A DNA stretch of 64,000 nt, from positions 1 to 64,000 of the forward strand of contig CAJWHT010000001.1 in the NCBI GenBank assembly GCA_913041495.1, in the 5' to 3' direction. Shown here piece after piece: positions 1 through 64,000 of this stretch. The notes below the pieces were generated by a model. It was not told the origin of the DNA. It did not search any database and worked only from the letters and a program-made list of their open reading frames with translations. Made by a program: the position numbers and the translations under genes. This stretch comes from an uncultured Desulfobacteraceae bacterium (GTDB taxonomy: Bacteria; Desulfobacterota; Desulfobacteria; Desulfobacterales; Desulfobacteraceae). Each line of letters starts with the position of its first letter. Position 1 is the first letter of the stretch.

Positions 1-1
1 A

Positions 2-267
2 TCAACTACTAATTTTATAAATATTAATTATAATTTTGATGTTCAAAAAAATTCTATCTTAAAAAATTATAAAATTGATAATAATTCAAATAGTAATGTA
101 AAATATTCTTTTAGTAATATTAATCAAGATTCTAATAGTGTATCAGAAATATTCCTTCTATCATCTGGATCAGAATTTATAAAAAATGAAATAAGTTGTA
201 ATCTTAATGGAAAATATGCTTCAGCATTTATAAATGGAATCTTTATATTAAATGAATCAAAGCATCA
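2..267 (+). CDS. SufD/SufB-like Fe-S assembly protein fragment (partial, probably foreign sequence)
   Basis: Frame 2 is open from the left edge and reads ...SVSEIFLLSSGSEFIKNEISCNLNGKYASAFINGIFILNESKHHE, resembling the SufD core. Base composition is extremely AT-rich compared with everything after ~270. Confidence 0.55.
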
Positions 268-301
268 TGAATACGGGACACAGCCCCCGCCAATACTTGA
301 G

Positions 302-952
302 GTGGCATCGGTAAACAAATCCTTTGCCCAGCCGGGGGCAGGCCCCCTCCAGGTCCTGACCGACATAAGGTTCCGTATTGACAGGGGACGGACAACCGCC
401 ATTGTGGGACATTCCGGGAGCGGTAAAACCACTTTGCTTTCCCTGATCGCCGGGCTTGACCGGCCGGACTCCGGGAACATTATCCTGGCGGGCAACGACC
501 TGAACGAAATGGACCAGGACCGGCTGGCCAGATACCGGGCCGCAAAGATCGGCATCATTTTTCAGCAGTTCCACCTCATGCCCCACCTGACCGCCGGTGA
601 AAACATCAGCCTGCCCCTTGAAATCCGGAAGGCGCAACAGATAGAGGAACGTACCCATGCCATGCTCCGCAAGGTGGGGTTGTGGGATCGCCGCAATCAC
701 CTGCCCGGTCAGTTGTCCGGCGGGGAATGCCAGCGGGTGGCCATTGCCAGGGCACTGGTGGTGACACCGGATCTCATCCTTGCGGACGAACCCACGGGGA
801 ACCTGGACACGGAAACCGGGCAGATCGTTGCCCGTCTGCTGTTCGATCTGGTGGAGCAGGAAGAAAAAAGCATGGTTCTGGTGACCCACAACCCTGAGCT
901 TGCCGCCCGCTGCCACCAGGTTCGGCATCTTGAAAAAGGGCGGCTGGTCTGA
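302..952 (+). CDS. ABC transporter ATP-binding protein (LolD/MacB-like)
   Basis: Walker A GHSGSGKTT, signature LSGGECQRVAIARAL, Walker B LILADEPTGNLD. True start may be upstream of 302, at or before the composition junction. Confidence 0.9.
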   Translation: MASVNKSFAQPGAGPLQVLTDIRFRIDRGRTTAIVGHSGSGKTTLLSLIAGLDRPDSGNIILAGNDLNEMDQDRLARYRAAKIGIIFQQFHLMPHLTAGENISLPLEIRKAQQIEERTHAMLRKVGLWDRRNHLPGQLSGGECQRVAIARALVVTPDLILADEPTGNLDTETGQIVARLLFDLVEQEEKSMVLVTHNPELAARCHQVRHLEKGRLV

Positions 953-3594
953 TGTTCTGGGTCCGGATGGCCATACGGGAACTTCGGGTGACCCGGGGAT
1001 TCAGCCTTTTTTTCATTCTCAACCTGTCCATCGGCCTGGCCGGCTTTGTTGCGGTTCAGTCTTTCGGCCGTTCCCTGGACCGGCATATGGACCGGAATCT
1101 CAGGGAAATTCTGACGGCAGATCTGGTGCTCACCGCCACGTCGCCCATGACACCCGAAGAATCCGTCCTGACACAGGAGGTCCTTGGGCCTGAAAAGGAC
1201 GCGGCCCGGCTGGTGGCATTTTACACGATGATCCGGCCCATGGGTACGGCAGGGGGGACGGATCCTGCGAATGCGGATAATCCCGGCAGCCGCCCGCCGG
1301 CCCGGCTGGTCAGGGTGATGGCCGTTGACAGGGCCTATCCCCTGTACGGAAAGTTCATCCTGGAAAACAATATCGATCCTTTAGTGCTCCAGGCCTCTCC
1401 CGGATTGTTCATGACCCGGGATACCGCCCTGACCCTCGGGCTGCGGGATGAGGCCGGTTTCGCCGTCCCCCTGCGGCTGGGGGAAAAGGACTTTCATATC
1501 CGGGGCTTTTTTCTGGAAGATCCGGACAAGTCCCTCACTGCCGTAGACCTTGCCCCGAAGGTTTATATGGGCCTGGAACAGCTGGACGGTACCGGCCTGG
1601 TCCGGTTCGGCAGCCGGATTCGTTATTTTTACTGCTATACCTTTCCCGAAGGGCGGGATGTGCCGGCCCTCAGCCGGAAACTTTCGGCCCGGTTTTTCGA
1701 ACACAGCCGGGGCAAGCCTAGGATCAACATTTTCGACACCCGGGATGTCAACCGGCGGTTGGGGCGTCTCACCGGATATTTCACCGGCTATATGGGGCTG
1801 GTATCCATCGTGGCCCTTTTTCTGGCCGGGATCTCAGGGGCCTATCTGTTTCGGGGGGTGGTGACGTTGAAGCAGAAGCAGATGGCCATTCTCATGAGTA
1901 CCGGGGCCATCCGCCGGGAGATCTACGGGATGGTCAGTCTTCAGTTAATCCTCCTGGGCAGCCTGGCATCTATGCTGGCCGTCGCTGCGGCCTACTTTTT
2001 AATGCCGGCCTTTCCCGTTATTTTTAAGGGACTGGTGCCGGAGGGGCTTGATCTTGCCATTGATCCCCTTTCCGTGCTGCTGGCCCTGGGTATGGGCATG
2101 GGGGGCAGTCTTCTGTTCTGCCTGCCGGTATTTGCACGGCTGTTCAGCTTCAAACCCGGGGCTCTGCTCCAGGACGTTCACGCCTATGGCGGGGAAAACA
2201 CCGGCAGTGCAACCCATCGCAGATTTGATGTACTTCGGCGGGGACTTGCCTTTATTCCCGGGCTTGCCGCCTTTTTCGGAGTCTCCGTGTTGGTGGCCGG
2301 ATCACCCAGGGACGGCCTGGTGTTTGCCTGCGGTTTTATCCTGGCTTTGGCCCTGCTGTCCGTTGCCGGCGGGGGCGTCTTTTACTTTTGCGGTATCCTG
2401 GCCCGGCGGCCGGGACGGTCTCCGGTCCTGAAGATCGCCTTCCGGAATCTTTTCAGAAACCGCTGGTCCTCCCTGTCCTGTTTTGTGACCATTTCCATGG
2501 GGGTGTTTCTGATTTCCCTGATTCCCCAGATTCAGAAGGGACTGGAATCCGAGATTATGCGGCCGGAAGGGCTGAAATTGCCTGTGTTTTTTTTGGTGGA
2601 TATCCAGGACGAGCAGAAACAGCCCCTGATGGATTTTTTGAGCGGACAGCCCGGGGAACTTACCCATATTTCCCCGGTGGTGAACGGACGGATTCAAAAG
2701 ATCAACGGCCGTCCATTTTTTGAACACGGCAGCGACACGGAACCTTCCCGCGGCCGTGTGAACCGGATGCGGGGGCGGCGCCTGGAGTTTATCTTTTCAT
2801 ACCGCAAAGAGCTGGCAGATTCGGAGACCCTGGTCAAAGGACGACCCATGACCCGTAACCCTTGGGTGTTCGGCAGCGCGGCGCCCTTTGAAATATCAAT
2901 GGCCGTCTCTTTTGCAGACCGGTTCGGGTTCAAGATCGGGGATGTCATTGAATTTGATGTCCAGGGGATTCCCCTTACCGGCCGGGTGGTGAATCTGAGA
3001 AAAGTCCGGTGGAACTCCTTTCAGCCCAACTTTTTTCTCCTGTTCCAGGATGGTGTGCTCAACGATGCCCCCAAAACTTACCTGGGTGCCATCTCCAATG
3101 TGGCCCCGGACCTTCGGGCGGCCCTCAAAAACAACCTGGTGGACAGGTTTTCCAACATTTCCGTGATTGACGTGACCCAGACGGCTGCCACCATTCTCGG
3201 GGTAACGGACCGTCTTTCGCTCTCCGTTAGGTTCATGGCGTGGCTGGCCATCGGTGCCGGCCTGGTGTCCATATTCTCCATTGCCCGGCACGAGGCCCGG
3301 AAGAACCGGAACCAGATCAACCTTCTCAAAGTGCTGGGGTGCGGCCGCACCACCTTACAGGGGATCAGCCTTTTGGAATTCGGTTTTATCGGATTTACGG
3401 CAAGTCTCTTTGCCCTGGCCCTGAGTGCCGGATTCTCCCTGGGGATTTCCTGGTGGTTTTTCGATAACCTGTGGCGGTTCGATGCCTTTTATCTTGCCGC
3501 CATCCTCACCCTGGCCACGGGGGTGTGCATGGGCACCGGCCTTGCGGCGGTCCGCCGGGTGGCAAACGCCCGTCCATTAGACTTATTGAATTAG
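952..3594 (+). CDS. FtsX-like permease family ABC transporter permease
   Basis: 880 aa with two sets of TM segments; start overlaps the stop of the ATPase gene (TGATG). Confidence 0.88.
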   Translation: MFWVRMAIRELRVTRGFSLFFILNLSIGLAGFVAVQSFGRSLDRHMDRNLREILTADLVLTATSPMTPEESVLTQEVLGPEKDAARLVAFYTMIRPMGTAGGTDPANADNPGSRPPARLVRVMAVDRAYPLYGKFILENNIDPLVLQASPGLFMTRDTALTLGLRDEAGFAVPLRLGEKDFHIRGFFLEDPDKSLTAVDLAPKVYMGLEQLDGTGLVRFGSRIRYFYCYTFPEGRDVPALSRKLSARFFEHSRGKPRINIFDTRDVNRRLGRLTGYFTGYMGLVSIVALFLAGISGAYLFRGVVTLKQKQMAILMSTGAIRREIYGMVSLQLILLGSLASMLAVAAAYFLMPAFPVIFKGLVPEGLDLAIDPLSVLLALGMGMGGSLLFCLPVFARLFSFKPGALLQDVHAYGGENTGSATHRRFDVLRRGLAFIPGLAAFFGVSVLVAGSPRDGLVFACGFILALALLSVAGGGVFYFCGILARRPGRSPVLKIAFRNLFRNRWSSLSCFVTISMGVFLISLIPQIQKGLESEIMRPEGLKLPVFFLVDIQDEQKQPLMDFLSGQPGELTHISPVVNGRIQKINGRPFFEHGSDTEPSRGRVNRMRGRRLEFIFSYRKELADSETLVKGRPMTRNPWVFGSAAPFEISMAVSFADRFGFKIGDVIEFDVQGIPLTGRVVNLRKVRWNSFQPNFFLLFQDGVLNDAPKTYLGAISNVAPDLRAALKNNLVDRFSNISVIDVTQTAATILGVTDRLSLSVRFMAWLAIGAGLVSIFSIARHEARKNRNQINLLKVLGCGRTTLQGISLLEFGFIGFTASLFALALSAGFSLGISWWFFDNLWRFDAFYLAAILTLATGVCMGTGLAAVRRVANARPLDLLN

Positions 3595-3614
3595 GCATTT
3601 CCGCAATGATGACC

Positions 3615-5972
3615 TTATCTGTCGCGGTTTTTCAACCGGCCTTTAAGGTCTGCCGCAAGATCGGCCTGTTCCCGGCTGAAGCCGGTGGCCTCCTCCGCCG
3701 ACCGGACAAGGGCATCGGACCGGTCTGCCACGCCTCTTATACTCTCTAGGATACCGGAGACAAAGTCCAGGTTGGCGCTGACTTTGCCGCTGACCTCGGA
3801 GATTCCTTCGGATGCTTCCCCTACGTTTTCCGCAATCTTCCGGGTGGCGTCGGACTGGGTGTCCACGGCCTGGGCGATGGAGGTCACCATCTCATTGCCG
3901 TTGTGGATGGTATCCGAAATCAGTTGGATCTGCCGGATCATCTCGTCAGAAACCGTGTTGATATGACCCACCTTGTCCCGGATATCCTCGGTGGCTTCCG
4001 CCGTCTGGCGGGCCAGGGCCTGGATTTCCGTGGCCACGACGGCAAAGCCTTTGCCGGCTTCCCCGGCCCGTGCCGCTTCAATGGTGGCATTCAACCCCAG
4101 CAGTTTGGTCTGCTCGGAGATTTCATTGATGGCATGGGTGACATTGTCGATGGCATTGGCGGCTTTGCCAAGCTCCGACACTTTTTGGGTGGTGCTTCTG
4201 GCCTCGGTGACGGCTTTTTCGGTCACTTCCCTGGCATTTTCCGAGTTTTTGGCAATCTCTCCGATACTGTCAGTGATTCCCCCGGCGGCGCTTGAGATCG
4301 TGTTGAGGTTGGTGGAGGCCTGGGACATGAACCGGGATACCCGTTCTATATTGTTGTGAACGATCCGGGCTGACTCAAGGATTTCGCCGGCCTGGGTGTG
4401 GCTTTCGCCTCCCTGGGTTTTGATGTCCGCCATGATTTCCGGCAGCCGGGACAGGTTCTGTTCCAAGTGGCTGATCCGGGAGGTGAATTCCAGGATAAAA
4501 TCCGGACAGGAGACTGATTCGTCTTTTGTTTTGCCTTCTGTTTTATCTACGGATGAGCTGCCGCGTCTGCGGGTCATTACATAAATGAAACAAAGGACCA
4601 TCAACAGCAGGAAGCAGGCCATGCTGGTCATCACAAAAGCCCTGCGGCTTTTACCCAATTCGGCAACGCCCTGCCGCAGGTCTTTCAGGTGGCCGGCGGT
4701 TTCCCCGGCCAGCCGGGCAGGATCCGTCGTGTTTGCGTCGGCACCAATGGCTGCCACCGCCTCATCCAGCCGTTGCCCGGCTGCCGTGATATGGGCCATA
4801 AGTGCCGGAATGTCAATCGTTCCGGGAACCTCCGGTGAAAAGCGCTGATCCACTGCAGCTTTGGAAAAAGGATCATTGGCCATGTGGCGGGAGATATCCT
4901 CAAGGGCCTTGTCACGCATGTCAGGAAAGAGGCTGTTGTGAATGGTTGCCTCCCAGTTTTCCTGCTCCGGCATCATGGCCAGAAGGGCGGATGCGCTTAA
5001 CACCGGGGCGGTATCCGGAAATTGCCTGGTCCACTCTGAAAGGGCGTCGGTGGAAGGGAGCCTGTCAAGCAGGTCTCTGAGTTCCCGGAGCGTTGCCAGG
5101 TCTTTCAGGGGGGTAAAACTGGTTATTAGATCCGATCTGGCCGTTGCGTCCGTGACCGTATTGGAGAGATCGGCCAGGGCCTTGGATATCTGCTGGTCCC
5201 GTTGATTGATCAGGACCATGAGTGCCTCCCGGTCCGGCTGGGGCAATGCATCGACGGCTGCGATAATCTCCGGTGCTGCAAGAATCCTTCGGATCTCTTT
5301 GATCTTGTCCGTGATCCTCTGGGGGTCAGGCAGGGCCTCTGCCAGATCTTTGGCCTTTGACAGACGGTTGAGGCCGGTCAGCCGCTTCATGAGGCCGTCC
5401 GCTTCTTTTTTGCGGGGAAGGCCGGCCAGAGCTTGTTGAAGGTCCGTATGTACGTTTGTGTATACCTGGATATAGGTATCCAGACGGTCCGATGTGTCGG
5501 AGAGTGTGTCCTGGTCCGGTTGCTCTGCCGCCAGAGCGCTGAGCCGATCCAGGCCGTCCGCCGCAATGATGCGGTCCACCGTATCTCGGATTTCCCCGAG
5601 TCTGGCTGCCCGTTCTCCGGCCTCAGCCTTCAGCCATTGGCGGTTTTTTTCGTGCCGGGTGTCCAGGGTCTGTACGGTGGTTTGGTGGGCAGCGATGATA
5701 TGGGTTGCTCTTTCAAAGGCTCCGGCCAGTTCTTTGGTTATGGCCCCTGTTGCATCATGGATCTTCTTTTCCCTTTTGGCATGCTGCTGCGCCATGTCGG
5801 CGACAAGTGCTTTGATTTGCTCCAGCCGGCCTTCCTGGGCCATGATGTCAGCGACAGTGTCCGGTGGCAGGGTCTGGCTGTTCCACACCACTATGATAAG
5901 GCCGATGAATGCGGCCGTCAGGAGCATAAAAGGAATGATCGACCGTCTTCTGTCCGTATTGAGAAACGCCAT
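3615..5972 (-). CDS. Methyl-accepting chemotaxis protein
   Basis: C-terminal signalling hairpin ...INEISEQTKLLGLNATIEAARAGEAGKGFAVVATEIQALA...; N-terminal TM, long helical region, second TM. Confidence 0.92.
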   Translation of the reverse strand: MAFLNTDRRRSIIPFMLLTAAFIGLIIVVWNSQTLPPDTVADIMAQEGRLEQIKALVADMAQQHAKREKKIHDATGAITKELAGAFERATHIIAAHQTTVQTLDTRHEKNRQWLKAEAGERAARLGEIRDTVDRIIAADGLDRLSALAAEQPDQDTLSDTSDRLDTYIQVYTNVHTDLQQALAGLPRKKEADGLMKRLTGLNRLSKAKDLAEALPDPQRITDKIKEIRRILAAPEIIAAVDALPQPDREALMVLINQRDQQISKALADLSNTVTDATARSDLITSFTPLKDLATLRELRDLLDRLPSTDALSEWTRQFPDTAPVLSASALLAMMPEQENWEATIHNSLFPDMRDKALEDISRHMANDPFSKAAVDQRFSPEVPGTIDIPALMAHITAAGQRLDEAVAAIGADANTTDPARLAGETAGHLKDLRQGVAELGKSRRAFVMTSMACFLLLMVLCFIYVMTRRRGSSSVDKTEGKTKDESVSCPDFILEFTSRISHLEQNLSRLPEIMADIKTQGGESHTQAGEILESARIVHNNIERVSRFMSQASTNLNTISSAAGGITDSIGEIAKNSENAREVTEKAVTEARSTTQKVSELGKAANAIDNVTHAINEISEQTKLLGLNATIEAARAGEAGKGFAVVATEIQALARQTAEATEDIRDKVGHINTVSDEMIRQIQLISDTIHNGNEMVTSIAQAVDTQSDATRKIAENVGEASEGISEVSGKVSANLDFVSGILESIRGVADRSDALVRSAEEATGFSREQADLAADLKGRLKNRDR

Positions 5973-6195
5973 GGGTACTCCTTTAAAAACGGATAAGGTT
6001 TCGCCATTATGTCTAAAGATTCGAATTCATATAAAATAATATTTTAACTTGTTCCGGGTCAATCTTATGTGAGAAAAATATGAAATCAATTGGCGGTAAG
6101 GTGTGCCTAAATTTATCGTCGCCGGATTGATTTTATCCCATTTATCCTTACCTTAATTGGCACAGTTTCCCCTACCCCCAACCAAGGAGGACCCT

Positions 6196-6384
6196 ATGAC
6201 CTATGAAAGCCTGATGGAAAAATACAGAACAAAAGATTCATTCATATACGGCAGAAGCGTCATCCAGATCGTGGATAAGGAAACATTCACGGAGGAGGGT
6301 GTCCGTAAAACGAATTTTTATTATCAGACGGACCGCCTGAACCGGGGCGTCATTACGGTGGTCAACGACCCTGCCGGTGCTTGA
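6196..6384 (+). CDS. Small hypothetical protein (62 aa)
   Basis: ATG preceded by AAGGAGG; stop followed by a perfect inverted repeat. Confidence 0.6.
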   Translation: MTYESLMEKYRTKDSFIYGRSVIQIVDKETFTEEGVRKTNFYYQTDRLNRGVITVVNDPAGA

Positions 6385-6436
6385 GGTTTTACCTGTAATA
6401 TCGTAAGTCCCTCCGTGCCGCCTATGGGGCTGCTCT

Positions 6437-6476
6437 AAATTTAAATCGGGTGCCCGGGAGTACCCGATTTAAATTT
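6437..6476. terminator. Stem-loop, probable bidirectional terminator
   Basis: Perfect 15-bp arms AAATTTAAATCGGGT / ACCCGATTTAAATTT with 10-nt loop, followed by T-rich sequence. Confidence 0.7.
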
Positions 6477-6585
6477 TATTGAATTCCCCTTTCTTTTTTC
6501 ATAGATGTTTTTGCTTAGTGCGGTATTATAGGATACGCTAATATAATTTCCGTTTGATAGGTAAAGAAAATCAGCGCATTAACCA

Positions 6586-7746
6586 ATGCTTGGGAGTGTC
6601 AATGCTATGACTGCCGTTAAAATGTCGTTCCTTGGGATCGCAGGGGGTGTATTCTGTGCCGTCCTTTTCTTCTATTTTAAACCGGAACCGGAGCCGTTTA
6701 GGATCGGTTACGTGGGAAGCATCTCAGGGAAATATGCCGCCATGGGAACCTCTGCCAGAAACGGGGCATTGCTGGCGGCAGAACAAATCAATGAAAACGG
6801 TGGTGTTCTGGGCAGGCCCCTGGAACTTGTGATCATGGATGACGGGGGGGATCCGTCCCGCACCCTGGAGGTGTTCCAGGCGCTTTACGACCAAGGGATA
6901 AATATCATTATCGGTCCGTTTACAACGGCATGTGCCACACGTATTTTACCCTTTGTGAACCAGCAAGGTATACTGACAATAGGGCCTGCCACCGCCGGTG
7001 AAAACCTGGCCGCGCAGGATGATTTCTTTATCAAGCTTTTTCCCTCCACAAAGATATTCGGACAGAAGATCGGCGAGCTTGCCGTGCACATGGGGCTGAG
7101 CAAAATGGCCATCATAACGGATCACCGGAATAAAACATTCGGTGACACCATGGTTCAGGGGTTTCGACCCATATTTGAGACGGAAGGGAGAACCGTGACC
7201 GGGCTTGTGGAGTACTTTTCTTCGAACAGCACCAGCCATGCCGACCTGGCGGAAATTGCCCTGAACGGTTCTCCGGATGGGGTTTTTATCATCTCCAGTC
7301 CCATAGATACCGCGCTTCTTTCTCAGAATATGAAGCGGCTGGAACCTGATCTTCAGTTGTTTACAGCGCCGTGGGCAGTTGCAACGCAGTTGATAGAAAA
7401 TGGCGGTAAGGCAGTAGAGGGCTTAAGGTTTTACGCCCCCTATATTTCCGAAAGCAAGGCCCCGGAATACCAGGTATTTACCAGGATATACCAAAACCGA
7501 TTCAGTGAACCCAATACGCACGTATCCATTTTTAATTATGAGGCGGTAAAATTTTTGGCAAAAGGATTGGAAAACGCGGCGTCTGAGGCGCCGTCCGATG
7601 TAAAGGCGGCCCTGCTCGGTTTGGATCGCTTTCAGGGGCTGCAGACAGTGTTTCGGCTGGACCGAAACGGCGATGCCGGCCGGCCGGTGTTTCTTCATCA
7701 TATCAAGGATAGAAAATTTACGCCGCTGCCCCAGTTGACCGAATGA
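6586..7746 (+). CDS. LivK-like periplasmic ligand-binding protein (Peripla_BP_6 type)
   Basis: N-terminal signal/anchor, then FRIGYVGSISGKYAAMGTSARNGALLAAEQINENGGVLGRPLELVIMDD. Confidence 0.87.
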   Translation: MLGSVNAMTAVKMSFLGIAGGVFCAVLFFYFKPEPEPFRIGYVGSISGKYAAMGTSARNGALLAAEQINENGGVLGRPLELVIMDDGGDPSRTLEVFQALYDQGINIIIGPFTTACATRILPFVNQQGILTIGPATAGENLAAQDDFFIKLFPSTKIFGQKIGELAVHMGLSKMAIITDHRNKTFGDTMVQGFRPIFETEGRTVTGLVEYFSSNSTSHADLAEIALNGSPDGVFIISSPIDTALLSQNMKRLEPDLQLFTAPWAVATQLIENGGKAVEGLRFYAPYISESKAPEYQVFTRIYQNRFSEPNTHVSIFNYEAVKFLAKGLENAASEAPSDVKAALLGLDRFQGLQTVFRLDRNGDAGRPVFLHHIKDRKFTPLPQLTE

Positions 7747-10346
7747 AGATTCCCAGTATAAAAAAACACGTATTGGTCATGTCCGGTGCGTTGGCATTTG
7801 TTCTGGCCGGGTCCGTTCTCTGGCTGTCCGGATATTTTTTTGACCAGTTCAGCCGGGATATCGCAAACCGCAACCACAGCCTTTGCCGGGCACTTGCCGA
7901 CCATACGGGCTATATTTTATCCCGGCCTGTTGAGGAACTGAGCCGGCTCATCCGTTTAATCGAAACACCGCCGTTTGACACCCCTCAGGTGATTCAGGAT
8001 GAAATTGACGATATTTTGAAGTTCAATCCTTTCTTTGAGTTGATTCAGTTGATGGATGACACGGGAAGGATTTCACATGTGGCGCCTTTCAGCCCGGATC
8101 ATATCGGGCTGGATATGTCCAACCATCCCTTTTTCGAAGATGCGGCCAGCAAGCGGAGACCGGTCTGGTCGGCGGGGTTTATCTCTTCCCAGACCGGGGC
8201 GATTACCGCAACGGTTTCCATTCCCTTTTCCAAAGGGGTGGTGACGGCCCAACTCAACCTGGAACATCTGAGCAGTGCGCTGCGGGTCTCTGCCATCGGC
8301 AGGGGGGGCTTTGCCGCCGTGACAGATGCCCGTGGGGTGGTGATTGCCCACTCGGATGAAAGTGTCGTAAAAAAAAATATGAATATCGCGGGCATGATTT
8401 CCGTGCAACAGGGCCTGAAAGGGCAGGAAGGCAGCTGGAATGAAACATGGGGCGACCGGGAAGGGCTTACCAGTGTGGCGGTGATCGAGCACAGCAACTG
8501 GGTCGTGATCATCTTTCAGCCGGATTCTGTGGCCAGGGCCGTCGTCAAACGGATGGAGCGCTTAGGGTTGGTCATGGTTGCCGCCACCTTTTTTTTGATT
8601 CTTGCCGGGCAGTATTTAATTTTACGCAAGTTGACAACCCCCTTGGACAAACTTGAGACTCAGATCAAAACGGTTGCAAGGGGAGAATCCCATTGTGAGA
8701 TACATCCTGATTTTCAGGAACTTGTTCCCTTGGTTGACAGCTTTAACAAGATGGCGAAAAGGATTCGTCAACGAGAACTGGCACTTAAGAACAGTGAGGC
8801 AAAATACAAGGCGATCTTTGAGGGGGCCAAAGAAGGCATTCTTTTGATTGCCGAGGACGGCAGCCGGATTCTTTTTGCAAACCAGTCCATGGTCAAGTTG
8901 CTGGCACCGTCCGGGGAAACGTTGCAGAACAGGTGTCTTGGGCAGTTTTGTCCCGGTACGAACGAGGTCTCGGCAGATTCTGTGATACGGGCACTTGCCG
9001 CGAACCGCAACAAGACCTATGAACGGGTGCCACTCTCTGTTGCCGGAGGTGATATCCGCACCATGGAAGTGTCTGCGTCCATGGTAAAACTGGATGACAC
9101 GCCCGCCATAGCCGCTTTTTTTAACGATATCACCCATAAACTGGAAATGGAGGCGGAAAAAGAGAATCTGGAGCGCCAGTTGCTTCAGACCCAGAAAATT
9201 GAGGCCATCGGTGTGCTTGCCGGGGGCATCGCCCATGATTTTAATAATATCCTATTTCCGATTCTCGGCCACGCGGAGATGCTGGCCGATGATTTGCCCC
9301 CCCAAAGCACCCAGTATCAATCTGCGTTAGAGATAAAGACCGCATCCCTTCGGGCAAGGGATCTGGTCAGCCAGATCCTCGCCTTCAGCCGGCAGAGCGA
9401 AAAGCAGATTATTCCTATCCGGCTTCAACCCATTGTTAAAGAGGCTGTGAAACTGCTGCGGTCTTCTTTCCCGTCAACCATCGATATCAGTATCAATATT
9501 GATAATGAATGTGGAAGCGTGATGGCCGACCCCACTGAGATTCACCAGGTGGTGATGAATCTGACCACCAATGCCTTCCATGCCATGCAAAAAAGTGGCG
9601 GACGGCTGGCCATTCGGTTGAAACAGGAAGAGCCTTCTGCCAACGTCCTGGCCATTTGGGGGCTGGCGCCGGGCAGTTACGCGGTGCTGACGGTTGAAGA
9701 TTCCGGGGACGGTATATCGCCTGATATTCTGGACCGGATCTTTGATCCTTATTTCACCACCAAAGAGCGGGGAAAGGGTACGGGACTCGGGCTTTCCGTT
9801 GTCCGCGGCATCGTAAAAAACAGCAATGGAAATGTCCGTGTGGACAGTCGTCCGGGTGAGGGGACATGCGTGACCGTCTACCTGCCGGTTATCGATACCG
9901 GTACTGACTTGAAAGAACAAACGCCCGTGGAGATTGACCCCGGGGGAACGGAACACATTCTCCTGGTGGATGATGAGTCTTCCGTTGCCAATATGGAGAA
10001 AATCATGCTTGAACGCCTTGGGTACGACGTCACCGCAGTGACGGACAGCCGCAAGGCCGCCCTGCTCTTCGGGTCCCGGCCGGACCGGTTTGATCTGATC
10101 ATTTCGGATATGACGATGCCGGGCATGACGGGTATTCAACTCCAAGAAGCAATAAAGGCCGTGCGTCCGGACATTCCGTTTATCATCTGCAGCGGATTCA
10201 GTGACAAGATTGACAACGGATCAAGCGGGCTGCTTGATATACAGGGGTATCTTGAAAAACCGGTGATGAAAAGTGAAATGGCAAAGATCGTAAGGGCGGT
10301 TTTGGACAAAGCCGCGGCAACTGACGCAATAAAAGACTCCCGGTAG
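7743..10346 (+). CDS. Hybrid sensor histidine kinase (Cache, HAMP, PAS, HisKA, HATPase, REC)
   Basis: [21 protein letters not shown]-box, [14 protein letters not shown]-box, C-terminal [15 protein letters not shown]...[11 protein letters not shown] receiver; ATGA overlap with the upstream gene. Confidence 0.92.
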
Positions 10347-10423
10347 GACAACGCTTCCGGTAAGACGCCCTCCCCTCTTTAATTTCTTTTCGGGATTGAC
10401 ATGGGCGCGGGGTCTCTTACTTT

Positions 10424-11653
10424 ATGGCATTTGGAGCAAGTATATCGATGCCCGGTTCTCAGAAGTTTCTTACCGATAAAACCATGCGGTATGTCCTGGC
10501 CCTGACCAGCGCTTTTCCCCCCCTGTCCACGGATCTTTATCTGCCGGCGCTGCCCGGCATGGTCGCGGAATTTAACACCACCCAGGCCCATGTCAATCTG
10601 ACCCTGAGCCTCTTTTTTATCTGCTTTGCCGCAGCCATCCTCTTTTGGGGACCCATGAGCGACAAGTACGGCCGCAAACCGGTGCTCTCGGCCGGCCTGG
10701 TGATCTATATCCTGTCCTCCCTGTGTTGTGCCATGGCCACCGACATTGGCCTTTTGATTGCCTTCAGGGTCTGCCAGGCCTTTGGCGGTGGGGCTGCCAC
10801 GGCCGTGTCCACTGCGGTGGTCAAGGATCATTACAAGGGCAAACAGCGTGAAGTTACCCTTGCCGTAATCATGACCATGGTCATTGCCGCGCCAGTGGTG
10901 GCTCCGCTTTTAGGGGCGTTTTTGCTGAAATTCTACTCCTGGCGGGCCGCGTTCTGGGTCCTTACCGCTATCGGCACGCTGGCCCTGGTGCTTTCCTGGT
11001 TGCTTCCGGAAACCCTTGATGAAGATCAGCGGTATACGGGATCAGCCCTGGCCTCCGTCGGGCGGCTGGCGGTTGTCCTGCGGAATCCAGGATTCTCCTC
11101 TCTTTTTCTGATATTTTCCCTGCTGGCCATGCCCATGCTGGGATTTATTGCCGCCTCTTCCTATATTTACATCCAGGGCTTCGGCCTCAGCGAACAGGTC
11201 TTTTCATTTTTCTTTTCGTTTAATGCCCTTTGTGCCATGGCAGGCCCCATGTTCTGTATCCGTATTACCCGCAGGTTCGGATCTGATGCGTTGATTACCG
11301 CCTGTTACGCATTTTTGGCCCTTACAGGCCTTCTGGTGATGATGATCGGCGGTCTTTCCCCCTATATCCTGGCCCTGCTTGTGGGACCGGCCACCTTTTT
11401 CATCCTGGCCTGCCGGCCGGCCAGTGCCAGCCTGATGCTGGAACAGCAGGACAGGGATACGGGATCGGCCTCCGCCCTGATCAACTCCGGGAATATGATC
11501 ATGGGCAGCCTCGGTATGTTCATCCTCTCTACGGACGTTGAGTTGTTGATACCCGCCCTGGGGATGATGCAGGTGGCCGTGGGAATCATCGGCGGCGGAC
11601 TGTGGCTGATGGTAAGACGACAGAAGTTTGTCCGGCAGGTGCCGGAAACGTAA
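10424..11653 (+). CDS. Bcr/CflA family multidrug MFS transporter
   Basis: 12-TM MFS; ALTSAFPPLSTDLYLPALPGMVAEFNTTQAHVNLTLS and WGPMSDKYGRKPVL motifs. Confidence 0.9.
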   Translation: MAFGASISMPGSQKFLTDKTMRYVLALTSAFPPLSTDLYLPALPGMVAEFNTTQAHVNLTLSLFFICFAAAILFWGPMSDKYGRKPVLSAGLVIYILSSLCCAMATDIGLLIAFRVCQAFGGGAATAVSTAVVKDHYKGKQREVTLAVIMTMVIAAPVVAPLLGAFLLKFYSWRAAFWVLTAIGTLALVLSWLLPETLDEDQRYTGSALASVGRLAVVLRNPGFSSLFLIFSLLAMPMLGFIAASSYIYIQGFGLSEQVFSFFFSFNALCAMAGPMFCIRITRRFGSDALITACYAFLALTGLLVMMIGGLSPYILALLVGPATFFILACRPASASLMLEQQDRDTGSASALINSGNMIMGSLGMFILSTDVELLIPALGMMQVAVGIIGGGLWLMVRRQKFVRQVPET

Positions 11654-11676
11654 CACATCCTTTTGGGGAACGAAGA

Positions 11677-13146
11677 TCAGCCCGCCGGCGGCAGGCGGAA
11701 ATAAAACCGGGTGCCCTTGCCGGGTGAGGTGTCCACCCGGAGTTCTTCTCCGTGCAGGTCGATGATTTTGCGGGTAATGGCAAGGCCCAGCCCCACATGG
11801 GCGCCGCTGCTTTCTGCGCCGGGTTTGTAAAACCGGTCGAAGATCCGGGGCAGTTCGTCTTCGGAAATCCCCGGGCCGGTGTCTGACACAGAAATCTCAA
11901 TATCCGGAGTTGCTGAGACGGCAACCGTCACACGGCCCTTTTCAGGCGTATGGCGAAGGGCGTTTTCAATGAGATTTTCAAGGGCCCTTTCTATGAGGGC
12001 GATATCGGCCATGGCAAAGGTTTGGGTGGCGTGAAAAAGGGGATGGAGGTCCACCTGCCGTTCATCGGCCCGAAGGGCGAACTTCTGGAGGATATCCCCG
12101 GCCAGTTCCGCCGGATTGAAGGGCTCCGGCCGGATCTGATACCGGGCGGATTCCACCTGGGCCAGCTCCAGGAGTTCTTCCACCAGGGTATTGAGACGCA
12201 GGCAGTGTTTGATGGCGATGGATAGGTATTCCCGCCGTTGTGCCGGTGTCTGGTCATTGTCCGACATCAGCAGGGTTTCGATATACCCCTGGAGGGTGGC
12301 AAGGGGCGTTTTTAAATCGTGGGAAACATTGGCCACCAGTTCCCGCCGCATGCGGTCCGATGCATTCAGGGCGTCCACCTGTTCGTGGATACGGTCCGCC
12401 ATATTCCGGAAGGTCAGGGTCAACCGGTCGATTTCATCGGCTGAGCCGGGCTTGATATCGGCAGGCAGATCAGCGGGGGCCGCAGGGCTGTCCGCGCGGA
12501 AGGCATCCATGACCCGGGCCAGCCGTTTCAACCGTCCGGTGAGCAGGCCGAAAATCACCAGGCCGCTCACAAATGTGAACATCAGGCCTGCCAGGATCAT
12601 CCAGGTGGAGAGCCGGAAAATGTAAGAGCCTTTGAGTTTATCTGCCACGGAATCGTATTGCTCCCCGCCGAGGATCACGTAGAGGTAACCTTCAAGGGTG
12701 TTGTCCCGCATGATCGGGGCGGCTGAGAATACTTTTTTCCGGGTGGGGTGTTTGGGGTCATCCCCCTGGATTGGGGGGGAGGCATCCAGGCGGTCCAGCC
12801 ACTCAAGTACAGGCCCAAGAGAGACGGATTTACGCTTGACGCTGCCTTTGGGGGCGGAGTAGGTCAGGATGTTGCCATCAGGGTCCAGCAAATAGATCTC
12901 TATGCCGGGGTTGATGACCATGAGCATGTGAAAGATCTCTTTTAAGGCTGTGGCATTGACCTTGCCCTGATCCATGAGCAGCCATTCCCGTACGATCTGG
13001 TCCGCCAGATCCCGGTTCAGCTTCTGGTTGACCTCCTGCTGGTACATATCCGTGGAAAAAACGGTGACCCCGATAAAGATCAGTCCCAGGGCCAGAAAAA
13101 GGGCGGCAAGTCCTGCGGCGATTTTTGAGTACAGGGAGGTGAACAT
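11677..13146 (-). CDS. Sensor histidine kinase (OmpR-type two-component system)
   Basis: HAMP, VANVSHDLKTPLATLQGYIETLL, GPGISEDELPRIFDRFYKP, GLGLAITRKI. Confidence 0.92.
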   Translation of the reverse strand: MFTSLYSKIAAGLAALFLALGLIFIGVTVFSTDMYQQEVNQKLNRDLADQIVREWLLMDQGKVNATALKEIFHMLMVINPGIEIYLLDPDGNILTYSAPKGSVKRKSVSLGPVLEWLDRLDASPPIQGDDPKHPTRKKVFSAAPIMRDNTLEGYLYVILGGEQYDSVADKLKGSYIFRLSTWMILAGLMFTFVSGLVIFGLLTGRLKRLARVMDAFRADSPAAPADLPADIKPGSADEIDRLTLTFRNMADRIHEQVDALNASDRMRRELVANVSHDLKTPLATLQGYIETLLMSDNDQTPAQRREYLSIAIKHCLRLNTLVEELLELAQVESARYQIRPEPFNPAELAGDILQKFALRADERQVDLHPLFHATQTFAMADIALIERALENLIENALRHTPEKGRVTVAVSATPDIEISVSDTGPGISEDELPRIFDRFYKPGAESSGAHVGLGLAITRKIIDLHGEELRVDTSPGKGTRFYFRLPPAG

Positions 13147-13151
13147 GGCGT

Positions 13152-13856
13152 CTAATCGTCCCTGAATTTATAGCCCACCCCCCACACCGTCAGGATGTAT
13201 TCGGGATGGGCCGGATCGGTTTCGATCTTGCTTCTAAGGCGGTTGATGTTGGAGTTGACCACATGGCCGTAGCCGTCATGGCCGTATCCCCAAACCTGGT
13301 CCAGGAGCTGTGACCGGTTGAACACTTTGCCGGGATGCCTGGCAAAGTGGTGGAGAAGGTCGTATTCCTTTGCGGTAAGTTCGATGGGGCTGCCTTCCTT
13401 GAGTACCTGCCGTTTGTCCGGGATCATCCGCAGGTCCCCTGAAACGATGTCTGACTGATCCTGCTCACCTTCCTGTTTCCGGATGGTGTCGATGCGCCGG
13501 AAAAGTGATTTGGCCCGGGCCACAAGTTCCCGGATGGAAAAGGGCTTGGTGACGTAATCATCGGCCCCCAGCTCCAGCCCCAGTACCCTGTCAATTTCAG
13601 AGGATCTGGAGGTGAGCAGGATCACCGGGGTGGCCACTTTGTCCGCCCTGAGCGTTTTGAGAACTTCCATACCGTCCATTTCCGGCAGCATGATATCCAG
13701 GATAATAAGATGGTACCGACCGGATTTGGCCTTTCGGTATCCGGCCCTGCCGTCCATTGCGGTATCCACCTGCCAGCCTTCGTTACCGAAGTGCAGTGCC
13801 ACAAGCTTTGCCATATCCTGGTTGTCTTCCACCACAAGAATTTGTTGAATGGTCAC
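13152..13856 (-). CDS. OmpR/PhoB family response regulator
   Basis: Receiver (ILVVEDNQD...LIILDIMLPEMDGMEVLK) plus winged helix (VWGYGHDGYGHVVNSNINRLRSKIE). Confidence 0.93.
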   Translation of the reverse strand: MTIQQILVVEDNQDMAKLVALHFGNEGWQVDTAMDGRAGYRKAKSGRYHLIILDIMLPEMDGMEVLKTLRADKVATPVILLTSRSSEIDRVLGLELGADDYVTKPFSIRELVARAKSLFRRIDTIRKQEGEQDQSDIVSGDLRMIPDKRQVLKEGSPIELTAKEYDLLHHFARHPGKVFNRSQLLDQVWGYGHDGYGHVVNSNINRLRSKIETDPAHPEYILTVWGVGYKFRDD

Positions 13857-13927
13857 CCGGCCCCCTCTTTGCTTGTTACCGCCTCTTTGGGAGAGTAATG
13901 GGTTTGCGGCGGTACGTCAAGCCGGGG

Positions 13928-13959
13928 CAGTTTCCCGGGGGATTCGGCCCGGGAAACTG
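13928..13959. repeat. Perfect inverted repeat between msrAB 3' end and the response regulator start
   Basis: 12-bp arms CAGTTTCCCGGG / CCCGGGAAACTG, 8-nt loop; no strong T-tract. Confidence 0.7.
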
Positions 13960-13980
13960 ATATCCGTTAGACCTTTGGTG

Positions 13981-15195
13981 TTAGAACAGGGATGCGTAGC
14001 GTCCGTATCCCTCATCTTCCAGATCCGCTTTGGGGACGAACCTTAAAGCGGCGGAGTTGATACAGTACCGAAGTCCCGTGGGGGCGGGGCCGTCGTCAAA
14101 CACATGGCCAAGGTGGGAATCCCCGTAACGGCTGCGCACCTCGGTGCGAACCATGAAAAAGCTGTGGTCTTTTTTTTCCACCACATGATCCGGTTCCAGG
14201 GGGCGGGTGAAGCTGGGCCAGCCCGTGCCGGACTTAAATTTGTCACGGGAACTGAACAGGGGTTCTCCTGTGACGATGTCCACGTAAATCCCCTCTTGTT
14301 TGTTGTCCCAGTATTTATTTTGAAAGGGCGGTTCCGTCCCGTCCTGCTGGGTCACCTTGTACTGGAGGGGGGTGAGTTTGGCACGGATGGCTGCATCATC
14401 CGGCCGTTTCCATACCGTCCGGTCGATGAGGTCCGCCATGCCGTTCATCTGGGGGCTGTTGTCACTCATGCCGGTTTTGGCGCTCATTTTTTCGCCCATC
14501 TTTTCGGGCATGGGCTGGTCCTTCCAGGTTTTTTCGAGGAACTGGTCCCTGCCTGATCCCCACCTGTAATACTTGTAGCGCAGCGGATTTCTTTTGTAAT
14601 AGTCCTGGTGGTAGCGTTCCGCGGGATAAAAGGTCTCAAACCGGGTTACAGGGGTGATGACCGGTTTATCAAACACCATGGAGGCTTCCAGGGCCTTTTT
14701 GGAACGTTCCGCCAGTTGTTTCTGGGTTTCGTTGTGATAAAAGATTTCAGACCGGTACTGGGACCCCCGGTCCACGAACTGGCCGCCGGGATCCGTGGGG
14801 TTGATATGGCGCCAGAATACGTCCAACAACTGGTCATAGGTCACCACATTAGGATCGAAGTAGACCTGAACCGCTTCGGTATGGCCTGTTCCACCGCCCG
14901 AAACCTCTGCATAGGAGGGGTTTTCGGTCCGGCCGCCGGTATATCCGGATACGGCTTCTTTGACGCCTTCCACTTTTTCAAAATCGGATTCCGTGCACCA
15001 GAAGCAGCCACCGGCAAAGGTGGCCACCTCCAGTCCGTCCAGTTTATCGTCCATCATGTCTTTTCCTGCCGGTTCGGACATGGCGGAGGTGTCATCCGTC
15101 TTCATTTGGTTGCCGGCAAAGGCGTAAACCCCTGCCGCCAGAAAGAAAACGGCCAGTGTACCGGTAAAAATATTCAGGATACGTTTTGGATTCAT
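13981..15195 (-). CDS. msrAB: Bifunctional peptide methionine sulfoxide reductase MsrA-MsrB with N-terminal signal/anchor
   Basis: Msr[14 protein letters not shown]; Msr[10 protein letters not shown]...[22 protein letters not shown]; hydrophobic N-terminus. Confidence 0.94.
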
Positions 15196-15327
15196 GATCG
15201 GTCTCCTTGATTGTCGTGCCCCGCAAAATTTTTTTCCCGGGGCGGCTGTTATTGCTTAGCCTTAAGGTGGGCATTGCAAATCACAGAATCTTTGAGAAAA
15301 GATCACAAAAGTATCACATTTGCTTTT

Positions 15328-16680
15328 TCAGGCGGCCACCAGGTTCCGGATCCACTTTTTGGAGAAAAATCTCGGGATCCCGATCCCCAGTTTATAAAAT
15401 TCCTCCACCGCGATCAGGGCCATCACCCAGTACACCGGAAGCCTAAGGTAAAAGGCGCCCAAAAATGCCAGGGGCACCCCGATGCACCAGACGCCGGTGA
15501 GGTCCAGCAAAAATCCGAACCGGGTATCCCCGCCGCTTCTGAGAACGGAGACGATGTTGGTGAAATTGGTGGTTTTGGTCCACAACAAAAGACCCGATAC
15601 CAGCATGAGATAATAGGCGTTTTCATAGGTGCCCGGGGAAATATTGTAAAATGACAGGACCGTATCCCTGGACAGGATCATCAAAAGTCCCCCGGCCATT
15701 GCCATCAGCAGCTGGGCGATCAGAAGAAACTGTCCGTAGGCGTATGCAGTTTTCTCTTTGCCGGCGCCGATGCTGTTGCCGATCATGATGGCTCCCCCGT
15801 GGAAGAGACCGAAAAAAGGGATGAACAAAAATTCTTCCAAGGTGGCCACAATGTTGACTGCGGCAATGGATTCCGTGCCGAGTCTGGCATACACCAGTTT
15901 GTAGAGGCTGATACCGGTGACCCAGAAAAATTCATTGAGAAACACCGGCCAGCAGGTGGTGGCCACCCGGCGGAAAAAGGCCGCATCAAAACTGCACATT
16001 TCCTTCAGGGTGGCGGCCAGGGGGTACCGTTTCCCGTATATAATCCCGGCCATGACCAGGCCTTCCGTCACTTTGGCCGTGGTGGTGGCGATGGCTGCCC
16101 CTGTTACCCCCAGTTCGGGAAATCCGAGTTTACCGAAGATGAGCACATAGTTGAGGAAAATGTTCAGGCCGACGGCCACCACAGAGCATACCATCGGGAC
16201 CTTGGCAAACCCCATGGCACGCAGGTTGACCATGAACGAAAAACTGACTGCGGTAAAGGCAAAGGCCACCCCGACAATCCCCAAATAGTCCACCCCCAGG
16301 CGGATGACTGTCGGGTCGGTGGAAAAAAGCCCCATGAGCCGGTGGGGCAAAACCAGGGCCACAAAGCTGAAAACGGCCGCAATAAAAAGTCCCACCATAA
16401 TGCCCATGCCGGACAGGTGCTTGATCCGGCTGAGGTCTTGTTTTCCCCAGTACTGGGCCGTGAATATGGAGACCCCGGAATGGATGCCGTATTGAATGAC
16501 AATAAACATAAAAACAAATTGGTTGGCAATGCCCACGGCCGCAATGGCGGCTTCATGAAGCTGTCCCACCATGAGGATATCAATGACTCCCATGGAGCAG
16601 GTCAAAAGGTTCTGAAGGGCAATGGGCAGGGCCAGGGTCCACAACAATCCTATAAATTTTTTTTGTGATGCTTTCAGCAT
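15328..16680 (-). CDS. MATE family efflux transporter
   Basis: 450 aa, 12 TM; ALPIALQNLLTCSMGVIDILMVGQLHEAAIAAVGIANQ. Confidence 0.92.
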   Translation of the reverse strand: MLKASQKKFIGLLWTLALPIALQNLLTCSMGVIDILMVGQLHEAAIAAVGIANQFVFMFIVIQYGIHSGVSIFTAQYWGKQDLSRIKHLSGMGIMVGLFIAAVFSFVALVLPHRLMGLFSTDPTVIRLGVDYLGIVGVAFAFTAVSFSFMVNLRAMGFAKVPMVCSVVAVGLNIFLNYVLIFGKLGFPELGVTGAAIATTTAKVTEGLVMAGIIYGKRYPLAATLKEMCSFDAAFFRRVATTCWPVFLNEFFWVTGISLYKLVYARLGTESIAAVNIVATLEEFLFIPFFGLFHGGAIMIGNSIGAGKEKTAYAYGQFLLIAQLLMAMAGGLLMILSRDTVLSFYNISPGTYENAYYLMLVSGLLLWTKTTNFTNIVSVLRSGGDTRFGFLLDLTGVWCIGVPLAFLGAFYLRLPVYWVMALIAVEEFYKLGIGIPRFFSKKWIRNLVAA

Positions 16681-16705
16681 TGGTCTGTATCTCCGGAAAA
16701 TAAAA

Positions 16706-16736
16706 AAAGCCCGCTTCCTTTTAAGAAGCGGGCTTT
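16706..16736 (-). terminator. Intrinsic terminator hairpin in the 5' leader of the MATE gene
   Basis: Minus-strand AAAGCCCGCTTC-TTAAAAG-GAAGCGGGCTTT followed by a T-run, ~25 nt before the MATE start codon. Confidence 0.8.
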
Positions 16737-16773
16737 TACGTCGAATGATCTATACGTTTCGGTACGTGGCTAT

Positions 16774-16882
16774 AAAAAGGCGCTCCTGTGGTGACAAAAA
16801 TCCCCTGAAAACCGCCCGGCCTGGCGGTATCCTTCGGGTTTTGTACGATGGGTATGTATTAACGTCATCACGGGTGCCTTTC
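16774..16882 (-). ncRNA. Candidate structured leader RNA (riboswitch/attenuator-like) upstream of the MATE gene
   Basis: Minus strand: GAAAGGCACCCGTGATGAC (16864-16882) can pair with GTCACCACAGGAGCGCCTTTTT (16774-16795), enclosing an ACCGCC/GGCGGT hairpin; lies between a promoter and a terminator. Confidence 0.5.
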
Positions 16883-16908
16883 TCATCTACCTTAAGAATT
16901 ACGCATTT

Positions 16909-16937
16909 TTTATACCAGCGAACCCGGGGCGTGTCAA
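16909..16937 (-). promoter_or_regulatory. Sigma-70 type promoter for the MATE leader
   Basis: Minus strand TTGACA, 17-nt spacer, TATAAA. Confidence 0.7.
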
Positions 16938-17078
16938 GAATGCGGAAAAAAATCAGAATGCGGGAAAATCCCCATAGATATGTTCCGGCTTGCGGGCTGC
17001 CCCCGGCCTCTGTTATAACCCTTTTGCATGAGATCATCGCATGATTTAAACCCAAAGAGGAATAAAGGAGAATAAAAA

Positions 17079-17579
17079 ATGGGATCCATGGAAAATTTAG
17101 CCGCTGCATTTGCCGGTGAAAGCCAGGCCAATCGTAAATATCTTGCCTTTGCCGCCAAGGCAGACAAAGACGGGTTTCCCCAGGTCGCCAAATTGTTCCG
17201 GGCCGCTGCCGAAGCCGAAACCATTCATGCCCATGCCCACCTGAAAGCCATGGGCGGAATCAACTCAACGATTGAAAACCTTGAGGCCGCCATTTCAGGT
17301 GAGGCCCATGAATTCAAGTCCATGTATCCGGATTTCATCGCTGAGGCGGAAAAAGAGGGGGACAAGAAAGCCCTGAAGAGTTTTCAGTTTGCCATGCCCG
17401 TGGAAGAAACCCATCACGGCCTGTACTCCAAAGCGCTTGAGGCGGTAAAAGGCGGCAGTGACCTGCCTGAGGGGCAGATTCACATCTGCCCGGTCTGCGG
17501 CCATACCGTGGATGCCGGCGTACCTGATAAGTGCCCGGTATGCAACGTGCCCGGCAGTAAGTTCGTGGAAGTTTCCTAG
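17079..17579 (+). CDS. Rubrerythrin family protein
   Basis: MENLAAAFAGESQANRKYLAFAAKAD diiron domain and C-terminal rubredoxin-like CPVCGHTVDAGVPDKCPVC. Confidence 0.94.
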   Translation: MGSMENLAAAFAGESQANRKYLAFAAKADKDGFPQVAKLFRAAAEAETIHAHAHLKAMGGINSTIENLEAAISGEAHEFKSMYPDFIAEAEKEGDKKALKSFQFAMPVEETHHGLYSKALEAVKGGSDLPEGQIHICPVCGHTVDAGVPDKCPVCNVPGSKFVEVS

Positions 17580-17602
17580 AAAAAAGCTCCGTTTATAAAT
17601 AC

Positions 17603-17648
17603 ATCAGCACCGGAAGCGGCAGGCGCTTCCGGTGCTTCCGGTGCTGAT
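17603..17648. terminator. Inverted repeat between convergent genes, probable bidirectional terminator
   Basis: ATCAGCACCGGAAGC / GCTTCCGGTGCTGAT arms, with a second internal copy of GCTTCCGGTGC. Confidence 0.55.
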
Positions 17649-17666
17649 ATGGCTGGATGGTTTCCC

Positions 17667-18518
17667 TCAGGCGGGGTCACTTGCCCGGACAGGCTTTAAA
17701 ACCGTCATCACACTTCTCATCGTCACCGCCGTCAACACCAGCATTCCCCCTGCCATGGCCGCAGGCCCTGGCATCTCCCCCACAAACAAGAAAACCCAGA
17801 TAGGATTGATAAAGGGTTCAATGCTGCAGATCAGCACCGCTTCCAATGCCTTAACCTCTTTTATGGCATAGGAGAATACTGCATATCCCGCACCGATGGA
17901 GATGGTGCCAAGACCAAGTATCCCTAAGAGATCTGTGGTACCCGGCATCTGGTCAAACATGAAAGGAAGGCATAAACCCGCCGCCACGAAGTTGCCCAGA
18001 CTTAAGGGCCAGGCAGTCGAGCTGTCCTTTGTCTGCCGGAGAAAAATCATGGTCGCAGCCCAGAATACGGCGCCCAGAATGCCGATGAATATGCCCAGAC
18101 GGCCGTCGGCAGACAGGTCGTCCAAAAAGAAAAGGCAGACACCGGCGATCACCAGGCCAAGGGTAACCCAGTCCAGGCGGCGGGTGGGTTCGTTCAGAAA
18201 GCAGGGGGCCAGCACCGCCACCAGTACCGAGGCTGTGTATTGCAGGACAATGGCGTTGGCTGCGGTGGTCAATTTTGTGGCGCAGACAAAACAGATGCAA
18301 AAGGCGCCCAGGCATGCGGCAGCACCGAGGGTGGCCCGGTCCCAGGATATTTTGACCGTCTTTTTACACACCACCAGAAGGAAGATTGCGGCCACTAAAC
18401 TGCGCCATCCGGCAATGGCCAGCGGGGGCAGGGTCACCATTTTGATCAACGTGCCTGATGTGCTCCACAGCACGGCTGCGGCAAGCAGCATCAACACCGG
18501 CATGGGATTTGTTTTCAT
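17667..18518 (-). CDS. EamA/DMT family transporter
   Basis: 10-TM protein with two EamA-like halves. Confidence 0.88.
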   Translation of the reverse strand: MKTNPMPVLMLLAAAVLWSTSGTLIKMVTLPPLAIAGWRSLVAAIFLLVVCKKTVKISWDRATLGAAACLGAFCICFVCATKLTTAANAIVLQYTASVLVAVLAPCFLNEPTRRLDWVTLGLVIAGVCLFFLDDLSADGRLGIFIGILGAVFWAATMIFLRQTKDSSTAWPLSLGNFVAAGLCLPFMFDQMPGTTDLLGILGLGTISIGAGYAVFSYAIKEVKALEAVLICSIEPFINPIWVFLFVGEMPGPAAMAGGMLVLTAVTMRSVMTVLKPVRASDPA

Positions 18519-18682
18519 TTTAGGGCCTTCCTCGTACTTTATTTGTATGATGGTTTATTTTACCGGGGCCGTCAAAAAAGAACAGCCACAGAATTTTGGT
18601 TTTGTATCCATTACAATTATGGTAATCAGGTAACTGTACTGGTCGAAAATATGGGAAATTGTACCCTAACTCCTGGAGAAAC

Positions 18683-20116
18683 ATGCCAAAGACGCCTAAA
18701 TATCAGCAGGTGGCGGATCGTGTGGCCAAACTCATTGAAGACGGTGTGCTGGGGCCCGGTGCGGCCGTACCTTCGGTGCGGAAACTCAGCCGTCAGTGGA
18801 ATGTCAGCATCTCCACCGTGCTGAGCGCCTACTACCAGCTGGAGGCAAAGGGGCTGCTCCGCCCCAGGCCCAGATCCGGGTTTTACGTGAGCAGCCGGCT
18901 GCCGTCCACACCGGCGGAGCCCGCCCTGTCCCATCCGGAACCGGATCCCAATACCGTGAGTATGCGGGAACTGATCCCCATGATCATTTTGAGGGATACG
19001 GGCAATCCGGATCTGGTGCAGCTTGGGGCCGCCCATCCGGCACCGGAGTTGTCCGCCACCGGCAAACTCAACCGTCTCATGGCATCGGAAGCCAGGCGGC
19101 TGGGCGACCGGGCCGGGCTTTACCTGCCGCCTTCAGGAGATCCGCAGCTTCGCCGGCAGATCGCCCTGCACAGCATTGATGCGGGCTGCAGCCTGGATGC
19201 GGATGAGATACTTGTGACGGCGGGGTGCGGGGAAGCGGTTTTCCTCTGCCTTAAGGCGGTGTGCAAACCGGGGGATACCGTTGCCGTGGAGTCCCCCATC
19301 TGTTTTGACGTTTTCCAGTACATGGAGAATTTGGGGCTCAAAGCCCTGGAGATTCCCACCCATCCCAGGGAGGGCATCAGTCTTGCCGCCCTGAGATTTG
19401 CCCTGGACAACCATGCCGTCCGGGCCTGCATCGTGATCTCCAACTTTAACAACCCCCTGGGCTCCTGTATGCCCGATCCCAAAAAGAAAGAACTGGTGGG
19501 GCTTCTGGCCGGACGGGATATCCCGTTGATCGAAAACGATGTGTTCGGGGACATCCACTATCAGCCGAAGCGGCCGGTGGCGGCCAAATCCTTTGACAAG
19601 CGGGGCATGGTGATGTGGTGCAGTTCATTTTCAAAGACCACCTCCCCGGGGCTCCGGGTGGGCTGGACCGCGCCGGGCAGATTCCGGGATCAGGTGGAAT
19701 GGCTGAAGTTCAGCGCCTGTCTGGCCTCTTCAACCCTTCCCCAGGCAGCGGTGGCCGCGTTTATGTCCGGCGGCGGATACCAGCAGCATCTCCGCAAGAT
19801 TGCACGGGCCTACGAACATCGGATGGGGGAGTTGCGCCGGGCGGTATGCCGGTATTTTCCTGAAAGCATCCGGGTGACCGATCCGAAAGGTGGGTATCTG
19901 CTCTGGATTGAACTGCCGGAAACCGTGAACGCCATTGAATTGTACAATGCGTCGCTGAAGGAGGGGATTGCCATTACGCCGGGCCATCTGTTTTCCGCCG
20001 GCAGTCAGTACCAGAATTTTATCCGGCTGAGTGCCGCCAACTGGTCTGATCAGGCGGAACCTGGTGTCAAGCGTTTGGGCGCAGTGATTCGGCGTATGGC
20101 CGGGGATACGTCCTAA
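18683..20116 (+). CDS. MocR-type regulator (GntR HTH fused to class I aminotransferase domain)
   Basis: KYQQVADRVAKLIEDGVLGPGAAVPSVRKLSRQWNVS HTH; SSFSKTTSPGLRVGW PLP-lysine motif. Confidence 0.93.
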   Translation: MPKTPKYQQVADRVAKLIEDGVLGPGAAVPSVRKLSRQWNVSISTVLSAYYQLEAKGLLRPRPRSGFYVSSRLPSTPAEPALSHPEPDPNTVSMRELIPMIILRDTGNPDLVQLGAAHPAPELSATGKLNRLMASEARRLGDRAGLYLPPSGDPQLRRQIALHSIDAGCSLDADEILVTAGCGEAVFLCLKAVCKPGDTVAVESPICFDVFQYMENLGLKALEIPTHPREGISLAALRFALDNHAVRACIVISNFNNPLGSCMPDPKKKELVGLLAGRDIPLIENDVFGDIHYQPKRPVAAKSFDKRGMVMWCSSFSKTTSPGLRVGWTAPGRFRDQVEWLKFSACLASSTLPQAAVAAFMSGGGYQQHLRKIARAYEHRMGELRRAVCRYFPESIRVTDPKGGYLLWIELPETVNAIELYNASLKEGIAITPGHLFSAGSQYQNFIRLSAANWSDQAEPGVKRLGAVIRRMAGDTS

Positions 20117-20889
20117 GGAATGTCATACATGGGGTAGCTGTGCCCCCACTTGTCAAATATAGCTCTGAGTTTACCTGAACGGTGAAGGGTTTCAATGCCC
20201 CGGTTATAGATTTCCATGAGCCTTTTTCCCCTCTCGGAGCGTTTGAAAACAGGCCGGTAGCTCCGCCGTCCCAAAGGTTCGATGCGAAAGTTGTCCGGAT
20301 CCATCTCGTGCCGGCCTTTGGCAATAGACTCCCGGATCAGTGTTAAATCGTCAATGTAAAAGGTGGCCCGGTCAAGCACCACCTGGCCCAGGGCGGAGGC
20401 ACCCGAGTTCGTCTCCAGGACAACGATATCGATATTCAGTTCCGAAGCCTTATAGTAGCCCCGCCGCCAGACAACCCGGTGGCCGGTCATGGAGGATTTG
20501 CCCTGCCAGTTTTTTACGGCGTCTTTTTTGAACAGGGCGTAGAACTTTCCTTCGTACATGGGGTATTTGCCCAGGATGAGATCGGGATAATCATCTAACA
20601 TCACTTTACAGGTGTAAATATCGGCAAGTTTCTGCCGGACCATGTATAAACCGCGTTTGGCATTGGTGTACTTGTGGGTTACACGGATATCTAAGGGGGA
20701 ATACACCGCGTTCATGATTTCATGGTAGAGCCCTGTCCCGTTTTCATTGGTAAAGGTGTTCCAGGACGGGCTTGCCGTGGTCACGGAAGAAAGTCCGGCT
20801 GCCCGGCCTCCGGGTGGAAAAAGAAGCAGGGCGGCGGCCAGAAGGATGCCGAAAATGAGCTGCTTATGGATTGGCTCTATGTATTGCAT
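20113..20889 (-). CDS. Extracellular solute-binding protein family 3-like protein
   Basis: Signal peptide and SBP_bac_3-like layout; no permease or ATPase alongside. Confidence 0.65.
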   Translation of the reverse strand: MQYIEPIHKQLIFGILLAAALLLFPPGGRAAGLSSVTTASPSWNTFTNENGTGLYHEIMNAVYSPLDIRVTHKYTNAKRGLYMVRQKLADIYTCKVMLDDYPDLILGKYPMYEGKFYALFKKDAVKNWQGKSSMTGHRVVWRRGYYKASELNIDIVVLETNSGASALGQVVLDRATFYIDDLTLIRESIAKGRHEMDPDNFRIEPLGRRSYRPVFKRSERGKRLMEIYNRGIETLHRSGKLRAIFDKWGHSYPMYDIP

Positions 20890-21031
20890 GGCTGATTAAA
20901 TCATAGATGGGGGCGTATTCCAAGAGTGTTTTTTTATGGGAAGGCCCCGGAGGCCCCGGAAAATCACCTTGCCATCGTGTGGGAAATCGGCCTATCATTC
21001 TCTATTCGAAATCCAAATCATAAACGAGGTG

Positions 21032-21433
21032 ATGGAGATGAACAGAATTTTGATTGTCGATGATGAAGAAATCGGCAGAACCGTTATGGAAGATATCTTC
21101 GGCCGGTACGGCAAATCTGTTTCTGTTTCCACGGGAAAAGGCGCCCTCACGGTTTATGAAAAGGCCATTGAGCGGGGTACTGCCTTTAATCTTGTGCTTT
21201 TGGACATCTCTCTTGAGGATATCAGCGGGGTGGAGGTTCTCAAGAAAATAAAACAGATAGACGGAAAACGGGGCAATGCGTCAGCCGTGGTTATCATGGT
21301 TACCGCCCACAGCGAACGCGACCTGGTGGTAGATAGTATCAAGAGCGGGTGCAAGGCCTATTTCATTAAACCGTTGAAGCAGGAAACCGTGGATAAAAAG
21401 ATGTCGGAGCTGGGATTCTCCCAGGTCAAATAA
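21032..21433 (+). CDS. Single-domain response regulator
   Basis: RILIVDDEEIGRTVMEDIF...LVLLDISLEDISGVEVLKKIK; 134 aa, no output domain. Confidence 0.9.
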   Translation: MEMNRILIVDDEEIGRTVMEDIFGRYGKSVSVSTGKGALTVYEKAIERGTAFNLVLLDISLEDISGVEVLKKIKQIDGKRGNASAVVIMVTAHSERDLVVDSIKSGCKAYFIKPLKQETVDKKMSELGFSQVK

Positions 21434-21488
21434 GCGGCGTTTAGGCATTTCGCACCGGTGGACGGCCACCGAAAATTCGAAGAAATCT

Positions 21489-22394
21489 TTGCCAAAGGGA
21501 CAGGACGTGGGACCTTCCGATTATTACAATACCGCCAAATTTTATCTGCGGCAGTTCAGCGGATTAAAAACCATTCCGTCCGTGGCCAACCGCCTGGTGA
21601 TCATGATTGACGAGGATACCTCGTCACTCAAGGATTTTGAGGAGATCATACGGGTGGATCCTACCCTGGTGCTGCGGCTTTTGAAACTGGTTAACTCTGC
21701 GTATTTTTCCCTGAGGACAAAGATCAAGGATATCTCAGAGGCCGTGGCTTATATCGGTGTGGACAACCTGAGAAATATGATCATTCTGGATGCATTGAAA
21801 AATCTGTTCCGGGGCACCTCCGAGTCCCAAGGGTTTTCCAGAAACCAGCTATGGCTGCATTGTTCGGTAACCAGCATCTGCTGCCAGATGATCGCCGAGC
21901 GGGTTTTTGTCCGTAAGGGGGAGGATGATTTCCTATGCGGAATACTTCACGATATCGGGCTTATTGTCGAAGACCAGGTGGCCCCGGGAAAGTTTAAATC
22001 CTTTTGTCAGACCTATGATCCCAAGACCCAGAATATCATCGCCCATGAGCGCGGGGTCATCGGAACGGACCATACCACCATCAGCTACCTGCTCACCCGG
22101 GAATGGGGGCTGTCATCAGATCTTAGCCAGGGGGTGAAGTGCCATCACAGGGCATTGGACCAGGTGGATCCGGCCAGCCATGCCGGTGTCCTTCAGATTG
22201 CGGAATACCTGGTTTCCAGGCTGGGATACGACGCCTTTCCGGAAACGGTGACGGGCATCATTTCCCCGCCGCTTATGGGGCATATCCGGGACAATATCAT
22301 GGGGTACCGGGCCATTATGGATGACCTGCCCCTTGAAATCCAGCGGGCCAAAGAGATCTATTCATTGGAGGAGGACGGGGATGGACTTCTTTGA
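21489..22394 (+). CDS. HDOD domain protein
   Basis: LPSVANRLV-type start, [55 protein letters not shown]. Confidence 0.88.
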
Positions 22395-24549
22395 TGACAT
22401 TGTCCGGGAGTCGGACGCGGATATCAACCAACGGTTTCTTGACACCCTGGGCAAATACCTTCCGGGCTACAGGTTCGGCGTTCTTTTGGGTGATGGCGGA
22501 CAACTGGGGGACTATCTTTCAAAATACCCCGTGGACAAAGGCGTTGACCGGAAGTTGCGCCATGCCGCAGACACGGGGCGTGTCTGCGATCATGGGGACA
22601 GCCGACTCATCACCCTGTCTCTTTCGAAGATGAATTCGGTCCTTATCTGCGAATTACCCAGGAACGCCCATACGAAGACAGCCGCCGCGATGCTTGAGGA
22701 CGCGGTTTGCCTCTGCCTTGAGCTTCACAAAAAAAATCGTCTTCTGGCCGAGGAAAAGGCCTTGCTGACCGCCCATAAACAGCAGCGGGACGGCAAAATA
22801 AAGGTCCTTGAAAAAAAATACCAGGAGATTTTAACCCGGAACCAGACCCAAAGCGCCGAATATTCCAGGCTGCTGAGGTCCGAGATCCGTCGCCGGACAT
22901 CCGAGCTGGAACGGTCCAACGCGGATCTGGCCCGGGCCAAGGCACGGGCGGAAGCCGCCAATATCGCCAAGGATAAGTTCCTTGCCAATATGAGCCACGA
23001 GATCCGGACCCCCATGAACGGGGTGGTGGGGATGGTGGAGATTCTTCTGGGGACCTCGCTTACCCAAGAGCAGCGCCGGTTTGCCCTGCTGATGAAAAAT
23101 TCATCCGAAGCCCTGCTCAACGTGATCAACGATATTTTGGATTATTCAAAAATTGAGGCGGGGAAGCTGGATATCGAGGAAATTGATTTTAACCTGAGGC
23201 AGGTGATGACGGAGATTTCTGATATCATTGCCATCTCCGTATATAAAAAGGGCCTGTCCTTTTCAAGTCTCATCGATGATGCGGTCCCCGTGATGCTCCG
23301 GGGGGACCCGGTCCGGCTCAGACAGATCATCATGAATTTCTGCGGCAATGCCGTCAAGTTCACCAAGGAGGGGGAGATCATGATCCGGGTCTCCCTTGAA
23401 TCGGCATCCCCGTCTAAGGCCGTGTTAAAATTTACCGTCTCCGATACCGGTATCGGTATTCCGGAAGACCGGATCGACGGATTGTTTCAATCCTTTTCCC
23501 AAATGGATTCCAGCATGACCCGTCACTATGGGGGCACAGGCCTTGGTCTGGCCATTTCAAAACAACTGGCCCGGTTGATGGGTGGCGATATCGGGGTCTC
23601 CTCAAAGGAAAACCAGGGCTCCACCTTCTGGTGCCGCCTGGGGTTTGAGCGGCAGCCCGAAGCCGCAGAGCAACCTTCGCCCAAAGATCTTGATACCGCC
23701 GCAAGTATTCGCGTGGACGGTCCCTGCCGCATTCTCCTGGCTGAAGATGATGAGATGAATCGTATTGTGGCGGAAAACCTGCTGGCACGGATGACCCTGA
23801 CGGACATCCAGGTGGCACAGAATGGCCTGGATGCTTTGGATATGTTTAAAGCCATGTCCTTCGATCTCGTGTTCATGGATGGTCAGATGCCGGTGATGAG
23901 CGGTCTTGACGCCACCGTTAGAATCCGTGAATATGAGCGGGAAAAAGGCCTTTCCCCCACCCCGGTCATTGCCCTCACCGCCCATGCCATGACCCATGAC
24001 CGGGAGGTTTTTTTGAACAGCGGTATGGATGAGTATCTGACCAAACCCCTGACCTTAAATACCTTGGCAACAGCCATAGAAAGGGTGCTTCCCGGCCGTG
24101 TGCACCGGGACGGGCCCAAAGAATCTGAAAACCAGAAAATGAAAATAAAAGAAGCATCCGTTTCTGCCGGCCCGGGCGGTAAAATCGTGGACATGGCCGA
24201 ACTCCGTGAGATCATGAACGGCAAAAAAGATTTGCTGGACAAGTGTATCCGGACCTTTGAAAAAAATTACAGGCAGGTTTTATCCGAGATCGTTCACTGC
24301 ATCTGCGTCATTGACCATGAGGGCCTGCGCAAGAATGCCCACCGGCTCAAGGGCATGTTCAAGTACCTGGCCGCAGGCCCCGCAGCAGACATGGCGTATA
24401 AACTCGAGCGGATAGGGGCGGAAAAGTCCATGGCGGAAAGAGCCCCCAGAGAAACCGGGAAGATTGTACAGCAACTGCACGATGCCTGTGCCGAAATTCT
24501 GGAACAGCTTCACACCGTATCGGATCAGGATGGGTTCAACGGCTCCTGA
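22381..24549 (+). CDS. Hybrid histidine kinase with receiver and HPt domains
   Basis: [60 protein letters not shown]-terminal HPt ([14 protein letters not shown]). Confidence 0.93.
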
Positions 24550-24680
24550 TTCAGCCTTCCGGGGAAAATGATTGTATGTCCTTAATGTATCGCTGCGGAC
24601 CGCTGTCTTTTCTCATGGAAACCGGGTATATAATTTGCCGGTAAAAAGATGAAAAAACAAATCAACATGAAGGAAGATTA

Positions 24681-26393
24681 ATGGATTTCTGGAATGTCAT
24701 AATGGAGGTTGTCCTCCTTCTGGCCTGTGCCTTTTTGTTCGGCAGCCTGGCCCAGAGGTTCAGGCAGAGCCCCATCCTGGGATATATCCTGGCGGGCGTG
24801 GTGGTGGGACCGGTCATGTCCAGCGGTGCCATGGTGAATCAGATGGCGGAGCTTGGGGTGTCGCTGCTGCTGTTTTCCATCGGTCTTGAATTTTCATTCC
24901 AACAGCTTCGGCGTATGGGCCGCCTGGCTTTTGGGGGAGGCAGCCTTCAGGTGATGTGTACCATGGGCCTTGTGGCCTTAGGGCTGGCCCTTTTCTTTTC
25001 TCTTCCCAAAGCCATGGCCATCGGTGCCCTGGTGGCGTTGAGTTCCACCACCATCGTTCTACGGGTGCTGGTGGACAAAGCTGAGATGGAATCGGTTCAC
25101 GGCAGGGCAAGTTTAGGTATTCTGCTGTTCCAGGACATGGCCATCGTGCCGCTGGTGCTGATGATCGGCCTCTTGTCCCCGTCCGGGGGCGAGGCCGGCG
25201 TACTCATGAACATGCTGCAATTGTTTGCGGCCGTGGCTGGATTGGTGCTGGTGCTTTACCTGCTGTTGTACCATCTGATTCCCCGGCTGCTCTCCTCTGC
25301 GGTCCTTTTTGCCAACCGGGAACTGACGGTGCTTTTTGCCGTGTCCACGGGGCTGGGGGCCACCTGGGCGTCCCATGCGGTGGGCATATCACCGGCGCTG
25401 GGGGCCTTTGTGGCCGGTATGCTTCTGGGGGAATCCCCCTTTGCCACCCAGGTCCGGGCGGATATCGGTTCGTTGCGGACGCTGATGGTCACCCTTTTTT
25501 TTGCCTCCGTGGGAATGTTCATCAAACCTTTGTGGTTTGTCACCCATCTCCATTATATCGTACCCACGGCCCTGATCATATTTGTACTGAAAGCCGGGGT
25601 TCTTTTCTGTGTGACCCGGATGTTCGGCCTGGACCGCCGCCATGCCCTGGCCACAGGCATCACCCTGGGGCAGGTGGGTGAGTTTTCTTTTGTTCTGACC
25701 CAGGCGGCAAGGGACGGGGGGCTCATCGGATTAACCGCCGTGGACCTTATTATTTCAGTCACCATCGTTCTCATGCTGGCCACTCCGTATATGGTGGCCT
25801 GGGCCTTGCCCCTCAGCGACCGTCTGCTGGCCGTGCTGCCGGGACAGGACTCAGTGTCGGCAACCAACGGGGATAATGATGGTAAAACCGAGGCCCGGCG
25901 GGTCATCGTTGTGGGACTGGGGCCGGCGGGGCGCCATGTGGTACGGACCCTTAAAACGAGGGGATTTGTCCCGGTCATCATTGATGTCAACCCATTGAGC
26001 CGGCAGTTCGCTGTCCAGGAAGCGGTGGAAATTCATCTCGGGGATGTCACCCGGGAGGAGGTGCTTCACCATGCCGGGCTGCATAAGGCCTGTATGGTTG
26101 TGATTACCGTGCCTGATCCCAAGATATCCATCCAGGCCATAGAGACCATCCGGCATCTGGACCCGCATATGCCGCAGGTGGTTCGGTGCCGCTACAACCG
26201 TCACCGGGATGATTTGGCCGAAGCCGGTGCCACGGTGGTGGTGGATGAGGAAGTCACCATGGGGGAAATGCTGAGTCACAGGATTACAGAGTGCCTGGCA
26301 GATGATGAGTGCACCCTTCTGGCCTGCCGGATGACCGCTAAGGGGATTAAGGACCCTTCTGAAATCTCTTCTAAAGATCCAGAGCCGATTTAA
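24681..26393 (+). CDS. Monovalent cation:proton antiporter-2 (KefB/YbaL-like) with TrkA-N domain
   Basis: FGSLAQRFRQSPILGYILAGVVVGP; RRVIVVGLGPAGRHVVRTLKTRGFVPVIIDVNP. Confidence 0.92.
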   Translation: MDFWNVIMEVVLLLACAFLFGSLAQRFRQSPILGYILAGVVVGPVMSSGAMVNQMAELGVSLLLFSIGLEFSFQQLRRMGRLAFGGGSLQVMCTMGLVALGLALFFSLPKAMAIGALVALSSTTIVLRVLVDKAEMESVHGRASLGILLFQDMAIVPLVLMIGLLSPSGGEAGVLMNMLQLFAAVAGLVLVLYLLLYHLIPRLLSSAVLFANRELTVLFAVSTGLGATWASHAVGISPALGAFVAGMLLGESPFATQVRADIGSLRTLMVTLFFASVGMFIKPLWFVTHLHYIVPTALIIFVLKAGVLFCVTRMFGLDRRHALATGITLGQVGEFSFVLTQAARDGGLIGLTAVDLIISVTIVLMLATPYMVAWALPLSDRLLAVLPGQDSVSATNGDNDGKTEARRVIVVGLGPAGRHVVRTLKTRGFVPVIIDVNPLSRQFAVQEAVEIHLGDVTREEVLHHAGLHKACMVVITVPDPKISIQAIETIRHLDPHMPQVVRCRYNRHRDDLAEAGATVVVDEEVTMGEMLSHRITECLADDECTLLACRMTAKGIKDPSEISSKDPEPI

Positions 26394-27261
26394 GCCAGCT
26401 TCGGAAAAGCCGGATACCTTTGGATTCTCCGTTAACGGACGGCCATGAAAAATAGTAATTTCCGGTGCGGATGGGCGCAAGGCCCAAAGGCGCCAAGAGG
26501 CGTCCCGAATCCAGTTCGTCCCGGATCAGGAAAAGATCCCCCAGGGCAACGCCAAGACCTGCCGTGGCTGCCTGAAGGGCCGCATCGTCCACTTCAAACA
26601 CCTGCCCCCGTTCAAGGGACAGGCCTTCTACCTTTTGCTGCTCGGCCCAGGTGCGCCACTCTTTCATATCCGGACTGTTGTGGAGCAGGGTGTGGTGGCG
26701 CAGGTCTTCTGGGGTTCGGATGGGATGGCTGCCCTGCATCAGGGCCGGCGCGCAGACCGGGACGAGCTGCTCCTTGAGTATTTTTTCCCGCCGGATTCCC
26801 GGGATGTCGCTGCCCAGGTGGGTAATCCCCGCATCGAAGTTCTCCTGGCTAAAGTCCACGTTGATGCTGGAGGTTGTCAGCCGGACCCGGATATCCGGAT
26901 ACCTGGACTGGAATCTGTGAAGCCGGGGGATAAGCCAGCGGATGGCAAAGGTGGGATGGACTTTCAGACTGAAATCCTGATCCTGGTTTTTCAGTTTTTC
27001 CACGGCCCGTGTCATGATTCCGAAGGCCTGGGACAGGTGCGGCAGCAGGAGAGCCCCCTGGTCCGTCAGTTTCAACCGTTTGTGCATCCGGTGAAACAGG
27101 CTGACGTTGAGCTGCCCTTCCAGATGTTTGATCTGGCGGCTCACCGCCCCTTGGGTGACCGATAGTTCCTTGGCCGCCAGGGTAAAGCTGCCCAGGCGGG
27201 CGGCCGCTTCAAACGCCCGCAGGGCATTGAGGGATGGCAGGCCATTGGTTTTATCTTGCAT
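26371..27261 (-). CDS. LysR family transcriptional regulator (GcvA-like)
   Basis: SLNALRAFEAAARLGSFTLAAKELSVTQGAVSRQIKHLEGQL. Confidence 0.93.
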   Translation of the reverse strand: MQDKTNGLPSLNALRAFEAAARLGSFTLAAKELSVTQGAVSRQIKHLEGQLNVSLFHRMHKRLKLTDQGALLLPHLSQAFGIMTRAVEKLKNQDQDFSLKVHPTFAIRWLIPRLHRFQSRYPDIRVRLTTSSINVDFSQENFDAGITHLGSDIPGIRREKILKEQLVPVCAPALMQGSHPIRTPEDLRHHTLLHNSPDMKEWRTWAEQQKVEGLSLERGQVFEVDDAALQAATAGLGVALGDLFLIRDELDSGRLLAPLGLAPIRTGNYYFSWPSVNGESKGIRLFRSWLKSALDL

Positions 27262-27419
27262 GAGTTTTAATCATCCATCTCATGTGTTAAAATCGTTTGA
27301 CGATCTCTCCTATAATGTTTTTAATAAAAGATCAAGCATGGGATATCCATAACAGGGGTGCCCTATATAAATTGATCAGGTGATATGATTAGATATTTAT
27401 AATTTTAAGTTAAGGATGC

Positions 27420-28631
27420 ATGATTATGAAAGCCGAAGAACTTATCGATCTTGAGGACCGGTTCGGGGCAAAAAACTATAAACCCCTGGATGTGGTGCTG
27501 TCTAAGGGGGAGGGTATCTGGGTATGGGATGTTGACGGCAATAAATACATGGACTGCCTGTCTGCCTATTCCGCAGTCAACCAGGGACACTGCCATCCTA
27601 AAATCCGGCAGGCCATGCTGGACCAGGCCCAGAAGCTGACCCTCACCTCAAGGGCCTTTAGAAACGATCAGCTGGCCCTGCTGTACGAGGAACTCTGCGA
27701 TCTGACCGATTCCCACAAGATGCTGCCCATGAACTCCGGTGCGGAAGCCGTTGAAACCGTTATCAAATGCGCTCGTAAGTGGGGCTACGAATCCAAAGGG
27801 GTGGCCGACGGCCAGGCGGAAATCATCGTCTGCCAGGACAATTTTCACGGCCGGACCCTGTCTATCATCGGTTTTTCCACAGATGATAATGCCCGTGAAA
27901 ACTTCGGCCCCTTCACTCCGGGGTTTAAAACCATTCCCTTTGGTGACGCCACGGCCCTGGAAGATGCCATTACCCCCAACACCGTGGCATTCATGGTGGA
28001 ACCGGTCCAGGGCGAAGCCGGCGTGATCATTCCGCCCAAGGGATATCTCCAGGACGTCCGCCGCATCTGCACCGAGAAAAATATTCTGATGATTCTGGAC
28101 GAAATCCAGACAGGCCTGGGCCGGACCGGCAAACTCCTGGCTGAAGAACACGACGGGGTCCAGGCTGACCTGACCCTGATCGGCAAGGCACTTTCCGGCG
28201 GTTTCTACCCCGTTTCCGCAGTACTGTCCAACGATGAGGTCTTAGGACTTCTCCAGCCCGGCCAGCACGGCTCCACCTTCGGCGGCAACCCCCTGGCCTG
28301 CGCCGTGGCAAGGGCCGCCCTCAAGGTGCTTGTGGAAGAAAATATGATTGAAAACGCCGCAAAGATGGGTGCCTATTTCCTGGAACAGCTCAAGACCATT
28401 GAGACCCCCATCATCAAAGAGGTCCGCGGCATCGGCCTCATGATCGCCATTGAGCTCGAAGACGGCACCCCGGGCGGGGCCCGGGCCATCTGTGAAGCCT
28501 TGATGCAGATGGGGATCCTCTGCAAGGAAACCCATACCTATACCATTCGCTTTGCACCGCCTTTGGTCATCACAAAAGAAGATATCGACTGGGCCGTGGA
28601 TAAGATTAAAACGGCCTTTGCCGATGCCTAA
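27420..28631 (+). CDS. rocD: Ornithine--oxo-acid transaminase
   Basis: Class III aminotransferase; [49 protein letters not shown] and [42 protein letters not shown]. Confidence 0.93.
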
Positions 28632-28691
28632 ACAAATCTGAACAGACGATTCTGATATGCCCGGGCACCTCTTCTCCGGTCCGGGCAAATG

Positions 28692-28727
28692 AAAACACCG
28701 GAACAGGGTATCCCGTTCCGGTGTTTT
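28692..28727. terminator. Intrinsic terminator between convergent genes
   Basis: AAAACACCGGAACAGGG-TAT-CCCGTTCCGGTGTTTT stem-loop followed by T-rich sequence. Confidence 0.8.
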
Positions 28728-28745
28728 AGTTTATTAGGCCTCGGT

Positions 28746-30059
28746 TTAAAACAGATCAATATTTTCTTTGAGAAACATCTTGAACCCGTCCTTGTCAGAT
28801 CCCGCTGCGGCAATTCTTGTGACCCCTTCGGATAAATCCTCCCGGCTTGAGGCCAGGGACAGCCGTATGAAATGCTGGTCCCGGGCACCGATGCTGCCGA
28901 AGGACGACCGGTCCAGCACGGCTACACCGTGACGGTAGAGGGCAAACATCTGGAAAAGGCCGGAAAAGGTGGTGCGGGCCTTTATCTCCTCCGGCAGGCT
29001 GTCATGGGCATCGGCAACACCCAGTCGGCGGCAGAGGCCTTCGATATCCGGGAAGGCGTAAAAGGCGCCTTTGGGCATCTTGCAGCGGATACCGTCGATC
29101 CGGTTGAGATCTTCGATCACCGTTTGGGCCCTGCGTTCAAAGGCGGCGGTCATCCCAGCCATCCAGCGTCCGGATTCGGGATGTTCCAGCGCCACCCTGG
29201 CCCCTTCCTGGTTGTAGGGCGGGATGCAGGAAAAATAGTTGATGTTGAGGCGTTTGAATGCCGTGGCTTCCTCAACCGTGGGGCAGACGATGTAACCAAT
29301 ACGGCCGCCGGTCCAGGCAAAGGATTTGGAAAAACCGGAGGCGATGAGGGTGCGTCCCTCCATTTGCGGCACCGAGGCAATAGAGGCATGGGACCTTTCC
29401 CCGAAAATGATGTTCTCGTAGATTTCGTCGGAATATACCCTTACATCCTGCGCGCAGCAGGATTGGATCACCCGGGCAACCGCCTCAAGGAGGGCGGCAT
29501 CCGCCACCCCGCCCGTGGGGTTGGAGGGGAAGTTCAGGATGATGAGTTTGGTTTTCGGTGTAATCAGTCGCCGTAGCTGCTCGGGGCTGAAGGTAAATCC
29601 GTCGGACGGATCAAGGTGAAGGGGAACGGGCACGGCCCCCACATATCTCACCATGGACTCGTAGATGGGGAATCCGGGACTTGGATAGATGATTTCATCA
29701 CCGGGATTGCAGTAGAGCTGCTGGGTGAAGGCAATGGAGGGTTTCCCCCCGGGAAAGACACAGACCTGGTCCGGTGAAATCGTCAGCCCCCGGCTTTCTC
29801 CCACCTGGCGGGCAATGGCCTGCCTGAGGCTGAGAAGCCCCTGGGGATCGCAGTACCGGGTATTGCCGGACCGCAGCTGGGACACCACCTCCTCAATCAC
29901 CCATTCCGGGGCATTGAAGTCCGGTTCGCCAAGATTCAGGCGGATGACCCGTTTCCCTTTGGCCGCCACCCGTGCAATATGGGGGCCGATTTTGAATGCG
30001 TTCTCCGTTCCCATCATCCGGGTGCGGTCTGCGAACAATGCCATGGGGTTTCCCTCCAA
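28746..30059 (-). CDS. Pyridoxal phosphate-dependent aminotransferase (class I/II)
   Basis: IRLNLGEPDFNAPEWVIEEV, SNPTGGVADAALLE, SGFSKSFAWTGGRIGYI. Confidence 0.92.
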   Translation of the reverse strand: MEGNPMALFADRTRMMGTENAFKIGPHIARVAAKGKRVIRLNLGEPDFNAPEWVIEEVVSQLRSGNTRYCDPQGLLSLRQAIARQVGESRGLTISPDQVCVFPGGKPSIAFTQQLYCNPGDEIIYPSPGFPIYESMVRYVGAVPVPLHLDPSDGFTFSPEQLRRLITPKTKLIILNFPSNPTGGVADAALLEAVARVIQSCCAQDVRVYSDEIYENIIFGERSHASIASVPQMEGRTLIASGFSKSFAWTGGRIGYIVCPTVEEATAFKRLNINYFSCIPPYNQEGARVALEHPESGRWMAGMTAAFERRAQTVIEDLNRIDGIRCKMPKGAFYAFPDIEGLCRRLGVADAHDSLPEEIKARTTFSGLFQMFALYRHGVAVLDRSSFGSIGARDQHFIRLSLASSREDLSEGVTRIAAAGSDKDGFKMFLKENIDLF

Positions 30060-30124
30060 ATAAGAACCGCCCGGCGGTGGGGCCGGGCGGCGGGTTGTGC
30101 TTCTTGCGCTTATCGCCTTGCCTT

Positions 30125-31792
30125 TTATCGCCTTTCCGGCCAGATTTCTTCGGACATTTCGGTGAGCTTGTACTTTTGAATCTTTCCGGATGCCGTCATG
30201 GGATATTCCGTTACAAAATGGACATATCTGGGGATCTTGTACCGGCTGATCTTGCCCCGGCAGAAGTCCTGGACATCGCTGGGTTCCACGTCCGCCCCTT
30301 CTTTCAGGATCACAAAGGCCCCCACTTCCTCTCCGTATTTCTTGGAGGGAACGGCCGCCACCTGGACATCCATGATTTCGTCCATGCGGTAGAGGAACTC
30401 TTCGATTTCCTTGGGATAGATGTTTTCGCCGCCCCGGATGATCATATCCTTGTGGCGTCCGGTGATGGACAGGTTGCCGTCTTCGTCCAGGATGCCCAGG
30501 TCCCCTGAGTGGAGCCAGCCGTCCGCGTCAATGGCTTCGGCCGTGGCTTCCGGGTTGTTGTAATAGCCCTTCATCACGGAGTAGCCCCGGCAGCAAACTT
30601 CTCCCTGGGCACCTGTGGGCAGCTCCTCCCCTGTTTCGGGGTCGATGACTTTTACCTCGATGTGGGGCAGGGCGCGGCCCACGGTTTCCACCCTGACCCG
30701 AAGATCGTCGTCGGTCCGGGTGTAGGTCATCACCGGGGAATTCTCGGTGAGGCCGTAGCAGATTGTGACATCGGTCATGTGCATCTTTTCGATCACCTGC
30801 TCCATCACATGGACCGGGCAGTTGGAGCCGGCCATGATGCCGGTGCGCAGGGATGAAAAATCAAATTTTTTGAACAGGGGGTGCTCCAGCACGGCGATGA
30901 ACATGGTGGGCACCCCGTAGAGGGCGGTACACTTTTCCTCTTCCACGGACATCATCACCTGGATGGGGTCAAAACCTTCCAGCACCACCATGCAGGTGCC
31001 GTGGTTCACGGCGGCCAGAACGCCCAGGACACATCCGAAGCAGTGGAACAGGGGAACGGGCAGGCAGAGCCGGTCGTTTTCCGTAAAGTGCTGGTTGGCA
31101 CCGATCCAATAGCCGTTGTTGCCGATGTTATAGTGCGTGAGCATTACCCCTTTGGGGAAGCCGGTGGTGCCGGAGGTGTACTGCATGTTCACCACGTCGT
31201 GGGGGCTTAAACGTTCCTGCCGCGCCAGGTAGTCGTCATCACTTACCATGACGGACAACGCCCGGATCTCCGGGATGGTGTACATACCCCGGTGTTTTTC
31301 AGGCCCCAGGAAGGCCACCCGCTTGAGATGGGGAAACCGTTCGCTTTTAAGATTCCCCCGCTCGCAGGTGCGCAGCTCTGGTACCAGTTCGTATACCGTG
31401 TTGATATAGTCCGTATCCTGGAAACCGTCGATGAGAAACAGGTTTTCCGACTCGGACTGGGTCAGCAGGTATTCAAGTTCAGCGGTTTTGTAGTTGGTAT
31501 TAACTGTCAGCAGTACCGCCCCGATTTTGGCTGTGGCAAACTGGAGGGTTACCCAGAAAGGGATATTGGTGGCCCAGACAGCGACCTTTTCGCCCTTCTG
31601 GACACCCAAGGCCATCAGCCCTTTGGCGGTTTCGTCCACAACCCGGGAAAATTCCTTCCAGGTCAGCCTGAAATCCCTGTCCACGTATACGATGGCCGGA
31701 TTGTCCGGGTAACGTGCCACAGTCCTGTCCAGGATCTGGCCCAGGGTCTCTTCTTTCAACGCAACGGTTTCGTCCACGATGTTATCTGTCAT
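30125..31792 (-). CDS. AMP-binding acyl-CoA synthetase
   Basis: MQYTSGTTGFPKGVMLTHYNI, YGLTENSPV, GWLHSGDLGILDEDGNLSITGRHKDMIIRGGENIYPKEIE. Confidence 0.94.
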   Translation of the reverse strand: MTDNIVDETVALKEETLGQILDRTVARYPDNPAIVYVDRDFRLTWKEFSRVVDETAKGLMALGVQKGEKVAVWATNIPFWVTLQFATAKIGAVLLTVNTNYKTAELEYLLTQSESENLFLIDGFQDTDYINTVYELVPELRTCERGNLKSERFPHLKRVAFLGPEKHRGMYTIPEIRALSVMVSDDDYLARQERLSPHDVVNMQYTSGTTGFPKGVMLTHYNIGNNGYWIGANQHFTENDRLCLPVPLFHCFGCVLGVLAAVNHGTCMVVLEGFDPIQVMMSVEEEKCTALYGVPTMFIAVLEHPLFKKFDFSSLRTGIMAGSNCPVHVMEQVIEKMHMTDVTICYGLTENSPVMTYTRTDDDLRVRVETVGRALPHIEVKVIDPETGEELPTGAQGEVCCRGYSVMKGYYNNPEATAEAIDADGWLHSGDLGILDEDGNLSITGRHKDMIIRGGENIYPKEIEEFLYRMDEIMDVQVAAVPSKKYGEEVGAFVILKEGADVEPSDVQDFCRGKISRYKIPRYVHFVTEYPMTASGKIQKYKLTEMSEEIWPERR

Positions 31793-31818
31793 TTTCGCGT
31801 TGTCCTCCTGATTCCGGC

Positions 31819-32388
31819 TTATTCCGGCACGTAAATTACGGCATGGATTTCAGCTTTTTCCTCACCGGCGCAGGACACGTAGTGGGGGACGATGGAGTTG
31901 TAGTAGACGGAATCCCCGGCATTGAGGACGTGTATCTTGTTGCCGTAGATGACCTCAATTGATCCTTTGATCACGGCGATGAATTCTTCGCCCTCATGGG
32001 AAGACAGGATCTTGTCATTGGCGGATTCCGGAAGGATCTCAACGAAAAAGGGTTCCATGTGGCGGTCGGCCTTGCCTTTGCCTAAGGCGTAGAAGTTCAG
32101 GGCGGTTGTTTTGTTCTTGCCGTCCAAAACGGAAAATTCCGCAGCCCGTTCCGCCTGGCGGACGATATAGGGATCACTGGTTTCCTGGTCGTCCAGAAAG
32201 GTGCCCAGGCGAATGCCTAAGGCCCTGGCGATTTTCATCAGGGGGCCTAAGGGGGGGTAGACGTCTTCTTCCAACATGGTGCTGATAAAATCCGGGGCCA
32301 GGCCGGTGGCATCTGCCAGCCCCTGAACGTCCATTTCCCGTTTTTTCATAAATGAGATGATGCGCTGATTCACTTTTCCGCTCTGCAT
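31819..32388 (-). CDS. XRE-family HTH/cupin domain transcriptional regulator
   Basis: N-terminal HTH (MDVQGLADATGLAPDFISTMLEEDVYPPLGPLMKIARALGI) and C-terminal cupin. Confidence 0.88.
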   Translation of the reverse strand: MQSGKVNQRIISFMKKREMDVQGLADATGLAPDFISTMLEEDVYPPLGPLMKIARALGIRLGTFLDDQETSDPYIVRQAERAAEFSVLDGKNKTTALNFYALGKGKADRHMEPFFVEILPESANDKILSSHEGEEFIAVIKGSIEVIYGNKIHVLNAGDSVYYNSIVPHYVSCAGEEKAEIHAVIYVPE

Positions 32389-32601
32389 GGGTCCTCCCTA
32401 TCGCTGGTGTAGAAAAAGATAATCCTATATTATATCGAATACCCTTTGTCAAAAAAAACCATAAAGGCCTTTGGCAGACGCTTACGGCGGGCTAACACTA
32501 TTTTTACCCGGGTTGCCGGGAATAGGGGTTGTGATCGTAAATAATCTCTTGTAGAGTCCATAAACATACCCCTTTTGGAAATACATGCAAGGAACTAGAT
32601 A

Positions 32602-32868
32602 ATGAAGACCATAGAAGTAAATATCAAAGCACAGTTCATCGTACCCGATGAGTGGGAAGTGACCGATCATATGCCGGACCCAGAATTTCCGGATGACATC
32701 AGGCGGGTGTTGAAAATAGAAGATCAGTTCTACGATTTCTTTCCGGAATGCCTGGTAAAGGTGGAGGATCCCGATGTGGTAATCTGGTCGGCGGACGAAG
32801 GCCGTACCGAGGAGATAATCGACTGTATGGACGCCTTCCAGGTGGACATCCGGGAGAAGAATACCTGA
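32602..32868 (+). CDS. Hypothetical acidic small protein
   Basis: 88-aa ORF immediately upstream of and co-oriented with the c-di-AMP cyclase gene. Confidence 0.6.
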   Translation: MKTIEVNIKAQFIVPDEWEVTDHMPDPEFPDDIRRVLKIEDQFYDFFPECLVKVEDPDVVIWSADEGRTEEIIDCMDAFQVDIREKNT

Positions 32869-32906
32869 ACTGAGCCCAACCGTTTTTAGCCCTCCGGGAA
32901 GATATA

Positions 32907-34073
32907 ATGAATCTGACAGCCATTCTTTTTGATATCCGCCTGCCGGACATCGTGGACATCCTGCTGATCACCATCGTGGTCTACCAGTTTTACGCCTGGT
33001 TCTGGGGAACCCAGGCCTTTAAGGTCCTCGTGGGCCTTGCCATCCTAAGTCTGGTTTTTCTGGTGGCCAAATCCTGGGGGCTTATTCTCACCACCTGGGT
33101 ATTCCAGATCCTGTGGCCCGTATTCGTCATCATGCTGATTATCCTCTTTCAGAAGGAAATCCGGCAGATGCTGGAGCGGTTCAACCCCATGAAGATGATG
33201 GGCAACCGCCACGGCCGGTCAGGCAACGGATGGATTGAAGGATTTTCCGGCTGGATTTTCCAGGCGGCGAAAAAGCGCACCGGCGTGTTGGTGGTGTTCC
33301 AGAGAAGAAGCCTGGTGGACGATCATATCACCCGGGGACTTGACCTGAAGTCCGATCCCCAGCCGGAAATACTGTCCGCAGTATTTGATAAGGATTCCCC
33401 CCTTCACGACGGCGCCATGCTGGTGGTCAACGGCAAGGTGGTATCCGTTTCCTGCTTTCTGCCCCTGTCCACCCGGGACGATTTGCCACGGAACTGGGGC
33501 ACCCGGCACCGGGCCGCCCTGGGGCTGACAGAAAAGTGCGACGCAGGCGTCCTGGTGGTTTCCGAGGAACGGGGAACCGTCACCCTGATCGACGGCGGTG
33601 ACGTCATGGAAATGAAAACCCCTGAGGACCTCGCCCATGCCTTGAAAGACATGACCCGTGATCCCCGGACAGAACACGTGGATATAAAAACCCTTGTCCT
33701 GGGCTGGACCACCCGCAGGTTCCGCCCCAAACTCCTGGTCTTTTCCCTGGTCTTTGTCGTATGGCTGGCATTTGCCGGCCAGCAGGATCTTGAGAAAACC
33801 CTGGATGTCCCCCTGGGTGTCAGGAATCTTTCGGCCGGCCTGAAGGTGGCCGCCCCTGAAGATCCCCGCCTCACCATTACCTGCCGGGGACTTCGCAAGG
33901 ATATCAGCATATTGAATCCCAAAAACGTCAGCGCCTCCGTGGACCTGTCCGAAGCGGGCCCCGGCCAGGGCATATTCACCGTATCAACGGCCGATCTGAG
34001 CCTGCCCAACAAACGGATCCAGGTGGCCCGGATCACGCCGTCCACTGTTGTTATGATTCTTGAGGAAAAGTAG
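32907..34073 (+). CDS. Diadenylate cyclase CdaA (DisA_N) fused to a YbbR/CdaR-like C-terminal domain
   Basis: Three TM N-terminus; DKDSPLHDGAMLVV and GTRHRAALG cyclase motifs; then a TM and NLSAGLKV...LTITCRGL...SASVDLSEAGPGQG...VARITPSTVVMILEE resembling a YbbR repeat. Confidence 0.87.
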   Translation: MNLTAILFDIRLPDIVDILLITIVVYQFYAWFWGTQAFKVLVGLAILSLVFLVAKSWGLILTTWVFQILWPVFVIMLIILFQKEIRQMLERFNPMKMMGNRHGRSGNGWIEGFSGWIFQAAKKRTGVLVVFQRRSLVDDHITRGLDLKSDPQPEILSAVFDKDSPLHDGAMLVVNGKVVSVSCFLPLSTRDDLPRNWGTRHRAALGLTEKCDAGVLVVSEERGTVTLIDGGDVMEMKTPEDLAHALKDMTRDPRTEHVDIKTLVLGWTTRRFRPKLLVFSLVFVVWLAFAGQQDLEKTLDVPLGVRNLSAGLKVAAPEDPRLTITCRGLRKDISILNPKNVSASVDLSEAGPGQGIFTVSTADLSLPNKRIQVARITPSTVVMILEEK

Positions 34074-34145
34074 GTCGGTGATCTGGGGGGATTGATTCTC
34101 TGTGAGCCCCGCTTCTTATACCTTATATTTTGTCAATTGGAAAAA

Positions 34146-34262
34146 TTAGCCCTTCATCGCTGAGAGTTTATCCCAGGCGATGTAATCGGCAATCTCGGGC
34201 GCTCTGTCTGTATTTTTGTCTCTTTTTTTAGCGTGGACAATTAGGTTGTGTCTGTGTAATAA
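34146..34262 (-). pseudogene. Possible C-terminal remnant of an unidentified gene
   Basis: Minus strand reads ...LIVHAKKRDKNTDRAPEIADYIAWDKLSAMKG*, protein-like but without an upstream gene. Confidence 0.3.
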
Positions 34263-34268
34263 AATGGA

Positions 34269-34997
34269 ATGCATAAATTTCAGCAAAAATCCATTATCTA
34301 TGCACCTATGCCAAAAACGGCGAGCAACACTCTGCTAAGGCGGATGGAGTCTTGCTTGAATTGCGATATCATAACTCCGAAAAGTGGTGGTGGCATTGGT
34401 CATTTTTATATCGATAAACGATCGTTATTTCGCTCTTATGTATCTATTCTTTCAAAGAAAACGCCTATCATCTACCAGCATTTTCTTCCTTTGGAGAAGA
34501 ATCGTCAGCTTATTACAAAGCACCTTAACTGTGATGCTATTCCAAAGGTTATTGTTTCTGTTCGCAATATCTATGATGTTGCAGTTTCTTGTGCAGATCA
34601 TCAGCGCAATATAATTGGTCCGTGGTGGATCATGCGGGAAGAAAAAAAGTTTTTTGCTGAAGATAATGCAGAAACGCACTCTCATATGTGGAACGCTATC
34701 ATTTGTCTCAAGTTTTACGCTGCATGGGTTATTGCGGCTCAGATCGGTAAATGGGATGTCTGTTTTATAGATTTTGATGTAATTACGCAAAATCCTGAAG
34801 TTTGCTTAAAGACGATCGCTGATTTTTACGATATTGCTTTTAGTGGGGTTGATAGTGATAAGCTCAAAACAATCTCTGACAATGTCAATGTTGGAAAAAG
34901 TAGACGTGGGGAAGCTTTAGATATTGAGTATAAAAAAATGCTAAAGGAATTTTCTGGCAGTTTTAAAGGTGTCGATTTCACGCCCCTGGGTTTATAA
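34269..34997 (+). CDS. Sulfotransferase-like protein
   Basis: PAPS-binding-like PKTASNTL near the N-terminus and VIVSVRNIYDVAVSCADH; markedly AT-richer than flanks. Confidence 0.7.
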   Translation: MHKFQQKSIIYAPMPKTASNTLLRRMESCLNCDIITPKSGGGIGHFYIDKRSLFRSYVSILSKKTPIIYQHFLPLEKNRQLITKHLNCDAIPKVIVSVRNIYDVAVSCADHQRNIIGPWWIMREEKKFFAEDNAETHSHMWNAIICLKFYAAWVIAAQIGKWDVCFIDFDVITQNPEVCLKTIADFYDIAFSGVDSDKLKTISDNVNVGKSRRGEALDIEYKKMLKEFSGSFKGVDFTPLGL

Positions 34998-35131
34998 TAT
35001 CAAAGCCCCTGGAAATTATACGATCTATTATAAAACGCTTGTTTCAATATGTTTTTTCCTCTTAACCATTCCCTGTATGAGTGGGCTTGAAATAAAGTTG
35101 CGTGACCATTTTCAGATCACAGGATGGTGAT

Positions 35132-35344
35132 ATGACTTACAATCGATTGATCATCCGGGCCGAACTCCTCTATGATGGCCTCGGCTGTGCGGAAAAGAAA
35201 ACCACTGCCATCGCCGGCGCCAAGATCGAAGCGGTATCAAAATCATGCGCCACCCCGGACTATAAAGAGATCGTTACTCCCGTTGTCATTGATCCCCATT
35301 CCCAGATCGGTATGGAACGCCAGGCAGAGGTCGGGCCATGGTGA
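35132..35344 (+). pseudogene. Truncated amidohydrolase N-terminal fragment
   Basis: MTYNRLIIRAELLYDGLGCAEKKTTAIAGAKIEAVSKSCATPDYKEIVTPVVIDPHSQIGMERQAEVGPW*: resembles the N-terminus of amidohydrolases (VTPxxIDxHSHIGM), with the second motif His replaced by Gln and then a stop. Confidence 0.6.
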
Positions 35345-35378
35345 TCCGTAACCGGAGCCGGGATTAGACGGTAGCCCC

Positions 35379-38300
35379 ATGGAATTGTTCGCCTCAAAGC
35401 TTCAGGCCCCGGTCAGGGAGAAGACCCTGGCGCGCCGGCGTCTGACACGGGTGTTTGACCATCCTGAAAATTGGCGGCTGGTGACGGTGATCGCCGGTGC
35501 AGGATACGGGAAGACAACGCTTATTGCGGATGCCCTGGCCGGCTCGGAGAAGCCGGTGATCTGGTATCGTCTGGATCCCCGGGATAGGGACCCGGACGTA
35601 TTTTGCGCCTATCTTACCCGGGGGGTGATAACGGCTTATCCCGGGCTGGAATCGGATCAGGCGTTCCGGGGGGAAGTTCAGGCGCTGGCGTCGGGAAAGC
35701 CACTGGAGACCGCCGGGGGAAAGTTCCGCTCCCCGGACCGGTATATCCGCCGGCTGGCCGCTGTGCTGTCCACGGTTGCCGTTGGCCCGGCCTGCCTGGT
35801 GCTGGATGACTTTCATACCGTGGACGACAGTCCGGACATCTGCGGGGCGCTTTCCTATCTTTTGGATATTTTGCCCCGGACGGTGGGGGTGGTGATCCTC
35901 AGCCGCAAAGAGCCTCCTTTGAAGCTGGCACGTCTCAGGGCCGGGGGACATCTGGTTGAAATCGATGAAAAGGATTTGTCCTTTACCGCTCCTGAAATAC
36001 AGGCCTATTACACCGGCCTGTCCAATATCCCCCTGACCAAAGCGGATACCGGCCACATTCTGAAGAAAACCGGGGGATGGCCGGCCAGCCTGGTATTGCT
36101 GAAGTATGCCCTCAAGGACAGCCGGGAGGCGGAAATTAAACAGCGCCTGGCCGGGTTCAGCGGCAGTCAGTCCCATATTTTTGCCTATCTTGAAGAAAAT
36201 TTTTTTGATGCCCAGCCCCGGGAGATTCAGGCATTCATGATCAAGGTGAATTTGCTGGCCGAGATCGATGCGGACCGGTGTGACCGGATATTCGGCATCA
36301 AACGTTCCCGGCAGCGGCTGGCTGTCCTGGTTAAAGAGCACCTCCTGGTGTTTCCCGACCGGGCGAATACCGGCGTCTTCCACTTCCATCATCTGCTCCG
36401 GGATTTTTTGTCCGCGAAAGCCACGTCTTTTTTTACCGCATACCGGATCCGGGAGTTTCATCGCAGGATCGCGGCCGATATGTCAACGGATCATCCCTTT
36501 CAGGCCATCGAGCACAGCCTGCAGGCTGAGGACTACGAAACCTGCGCCGCATTGATGGAAGCCAACGAGATGCAGTTCCTCCTGGAAGGCAGCATCCTTT
36601 TTCTGGGGCGGTGTTTTGAAAAGATCCCGGAGGCGATCCTGACCAAGCGGCCCGGCCTGCTTTTTCTCAAGGCCAAACTGCTCTCCTACCATGGAAAGCC
36701 GGACGATGCCATGGCATACCTGAGAAAGGCGATCCTGCGCATCCGGAACCGTGGAACAAAGGAAGAAGAACTCAAATACATGGTGGATTTGGGCAGCCTT
36801 TACTATTTCACCGGCCATGTCCGGGAGGCCAGGGATTTGATGGAGCAGGTCCGGGATAAGATCGACCTGCATTCTACCACCTATGTGATTGTTTTCACCT
36901 ATCTGATTTTTCTGTCATCCGTGCTGGGGGAGTTTGACCGGGCCAAGGCCTATCTCCGGGAGGCCAAATCCGCTGCCATGACCTTTCCTGAATTTGAGCG
37001 CCGGGTGGCCCTGGTGCTGTTCCGGACTTCCGAAGCCTATTATCACTATATCCGGGGAGAGTTCCGGCTGTCCGGGGAGGTGAACCGGAAACTGCTGGCC
37101 TCTGCCCTGGATGTGGGGGCGGAATCCTGCCTCCCCCTGGCCTATTACCAGGATGCGGCCACCCGCGCCATGGAGAGGGATTATGCCGGGGGGCTGGCTG
37201 CTGCCGTCCGTGGTATCCGGGTCTGCGAAGATATGGCGCTCAATGACAGCAAAAAGGGGTGGATCTACCTTGCCGGGGCAGATAACTGCATGGGGCTGGG
37301 CAAACCGGACGCGGCCCGTGAGCGCATTGACAACGCCGCTGCCTTGTTTGAGGCTTCGGGGAACCGGTGGGGACTGGCCCATGCCTGGGAGACCTCGGCG
37401 CGGCTTGCCCTGGCTCAGGGCCGTATGGATACCGCCGGTGCATTCATGGCCGATGCCTTTGACCTTATCCGGGGATACGGCCTTGGCCTCACCCGGGCAA
37501 TTTTTGACAACACCATGGCCAGGATATTAATCCGGGAGGGAAGGTGGGAGAAGGCCCTGGAGCATTTGTCGGCGGCCGGGCCAGGGCTTACGGAAACGGC
37601 CTATTACCGGTTTGAAAATCATTTGTTGAATGCCCGCGCCCTGTGGGAGACGGGACGTGCCGACAGTGCATCGCATCATTTTCGGCAAGCGCGGAAAATA
37701 TCCGATGCCAAGGGATACGAACGGCTTCTGGAAAAGGAAGTCGCTTTGCTCAGTCCTTTAAACGGGATGATAAATGGCCCTGAGAACCGGGGCCGGGCGG
37801 CAGGGACCCAAAAAGTCGGCCCGGAAGAACTCATGGTTTTCCTGACAGGCAGGTTCGGTATCCGCAAAGGCGGTGTTGATCTGGATCTGTCCCAGTGTAA
37901 AAGTACACCGGCCCTGACCATATTTAAGTATATGGCATCCCACCCCAAAGCCGGTTTCATTCCAAGAGAGGTGCTCATCGAAACCGTCTGGCCCGAACAG
38001 GATCTGGGGAAAACCGCCAAACGGTTCAATATGGCCATGAGCAGCCTGCGGCGGCTGCTTCAGCCGGATCTGCCCCCCAGAGCCCCTTCCGCCTATATCC
38101 TGAGAAAAAAGGACACCTATTGCCTGGCCTGGGAAGCGCCGCGGGTCACCACAGATGTGGGCCGGTTTGAATCGCTGACGGCATCGGCTGCGGATTCCGG
38201 TGACCCTGAAACGGCTTTGTCGGAACGGATTCAGGCCGAGCAGTCATTGTCCGGAGCGTTTCTTTCCGAAGACCCCTATCTTGAATGGGCGGAACCGGTC

Positions 38301-38585
38301 AGGGAGCAACTGATATACAGGAGACTTGAGAACCTGCGGGCGGTGGCGGCCCGCTACAGGGGGCTGGGAGATCATGAAAACGCCCTGGCATACAGTCTTA
38401 AAATTCTGGACATCGATCCCTACGATGAGGCGGCATACGGCGCGCTGATGCGCCTCTATCACGCCCAGGGGCGGCCGGGCCGGATTTCCGACACCTGGCG
38501 CAGGTACAAACAGGCCGCCGACACACTGGGGGTGCCGGAAAATCAGGAGTTGGCAAGGCTTTACCTGCGTCTCACAACTTCTTGA
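35379..38585 (+). CDS. MalT-like STAND ATPase transcriptional regulator with C-terminal BTAD domain
   Basis: VTVIAGAGYGKTTLIADAL P-loop, CLVLDDFHTVDD Walker B, TPR-like middle, C-terminal winged helix plus BTAD. Confidence 0.88.
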   Translation: MELFASKLQAPVREKTLARRRLTRVFDHPENWRLVTVIAGAGYGKTTLIADALAGSEKPVIWYRLDPRDRDPDVFCAYLTRGVITAYPGLESDQAFRGEVQALASGKPLETAGGKFRSPDRYIRRLAAVLSTVAVGPACLVLDDFHTVDDSPDICGALSYLLDILPRTVGVVILSRKEPPLKLARLRAGGHLVEIDEKDLSFTAPEIQAYYTGLSNIPLTKADTGHILKKTGGWPASLVLLKYALKDSREAEIKQRLAGFSGSQSHIFAYLEENFFDAQPREIQAFMIKVNLLAEIDADRCDRIFGIKRSRQRLAVLVKEHLLVFPDRANTGVFHFHHLLRDFLSAKATSFFTAYRIREFHRRIAADMSTDHPFQAIEHSLQAEDYETCAALMEANEMQFLLEGSILFLGRCFEKIPEAILTKRPGLLFLKAKLLSYHGKPDDAMAYLRKAILRIRNRGTKEEELKYMVDLGSLYYFTGHVREARDLMEQVRDKIDLHSTTYVIVFTYLIFLSSVLGEFDRAKAYLREAKSAAMTFPEFERRVALVLFRTSEAYYHYIRGEFRLSGEVNRKLLASALDVGAESCLPLAYYQDAATRAMERDYAGGLAAAVRGIRVCEDMALNDSKKGWIYLAGADNCMGLGKPDAARERIDNAAALFEASGNRWGLAHAWETSARLALAQGRMDTAGAFMADAFDLIRGYGLGLTRAIFDNTMARILIREGRWEKALEHLSAAGPGLTETAYYRFENHLLNARALWETGRADSASHHFRQARKISDAKGYERLLEKEVALLSPLNGMINGPENRGRAAGTQKVGPEELMVFLTGRFGIRKGGVDLDLSQCKSTPALTIFKYMASHPKAGFIPREVLIETVWPEQDLGKTAKRFNMAMSSLRRLLQPDLPPRAPSAYILRKKDTYCLAWEAPRVTTDVGRFESLTASAADSGDPETALSERIQAEQSLSGAFLSEDPYLEWAEPVREQLIYRRLENLRAVAARYRGLGDHENALAYSLKILDIDPYDEAAYGALMRLYHAQGRPGRISDTWRRYKQAADTLGVPENQELARLYLRLTTS

Positions 38586-38745
38586 ATTCTAAGATGGTAT
38601 CCTTTTTTCAATCTAATTTACTCAAAATTTACTCCCTGGTTATATAAATTGCCGGTGATCAAGAGCCACCGGTGCCACAGGGACAGCCCGGCCTTTTTGC
38701 CGGTGGCCGTGCAAGGAAACCATTCCGGGCCACGGAGAAAGGAAT

Positions 38746-39915
38746 ATGCTTGAACTGGCATTGAACGGAAGCAAACGATACTGGATATGGATGGGGTGCC
38801 TTCTGGCGGTTATGGGTGTTGGGGCGGTGTTTTATGCAGACCAGCTTATCAACGGTTTGATGGTAACCGGCCAGAGCCGTGATGTTTCATGGGGATTTTA
38901 TACGGCTCAGATGACATATTTCGTCGGGGTGGCCGCAGGCGGTGTCATGCTGGTGCTGCCCTATTATATCCATAGCTACAAGGACTTTGGCCGGATCACC
39001 ATTTTAGGGGAGTTTTTGGCTGTGGCCGCCATTGTCATGTGTTTTCTCTTCCTGCTGATTCACCTGGGCAAGCCCATGCGGGCACTGAATGTGTTTCTTC
39101 ACCCCACCCCCTGGTCCATGTTGTTTTGGGACGGCAACGTGCTTTTTATTTACATGGTGCTGAATATCATTATCGGGTGGACCGTGCTGGATGCGGAACG
39201 CAACGGAATCAAGCCCCCCTGGTGGACAAAGCCCCTGATCCTTGTCTCCATTCCCATGGCCTTTTCCATTCATACGGTGACGGCTTTTATCTACTGCGGC
39301 CTTCCGGGACGGGGCTTCTGGCTCACCGCTGTGCTGGCACCCAGATTCCTGGCCTCTGCCTTTGCCTCGGGGCCGGCCCTGCTGATTCTCCTGGCCATGT
39401 TCATCCGGAGAACCACCCGGTTTGATCCGGGGTGGCAGGCCATCCAGACCCTCGGGGTGATTGCGGCCTACGGTCTTCTGGCCAACCTGTTTTTTCTGGG
39501 ATGTGAGGTCTTTGTGGCCTTTTATTCCGGAATACCGTCCCACATGGACCATCTCAGGTATCTGTACGCAGGCCTCCACGGAAAATCCGCCATGGTCCCC
39601 TTTATGTGGACGTCACTGGCCGCCATGGTTGCGGGACTGACACTGTTGATCATTCCCCGTACCCGGAGGAACAGTCGTCTTTTGGTCATTGCCTGTGTGC
39701 TTGTCTTTGCCGGCACCTGGATCGACAAGGGGCTGGGGATGATTGCCGGCGGTTTTATCCCTTCGCCCCTGCACCAGGTGACCGAGTATTTTCCCAGCCT
39801 TCATGAACTGGTGATTTCCGCCGGGGTGGCTGCCCTGGGCCTTTTTATTCTTACCATACTATACAAGATTACCCTGGTGGTGAAGATAACCAACCAGACC
39901 GGCAGAACAGGATAA
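38746..39915 (+). CDS. NrfD/PsrC-type polysulfide reductase membrane subunit
   Basis: ~10 TM; GVAAGGVMLVLPYYIHSYKDFGRITILGEFLAVAAIVMCFLFLLIHLGKP; WIDKGLGMIAGGFIPSPLHQVTEYFPSLHEL. Confidence 0.88.
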   Translation: MLELALNGSKRYWIWMGCLLAVMGVGAVFYADQLINGLMVTGQSRDVSWGFYTAQMTYFVGVAAGGVMLVLPYYIHSYKDFGRITILGEFLAVAAIVMCFLFLLIHLGKPMRALNVFLHPTPWSMLFWDGNVLFIYMVLNIIIGWTVLDAERNGIKPPWWTKPLILVSIPMAFSIHTVTAFIYCGLPGRGFWLTAVLAPRFLASAFASGPALLILLAMFIRRTTRFDPGWQAIQTLGVIAAYGLLANLFFLGCEVFVAFYSGIPSHMDHLRYLYAGLHGKSAMVPFMWTSLAAMVAGLTLLIIPRTRRNSRLLVIACVLVFAGTWIDKGLGMIAGGFIPSPLHQVTEYFPSLHELVISAGVAALGLFILTILYKITLVVKITNQTGRTG

Positions 39916-39962
39916 GCAAAGATGCGGGTACCGCCCTCTGCCTCAAGGTCTGGTCCAGCCAT

Positions 39963-40100
39963 ATGCCCAAACGCGTCGATGTCAGCCGCCATGCTTTTGA
40001 AACAATCCGGGGGGAATACCCGGGAAACGGAAAACGCCTGGCAACGGCTGAAAAGGGGCTGGCCATGCTGGACCGGATCGCTCCGGCCGCAGGGGAATAG
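39963..40100 (+). CDS. Possible 45-aa ORF or gene remnant downstream of the nrfD-like gene
   Basis: MPKRVDVSRHAFETIRGEYPGNGKRLATAEKGLAMLDRIAPAAGE*; this frame stays open upstream (...KDAGTALCLKVWSSH). Confidence 0.3.
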   Translation: MPKRVDVSRHAFETIRGEYPGNGKRLATAEKGLAMLDRIAPAAGE

Positions 40101-40119
40101 CCCGGTTCTGTTCCCCTTT

Positions 40120-40980
40120 TTAAGCGTTCGCCGGATCTTTTAGAAAAAATTTCCCAAGAAGAGCGGCACCGATAATCACCCCCATGCCTGACAGCACCTG
40201 GGCGGACACCTGCTCGCCATGGATCAGGCTTACCATGAGAACCGCCAGGGGCGGGGTCAGGTAGGTCAGATAGCCGATAATGGTCACATTCCCCGTGTTA
40301 AGGGCCCTGTTCCAGAAGAAAAAGGAGAGCCCCAGCGGCACACATCCCAGGTAAACGGCGGACAGCAGGGCTGTACGACCCGGCAGGGTTGTATCGCCGG
40401 ACATCAGGAAGATGCACAGGGAAATCACGGCGGCATAAATGGTGTAGGCCGTCATGGGATCCTTATCCAGCTTCATAAGGGGCAGGGTGACCGAAAAGCT
40501 GGACCATATCAGGCCGCAGAGCAGGGCAAACCCGTAGCCCACCATATGGCCGGAAGAAAAGGAAATGCTTTTGCCCGAGGCAATGACCATGCCGGCTCCC
40601 AACAGTCCGATACAGGCTGTGATGAAAATGGCAGGCCGCAGCCGCTTGAATGTGATCACCGAGGAGAATACCACGATCCAGAAAGACCAGGTGGTGGCCA
40701 GGATGGTGCCTTCCGCCATGGGCGCAAGATCCATGGTTTTATAGTAGAGAAAGTGGTAGAGAAAAATCCCCCACACCCCGAGCAGGCTGGGCAATATTTT
40801 GGGGACAAAGATCCTAAAGGACCGGGTGGCCAGAATATCCCTGGCGTATAGAAAAATGGCGGCACTGGTAAAGCTTACCGCCATTAATGCGGGCACACTT
40901 AATCCGGTGAGGCCTGAACCGATGGCGGCGGGCAGGCTGGCCCAGCAGAGCACAGCCCCCATGGCGTAGATGTATGGCAT
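40120..40980 (-). CDS. EamA/DMT family transporter
   Basis: 10-TM EamA-type protein. Confidence 0.87.
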   Translation of the reverse strand: MPYIYAMGAVLCWASLPAAIGSGLTGLSVPALMAVSFTSAAIFLYARDILATRSFRIFVPKILPSLLGVWGIFLYHFLYYKTMDLAPMAEGTILATTWSFWIVVFSSVITFKRLRPAIFITACIGLLGAGMVIASGKSISFSSGHMVGYGFALLCGLIWSSFSVTLPLMKLDKDPMTAYTIYAAVISLCIFLMSGDTTLPGRTALLSAVYLGCVPLGLSFFFWNRALNTGNVTIIGYLTYLTPPLAVLMVSLIHGEQVSAQVLSGMGVIIGAALLGKFFLKDPANA

Positions 40981-41083
40981 ATGGATCTCCTTCGTATGGT
41001 TGGGGTTCTGGCCTGCATCCTACACCTTGTTTCCGGTTCAGGTATTGAACAAAATTGACATGAATTGAAATGCGTTGGATTCC

Positions 41084-41503
41084 TTACCCGGACACTGCCA
41101 GCCACGCCATTTCCACATTGGCCTTCCATTCCGCAGAAGAAATCCCCCAGCGACGGCAGTCATCCGGGTCCGCATCCCTGTTGAACGCGGCCTTCAGCCA
41201 TCTGCGGTCCCTGTTGTCATAGCACCAGGCGGCAAAGGAATCATCCCTTAGAAAAGTAGAAGGGGACTGGCCGGGATGCTGCCGTATCATTTCCCTGAGT
41301 TCATCTGCTGTTGTTGCAAACATGGGGGTATTCGCTCCGTCCGTTATTGGATCCTGGGGGGCATCTCCAGACAACGGAAGATATGCCCCGCCTGTAAAAT
41401 TACGGACGAATAACCGAATCCCCTGTGGGCTGTCAAGGTATTCTTCCCAAAGATGAGTTTTATCCGTTTTCAGGGGGAAGCGCCTTGAAGATTTCGATGT
41501 CAT
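41084..41503 (-). CDS. Hypothetical protein
   Basis: 139-aa ORF; start overlaps the 3' end of the upstream gene. Confidence 0.5.
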   Translation of the reverse strand: MTSKSSRRFPLKTDKTHLWEEYLDSPQGIRLFVRNFTGGAYLPLSGDAPQDPITDGANTPMFATTADELREMIRQHPGQSPSTFLRDDSFAAWCYDNRDRRWLKAAFNRDADPDDCRRWGISSAEWKANVEMAWLAVSG

Positions 41504-42392
41504 CCCAGGTTTGATCGCCTGCGGTATTCATCAGGCCCAGACCTGTAAAATTGTCCCTGTAATAGACCTCGTAGGTCCTAAGAACCCGGGCTTTATCGAT
41601 CATGACGTTCATTTCCCCGTTGGTCAGGCGCACCCAGGTCAGGGTATGGAATTTGCCGTCATTGATCACGGGGAATTTGTCCGAGGCCCCAACGATATAC
41701 TGCCGTGATCCGGTTTCCCGGATGACTTCCATGGGGGCTGCATCGGAATGGTCGGCCCTCACTTTGAGCCGGTATCTGGGGGTCAGATTTTTACCGCCCA
41801 ACAGCAGGATGTCCATTTGGGCCGACGGTGAGGCTTTGAACCGTAGGTTCATCTCAAAGGCCGGAGGAAAATTTTTATGGGTGTACAGGAATGCCGGTGT
41901 CGGTGCAGCGGCGGCTTTTGGTGTTTCCTGGGGCGGCTGCTGGGTCTTGGACGGTGTGCCGAAGATGCTGTCCAGGATCAGCCCCACAGCCTCCTGTTCA
42001 AGGGTTTTGTTCTGCCCGGTTGTATTTTCCCCGGAAGGTTCGGCCGCGGCCACCCGGACACTGCTGGTGAGTCTTTCTCCCTTCACTTTGAAAGCCCCGG
42101 ATTTGACGGTCCATTTGGGATTATTGGTATAATTCCCATCTTTAAAGGTCTCCCGGAAAAAGATTTCCCTGAGCCGGGATTTGTATTTTTTCAGGATGTC
42201 TCTTAACTCATTTAAAAAGGTGGGATGGGCCACCATCCTTTTATCCGCATCTTCAATTTGTTTTTCCAGTTCGGAAATCATGGATTTCAACTGCTTATTA
42301 TCCTCGGCCCGGGCGGGGGCGCCCGGTGAAACGGATATCAGCATCGCCACGGTGAGTACTGCGACGAAATATCTGTTTAAGAATGGTCTCAT
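41460..42392 (-). CDS. Hypothetical secreted protein with LamG/DUF1080-like C-terminal region
   Basis: Signal peptide, short coiled coil, then a beta-rich segment (RYRLKVRADHSD..., LTWVRLTNGEMNVMIDKARVLRTYEVYYRDNFTGLGLMNTAGDQTWDDIEIFK). Confidence 0.6.
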   Translation of the reverse strand: MRPFLNRYFVAVLTVAMLISVSPGAPARAEDNKQLKSMISELEKQIEDADKRMVAHPTFLNELRDILKKYKSRLREIFFRETFKDGNYTNNPKWTVKSGAFKVKGERLTSSVRVAAAEPSGENTTGQNKTLEQEAVGLILDSIFGTPSKTQQPPQETPKAAAAPTPAFLYTHKNFPPAFEMNLRFKASPSAQMDILLLGGKNLTPRYRLKVRADHSDAAPMEVIRETGSRQYIVGASDKFPVINDGKFHTLTWVRLTNGEMNVMIDKARVLRTYEVYYRDNFTGLGLMNTAGDQTWDDIEIFKALPPENG

Positions 42393-42668
42393 TCTTTTCT
42401 CCTTCCCGTCGAAGATGTATATAATATTAAGGTAGTTTGAACACTTGGTGTATCATCTCACAATATCCGTGAAAAATCCATCTTGTTGACGTTTATCCGC
42501 CATTTGCCGGGATTTGCGTGTTGGCTTAAGATCAAATTGAACCCCGGATTATTAGAAGCCCCTTATGTTATGAAATTTAGGGTTTAAAATTTGGCCGCCT
42601 TGGTATATGGTGACGTAATCAAGATCAATAACCGCAAGCGTTTCGCTAAGTTTGCAGACTGAAAAGAG

Positions 42669-43844
42669 ATGGATATGAGAAATAAATTTTCGATTATTTC
42701 CCTGGTGATCGTATTTTTCTTTATCGGCACTGCCTGCGATAAGTTAGAAGAAAAAAAAGCCCCCCAGGCCCCGCCGCCTCCCCCTGAAGTCGATGTTTAT
42801 GAAACCCATGCTGAAGATATCCCCATCTACAACACGTTTGTGGGGCAGGTCTACGGAGTCAAGGATATTAACATACGGGCCCGGGTGCAGGGGTTTTTAA
42901 AGGGAATTCATTTTAAGGAAGGCTTCCCGGTGAAAGAAGGGGATTTGCTCTATGTCATCGAAAGCCAGCCCTTTGAGGCGGAGGTGGCGTCCAAGAGGGG
43001 ACTTCTGGCCGAAGCCAATACCAACCTGGTGAAGACCAAGCGGGAACTGGAACGCTACCGCCCCCTGGCGGAGCAAAAGGCCATTTCCCAGAGCGATCTT
43101 GACGGTGCCGTTGCCGCCTATGAAGCCGCCAAAGCATCGGTGGACGCTGCAAAGGCCAATCTGAGGGCGGCAAAGATCCAGATGGGGTATACGCGGATCT
43201 ACTCGCCCATTGACGGCATCATCGGAAAAACCCAGGCCAAGGTCGGGGACTTTGTGGGCCAAGACCCCAACCCCGTGATCCTGAATACAGTGTCCAATAC
43301 GACTTCCGTCCTGGTGGAGTTCTTTCTCACCGAAAGCATGTACTTGAGTATTGCAAGGCATATGGTGGCCAATAAGAGCGCGCGGGCGGAAATGACACAA
43401 AAGCCGGACATTCGGCTGATCCTGGCCGACGGGTATGAATATCCTCTTAAGGGTAAACCCAATTTCCTGGACCGCCAGATGGACCCGGCCACCGGCGCCA
43501 TCCTCTTCCAGGTATCTTTTCCCAATCCGGACAACCTGCTCCGGCCGGGGCAATTTGCCAAGGTGAAAATCAGGGTGGCGGTTGTCAAAGACGGCGTCCT
43601 GGTGCCCCAGCGCAGTGTCAGCGACCTCCAGGGCAGAAAACGGGTATTTGTGGTGGACGATCAGAATACCGTCCGGGAACGCCAGGTAACCCTGGGGCCG
43701 CCCGTAGACAATTTCTACCTGGTGAAAAAAGGGGTGGAGGCAGGCGAAAAAGTGGTCTACGAAGGCCTGCAGAAAGTGAGTGACGGCAGAACGGTTAAAG
43801 CGACACAAGTTCAGGTAGAACGCATAACACAGGATGAAAACTGA
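42669..43844 (+). CDS. RND efflux periplasmic adaptor (AcrA-like)
   Basis: Lipoprotein-like start; YGVKDINIRARVQGFLKGIHFKEGFPVKEGDLLYVIESQPFEAEV. Confidence 0.93.
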   Translation: MDMRNKFSIISLVIVFFFIGTACDKLEEKKAPQAPPPPPEVDVYETHAEDIPIYNTFVGQVYGVKDINIRARVQGFLKGIHFKEGFPVKEGDLLYVIESQPFEAEVASKRGLLAEANTNLVKTKRELERYRPLAEQKAISQSDLDGAVAAYEAAKASVDAAKANLRAAKIQMGYTRIYSPIDGIIGKTQAKVGDFVGQDPNPVILNTVSNTTSVLVEFFLTESMYLSIARHMVANKSARAEMTQKPDIRLILADGYEYPLKGKPNFLDRQMDPATGAILFQVSFPNPDNLLRPGQFAKVKIRVAVVKDGVLVPQRSVSDLQGRKRVFVVDDQNTVRERQVTLGPPVDNFYLVKKGVEAGEKVVYEGLQKVSDGRTVKATQVQVERITQDEN

Positions 43845-46800
43845 TGGGTGCTTTTTTTGTCAGGCGGCCCATTGTCGCCATGGTCATCGCTATTATTACG
43901 ATTATCATGGGCACCCTGTCCCTGCTGGGCCTGCCCACTGAGCAATATCCCACGATCACCCCCCCGATGGTCCAGGTCAGCGCCAGATATACCGGCGCCA
44001 ACGCCGTCAATGTGGAGCAGTCCGTGGCCACCCCGCTGGAGCAGCAGATCAACGGGGTGGACAACATGCTTTACATGAAGTCCACCAACTCCAATGACGG
44101 CAGCATGAGCATCAGTGTCTCCTTTGACATCGATACAGACCCGGATATGAATACGGTGTTTACCCAGAACCGGGTTGCAGCGGCCTCGGCCGGGTTGCCC
44201 GAGGAAGTGCAGCGCATGGGTGTGAGCACTAGTAAATCCATGCCCAATACCGTCATGCTGATCACCCTCACCGATGAAACCTCCCAATATGACCAGTACT
44301 TTTTGAACAACTATGCCCTGATCAATATCAAAGATGTGCTGGCCAGGATTCCCGGTGTCGGCCAGGTGACCGTCATGGGGGCCGCAGATTACTCCATGCG
44401 GATATGGATCAAACCGGACCGTCTGTCCCAGCTGGGGATGACCGTACCGGAAATCAGCGCTGCCATCCGCGCCCAGAGCGTCATCGTTCCCGGCGGAAAA
44501 TTCGGGGCTGAACCTGCCCCCAAGGGAACGGAGTTTACCTATACCGTCCGCCTTCCCGAACGCCTGCAGTCGGAAGAGGAGTTCGGGGAGATCGTTGTCC
44601 GGACCACGGAAGGCGGCGCCCAGGTAAAGCTTAAAGATATTGCACGGGTGGAACTCGGTGTCGAGTCCTACAATGTGCTCACCCGTCTGAACGGAACACC
44701 CTGTTCCATTATTGCCATTTACCAGGCACCGGGCTCCAATGCGGTAGAGGTGGCAGAGCAGCTTCTCGTGGCCATGGAAAACCTGAAGCATTCTTTTCCC
44801 AAGGGGATGCGGTATGACGTGTCCATGGATTCCACCCTGCCCATTACCAAGGGTATTCAAGAGATTGTAGAAACCCTGTTTATCGCCCTTGTTCTGGTGG
44901 TCTCCGTGGTATTTTTCTTTATCCAGGACTGGCGGGCAACCCTCATTCCCACCATTGCCATCCCCGTATCCCTGCTGGGGGCCTTCATGGCTTTCCCGCT
45001 GCTTGGGTTTACCGTAAATACCCTGTCGCTGCTCGGGCTGGTGCTGGCCATCGGTATCGTGGTGGACGATGCCATTGTGGTGGTGGAGGCGGTCCAGGTG
45101 AATATTGCCAAGGGTATGGACCCCAAAGAGGCCACCATCGCAGCCATGAAAGAGGTGACGGCACCTGTTATTGCCACCACCCTGGTGCTGATCGCCGTGT
45201 TCCTGCCTGTGGCGGTCATGGGGGGAATCACCGGGAAACTCTACCAGCAGTTCGCTCTGACCATTGTGGTGTCGGTCTGCTTTTCCTCCATTAACGCCCT
45301 GACCCTGAGTCCTGCCCTGTGCGGATTGATTCTCAAGGAACCCAAGCCCTATCGGGGACCCCTGGGATGGTTCTTCAAGATTTTCAACAAGATCTTTGAT
45401 GTCTCAACCACCGCCTATATGGGGGTGACCCGTATGCTGGCCAGAAAGTTGATCATCGGGGTGATTGTGATCATCGGGGTAAGCCTGGGCACTGGCTATG
45501 TGGGGAAACTACTTCCCACCGGATTCGTTCCGGAGGAGGATTTAGGGGTTATGTTTGTCAATGTCCAGCTGCCGGATGCCGCTTCTATTCAGCGGACCGA
45601 TGTGGTGATGAAAAAGGTGGAAAAAATGGTGGCCAGCTACGAAGAAGTGGATTTCGTCACCTCGGTGACCGGTTTTTCCGCCCTCTCCGGTGCCACAAGT
45701 TCAAACACCGGTTTCGTGTTCGTCTCCCTAAAGGACTGGGATGAAAGGAAAAGAACTGCCAAGGAGATCGTGGCTGCCATGGGCAGCGAGCTTTACATGG
45801 GCATCAAGGAGGCTCAGGTCTTTGCATTCAGCCCCCCGGCCATACCGGGCCTGGGCTCCGGCTCCGGCTTTTCATTAATGCTCCAGGACCGTGCGGGCAA
45901 TACACCGGAATACCTGGGTCACCAGGCGTCAATCTTTATCCAGGCGGCCATGAAGCGGCCTGAGATCGCAATGGCCTACACCACCTACAGTCCCGGCGTA
46001 CCCCAGCGGCTCATCGACGTGGACCGGGACAAGGCGCTGAAGGCCGGGGTGCCTTTGGATGATATGTATACCACCATCGGCGCTTTTTTAGGCGGTTCTT
46101 ACGTAAACGACTTCAACCGGTTCGGCAGGCTTTACAGGGCCTATATCCAGGCAGAACCCGAGTACCGCCAGGGGGCGGAGCAGATCAACCTCTTCTTTGT
46201 TAAAAACAGGGACGGGGACAGCGTACCGCTTTCCGCCTTCGTTAAAGTGAAAGAGGTATACGGCCCGGACTACATCAACCGCTTTAACCTCATGCGGGCG
46301 GCATCCATCTCAGGCGGCGCCGCCAAGGGATACACCTCGGCCCAGGCCATGGCAGCCCTGGAGGAGGTGGCGGACCAGGTATTGCCCGATGACATGACCT
46401 ATGCCTGGGCCGACATGTCCTACCAGGAAAAAAAGGCGGCCGGCACAGGGTCCAAGGTCTTTATATTTTCACTGGTATTCGTCTTTCTTATCCTGGCGGC
46501 CCAGTACGAGAGCTGGTCCCTTCCCTTCAGCATCCTGCTGGGAACACCCTTTGCCGTGCTGGGGGCGCTGGGCCTGCTGTTCCTGGCAAGGATGGGCGAC
46601 TTAAGTTACGAAAACAACCTGTTTGCCCAGATTTCCCTGGTCATGCTCATCGGTATGGCGGCCAAGAACGCCATCCTGATCGTGGAGTTTGCCAACATCA
46701 AGTTCAAGGAGGGCATGAGCCTGTTTGAGGCTGCCGTTGAGTCGGCGAAGCTTCGGTTCCGTCCCATTCTCATGACTGCCTTTTCATTTATCCTGGGGAT

Positions 46801-47002
46801 TCTGCCCCTGGTGATCGCCACCGGGGCAGGTGCCGAGGCCAGAAAGGTTATGGGCATGGCCCTTTTGGGAGGCATGGCGCTTGCCACTTTTATGGGGGTG
46901 TTTTTCTATCCCATGCTTTTTGTACTCATCGGCAAGCTTGGGCGGTATGAAAAAAAACGGGATCTGTCTAACATGAAGCAAGAAAAGAGGGCTGAAATAT
47001 GA
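43844..47002 (+). CDS. RND efflux permease (AcrB/HAE1 family)
   Basis: 1052 aa; RRPIVAMVIAIITIIMGTLSLLGLPTEQYPTITPPMVQVSARYTGANA; GIVVDDAIVVVEAV. Confidence 0.95.
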   Translation: MGAFFVRRPIVAMVIAIITIIMGTLSLLGLPTEQYPTITPPMVQVSARYTGANAVNVEQSVATPLEQQINGVDNMLYMKSTNSNDGSMSISVSFDIDTDPDMNTVFTQNRVAAASAGLPEEVQRMGVSTSKSMPNTVMLITLTDETSQYDQYFLNNYALINIKDVLARIPGVGQVTVMGAADYSMRIWIKPDRLSQLGMTVPEISAAIRAQSVIVPGGKFGAEPAPKGTEFTYTVRLPERLQSEEEFGEIVVRTTEGGAQVKLKDIARVELGVESYNVLTRLNGTPCSIIAIYQAPGSNAVEVAEQLLVAMENLKHSFPKGMRYDVSMDSTLPITKGIQEIVETLFIALVLVVSVVFFFIQDWRATLIPTIAIPVSLLGAFMAFPLLGFTVNTLSLLGLVLAIGIVVDDAIVVVEAVQVNIAKGMDPKEATIAAMKEVTAPVIATTLVLIAVFLPVAVMGGITGKLYQQFALTIVVSVCFSSINALTLSPALCGLILKEPKPYRGPLGWFFKIFNKIFDVSTTAYMGVTRMLARKLIIGVIVIIGVSLGTGYVGKLLPTGFVPEEDLGVMFVNVQLPDAASIQRTDVVMKKVEKMVASYEEVDFVTSVTGFSALSGATSSNTGFVFVSLKDWDERKRTAKEIVAAMGSELYMGIKEAQVFAFSPPAIPGLGSGSGFSLMLQDRAGNTPEYLGHQASIFIQAAMKRPEIAMAYTTYSPGVPQRLIDVDRDKALKAGVPLDDMYTTIGAFLGGSYVNDFNRFGRLYRAYIQAEPEYRQGAEQINLFFVKNRDGDSVPLSAFVKVKEVYGPDYINRFNLMRAASISGGAAKGYTSAQAMAALEEVADQVLPDDMTYAWADMSYQEKKAAGTGSKVFIFSLVFVFLILAAQYESWSLPFSILLGTPFAVLGALGLLFLARMGDLSYENNLFAQISLVMLIGMAAKNAILIVEFANIKFKEGMSLFEAAVESAKLRFRPILMTAFSFILGILPLVIATGAGAEARKVMGMALLGGMALATFMGVFFYPMLFVLIGKLGRYEKKRDLSNMKQEKRAEI

Positions 47003-48441
47003 AACCATTGAAAACTGCCTGCACCCTGTTGGCCTGTATACTGATCATGGCAGGGTGTAATGCCGTCGGACCCGATTTTAAGCCGCCTGAGATGGCGTCC
47101 CCCAAGGCCTACCGGTTTGTTACCCAGGAGGCCAAGGCCGTGGAGGATCTTAAATGGTGGGAATTGTTTGACGACCCCGTGCTCCACGACCTGGTGGCTG
47201 CGGCGCTGGAAAACAACCGGGATGTGAAAACCGCCCTGAGCCGGATTGAAGAAGCCCGTGCCACTTACGGATTTACCCGGGCCGACGAGTACCCCACGGT
47301 TGATCTGCAAGGCTACGGGTACGCCGGTAATTTTTCAGGGTCCCGGTCAAAAACCGATGACACCAGTTTCTATCTGACGCCGACACTGTCCTGGGAGGTG
47401 GATTTCTGGGGGCGGTACAAGCGGGCCAGCGCTGCTGCAAAGGCTGATATCCTGGCATCGGAATTCGGGGCCAGAACCATTCAGGTCAGTCTCATTGCCG
47501 ATGTGGCCTCTGCGTATTATACGCTTCTGGACTACCGCCAGCGCCTGGAGATGTCAAAGGAAACCCTGGCGTCCCGTCTCAAGAGTTTGGGTATTATCAG
47601 GCAGCGGTTCGACCAGGGGATCATTCCGGAAATAGATTTGAACCAGGCCCAGATTCAAAAGGAGATTGCAGCGGGGGCCATTCCCCAGTACGAGCGTCTG
47701 ATCGCAAAAACAGAAAATACGTTGAGCCTGCTTTCCGGGGAGCTTCCCGGCAGTATCCGCACCGGCAGCACCCTGGCGGACCAGCCCCTGCCGCCCTTTG
47801 TACCTGATACCATGCCGTCCACCCTTCTTCAGCGGCGGCCGGACATCCGGCAGTCCCTGGCGCAGCTTCACGCCAGTAACGAAAACATCGGGGTGGCCGT
47901 GGCCCAGCGGTTTCCGACACTCAGTCTGGCCGCTGCCCTGGGCGCGTCCTATTCGGACTTCTCCCACGTGATCGTCCGGGGCGGGGTATATAACAGCACG
48001 GCAACCCTCGTGGCGCCTTTGTTCAATTTTAAGAAAAATCTGCGCCGGGTGGAAGTTGCCGAAATCCAGACGGAGCAGGCCCTGCTGAGCTATGAAGAAA
48101 CAGTGCTCACCGCTTTTCGGGAGGTGGAAGACGCCCTGGTGGAGGTGGATACCTATCGCCGGGAAAGCGAGGCTGCCAGCCGTAAAGTCATTGCGGCGGA
48201 AAATGCGGCGAAGCTTTCCTTTGAACGCTATGACAAGGGCGTCAGTTCCTATCTGGAGGTACTGGATTCCGAGCGGACCCTGTTTTCCGCCAAGTTGGAA
48301 TACTCCGAAATCAAACAGCTCTTTTTCAACGCCTACGTCAATTTGTACAAAGCCCTGGGCGGCGGATGGCTCAGTCCTGAGAAACCTGCCTCGGACACGG
48401 GGGACCGGAAGGCTGTAGCGGCTGAAACCCTGTCAGAATAA
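46999..48441 (+). CDS. NodT-family outer membrane efflux lipoprotein
   Basis: Lipobox LIMAGCNAVGPDFKPPEM; KWWELFDDPVLHDLVAAALENNRDVKTALSRIEEARA. Confidence 0.94.
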   Translation: MKPLKTACTLLACILIMAGCNAVGPDFKPPEMASPKAYRFVTQEAKAVEDLKWWELFDDPVLHDLVAAALENNRDVKTALSRIEEARATYGFTRADEYPTVDLQGYGYAGNFSGSRSKTDDTSFYLTPTLSWEVDFWGRYKRASAAAKADILASEFGARTIQVSLIADVASAYYTLLDYRQRLEMSKETLASRLKSLGIIRQRFDQGIIPEIDLNQAQIQKEIAAGAIPQYERLIAKTENTLSLLSGELPGSIRTGSTLADQPLPPFVPDTMPSTLLQRRPDIRQSLAQLHASNENIGVAVAQRFPTLSLAAALGASYSDFSHVIVRGGVYNSTATLVAPLFNFKKNLRRVEVAEIQTEQALLSYEETVLTAFREVEDALVEVDTYRRESEAASRKVIAAENAAKLSFERYDKGVSSYLEVLDSERTLFSAKLEYSEIKQLFFNAYVNLYKALGGGWLSPEKPASDTGDRKAVAAETLSE

Positions 48442-48448
48442 CCCCGGC

Positions 48449-50695
48449 GTGGCTGACGCGTCATTGCCGCAACTCATCCTGTTTATTGCCAGGCACCTTG
48501 CCGCGCGTCCAAAGCTGCTGCTGGTGTGTCTTGTCCTTGTCACCATCCTTATGGCCGGATCTGCCCGCGGGGTCCGGCCGGATTATTCCGGGGTGTCCTT
48601 TGATGTTCAGGAATCAGAATCCGCAAGGGCTTACCATGAATTTAGCTCAGCTTTCGGCGGGGATGCCTACCTTCTTCTTGCCTTTGCCCACGGCAGCCGT
48701 ATCACCGATCCCCACGTGAAAAATAGCCTTGCCGCTGCCGGCAAAGAAATTGCGGCCATGGCGGGGATTCTCAGGGTCTCGGACCTGGCCCGCCTGTCCA
48801 GCATCCGTCTGCCCGGCGGAACCGGGATGGACGAATGGACAAAGGCGTCCGTCGAACAGATGCGCCGGTTTATTCCGGGCATGTCACAGCTTTTATCGGC
48901 GGACCAACGGATATTGGGGATGGTGATCCGGATCGACAACGAACGCCTGAACGGATTCCGGCTTGAATCCCGCATGGCGGAGATAAAGGCCGTCGTTCAT
49001 CGGTTTTTTCCGGACTGCGACCGGGTATATGCCGCCGGTATCCCTTTGCTTCGGGCGGCTTTTGAACGGTATAACCTGGAGAACGCCGCTATTTTCGGAG
49101 GGCTGGGCCTGGTGTTCGGTGCCGTGATTGCTTTTCTACTGTTTAGAACCGTCTGGGCGGCAGGCCTTGTGGTGGTGACGGCCCTGGTGTCGCTGATATG
49201 GATGGCAGGGATCATGGGGCTGGCCGGCATCCGGATCAATATGGCATCCGGCCTGAGTTTCGGCTTTGTGCTGATCGCCTCATGCACCACGGTGTTTCAT
49301 ATACTCATTGCGTACATTGACGAACGGCCTGACGGTCCCAATCCCTTTGGGACGGCTTTGGCCAAAGTCTTAAAACCCTGTTTCATGTGTGCAATGACCA
49401 CGGCCACAGGGTTTTTCAGCCTGATGGTCAGCCCTGTACCCATGGTGCGCCAGGCAGGTCTTCTCATCGGTGCCGGGGTAATGCTTTCCTTTGTATTGGC
49501 ACTGCCGGTGACGGCCTTTGTGCTGCCGTATATCTTCAGCACCGCCAAACCTGTGCCATCCGTTCGGAAACGTCATATGAAAAAATCCTCCCGGCTGGCT
49601 GCCGTACTGAAGGTTCCGGGATTCAGCACCCCGGGGACCACCCTTATTCTCGGGCTGCTGTTCTGTATTATCGCTGCAGCGGGAATTCCTGAAATCGAGC
49701 GGACCCGCCACCTGAGCCTGCCGATGCTGGGACATTCCCGGGCGGCGGAGGATGTGGCTTTTGTCCGGGACCACCTGTCCACCGGATACTCTGTTTCCCT
49801 TGTCCTTTCAGATTCCGGGAAAACCTTTGAAGGCCGGCCGTTCTGGTACGAATTGCTGCGGTTGGAAAAGCAGTTGAAACAACTTCCCGGAGTTGACGAT
49901 GTCAGCGGCATCACGTCACTGGTGTTTAAAACCGCCCTGGGCTTTTCCCAGGCCGGCATACGTCCGGAACTGGTGTTTACCGGGTTGAAAAAAGAGGCAA
50001 AATACCGTGAGATGCTTGCCCCGTTTCTAAGCGGTGACGGACGGAAACTCAGGCTTGAAGTGCATATCCAGGATCTTTCCTCCCGCCAGATTGAAGGCCT
50101 TTTGGAGGAAATAATCGGCACTGCCCGTTCGGTGATGACAGGGAACATCAGGGCGGATCTGGCCGGGCAGATGATTTACCTGCGTTCCCAGACCCAGGGG
50201 CTTGTGGCTGCCCAGGTGAACACCCTGGGAACGGCCCTTTTCGTGATTACGGGGATGATGATTCTTCAACTGGGTTCCCTACGCCTGGGGCTTTTGAGCC
50301 TGATCCCCAACCTTTTGCCTCTGTTCACCATTTTCGGGATCATGGGGTGGGGTGGCATTGCCCTGGATCCTTTAACCGTTTTTGCTGCCGTGATTTCCTT
50401 CGGCCTCTCCGTGGACGATTCCATCCACTACCTGACGGCGGTAAAAGAGGGGCTGGCGGCGGGGCAACCCATGGGGGCGGCCCTTGAAACCGCCTACGAC
50501 CGGACAGCGAAGGCCCTCATCGCCACCACCGCCGTTCTTTTTCTGTCTTGTGCCGGACTGATGCTGTCCCAGGTCTCCCATGTGTTTTACCTGGGCCTGC
50601 TGGTGGCATCCGCCTCCCTGGCAGCCCTGGCCGGAGACCTGATGGTGTTGCCGGCCCTTGTCCGTAAAACCGCCCTCTGGTATAAGCTGGGATGA
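48449..50695 (+). CDS. MMPL/RND-superfamily transporter (HAE3-like)
   Basis: GTG start; ~12 TM; second-half motif AVISFGLSVDDSIHYLTAVKEGLAAG. Confidence 0.88.
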   Translation: MADASLPQLILFIARHLAARPKLLLVCLVLVTILMAGSARGVRPDYSGVSFDVQESESARAYHEFSSAFGGDAYLLLAFAHGSRITDPHVKNSLAAAGKEIAAMAGILRVSDLARLSSIRLPGGTGMDEWTKASVEQMRRFIPGMSQLLSADQRILGMVIRIDNERLNGFRLESRMAEIKAVVHRFFPDCDRVYAAGIPLLRAAFERYNLENAAIFGGLGLVFGAVIAFLLFRTVWAAGLVVVTALVSLIWMAGIMGLAGIRINMASGLSFGFVLIASCTTVFHILIAYIDERPDGPNPFGTALAKVLKPCFMCAMTTATGFFSLMVSPVPMVRQAGLLIGAGVMLSFVLALPVTAFVLPYIFSTAKPVPSVRKRHMKKSSRLAAVLKVPGFSTPGTTLILGLLFCIIAAAGIPEIERTRHLSLPMLGHSRAAEDVAFVRDHLSTGYSVSLVLSDSGKTFEGRPFWYELLRLEKQLKQLPGVDDVSGITSLVFKTALGFSQAGIRPELVFTGLKKEAKYREMLAPFLSGDGRKLRLEVHIQDLSSRQIEGLLEEIIGTARSVMTGNIRADLAGQMIYLRSQTQGLVAAQVNTLGTALFVITGMMILQLGSLRLGLLSLIPNLLPLFTIFGIMGWGGIALDPLTVFAAVISFGLSVDDSIHYLTAVKEGLAAGQPMGAALETAYDRTAKALIATTAVLFLSCAGLMLSQVSHVFYLGLLVASASLAALAGDLMVLPALVRKTALWYKLG

Positions 50696-51255
50696 CGTAT
50701 AAACAACGCAGCAAGGACAAGGGAACCTCAGGGGCAAATATGGTCAGTTTTTTCAATGCCTGGATCGCGGCACAAAACAGTTATGGATTCCGGCATTCCG
50801 GCAGTCTTGGGGCACCGCCCCGGGACGTATGGGCGGTGATGACGGATTTCATGTCGTGGCCAACGTGGTGGCAGGGCCTGCGGGAGATCCGGCGCCTGGA
50901 TGAAGGGGCCCTTGCCAGGGGAAGCTGTATCCGGTCTTCCTGGCAGGGGAATTTGCCCTACAGCCTGACTTTTGACGCCGTGATCCGGGACATTCGCCCG
51001 GAACAATCCCTTTCCTTTTTCGTGACCGGAGACCTGAGCGGCGGCGGCCGCTGCCGTCTGTTGCCGGTGCCGGAGGGAACCTGGCTTGAATTTACCTGGC
51101 AGGTTGCCCCCACCCGCCTCTGGTTTCGAATGAGCGCCCCCATTGTAAGATCCGTATTCAAAGAAAACCATGACCGAATTATGGCGTCCGGGGGCAGGGG
51201 GCTTGCCTCGGAATTGTTTTCACGCCGTATGGAAATTGAGGTGCCCCATGACTGA
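50692..51255 (+). CDS. SRPBCC family protein
   Basis: APPRDVWAVMTDFMSWPTWWQGLREIRRLDEGALARGS; ATGA overlap with upstream gene. Confidence 0.75.
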   Translation: MTYKQRSKDKGTSGANMVSFFNAWIAAQNSYGFRHSGSLGAPPRDVWAVMTDFMSWPTWWQGLREIRRLDEGALARGSCIRSSWQGNLPYSLTFDAVIRDIRPEQSLSFFVTGDLSGGGRCRLLPVPEGTWLEFTWQVAPTRLWFRMSAPIVRSVFKENHDRIMASGGRGLASELFSRRMEIEVPHD

Positions 51256-53797
51256 GTCCACGATACACTCCTTTGATGACAACCCTGAAATGGCTATGGT
51301 GGATTCCTTTGTCCGCCACACCGGGGCCAACATCTTTCTCACGGGAAAGGCAGGTACCGGTAAGACCACATTTCTTTCCGGGCTGAAAGCGGATTGCCAC
51401 AAGCAGATCATGGTCACGGCTCCCACAGGTGTGGCAGCCATCAATGCCGGGGGGGTGACCCTCCATTCCTTTTTTCAGCTTCCCTTCGGCCCTTTTCTGC
51501 CGGGCCGGACGGATCAACGCAGGGATTTTCAGCGGTTTTTCCGGTTTTCAAAGGAGAAGAAGCGAATCATCAAAGGCCTGGACCTTTTGGTCATTGACGA
51601 AATTTCAATGGTCCGGGCGGACCTGCTGGATTCCGTGGATGCGGTGCTGCGGCGGCTGCGGCGGAACGACCGGCCTTTCGGCGGGGTACAACTGCTGCTG
51701 ATCGGGGATCTCTTCCAGCTGCCACCGGTGGTGAAACCCGATGAGTGGCAGTGGCTTCAGGAGGTGTACCCCTCCATGTACTTTTTTGCCAGCCAGGCCC
51801 TGGCCCGCACTGAACTTATCTCCATAGAGCTGAAAAAGATTTACCGCCAGTCTGACCAGGACTTTATCGATCTGCTCAATGCCGTGCGGGAAAACCGGCT
51901 GGAAGGCGAAGCGGCTGAAATTTTGAACCGGTGCGCGGAAAAACCGCTGCCGGAACGCGGGGCCATCACACTTACCACACACAACAGGAAGGCCGACGAC
52001 ATCAACCGGGAGCGGCTGGATCGCCTGGATGCAAAACCAAGGTCCATCACGGCCGAGGTGGAAGGGGATTTTCCGGAGCAATCCTATCCCACCCCGGACC
52101 GGCTGGTGCTCAAAAAAGGCGCCCAGGTGATGTTTTTAAGAAACGATGCCTCACCGGAAAAACTTTACTACAACGGCAAGATCGGCCGGGTCAGCGAGAT
52201 TTACGGCGACCGGGTACTGGTGTCCGACCCGGATGGGCAGGCGGCGTCTGTGGAGGTAAAACCCGTGGACTGGGAAAACATCACCTACACGGTGGATGAC
52301 GAGAACCAGACCATTAAAGAAGACGTCATCGGCCGGTTTTCCCAGATTCCCCTCAAGCTTGCCTGGGCCGTCACCATCCATAAGAGCCAGGGCCTGACTT
52401 TTGACCGGGCCGTGGTGGATGCCAGGGACGCATTTGCCCACGGCCAGACCTACGTGGCGTTGAGCCGGTGCCGTACCCTGGAGGGCCTGGTGCTTACCTC
52501 GCCCCTTCCCCGGCAGGGCGTGGCGGTGGACCCGTCCGTGGCTGAATTCATGGCAGGGGTAACCTCCCAGACCGAAGGTGATCTTGACTCCCGGTTCCAC
52601 ATGGCGCGGATGGCCTACCAGCAGGAGCTTTTGCTGCAATGCTTTGATTTTGCCGCCATGCGGGGCATGTTCTACTACTTCATGCGCCTGGCGGATACCA
52701 ACCGGAGCAGCGTCCGGGTGGCCGGCCTTCCGGATATCACCGCGCTCAAGGTGGACGCCAGAAAACAGATTTTTGACGTGGGGGAAAAATTTCAGAACCA
52801 GCTCCGGCATATGATGGACGGAGAAACCCTGCCGGATGACCACGAAGGGATACGGGAACGGACCCGGAAAGCCGCGGGCTGGTTCGGTGAAAAATTCCCT
52901 GCTTTGTTCGCAACTCTTTTGGACAAAGGCATGGTGGAGACCGACAACAAGGCGTTGAAAAAGCAGATGAACAACGGCCTGGACAACCTGCGCCTGGAGA
53001 TACGGGTCCGTATGGCCGGTATCCGTTCCTGTGCGAAAGGGTTTTCATCCAAACGGTATCTTCGGGCCATCTCGGGTGAAGGCATGGCCGCCTCCCCCAA
53101 GGCAAAGACTGCCGCTGTCGCCAGTACGCCGGATTACACGGAATTTGATATCGAGCATCCCGAGATGTTTAAAGCCCTGAAAGACTGGCGGGCTTCCGTT
53201 GCAAAGAAACTCGGCGTGCCGCACTTTCAGGTTCTTCATCAAAAAGTGTTGGTACAGATTGCCGTCTGCCTGCCGGAAGATGATTTTGCCCTGGCCAAAC
53301 TCAAGGGCGTGGGACCCAGGACACGGAAAAATTACGGGGAGGACATCCTCCGCCTGGTCCGGGAATACCGGGAAAAACACGACATAGACACCGTCGTTCT
53401 GCCCGAGCCCAAAACAGATGACAGTCCTTCTGCTTCAGGCAAAAAGAAAAAGAAACAGGCCGGTGATACCCGGCAGATCACCCTTACCTTTTTTGAACAG
53501 GGAATGGATGTCCAGTCCATTGCAGACGAACGGGGACTGGCCGTTTCCACCATCCAGGGGCATCTGTGCCACTTCATCGAAACGGGTACAATTTCCCTGG
53601 AACGGGTGGTGGAGGAGGAGAAAACCGCCGCCATCATGGCAGCCCTGCAGCCCGGACGCCACCTGAAAGAGGTAAAGGATTCCCTGGGCCAGGAGATTAC
53701 CTACGGGGACATCAAGGCGGTGATTGCCCATCAAAAGTACGTCAGTTCAAGCCAGTCTGACCCGGAGGCGTCAGATTCCGACAAGTCAGACGCATAA
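51248..53797 (+). CDS. Pif1-like AAA helicase with C-terminal HRDC and RecQ-type HTH domains
   Basis: ANIFLTGKAGTGKTTFLSGLKADCHKQIMVTAPTGVAAINAGGVTLHSFFQLP; AWAVTIHKSQGLTFDRAVVD; HRDC-like LKGVGPRTRKNYGEDILRLVREY; HTH QGMDVQSIADERGLAVSTIQGHL. Confidence 0.9.
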   Translation: MTESTIHSFDDNPEMAMVDSFVRHTGANIFLTGKAGTGKTTFLSGLKADCHKQIMVTAPTGVAAINAGGVTLHSFFQLPFGPFLPGRTDQRRDFQRFFRFSKEKKRIIKGLDLLVIDEISMVRADLLDSVDAVLRRLRRNDRPFGGVQLLLIGDLFQLPPVVKPDEWQWLQEVYPSMYFFASQALARTELISIELKKIYRQSDQDFIDLLNAVRENRLEGEAAEILNRCAEKPLPERGAITLTTHNRKADDINRERLDRLDAKPRSITAEVEGDFPEQSYPTPDRLVLKKGAQVMFLRNDASPEKLYYNGKIGRVSEIYGDRVLVSDPDGQAASVEVKPVDWENITYTVDDENQTIKEDVIGRFSQIPLKLAWAVTIHKSQGLTFDRAVVDARDAFAHGQTYVALSRCRTLEGLVLTSPLPRQGVAVDPSVAEFMAGVTSQTEGDLDSRFHMARMAYQQELLLQCFDFAAMRGMFYYFMRLADTNRSSVRVAGLPDITALKVDARKQIFDVGEKFQNQLRHMMDGETLPDDHEGIRERTRKAAGWFGEKFPALFATLLDKGMVETDNKALKKQMNNGLDNLRLEIRVRMAGIRSCAKGFSSKRYLRAISGEGMAASPKAKTAAVASTPDYTEFDIEHPEMFKALKDWRASVAKKLGVPHFQVLHQKVLVQIAVCLPEDDFALAKLKGVGPRTRKNYGEDILRLVREYREKHDIDTVVLPEPKTDDSPSASGKKKKKQAGDTRQITLTFFEQGMDVQSIADERGLAVSTIQGHLCHFIETGTISLERVVEEEKTAAIMAALQPGRHLKEVKDSLGQEITYGDIKAVIAHQKYVSSSQSDPEASDSDKSDA

Positions 53798-53816
53798 ATT
53801 ATAAGCGGTTCCCGTA

Positions 53817-54632
53817 TCAGCTCAGGTTGGTTTGATAGATCCGCGGGGTCACCCCGAAGCGGCGTTTAAACGCCCGGGTCAGGTGGCTTTGATCTGCGAA
53901 TCCTGCGTCTGCCGCAGCCTGGGCTATGGGCCAGCCGGCTTTCAGACGCCTGCGGCTGTGTGCCAGCCTAAGCTGCAGCAAAAAGGCATGGGGGGAAAGG
54001 CCCTTGTGACTGCGGAACAGCCGGATCAGATGGTACTGGGTGCATCCCAGACGGTCTGCCAGGTCCGTCAGCCGGATTTCTTCGGAGATATGGGCCTTAA
54101 AATAATCAATGGCACGGATGACCCGTTTGTCGCAGCGATCGTTGCTGCCACTTCCCCCGCTTCCGCCTTTTGTCCTGAGATTGCCATGGCGCATCAAAAG
54201 CGTGGTCAGCATCTCAACACTCAGGCTTTCCAGGTCTGGGGTGTCCGAACCCGTAAAAAAATCGGTATGCAAGGCGGCCAGTGCCCGCCAGAGGGTATTG
54301 TCCCGTATGGGAGCTAATCCGAGACCTACGTTAGGATTTTCCTTTCCGGTGCACTGCGCTGCCAGATCCCGGAATAATTCCTGTGTGACGTAAAAACTGC
54401 ACAACTGCCGCTGATCAGTGGCGCAGGGGCGGTTGGCGTGGACCAGGCCGGGTTCGAAGATACTGATTGAGCCGGGCTGAAGGATGGCGGATTCCCCCTT
54501 GATGCGGTAATGCTCCCCGCAACCGGTATTGAGCCAGATGACCCATCGGTCGTGGATGTGGGGCTTGAATTCAAAGGGGTCGGTGCAGGAGAGTACCTCC
54601 ATGCCCGGTATCTGTCTGTACAGAACGGCCAT
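53817..54632 (-). CDS. AraC family transcriptional regulator
   Basis: LTDLADRLGCTQYHLIRLFRSHKGLSPHAFLLQLRLAHSRRRLKAGWPIAQAAADAGFADQSHLTRAFKRRFGVTP. Confidence 0.94.
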   Translation of the reverse strand: MAVLYRQIPGMEVLSCTDPFEFKPHIHDRWVIWLNTGCGEHYRIKGESAILQPGSISIFEPGLVHANRPCATDQRQLCSFYVTQELFRDLAAQCTGKENPNVGLGLAPIRDNTLWRALAALHTDFFTGSDTPDLESLSVEMLTTLLMRHGNLRTKGGSGGSGSNDRCDKRVIRAIDYFKAHISEEIRLTDLADRLGCTQYHLIRLFRSHKGLSPHAFLLQLRLAHSRRRLKAGWPIAQAAADAGFADQSHLTRAFKRRFGVTPRIYQTNLS

Positions 54633-54679
54633 GGAGATACTCTGGCACTGATCCTATTTATCGTCAAGGAGGATTCTTG

Positions 54680-55294
54680 CTAAAAGGACCAGTTGACGAT
54701 GGGCAGGAACCCGAAGGGCTCTTTGGCGCCGTTGATGTTGATGAGGCCGATCTGCAAGCCGTTGAGGGCTTGGGTATGGTTAATAAGGCTGAGCTGGACC
54801 CCGTTGAGAGGACCTGCCTGGTTATACACCCAAGAGGACTGGAACCCGGTGAATCCACCCTTGGTGACGTTGACAAAACCGTTCTGCCACCCCTTGAAGT
54901 CGGCTTCCGTGTAGTTGACAATGCCGTCCTGGTACCCGGTGTAATTTCCCTTGTTGATGTTGACCAGGCCGAAAGTGGCCCCTTTAAAATCTTTGCCCAC
55001 GTAGTTGAACAGGCCGAATTTGATGCCGGCGCCATTCCCGTTGGTCTGGTTGGCGATGCCCACATCCAGGCCGGTGACATCCTCGTTGACCCCGTAGATC
55101 AGGTTCAGGCGAACCCCGCTGATATCCCTCTTATTGTCCACGATCTGGAGGGGATCGAACAGGGAAAGCTGGCAAATGGCCGGATCTTTTTCTGCGGCAT
55201 AGGCGTGGTCGGAACCTGCAAACCAGGCAATGACCGTTGCCCAGAGAAAGAGAACACCCAGTGAAAAACCGATATGTTTCAATGCTGCTTTCAT
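54680..55294 (-). CDS. LA_2272-like surface repeat protein
   Basis: Signal peptide then repeats of the type G(x)GLQxGLxNxxxGxxxG(x)Q, ending PFGFLPIVNWSF. Confidence 0.7.
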   Translation of the reverse strand: MKAALKHIGFSLGVLFLWATVIAWFAGSDHAYAAEKDPAICQLSLFDPLQIVDNKRDISGVRLNLIYGVNEDVTGLDVGIANQTNGNGAGIKFGLFNYVGKDFKGATFGLVNINKGNYTGYQDGIVNYTEADFKGWQNGFVNVTKGGFTGFQSSWVYNQAGPLNGVQLSLINHTQALNGLQIGLININGAKEPFGFLPIVNWSF

Positions 55295-55512
55295 GTTACC
55301 TCCGTTTGGTAATAGGCCGGAAGCCCGGCTGTTTGATTGAACTGACCGGAGTATAACCGATACCTTTGCTTTGGGTCTGTTGGATTCTGGTTCTAAATTG
55401 TAAAGGGATGTACGAAAGTGTAAGGGTGGTGTCCGCTTGCCGGGCTGCACGAAGCCGTGTATATTCGCAATCTATGACTTGCTTGATTTGACACGGGGCA
55501 AAGGATTGCCAG

Positions 55513-57882
55513 ATGAAAAAAAATATCGTCTTCATGTTTTCCGGCCAGGGCTCCCAGTTCTTCCACATGGGCCGGGATCTTTACGAATCAGAACCTGTGT
55601 TCAGGCGCGCCATGGATAGTATGGACACAATTGCCGGCGATATGACGGGGCGGTCCGTTGTAAAAGAGATCTATGACCCCGGCAAAGGCAAGTGGGATAG
55701 GTTTGATGACATCTCCCTGTCTCATCCTGCCATTTTCATGGTCCAGGCAGCCCTGGTCCGGACCCTGGCGGAAAGGGGCATCGTTCCGGATGCGGTGATG
55801 GGGACCAGCCTCGGGGAGTTCGTGGGGGCGGCACTTTACGGTGTGATGGATTTTGAGACTGGATTTAAAAAGGTGATCCGCCAGCCCATCGTATTCAAGG
55901 ACGACCTTCGTCCCGGGGGCATGATTGCCGTCATGGACAGCCCTGATATTTACTATGACACCCCCGTGCTGCGGGAAAATTGTGAGATTTCAGCCATCAA
56001 TCTGGATGCCCATTTTGTGGTATCAGCCCAGGGAGAATCCCTGGAACGGGTGCAACGGTATCTGACGGAAACCGGTATCAATCATCTTGCCCTGCCGGTG
56101 GCATATGCCTTCCATTGCGCCCACCTGGAAAAAATCCGGGAGAAGTTTATCTCCCTGTATTCCGGCGTGCCGTATGATTCTCCCGGGGTGGCCTTTTACT
56201 CTTGTACCGGGGCCGGAAGAGTCCACGACATTGATCCCGGGTTCTTCTGGCGGGTGATACGGCAGCCTATCCGGTTCAGGGATACGTTCATGGGGGTGGC
56301 ATCCGAGGGGCCTTGCATATTTGTGGACCTGGGACCGTCGGGCACCCTGGCCACCTTTGCCAAGTATAATCTGCCGAAAGACAGTCCATCGGAAATTTGG
56401 CCCATCCTGACCCCTTTCGGCGGTGAGAGGGAAAATTTAAACCGGGTTCTGGCAGCGCTACCCCGAAGCGAATCAAAATCCGCGCCCGGTAAAGAAAAGC
56501 AAATGGCTTCACCACCAAATATCCGGTTAAAAATTGGGGGGCAGGACTTAGGCAACCCGGACTTTAAACAACAGTTCAGCCTTACATATGCCTGCCTGGC
56601 CGGGGGGATGTGCCGGGGTATTTCTTCCCCCGCCTTGGTCACACGGATGGGGAATGCGGGGATGATGGGATTCTTAGGCGCCCACGGTTTGCCTATGGAT
56701 GAGGTTGACCGGCATATCTGCCAGGTCATCCGCGGCCTGGACGAAGGCCGGGCGTTTGGTGTGAATCTGCCGGCGGGACCGGATGAGGACGACCTGGTGG
56801 ACCTGTGTTTAAAAAGAAAGGTGTCCTGTATTGAGGCCTCCGGGTTTACAGGCGTTACCCCGGCCTTGGTCAGGTACAAGATTGCCGGTATGGGAGACGG
56901 TCCGGCCGGCGCCGGCGGGCATCCCACCCGGATTATGGTCAAGTTGTCACGGCCGGAGGTGGCAGCCGATTTTCTTCGTCCCCCCGGCAACCGGATTCTG
57001 GAAAACCTTCTGGCCTCCGGACGGATATCATCTGCCCAGGCTAAGTGGGCGAAGGGGGGTCCCGTGGCCGACGCCGTCTGTGTGGCCGCGGACGGCGGTG
57101 GTCCCACCCAACGGGGAACCACCGCCGTTCTGCTGCCTGCCATAATCCGGCTGCGGGACCGGATGAAAAAGGAATACGGGTACGAAAAAAAGGTGTTTGT
57201 GGGGACTGCCGGCGGCATCGGCACCCCGGCAGCGGCTGTGTCGGCCTTTGTCCTGGGAGCGGATTTCGTTCTCACCGGTTCCATCAACCAGTGCACCCCG
57301 GAGTCCGGAACCAGCAACAGGGTGAAGGACATGCTCCAGAAGATCAATGTACAGGATACGGCCTATGCCCCGGCTTCACAGGGATTTGAAATGGGGGCGG
57401 CGGTACAGGTGTTGTCCAGGGGGACCTTTTTTCCGGCCAGGGCCAATCGCCTTTTTTCCTTGTACCAACACCATGATTCACTGGCGGATATCCCTGAGGA
57501 CCTGCTGGGAAAAATCTGCGAAAAATATTTTGATCTGAGCCTGGAAAGAGTCTATGATGCGGGCAATTCGTTTGCTTCCGGTGCGGATCCGGGCTTGCCC
57601 GGGCAAGCCTTTCCAAAGCGCGGAATGGCTCAATTCTTTAAAGGGTATCTGGACAATGCCTTCTCTTTGGCACTTGCCGGGGAGCAAACCTGTGGGGTGA
57701 ACTATCAGGTTTATTGCGGCCCTTGCCTGGGAGCATTCAATCAGTGGGCGGCCGGAACAGAACTTGAGAACTGGCAGGCCCGCCATGTGGATGATATGAA
57801 TATGCGGATAATGGATGCGGCGGCGGATTTGTTGACCCAGCGATTATACTCCCTGGCCAATACGGACCCGGCCAAAAGTTGA
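55513..57882 (+). CDS. Acyltransferase (AT)-PfaD enoylreductase fusion, divergent copy 1
   Basis: AT region MFSGQGSQFFHMGRDL, GTSLGEF, YAFH; PfaD region FVLGADFVLTGSINQCTPESGTSNRVKDML...VQVLSRGTFFPARANRLFSLYQHHDSLADIP. Confidence 0.9.
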   Translation: MKKNIVFMFSGQGSQFFHMGRDLYESEPVFRRAMDSMDTIAGDMTGRSVVKEIYDPGKGKWDRFDDISLSHPAIFMVQAALVRTLAERGIVPDAVMGTSLGEFVGAALYGVMDFETGFKKVIRQPIVFKDDLRPGGMIAVMDSPDIYYDTPVLRENCEISAINLDAHFVVSAQGESLERVQRYLTETGINHLALPVAYAFHCAHLEKIREKFISLYSGVPYDSPGVAFYSCTGAGRVHDIDPGFFWRVIRQPIRFRDTFMGVASEGPCIFVDLGPSGTLATFAKYNLPKDSPSEIWPILTPFGGERENLNRVLAALPRSESKSAPGKEKQMASPPNIRLKIGGQDLGNPDFKQQFSLTYACLAGGMCRGISSPALVTRMGNAGMMGFLGAHGLPMDEVDRHICQVIRGLDEGRAFGVNLPAGPDEDDLVDLCLKRKVSCIEASGFTGVTPALVRYKIAGMGDGPAGAGGHPTRIMVKLSRPEVAADFLRPPGNRILENLLASGRISSAQAKWAKGGPVADAVCVAADGGGPTQRGTTAVLLPAIIRLRDRMKKEYGYEKKVFVGTAGGIGTPAAAVSAFVLGADFVLTGSINQCTPESGTSNRVKDMLQKINVQDTAYAPASQGFEMGAAVQVLSRGTFFPARANRLFSLYQHHDSLADIPEDLLGKICEKYFDLSLERVYDAGNSFASGADPGLPGQAFPKRGMAQFFKGYLDNAFSLALAGEQTCGVNYQVYCGPCLGAFNQWAAGTELENWQARHVDDMNMRIMDAAADLLTQRLYSLANTDPAKS

Positions 57883-57898
57883 AAAAGGAACACACGCT

Positions 57899-60184
57899 AT
57901 GACAATTCTCATGTTCCCGGGACAGGGCTCACAAGTGAAAGGCATGGGCAAGTCCCTGTTTGGAAAATTTCCGGAGGTTACGGCCCGGGCGTCGGATATC
58001 CTGGGCTATGATATCCGGGAACTTTGCCTGGAAGATCCTGAAAAAAAGCTGGGCCTCACCCAATATACCCAACCCGCCCTCTTTATCGTCAATGCCCTGG
58101 CCTGGTACGAGCTCAGGGATGAGGGTGACAAGGCATTCCAGCCTTGCTTTGCATTAGGGCACAGCCTGGGGGAATACAACGCCCTGCTGGCCGCGGAGGT
58201 TTTTGATTTTGAGGACGGACTTCGGCTGGTGCAGGAACGGGGCCGTCTCATGGGCGAGGCCGACGGCGGCGGGATGGCAGCGGTTATGGCCGTGTCACCC
58301 GAGAAGATCTTGGCGGTGCTGGCCGAAAACCGGATAGGGGATGTGGACCTGGCCAATTTCAACACCCCGGATCAAACCGTTATTGCAGGGCCAAAAGAGG
58401 CCATCGCAACGGCGTCAAAGGCCTTAAAGGCTGAAAAGGCCCGGGTGGTGACGCTCCGGGTCAGCGCCCCGTTTCATTCCCGGTATATGGCTGACGCCTC
58501 TGCCGCCTTTGCCGGATTTCTTGAGGGGTTCAGATTTGCGCCCCCTGTGTTCCCGGTGATTGCCAATGCAACGGCCCGGCCATACGGACCTCAGGAGACC
58601 GCAGATTTGCTGGCACGGCAGATCTCAAGTCCGGTGAAATGGGCGGAGAGCATCCGCTATCTCATGGCTGTGGACGCTGAGCCTGAGTTTAAAGAGGTGA
58701 ATGCCAGGATACTTACGAAGATGGTCACCCAGATCAAAGAGAAATGCGATCCGCTGCCCGCCGAAGAGATCGCCCCCGCAGCGTCCACAACCACGGTAAA
58801 GAAGGGGGCCGGCACTGAACCGGAACCTGCGCAATACAATCGAATGGTGGGAAATCCCGGGTTCTGCCGCCGATACGGCCTCAGCCATCCCTACGTCGCC
58901 GGGTCCATGTACCGGGGCATCGCATCAAAGGAGATGGTTGCAGCCATGGCACGGGCCGGCATGATCGCTTATCTGGGTGTCGGCGAACTGCCCATGGACC
59001 GCATTGCGTCGGACATCCGCTGGCTGGCAGGGGAACTGGGGCAAGACCTGCCGTGGGGGGCAAACCTGCTGTACAATGCCAGGTCCCCCCAACTAGAAGA
59101 GGACACCGTGGATCTGTATGTGAAATACGGTGTCCGGTTCGTGGAGGCCTCCGCCTATCTGCAGATGACCCAGGCCTTAGTGCGGTACAGGCTTTCCGGT
59201 CTGAAACGGGACCACCGGGGCAAGGTGGTCTGCACCCGCCATGTGCTGGGCAAATGTTCCAGGCCGGAAATCGCCGAGCAATTCATGAGTCCGGCCCCGG
59301 ACAGGATCATACAGAAGCTGCTGGACAAAGGTGCCATCACCCCTGAACAGGCGCAAATGGCCGCAGAGGTGCCCATGGCATCGGAAATTTGTGTGGAAGC
59401 CGATTCCGGCGGTCATACGGACATGGGCGTGCCCACGGTGCTGCTGCCGGCCATGGGAATGCTCAAGGAAAGGATAACCGCGGGATATGACTATAATGAA
59501 CCGGTTTACATGGGCTTGGGCGGCGGTATCGGCACCCCGGAGGCGGCCATGGCCGCCTTTGTGATGGGGGCGGATTTTATCCTCACCGGCTCCATCAACC
59601 AGTGTACGGTGGAGTCGGGTTGTTCAAAAACCGTGAAAACCATGCTCCAGGACATCAATGTCCAGGATACGGAGTACGCACCCTCCGGTGGCATGTTTGA
59701 AACGGGGGCCAAGGTCCAGGTGCTGCGGCGCGGGGTGTTCTTTCCGGCCCGGGCCAAGAAGCTCCATGAGCTGTATACCTATTATGACAGCCTGGCGGAC
59801 ATTCCGGAAAAAACAGCCCGCCAGATCCAGGACCGGTATTTCAAACGAAAGTTTGAGTCTGTGTGGGACGCCCAGAGAGACCGGCTTGAATCAGAGGGCA
59901 GGCAGGATATCGTTGCCAATGCCGAAGCCAGTCCCAAGCAGAAGATGGCTCTTGTGTTCCGCTGGTACTTTAGACGGGCTACCGATCTGGCCATGGACGG
60001 AGATCCCGGCCATACCGTTGATTATCAGGTGCATACCGGCCCGGCCCTGGGGGCCTTCAACCAATGGGTGCGGGGTACGGATCTGGAATCCTGGCAGAAC
60101 CGCCATGTGGACCGCATCGCCCTGAAACTGCTGGATGAGACTGAAAACCTGTTGAGGAAGACAATAAAGGGGTTTTTAAGATAA
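57899..60184 (+). CDS. Acyltransferase (AT)-PfaD enoylreductase fusion, canonical copy 2
   Basis: AT region MFPGQGSQVKGMGKSLF, GHSLGEY, LVQERGRLM, APFHS; PfaD region ICVEADSGGHTDMG, MGADFILTGSINQCTVESGCSKTVKTML. Confidence 0.93.
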   Translation: MTILMFPGQGSQVKGMGKSLFGKFPEVTARASDILGYDIRELCLEDPEKKLGLTQYTQPALFIVNALAWYELRDEGDKAFQPCFALGHSLGEYNALLAAEVFDFEDGLRLVQERGRLMGEADGGGMAAVMAVSPEKILAVLAENRIGDVDLANFNTPDQTVIAGPKEAIATASKALKAEKARVVTLRVSAPFHSRYMADASAAFAGFLEGFRFAPPVFPVIANATARPYGPQETADLLARQISSPVKWAESIRYLMAVDAEPEFKEVNARILTKMVTQIKEKCDPLPAEEIAPAASTTTVKKGAGTEPEPAQYNRMVGNPGFCRRYGLSHPYVAGSMYRGIASKEMVAAMARAGMIAYLGVGELPMDRIASDIRWLAGELGQDLPWGANLLYNARSPQLEEDTVDLYVKYGVRFVEASAYLQMTQALVRYRLSGLKRDHRGKVVCTRHVLGKCSRPEIAEQFMSPAPDRIIQKLLDKGAITPEQAQMAAEVPMASEICVEADSGGHTDMGVPTVLLPAMGMLKERITAGYDYNEPVYMGLGGGIGTPEAAMAAFVMGADFILTGSINQCTVESGCSKTVKTMLQDINVQDTEYAPSGGMFETGAKVQVLRRGVFFPARAKKLHELYTYYDSLADIPEKTARQIQDRYFKRKFESVWDAQRDRLESEGRQDIVANAEASPKQKMALVFRWYFRRATDLAMDGDPGHTVDYQVHTGPALGAFNQWVRGTDLESWQNRHVDRIALKLLDETENLLRKTIKGFLR

Positions 60185-60379
60185 GCTGTTTTCTCATTTC
60201 CCGGATGCCAACCGGACGTTGTTGAAAAATGAGTTCGCCGGGTGTGGCATTGTAGGACAATCCGCCTTAAACAGCGGTGTGCCGCCAATTTTAGCTTGCC
60301 TTCTAAAGGCTAAGAATGTAAGGATGGGGACGTCCAAATCAAACTGAACAGAACAGAAAATAGCCTAAAAGGAAAATCC

Positions 60380-61429
60380 ATGAGAATTCTGGTGTTCCTG
60401 ATCGCATTGTCCGTTTTGATAATATGCTCTGCTGTGCAGCCGTTGGCCAAGACAGCGGTGGAGGCACCCAAGAAGGTTCTGGCGATCCAAAGTCAGGTTT
60501 TTGCCCCTTATGAACGGTCGTTCAAGGGGTTTAAGACAGGCCTTGAGGCCAGCGATTACACCGGGAATATCGAGGTGGTTCACTTCAACGCAAAAAGCGA
60601 TCTCAAGTTGATGGAGCAAAAGATCCTTGAAGTCCAAAAATCAAAAGAGTTCGACTTGATTTTTACTTTGGGGACACGGGCGACGCGGATGGCCATGGAT
60701 AATATTGATGATATTCCGATCATCTTCACCGACCTTGCAGCACCCGAATACTCGGGCATCATAAAAGACTGGAAAAGCTCCGGCACCAATGTCACCGGTG
60801 TGGAAACCCCGAAATACCTGAGCAAAGGGGTGGAGATGCTTCATAATCTGATCCAGTTTAAAACCGTGGGTATGATTTACCTTCAGGGCTCTCCCAGCCA
60901 CGAGGGGGCACTCAGGCAGATGAAGCTGATTTCAAAACATCTGGGAACCAAGTTAATCTATGACGGGTTTCCGCTCAAAAATGCGGCAGGCAAGAATCTG
61001 CCCGATGCAGAGCTCCGGGAGCAGATATCGATGAAACTTGATGAACTGCTGCCCCAGGTGGATGTGTTTTTTGTCCAGCCCTCCCGGAGTTTTGTCAATA
61101 ATTTTGACATATTTTTAAACGGATTCAGGGATCACAAAGTCCTCAGTGCCGGTGATCCGGTGTACATAGAAAAGGGGATCGTCCTCGGGTTGGACCGCAA
61201 TAAATTTGAGTTCGGGAAACAATGCGCCAGGTATGCGGTGAAAATTTTCAGGGGAACCCCGCCCGCATCCTTACCAATGGATGTGGGGCAGCAGTTTACG
61301 ATTTCCTTTAACCTTAAGGCCGCTGCTGTGGTGGGATTTACACCGCCGTTGGACCTGCTTGCGGCCGCGGACGCCATTTACCAGGAATATCAGGCCCCCA
61401 ATCCCCCCAGAATTGATACCCAGGATTAG
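60380..61429 (+). CDS. ABC transporter substrate-binding protein (ABC_sub_bind/COG2984 type)
   Basis: Signal peptide; DLIFTLGTRATRMAMDNIDDIPIIFTDLAAPEYSGI...GTNVTGVE. Confidence 0.85.
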   Translation: MRILVFLIALSVLIICSAVQPLAKTAVEAPKKVLAIQSQVFAPYERSFKGFKTGLEASDYTGNIEVVHFNAKSDLKLMEQKILEVQKSKEFDLIFTLGTRATRMAMDNIDDIPIIFTDLAAPEYSGIIKDWKSSGTNVTGVETPKYLSKGVEMLHNLIQFKTVGMIYLQGSPSHEGALRQMKLISKHLGTKLIYDGFPLKNAAGKNLPDAELREQISMKLDELLPQVDVFFVQPSRSFVNNFDIFLNGFRDHKVLSAGDPVYIEKGIVLGLDRNKFEFGKQCARYAVKIFRGTPPASLPMDVGQQFTISFNLKAAAVVGFTPPLDLLAAADAIYQEYQAPNPPRIDTQD

Positions 61430-61430
61430 C

Positions 61431-61469
61431 CGGCCCATCGCCTGAACTGTTTCGTTCGGCCATGGGCCG
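61431..61469 (+). terminator. Possible terminator after the COG2984 gene
   Basis: CGGCCCAT / ATGGGCCG inverted repeat followed by TTATTGTTTTT; the loop is long. Confidence 0.45.
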
Positions 61470-61573
61470 TTATTGTTTTTCAGTCTGATGCAGATCTTTG
61501 GCAGGATTGTAAACGATCATGGCGGAATAGGTTTTCCGGTTCAAGCAATTAAATGATCCCAAGGAAAGGAAAA

Positions 61574-61783
61574 ATGATGGATGAAAATACGATATATCAT
61601 GTGGTGATAAACCATGAAGAACAATACTCTATCTGGCCGGATGGCAAGAAGATCCCGGAGGGATGGCGGGCTGTCGGAAAAAGCGGTCTCAAAAAAGAGT
61701 GCCTGGCCCATATCAACGAGGTCTGGACGGATATGCGCCCCTTGAGCCTGAGGAAAGCAATGGAAGCAAACAAATCAGATTGA
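61574..61783 (+). CDS. MbtH family protein
   Basis: [49 protein letters not shown] matches MbtH signature layout. Confidence 0.92.
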
Positions 61784-61812
61784 CAGATGCGGACAAAAGG
61801 TACCCCAATTAA

Positions 61813-64000
61813 ATGAGACGCTTATCACCAAAAAAAATTGCTTTTGTCTATTCAGGCATAGGTCCGCAATACAAATATATGGGCAAAGGACTGACCCGCG
61901 AAGACGAATTCCGGAGGATCATTGACACGTGGAACCGGAAAACAAAACGCATTGCCGATCTTCTGGGTCCGCAAGGTTGCGACAAAGGGACGGTTCCGCT
62001 GGCAAGCCCTGATTCAATCCTGTCGATTCCGCGCACATTATCGCTGCAAATCGGGCTGTCGGCCCTTCTGGAAAAATGGGGTATTCTGCCGGATGGGGTT
62101 ATCGGACACAGTGTGGGGGAATTTGCTGCGTCCTGCATCTCAGGCGTCCTGGCACCAGATGATCTTGTCCATGTTGTTGGGGCCCATTGCGGTTTGTTTC
62201 TGCAATCGGGATCAGAGGGGGGCATGGCCTATGTGGGGCTACCCCGGGACCAGGTCGCAGACCTGATAGTTCCCTACGGCGATGCGGTGGGGATCGCTGC
62301 GGTCAACGGTCCCTCGGCAACGGTGATTTCCGGTGATAAAGCGGTTTTTAAAAAGATCTCACAGGTGCTGGAAGAGCAGGATGCGTTTTTCAGGGTGTTG
62401 AACGTGGACATCCCTTTTCACAGCCCAAAGATAGATGCATCACAGATGGCGATAGAATCGGTGTCGCCGATGACACCCGGAATCCCTCTCTATTCTTCGA
62501 TGCGCGGGCGCCTGGGCCGTGTCAGCGATTTTGATGCCGCCTACTGGAGGGACCACCCCCAGAAACCCGTGCTGTTTAAGGCCGGCATAGAAGCCATGCT
62601 GGATGACGGCTACACCGTATTCGTTGAAATCGGCCCCCACCCGGTCCATTCCGCAGATATTGAGAATATCATCCAGGCAAAAGGGATGACCGGTGACTGC
62701 CGGGTAATTCACACCCTGGAGCGGGATAAAGAAGACAAAGCGGCTTTGATGGCAGCGCTGGCGCAGTTGGCAGCGGCCGGCTGTGCACCCGAAAAGGATC
62801 TGCTGAATCCGGAGGACCGGCAGCGCTTTGATGCCTGCGCCAATGAGATCCGGCAACCTGTGCCCGGCGGCCAGGCAGCCGAACCGCCCCGAACCCAGAC
62901 GGAGAAAATGATTGCATCGGTATGGGCCGAGGTACTCCGGTGCGGGGACATCGGCATTCGGGACAATTATTTCGATATGGGGGGAAATTCCCTCCAGGCC
63001 ATGCGGATCATATCAAGAGTCAACGGGCTGTTTGACGCCAGCATTTCTGTCCGGACATTGTTCAAATATCCAACGGTTGAGGGGCTTGCCCGTATTGCCG
63101 GTGAACCAAAGGCAGGGGGGGATGACGAGATTCCCCCGGTGCCCAGAGAAGATGAGCATTTCGCCTTGAGCCTTGCCCAGGAGCGTCTCTGGTTCCTTGC
63201 GCAGCTTATCTCCGACAGCCCGTTGTACAATATATCCACAGCCGTACACCTGGCAGGCCCCCTGGATGTGGACGCGCTCCGGATGGCCTTGGATGAGATG
63301 GTGAGACGTCATGAGACCTTGCGGACTGGTATTATCTCAAAAGATGGGCAGCCCTCCTTGCGGATTCTGCCTTCGGCCACAAGGGTCCGGCTTGAGGTCA
63401 CGGATATACGGGATCTGGATGACGACCGGAAAGAGGACGAAATTCAGCGGCTCGTAAGCGATGCTGCGGCGGTTTCTTTTGATCTGACCGATCCCCCGCT
63501 TTTCAGGGCCGGCCTTATCCAAACAGAGGTGGATGATCATATCCTGCTCATGACCGTCCATCATATTGTATCCGACGGATGGTCCCTGGGGGTGATCAAC
63601 CGGGAAATTTCTGCATTATACAATTCATTTGCGGGCAAAACGCCCTTAGGGCTTTCAGACCTGCCGGTCCAATACGTTGATTTTGCCTCCTGGCAGCGGA
63701 AACGGCTGACGGCAGATCACCTTGATGCACAATTGAATTATTGGAAAGATTCCCTTGAGAATCTCCCGCTGCTGGATCTTCATACCGATTATCCCAGGCC
63801 TTCCGTGGCGTCCTACAAGGGGGGGCAGATTCCTGTCCGAATTCCTGCCGGTCTGCTGACGTCCCTTAAGCGGCTGGGACATCAATCCGGCGCCTCCTTG
63901 TTCATGACGCTGTTTGCGGGCTTTTCAGCCCTTCTTTGCCGGTACACCGGTCAGGACGATATCGCCGTCGGGGCACCGGTGGCAGGCCGGACCCACAGGG
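61813..64000 (+). CDS. PKS/NRPS protein, domain order AT-carrier-condensation, partial at right edge
   Basis: Open frame from ATG 61813 to window end (absent from the ORF track because there is no stop). AT GHSVGEF and IPFHS; carrier DNYFDMGGNSLQAM; condensation LSLAQERLWFL and HHIVSDG. Confidence 0.93.
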   Translation, partial: MRRLSPKKIAFVYSGIGPQYKYMGKGLTREDEFRRIIDTWNRKTKRIADLLGPQGCDKGTVPLASPDSILSIPRTLSLQIGLSALLEKWGILPDGVIGHSVGEFAASCISGVLAPDDLVHVVGAHCGLFLQSGSEGGMAYVGLPRDQVADLIVPYGDAVGIAAVNGPSATVISGDKAVFKKISQVLEEQDAFFRVLNVDIPFHSPKIDASQMAIESVSPMTPGIPLYSSMRGRLGRVSDFDAAYWRDHPQKPVLFKAGIEAMLDDGYTVFVEIGPHPVHSADIENIIQAKGMTGDCRVIHTLERDKEDKAALMAALAQLAAAGCAPEKDLLNPEDRQRFDACANEIRQPVPGGQAAEPPRTQTEKMIASVWAEVLRCGDIGIRDNYFDMGGNSLQAMRIISRVNGLFDASISVRTLFKYPTVEGLARIAGEPKAGGDDEIPPVPREDEHFALSLAQERLWFLAQLISDSPLYNISTAVHLAGPLDVDALRMALDEMVRRHETLRTGIISKDGQPSLRILPSATRVRLEVTDIRDLDDDRKEDEIQRLVSDAAAVSFDLTDPPLFRAGLIQTEVDDHILLMTVHHIVSDGWSLGVINREISALYNSFAGKTPLGLSDLPVQYVDFASWQRKRLTADHLDAQLNYWKDSLENLPLLDLHTDYPRPSVASYKGGQIPVRIPAGLLTSLKRLGHQSGASLFMTLFAGFSALLCRYTGQDDIAVGAPVAGRTHR

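Follow-up and report, generated by a model that had tools for sequence, protein, structure and literature searches.

A predicted PksD-type acyl hydrolase fused directly to a PfaD-type enoylreductase that lacks the catalytic histidine

Introduction

Two neighbouring genes in a 64,000-nucleotide stretch of DNA from an uncultured Desulfobacteraceae bacterium (the window) each encode an acyltransferase-fold domain followed by a PfaD-type enoylreductase (ER), as assigned with Pfam and NCBIfam. The two proteins differ in key motifs, the first (copy 1) reading GTSLGEF, KVIRQPIVF and CVAADGGGPTQRG where the second (copy 2) reads GHSLGEY, LVQERGRLM and CVEADSGGHTDMG. All of these motifs are present as the original prediction for this locus had described them, and the bounds of the copy 1 reading frame were confirmed exactly (Table 1). 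That prediction held that copy 1 has lost key residues in both domains, and proposed either a proofreading acyl hydrolase (AH) or a monocarboxylic starter acyltransferase (AT), combined with an inactive or repurposed ER, or else a partner subunit of copy 2. Is copy 1 a decayed relative of copy 2, or a different protein in which the unusual residues have a meaning of their own? Here, we address this question for each half of the protein, for the junction between them and for the genomic surroundings. The His-less ER of copy 1 is called ER0 throughout.

Table 1. Features of the copy 1 and copy 2 genes and of the downstream NRPS (window coordinates).
Feature	Position	Strand	Remarks and basis
AH-ER0 gene (copy 1, P0001), 789 aa	55513..57882	+	RBS-like AAAGGA upstream of ATG
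PksD-type acyl hydrolase domain, residues 1-312	55513..56448	+	PksD 8avz match, Foldseek, AH clade
AH-specific C-terminal extension, residues about 287-312			inside the AH domain of copy 1
Nucleophile Ser99 in GTSLGEF, with Thr98 where malonyl ATs carry His	55807..55809	+	alignment
Gln124 replacing the malonyl-binding Arg	55882..55884	+	alignment; PMC11775670
Phe200-His201 of the catalytic motif	56110..56115	+	alignment
AH-to-ER linker, residues 313-343, holding no AT domain	56449..56541	+	model: disordered
PfaD-type trans-ER domain lacking the catalytic His (ER0), residues 344-776	56542..57840	+	TIGR02814; DfnA 4cw5 best match
Degenerate motif AADGGGPTQ (A525, P531, Q533) replacing EADSGGHTD	57085..57111	+	alignment
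AT-ER gene (copy 2, P0002), 761 aa	57899..60184	+	separated by 16 bp from the AH-ER0 stop; RBS-like AAGGA
Start of giant NRPS, AT-PCP-C-A-PCP...	61813..64000, on to contig base 76197	+	domain matches

Results

The N-terminal half of copy 1 resembles the acyl hydrolase PksD

According to the structural study of Fage et al. (2024; PMC11775670), AHs differ from ATs in three respects. They have Gln in place of the malonyl-binding Arg, with Gln or another non-Arg residue at this position being diagnostic, they usually lack a His directly in front of the nucleophile, and they carry a C-terminal extension that is absent from trans-ATs; the mutation Q124A inactivated PksD. In copy 1, the predicted exchange of Arg for Gln is real and not caused by an alignment shift, as Gln124 aligns ungapped to Gln124 of PksD. 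Within our own alignment, 77 of 84 AHs have Gln in this column and all 12 ATs have Arg, and the residue preceding the nucleophile Ser is His in every AT but in none of the AHs, 18 of which have Thr. Both the Arg and the GHSLGE motif of malonyl-CoA ATs of the FabD/PksC type are thus lacking in copy 1 (Gln124, GTSLGEF) and found in copy 2. The Ser-His dyad of the GxSLGE and xFH motifs is present (Ser99, His201), in line with the prediction that the nucleophile Ser and the downstream FH (F200-H201) are kept. Copy 1 also has the C-terminal extension: its alignment to PksD is ungapped up to residue 312, and the model contains a helix at residues 305-315.

The best PDB match of this half is PksD itself (8AVZ, E = 1.1e-79, residues 2-312, ungapped), the next chain following at E = 2.3e-35. 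The two proteins share 41% identity over 311 ungapped residues and are identical at Q12, Q15, D62, F64, D65, I67, H71, S99, Q124, M137, V196, Y198, F200 and H201, even the numbering of the catalytic and pocket residues (Ser99, Gln124, Phe200, His201) being the same. The AlphaFold2 model of the AH half has a pLDDT of about 96 and superimposes on PksD in Foldseek with a TM score of 0.97 and an rmsd of 1.4 Å. In a tree of 96 rows, copy 1 falls into the AH clade (84 rows, SH-aLRT 100) on a branch of 0.98 (median 0.39) and copy 2 into the AT clade.

Given the PksD match, the active-site residues, the clade and the fold, the Arg-to-Gln and GHS-to-GTS exchanges are signatures of an existing AH family and not of local decay. 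We infer that this half is very probably a trans-acting AH of the PksD/PedC type, its hydrolytic activity being a strong prediction, and the proofreading hydrolase of the original prediction is strongly supported by sequence, fold, active-site residues and tree alike. The wording that copy 1 "has lost" residues is misleading for its AT-like half, where the two copies belong to two clades.

Copy 2 is a malonyl-type AT-ER protein

Copy 2 combines a malonyl-type AT (Ser89, Arg114, Phe192-His193), whose PDB matches are DisD, PksE and PksC, with an ER that carries the intact motif EADSGGHTD (His506). Its nearest relative is an AH-AT-ER protein of Candidatus Magnetocorallium (L083). The two genes are probably co-transcribed. 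We considered and rejected a recent tandem duplication of a single AT-ER gene, as the AT halves belong to different clades and a sister pairing of the ERs was marginally rejected as well (p-AU 0.046). Since the AT halves separate in this way, copy 1 did not arise by decay of a duplicated copy 2.

The ER of copy 1 lacks two flavin-site residues

ER0 belongs to the PfaD family (TIGR02814, 516.8 bits with a cut-off of 449), and DfnA (4cw5) is its best structural match in the PDB. In the degenerate motif, the column of the catalytic His, which is His in 45 of 54 other trans-ERs and in all 19 PUFA-type ERs, is occupied by Pro531, and that of the FMN-bonding Glu by Ala525. For FabK, PfaD and PUFA ERs, the His of the GGH motif has been proposed to be catalytic, and the FMN ring and ribitol are hydrogen-bonded by the motif Glu (PMC13311796). 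The loss of the His had been predicted; that of the Glu comes in addition. FMN contacts are kept at G364, M366, N418, S443, K477, G529, G567, G568, G589 and S590, which include the phosphate glycines (G529, G567, G568, G589) and the Met of motif I (M366).

What loss of the His can do to a trans-ER is illustrated by the H198V mutant of GbnE, in which reduction was abolished while the protein was still folded and FMN-bound and still suppressed module iteration (PMC10921412). Extrapolating from this mutant to natural His-less ERs, we have good reason to expect that ER0 does not reduce enoyl thioesters, and the inactive or repurposed ER of the original prediction is well supported by the replacement of both residues. 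Model confidence is low at the loop DGGGPTQR of ER0, which says nothing about inactivation, as the intact loop GGHTDMG of copy 2 is modelled equally poorly under the same conditions.

An inactive ER might have no role at all and be a functionless, decaying leftover from a duplication or an AT/AH-ER fusion, attached to a normally working AH. The long branch of ER0 in the ER tree (1.47, median 0.3) would fit such a passenger, as would the loss of both flavin-site residues and the low match to the consensus in the active loop and in the lid (conservation 0.46). However, ER0 keeps 61 of the 63 near-invariant columns (those conserved in 95% or more of the other rows), departing at two, and is therefore not a shattered pseudogene. 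Its reading frame is intact with a coding-type GC3 of 0.66, equal to that of the AH half, its barrel is strongly predicted in the AlphaFold2 model, and nine other sampled proteins have likewise kept an ER without the His. A passenger is rather unlikely in the light of these data, and the chance that ER0 has a non-catalytic role instead is somewhat better than even.

These nine trans-ERs, out of 54 others, include MlnA and proteins of Paenibacillus and Streptomyces (L064, L078, L075, L127, L113, L133, L084, L085 and MlnA) and are scattered over AT-ER and AH-AT-ER proteins. The His is replaced by N, P, S, Y or L, in some of them the Glu is gone too, and as a group they are more diverged along the whole domain. 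A grouping of ER0 with them is without support in the ER tree, in which long branches leave the copy 1 ER without a supported place. MlnA has a solved structure. We found no activity assay of any of these nine proteins in the literature, the titles and abstracts on MlnA being free of activity data.

Alternatively, ER0 could still be a working reductase in which another acid/base or a water replaces the His, as might hold for MlnA. Such an enzyme would account for the retention of the FMN phosphate glycines, Asn418, Ser443, Lys477 and Met366, and for the existence of MlnA and eight further ERs without the His, but it is improbable given that the single exchange H198V abolished the activity of GbnE and that ER0 lacks the FMN-bonding Glu too.

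Genomic context

The NRPS that starts downstream of copy 2 comprises at least 4795 residues and runs off the contig end. The AT of its AT-PCP loading unit (GHSVGEF, VVGAHCGLFLQ) is likewise without the carboxylate-binding Arg, which suggests a monocarboxylic starter. Elsewhere in the 5.77 Mb genome, there is no AT on three contigs (C14, C62 and C221) that carry at least seven PKS ketosynthases, those on C14 being accompanied by RhiE-like linkers, four tandem ACPs and an HMG-CoA-synthase-like gene. No ketosynthase domain was found on contig C1, which carries copies 1 and 2, so that what ties them to the PKS contigs is the shared genome and not contiguity. Together, these genes fit a trans-AT PKS/NRPS hybrid that is fed by copy 2. 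The genome is most likely one of the Desulfobacterales, as two genomes of its order encode proteins identical to ones in named Desulfobacterales records (L028 = L065, L027 = L077).

Loss of the Arg also occurs in starter-loading ATs. The AT-like half of copy 1 could accordingly be the monocarboxylic starter AT of the original prediction and no hydrolase, and an NRPS with a loading AT of its own does lie downstream. This function is very unlikely, however, as the NRPS is already served by its own Arg-less AT, and the PksD-specific pocket, motif and C-terminal extension of copy 1, together with its place in the AH clade, disfavour it.

The genome contains a second, stand-alone PksD-like AH of 341 aa (G000:C47, about 21539-22564; L012:1168-2193, minus strand) with the motif GASLGEY, Asn in the Arg column and PksD as best PDB match (1.1e-47). 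It is directly followed by a 255-aa protein that resembles an Sfp-type phosphopantetheinyl transferase in sequence. A contig-cut, PfaA-like PKS fragment (L024, G000:C279) combines two ketosynthases, a FabK-like stretch and an AT in one frame of 1884 aa. Upstream of copies 1 and 2, the region 42669-51255 of the window is a likely efflux operon. Its large ORFs are classed as RND-type from nothing but their size and order; it also encodes an MMPL-family protein (48449-50695) and a polyketide-cyclase/lipid-transport-like protein, and these genes could export the same product.

A direct AH-ER fusion

Fage et al. (PMC11775670) list AT-AH, AH-AT, AT-ER and AH-AT-ER as the known fusions and state that it is ATs, not AHs, that pair with a C-terminal ER. 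Copy 1 is an exception to this statement, and the direct AH-ER0 fusion is its unusual part. The AT that stands between AH and ER in AH-AT-ER tridomain proteins is absent from copy 1, which has a 31-residue linker only. The original prediction, which had the AH and the inactive ER among its options, had not recognised this architecture.

To see how unusual the fusion is, we screened the best 80 of 568 AH-bearing named genome loci, 11 further genomes with an AH out of 391 of its order and 11 plasmid loci, and within this sample of about 100 related loci there was no second direct AH-ER fusion. All screened AHs are stand-alone or followed by an AT (AH-AT or AH-AT-ER). The full-length copy 1 protein as query gave no match in the genome collection, whereas the AH alignment did find loci. 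On the Burkholderia gladioli BSR3 plasmid bgla_4p (L157), an AH, a PfaD-type ER and a FabD-type AT are encoded by three separate adjacent genes in that order, an arrangement from which an AH-ER gene fusion could plausibly have started.

That the assembly dropped an AT between the AH and the ER of an AH-AT-ER gene is scarcely credible: the junction is known from a single draft assembly (328 contigs) and has no second example among the screened loci, but the linker is clean and in frame, GC3 is similar on both of its sides, and repeat collapse does not explain a junction next to ERs that are only 46% identical between copies 1 and 2.

Discussion

The reading that combines these results is an AH fused to a catalytically dead ER0, which serves as a non-catalytic docking or dimerising module, beside a functional malonyl-AT-ER protein. 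We give this reading as a whole about an even chance. The AH would clear stalled carrier proteins of the trans-AT PKS/NRPS: Ser99 would accept the short acyl groups stuck there, chiefly acetyl, and the resulting acyl-enzyme would then be hydrolysed, with Gln124 shaping the pocket against malonyl. Copy 2 would load malonyl and reduce. ER0, which retains its fold and most FMN contacts but should not reduce enoyl thioesters, would most likely act as a binding module that either docks on the modules or ACPs recognised by trans-ERs or pairs with the active ER of copy 2. Hydrolase, transferase and reductase could so act together, as in AH-AT-ER tridomain proteins.

The binding role is proposed on two precedents, the GbnE mutant and the scERb/scERc heterodimer, which is known among the dimerising TIM-barrel ERs (PMC13311796). 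They point only weakly to docking or heterodimerisation, the latter corresponding to the partner subunit of copy 2 in the original prediction. In its most specific form, an ER0:ER heterodimer with copy 2, or docking of ER0 on ER-recognised modules, would turn the dead reductase into an adaptor that brings an editing hydrolase to chosen carrier proteins, in a split and asymmetric AH-AT-ER system; we regard this as doubtful. Against the combined reading, the long branch and the poorly conserved lid of ER0 also fit relaxed constraint and drift. Copy 1 has naturally lost the same catalytic His that was mutated in GbnE, where a dead trans-ER still controlled module behaviour. A natural protein is thereby available for testing a non-catalytic role of a trans-ER, and its own chain offers the readout, hydrolysis of acyl-ACP.

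Among known systems, PksD, the trans-acting AH of bacillaene biosynthesis, is like copy 1 in its catalytic and pocket residues, C-terminal extension and fold, but is a stand-alone protein and not fused to an ER. AT-ER didomain proteins (PksE, DfnA, DisD) have the two-domain layout and the ER family in common with copy 1, whose N-terminal domain is instead an AH and whose ER lacks the His and the Glu. The GbnE H198V protein misses the same His as ER0; it is, however, a laboratory mutant without AH fusion, whereas ER0 also lacks the Glu and has Pro as the replacement. Natural PfaD-type ERs without the His are those of MlnA and of the Paenibacillus AH-AT-ER proteins L064 and L078, the latter two sharing with ER0 the changes of Glu to Ala and His to Pro. 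Unlike ER0, the ERs of L064 and L078 come after an AT, as does that of MlnA. AH-AT-ER tridomain proteins (OzmM, GdsB, L027, L028, L031 and L083) resemble copy 1 in their N-terminal AH and C-terminal PfaD ER and differ from it in the AT between the two. AH-ER0 and AT-ER together supply the same domain set, split over two genes and with two ERs, one of them His-less, and the pair is best read as a split relative of the AH-AT-ER tridomain protein.
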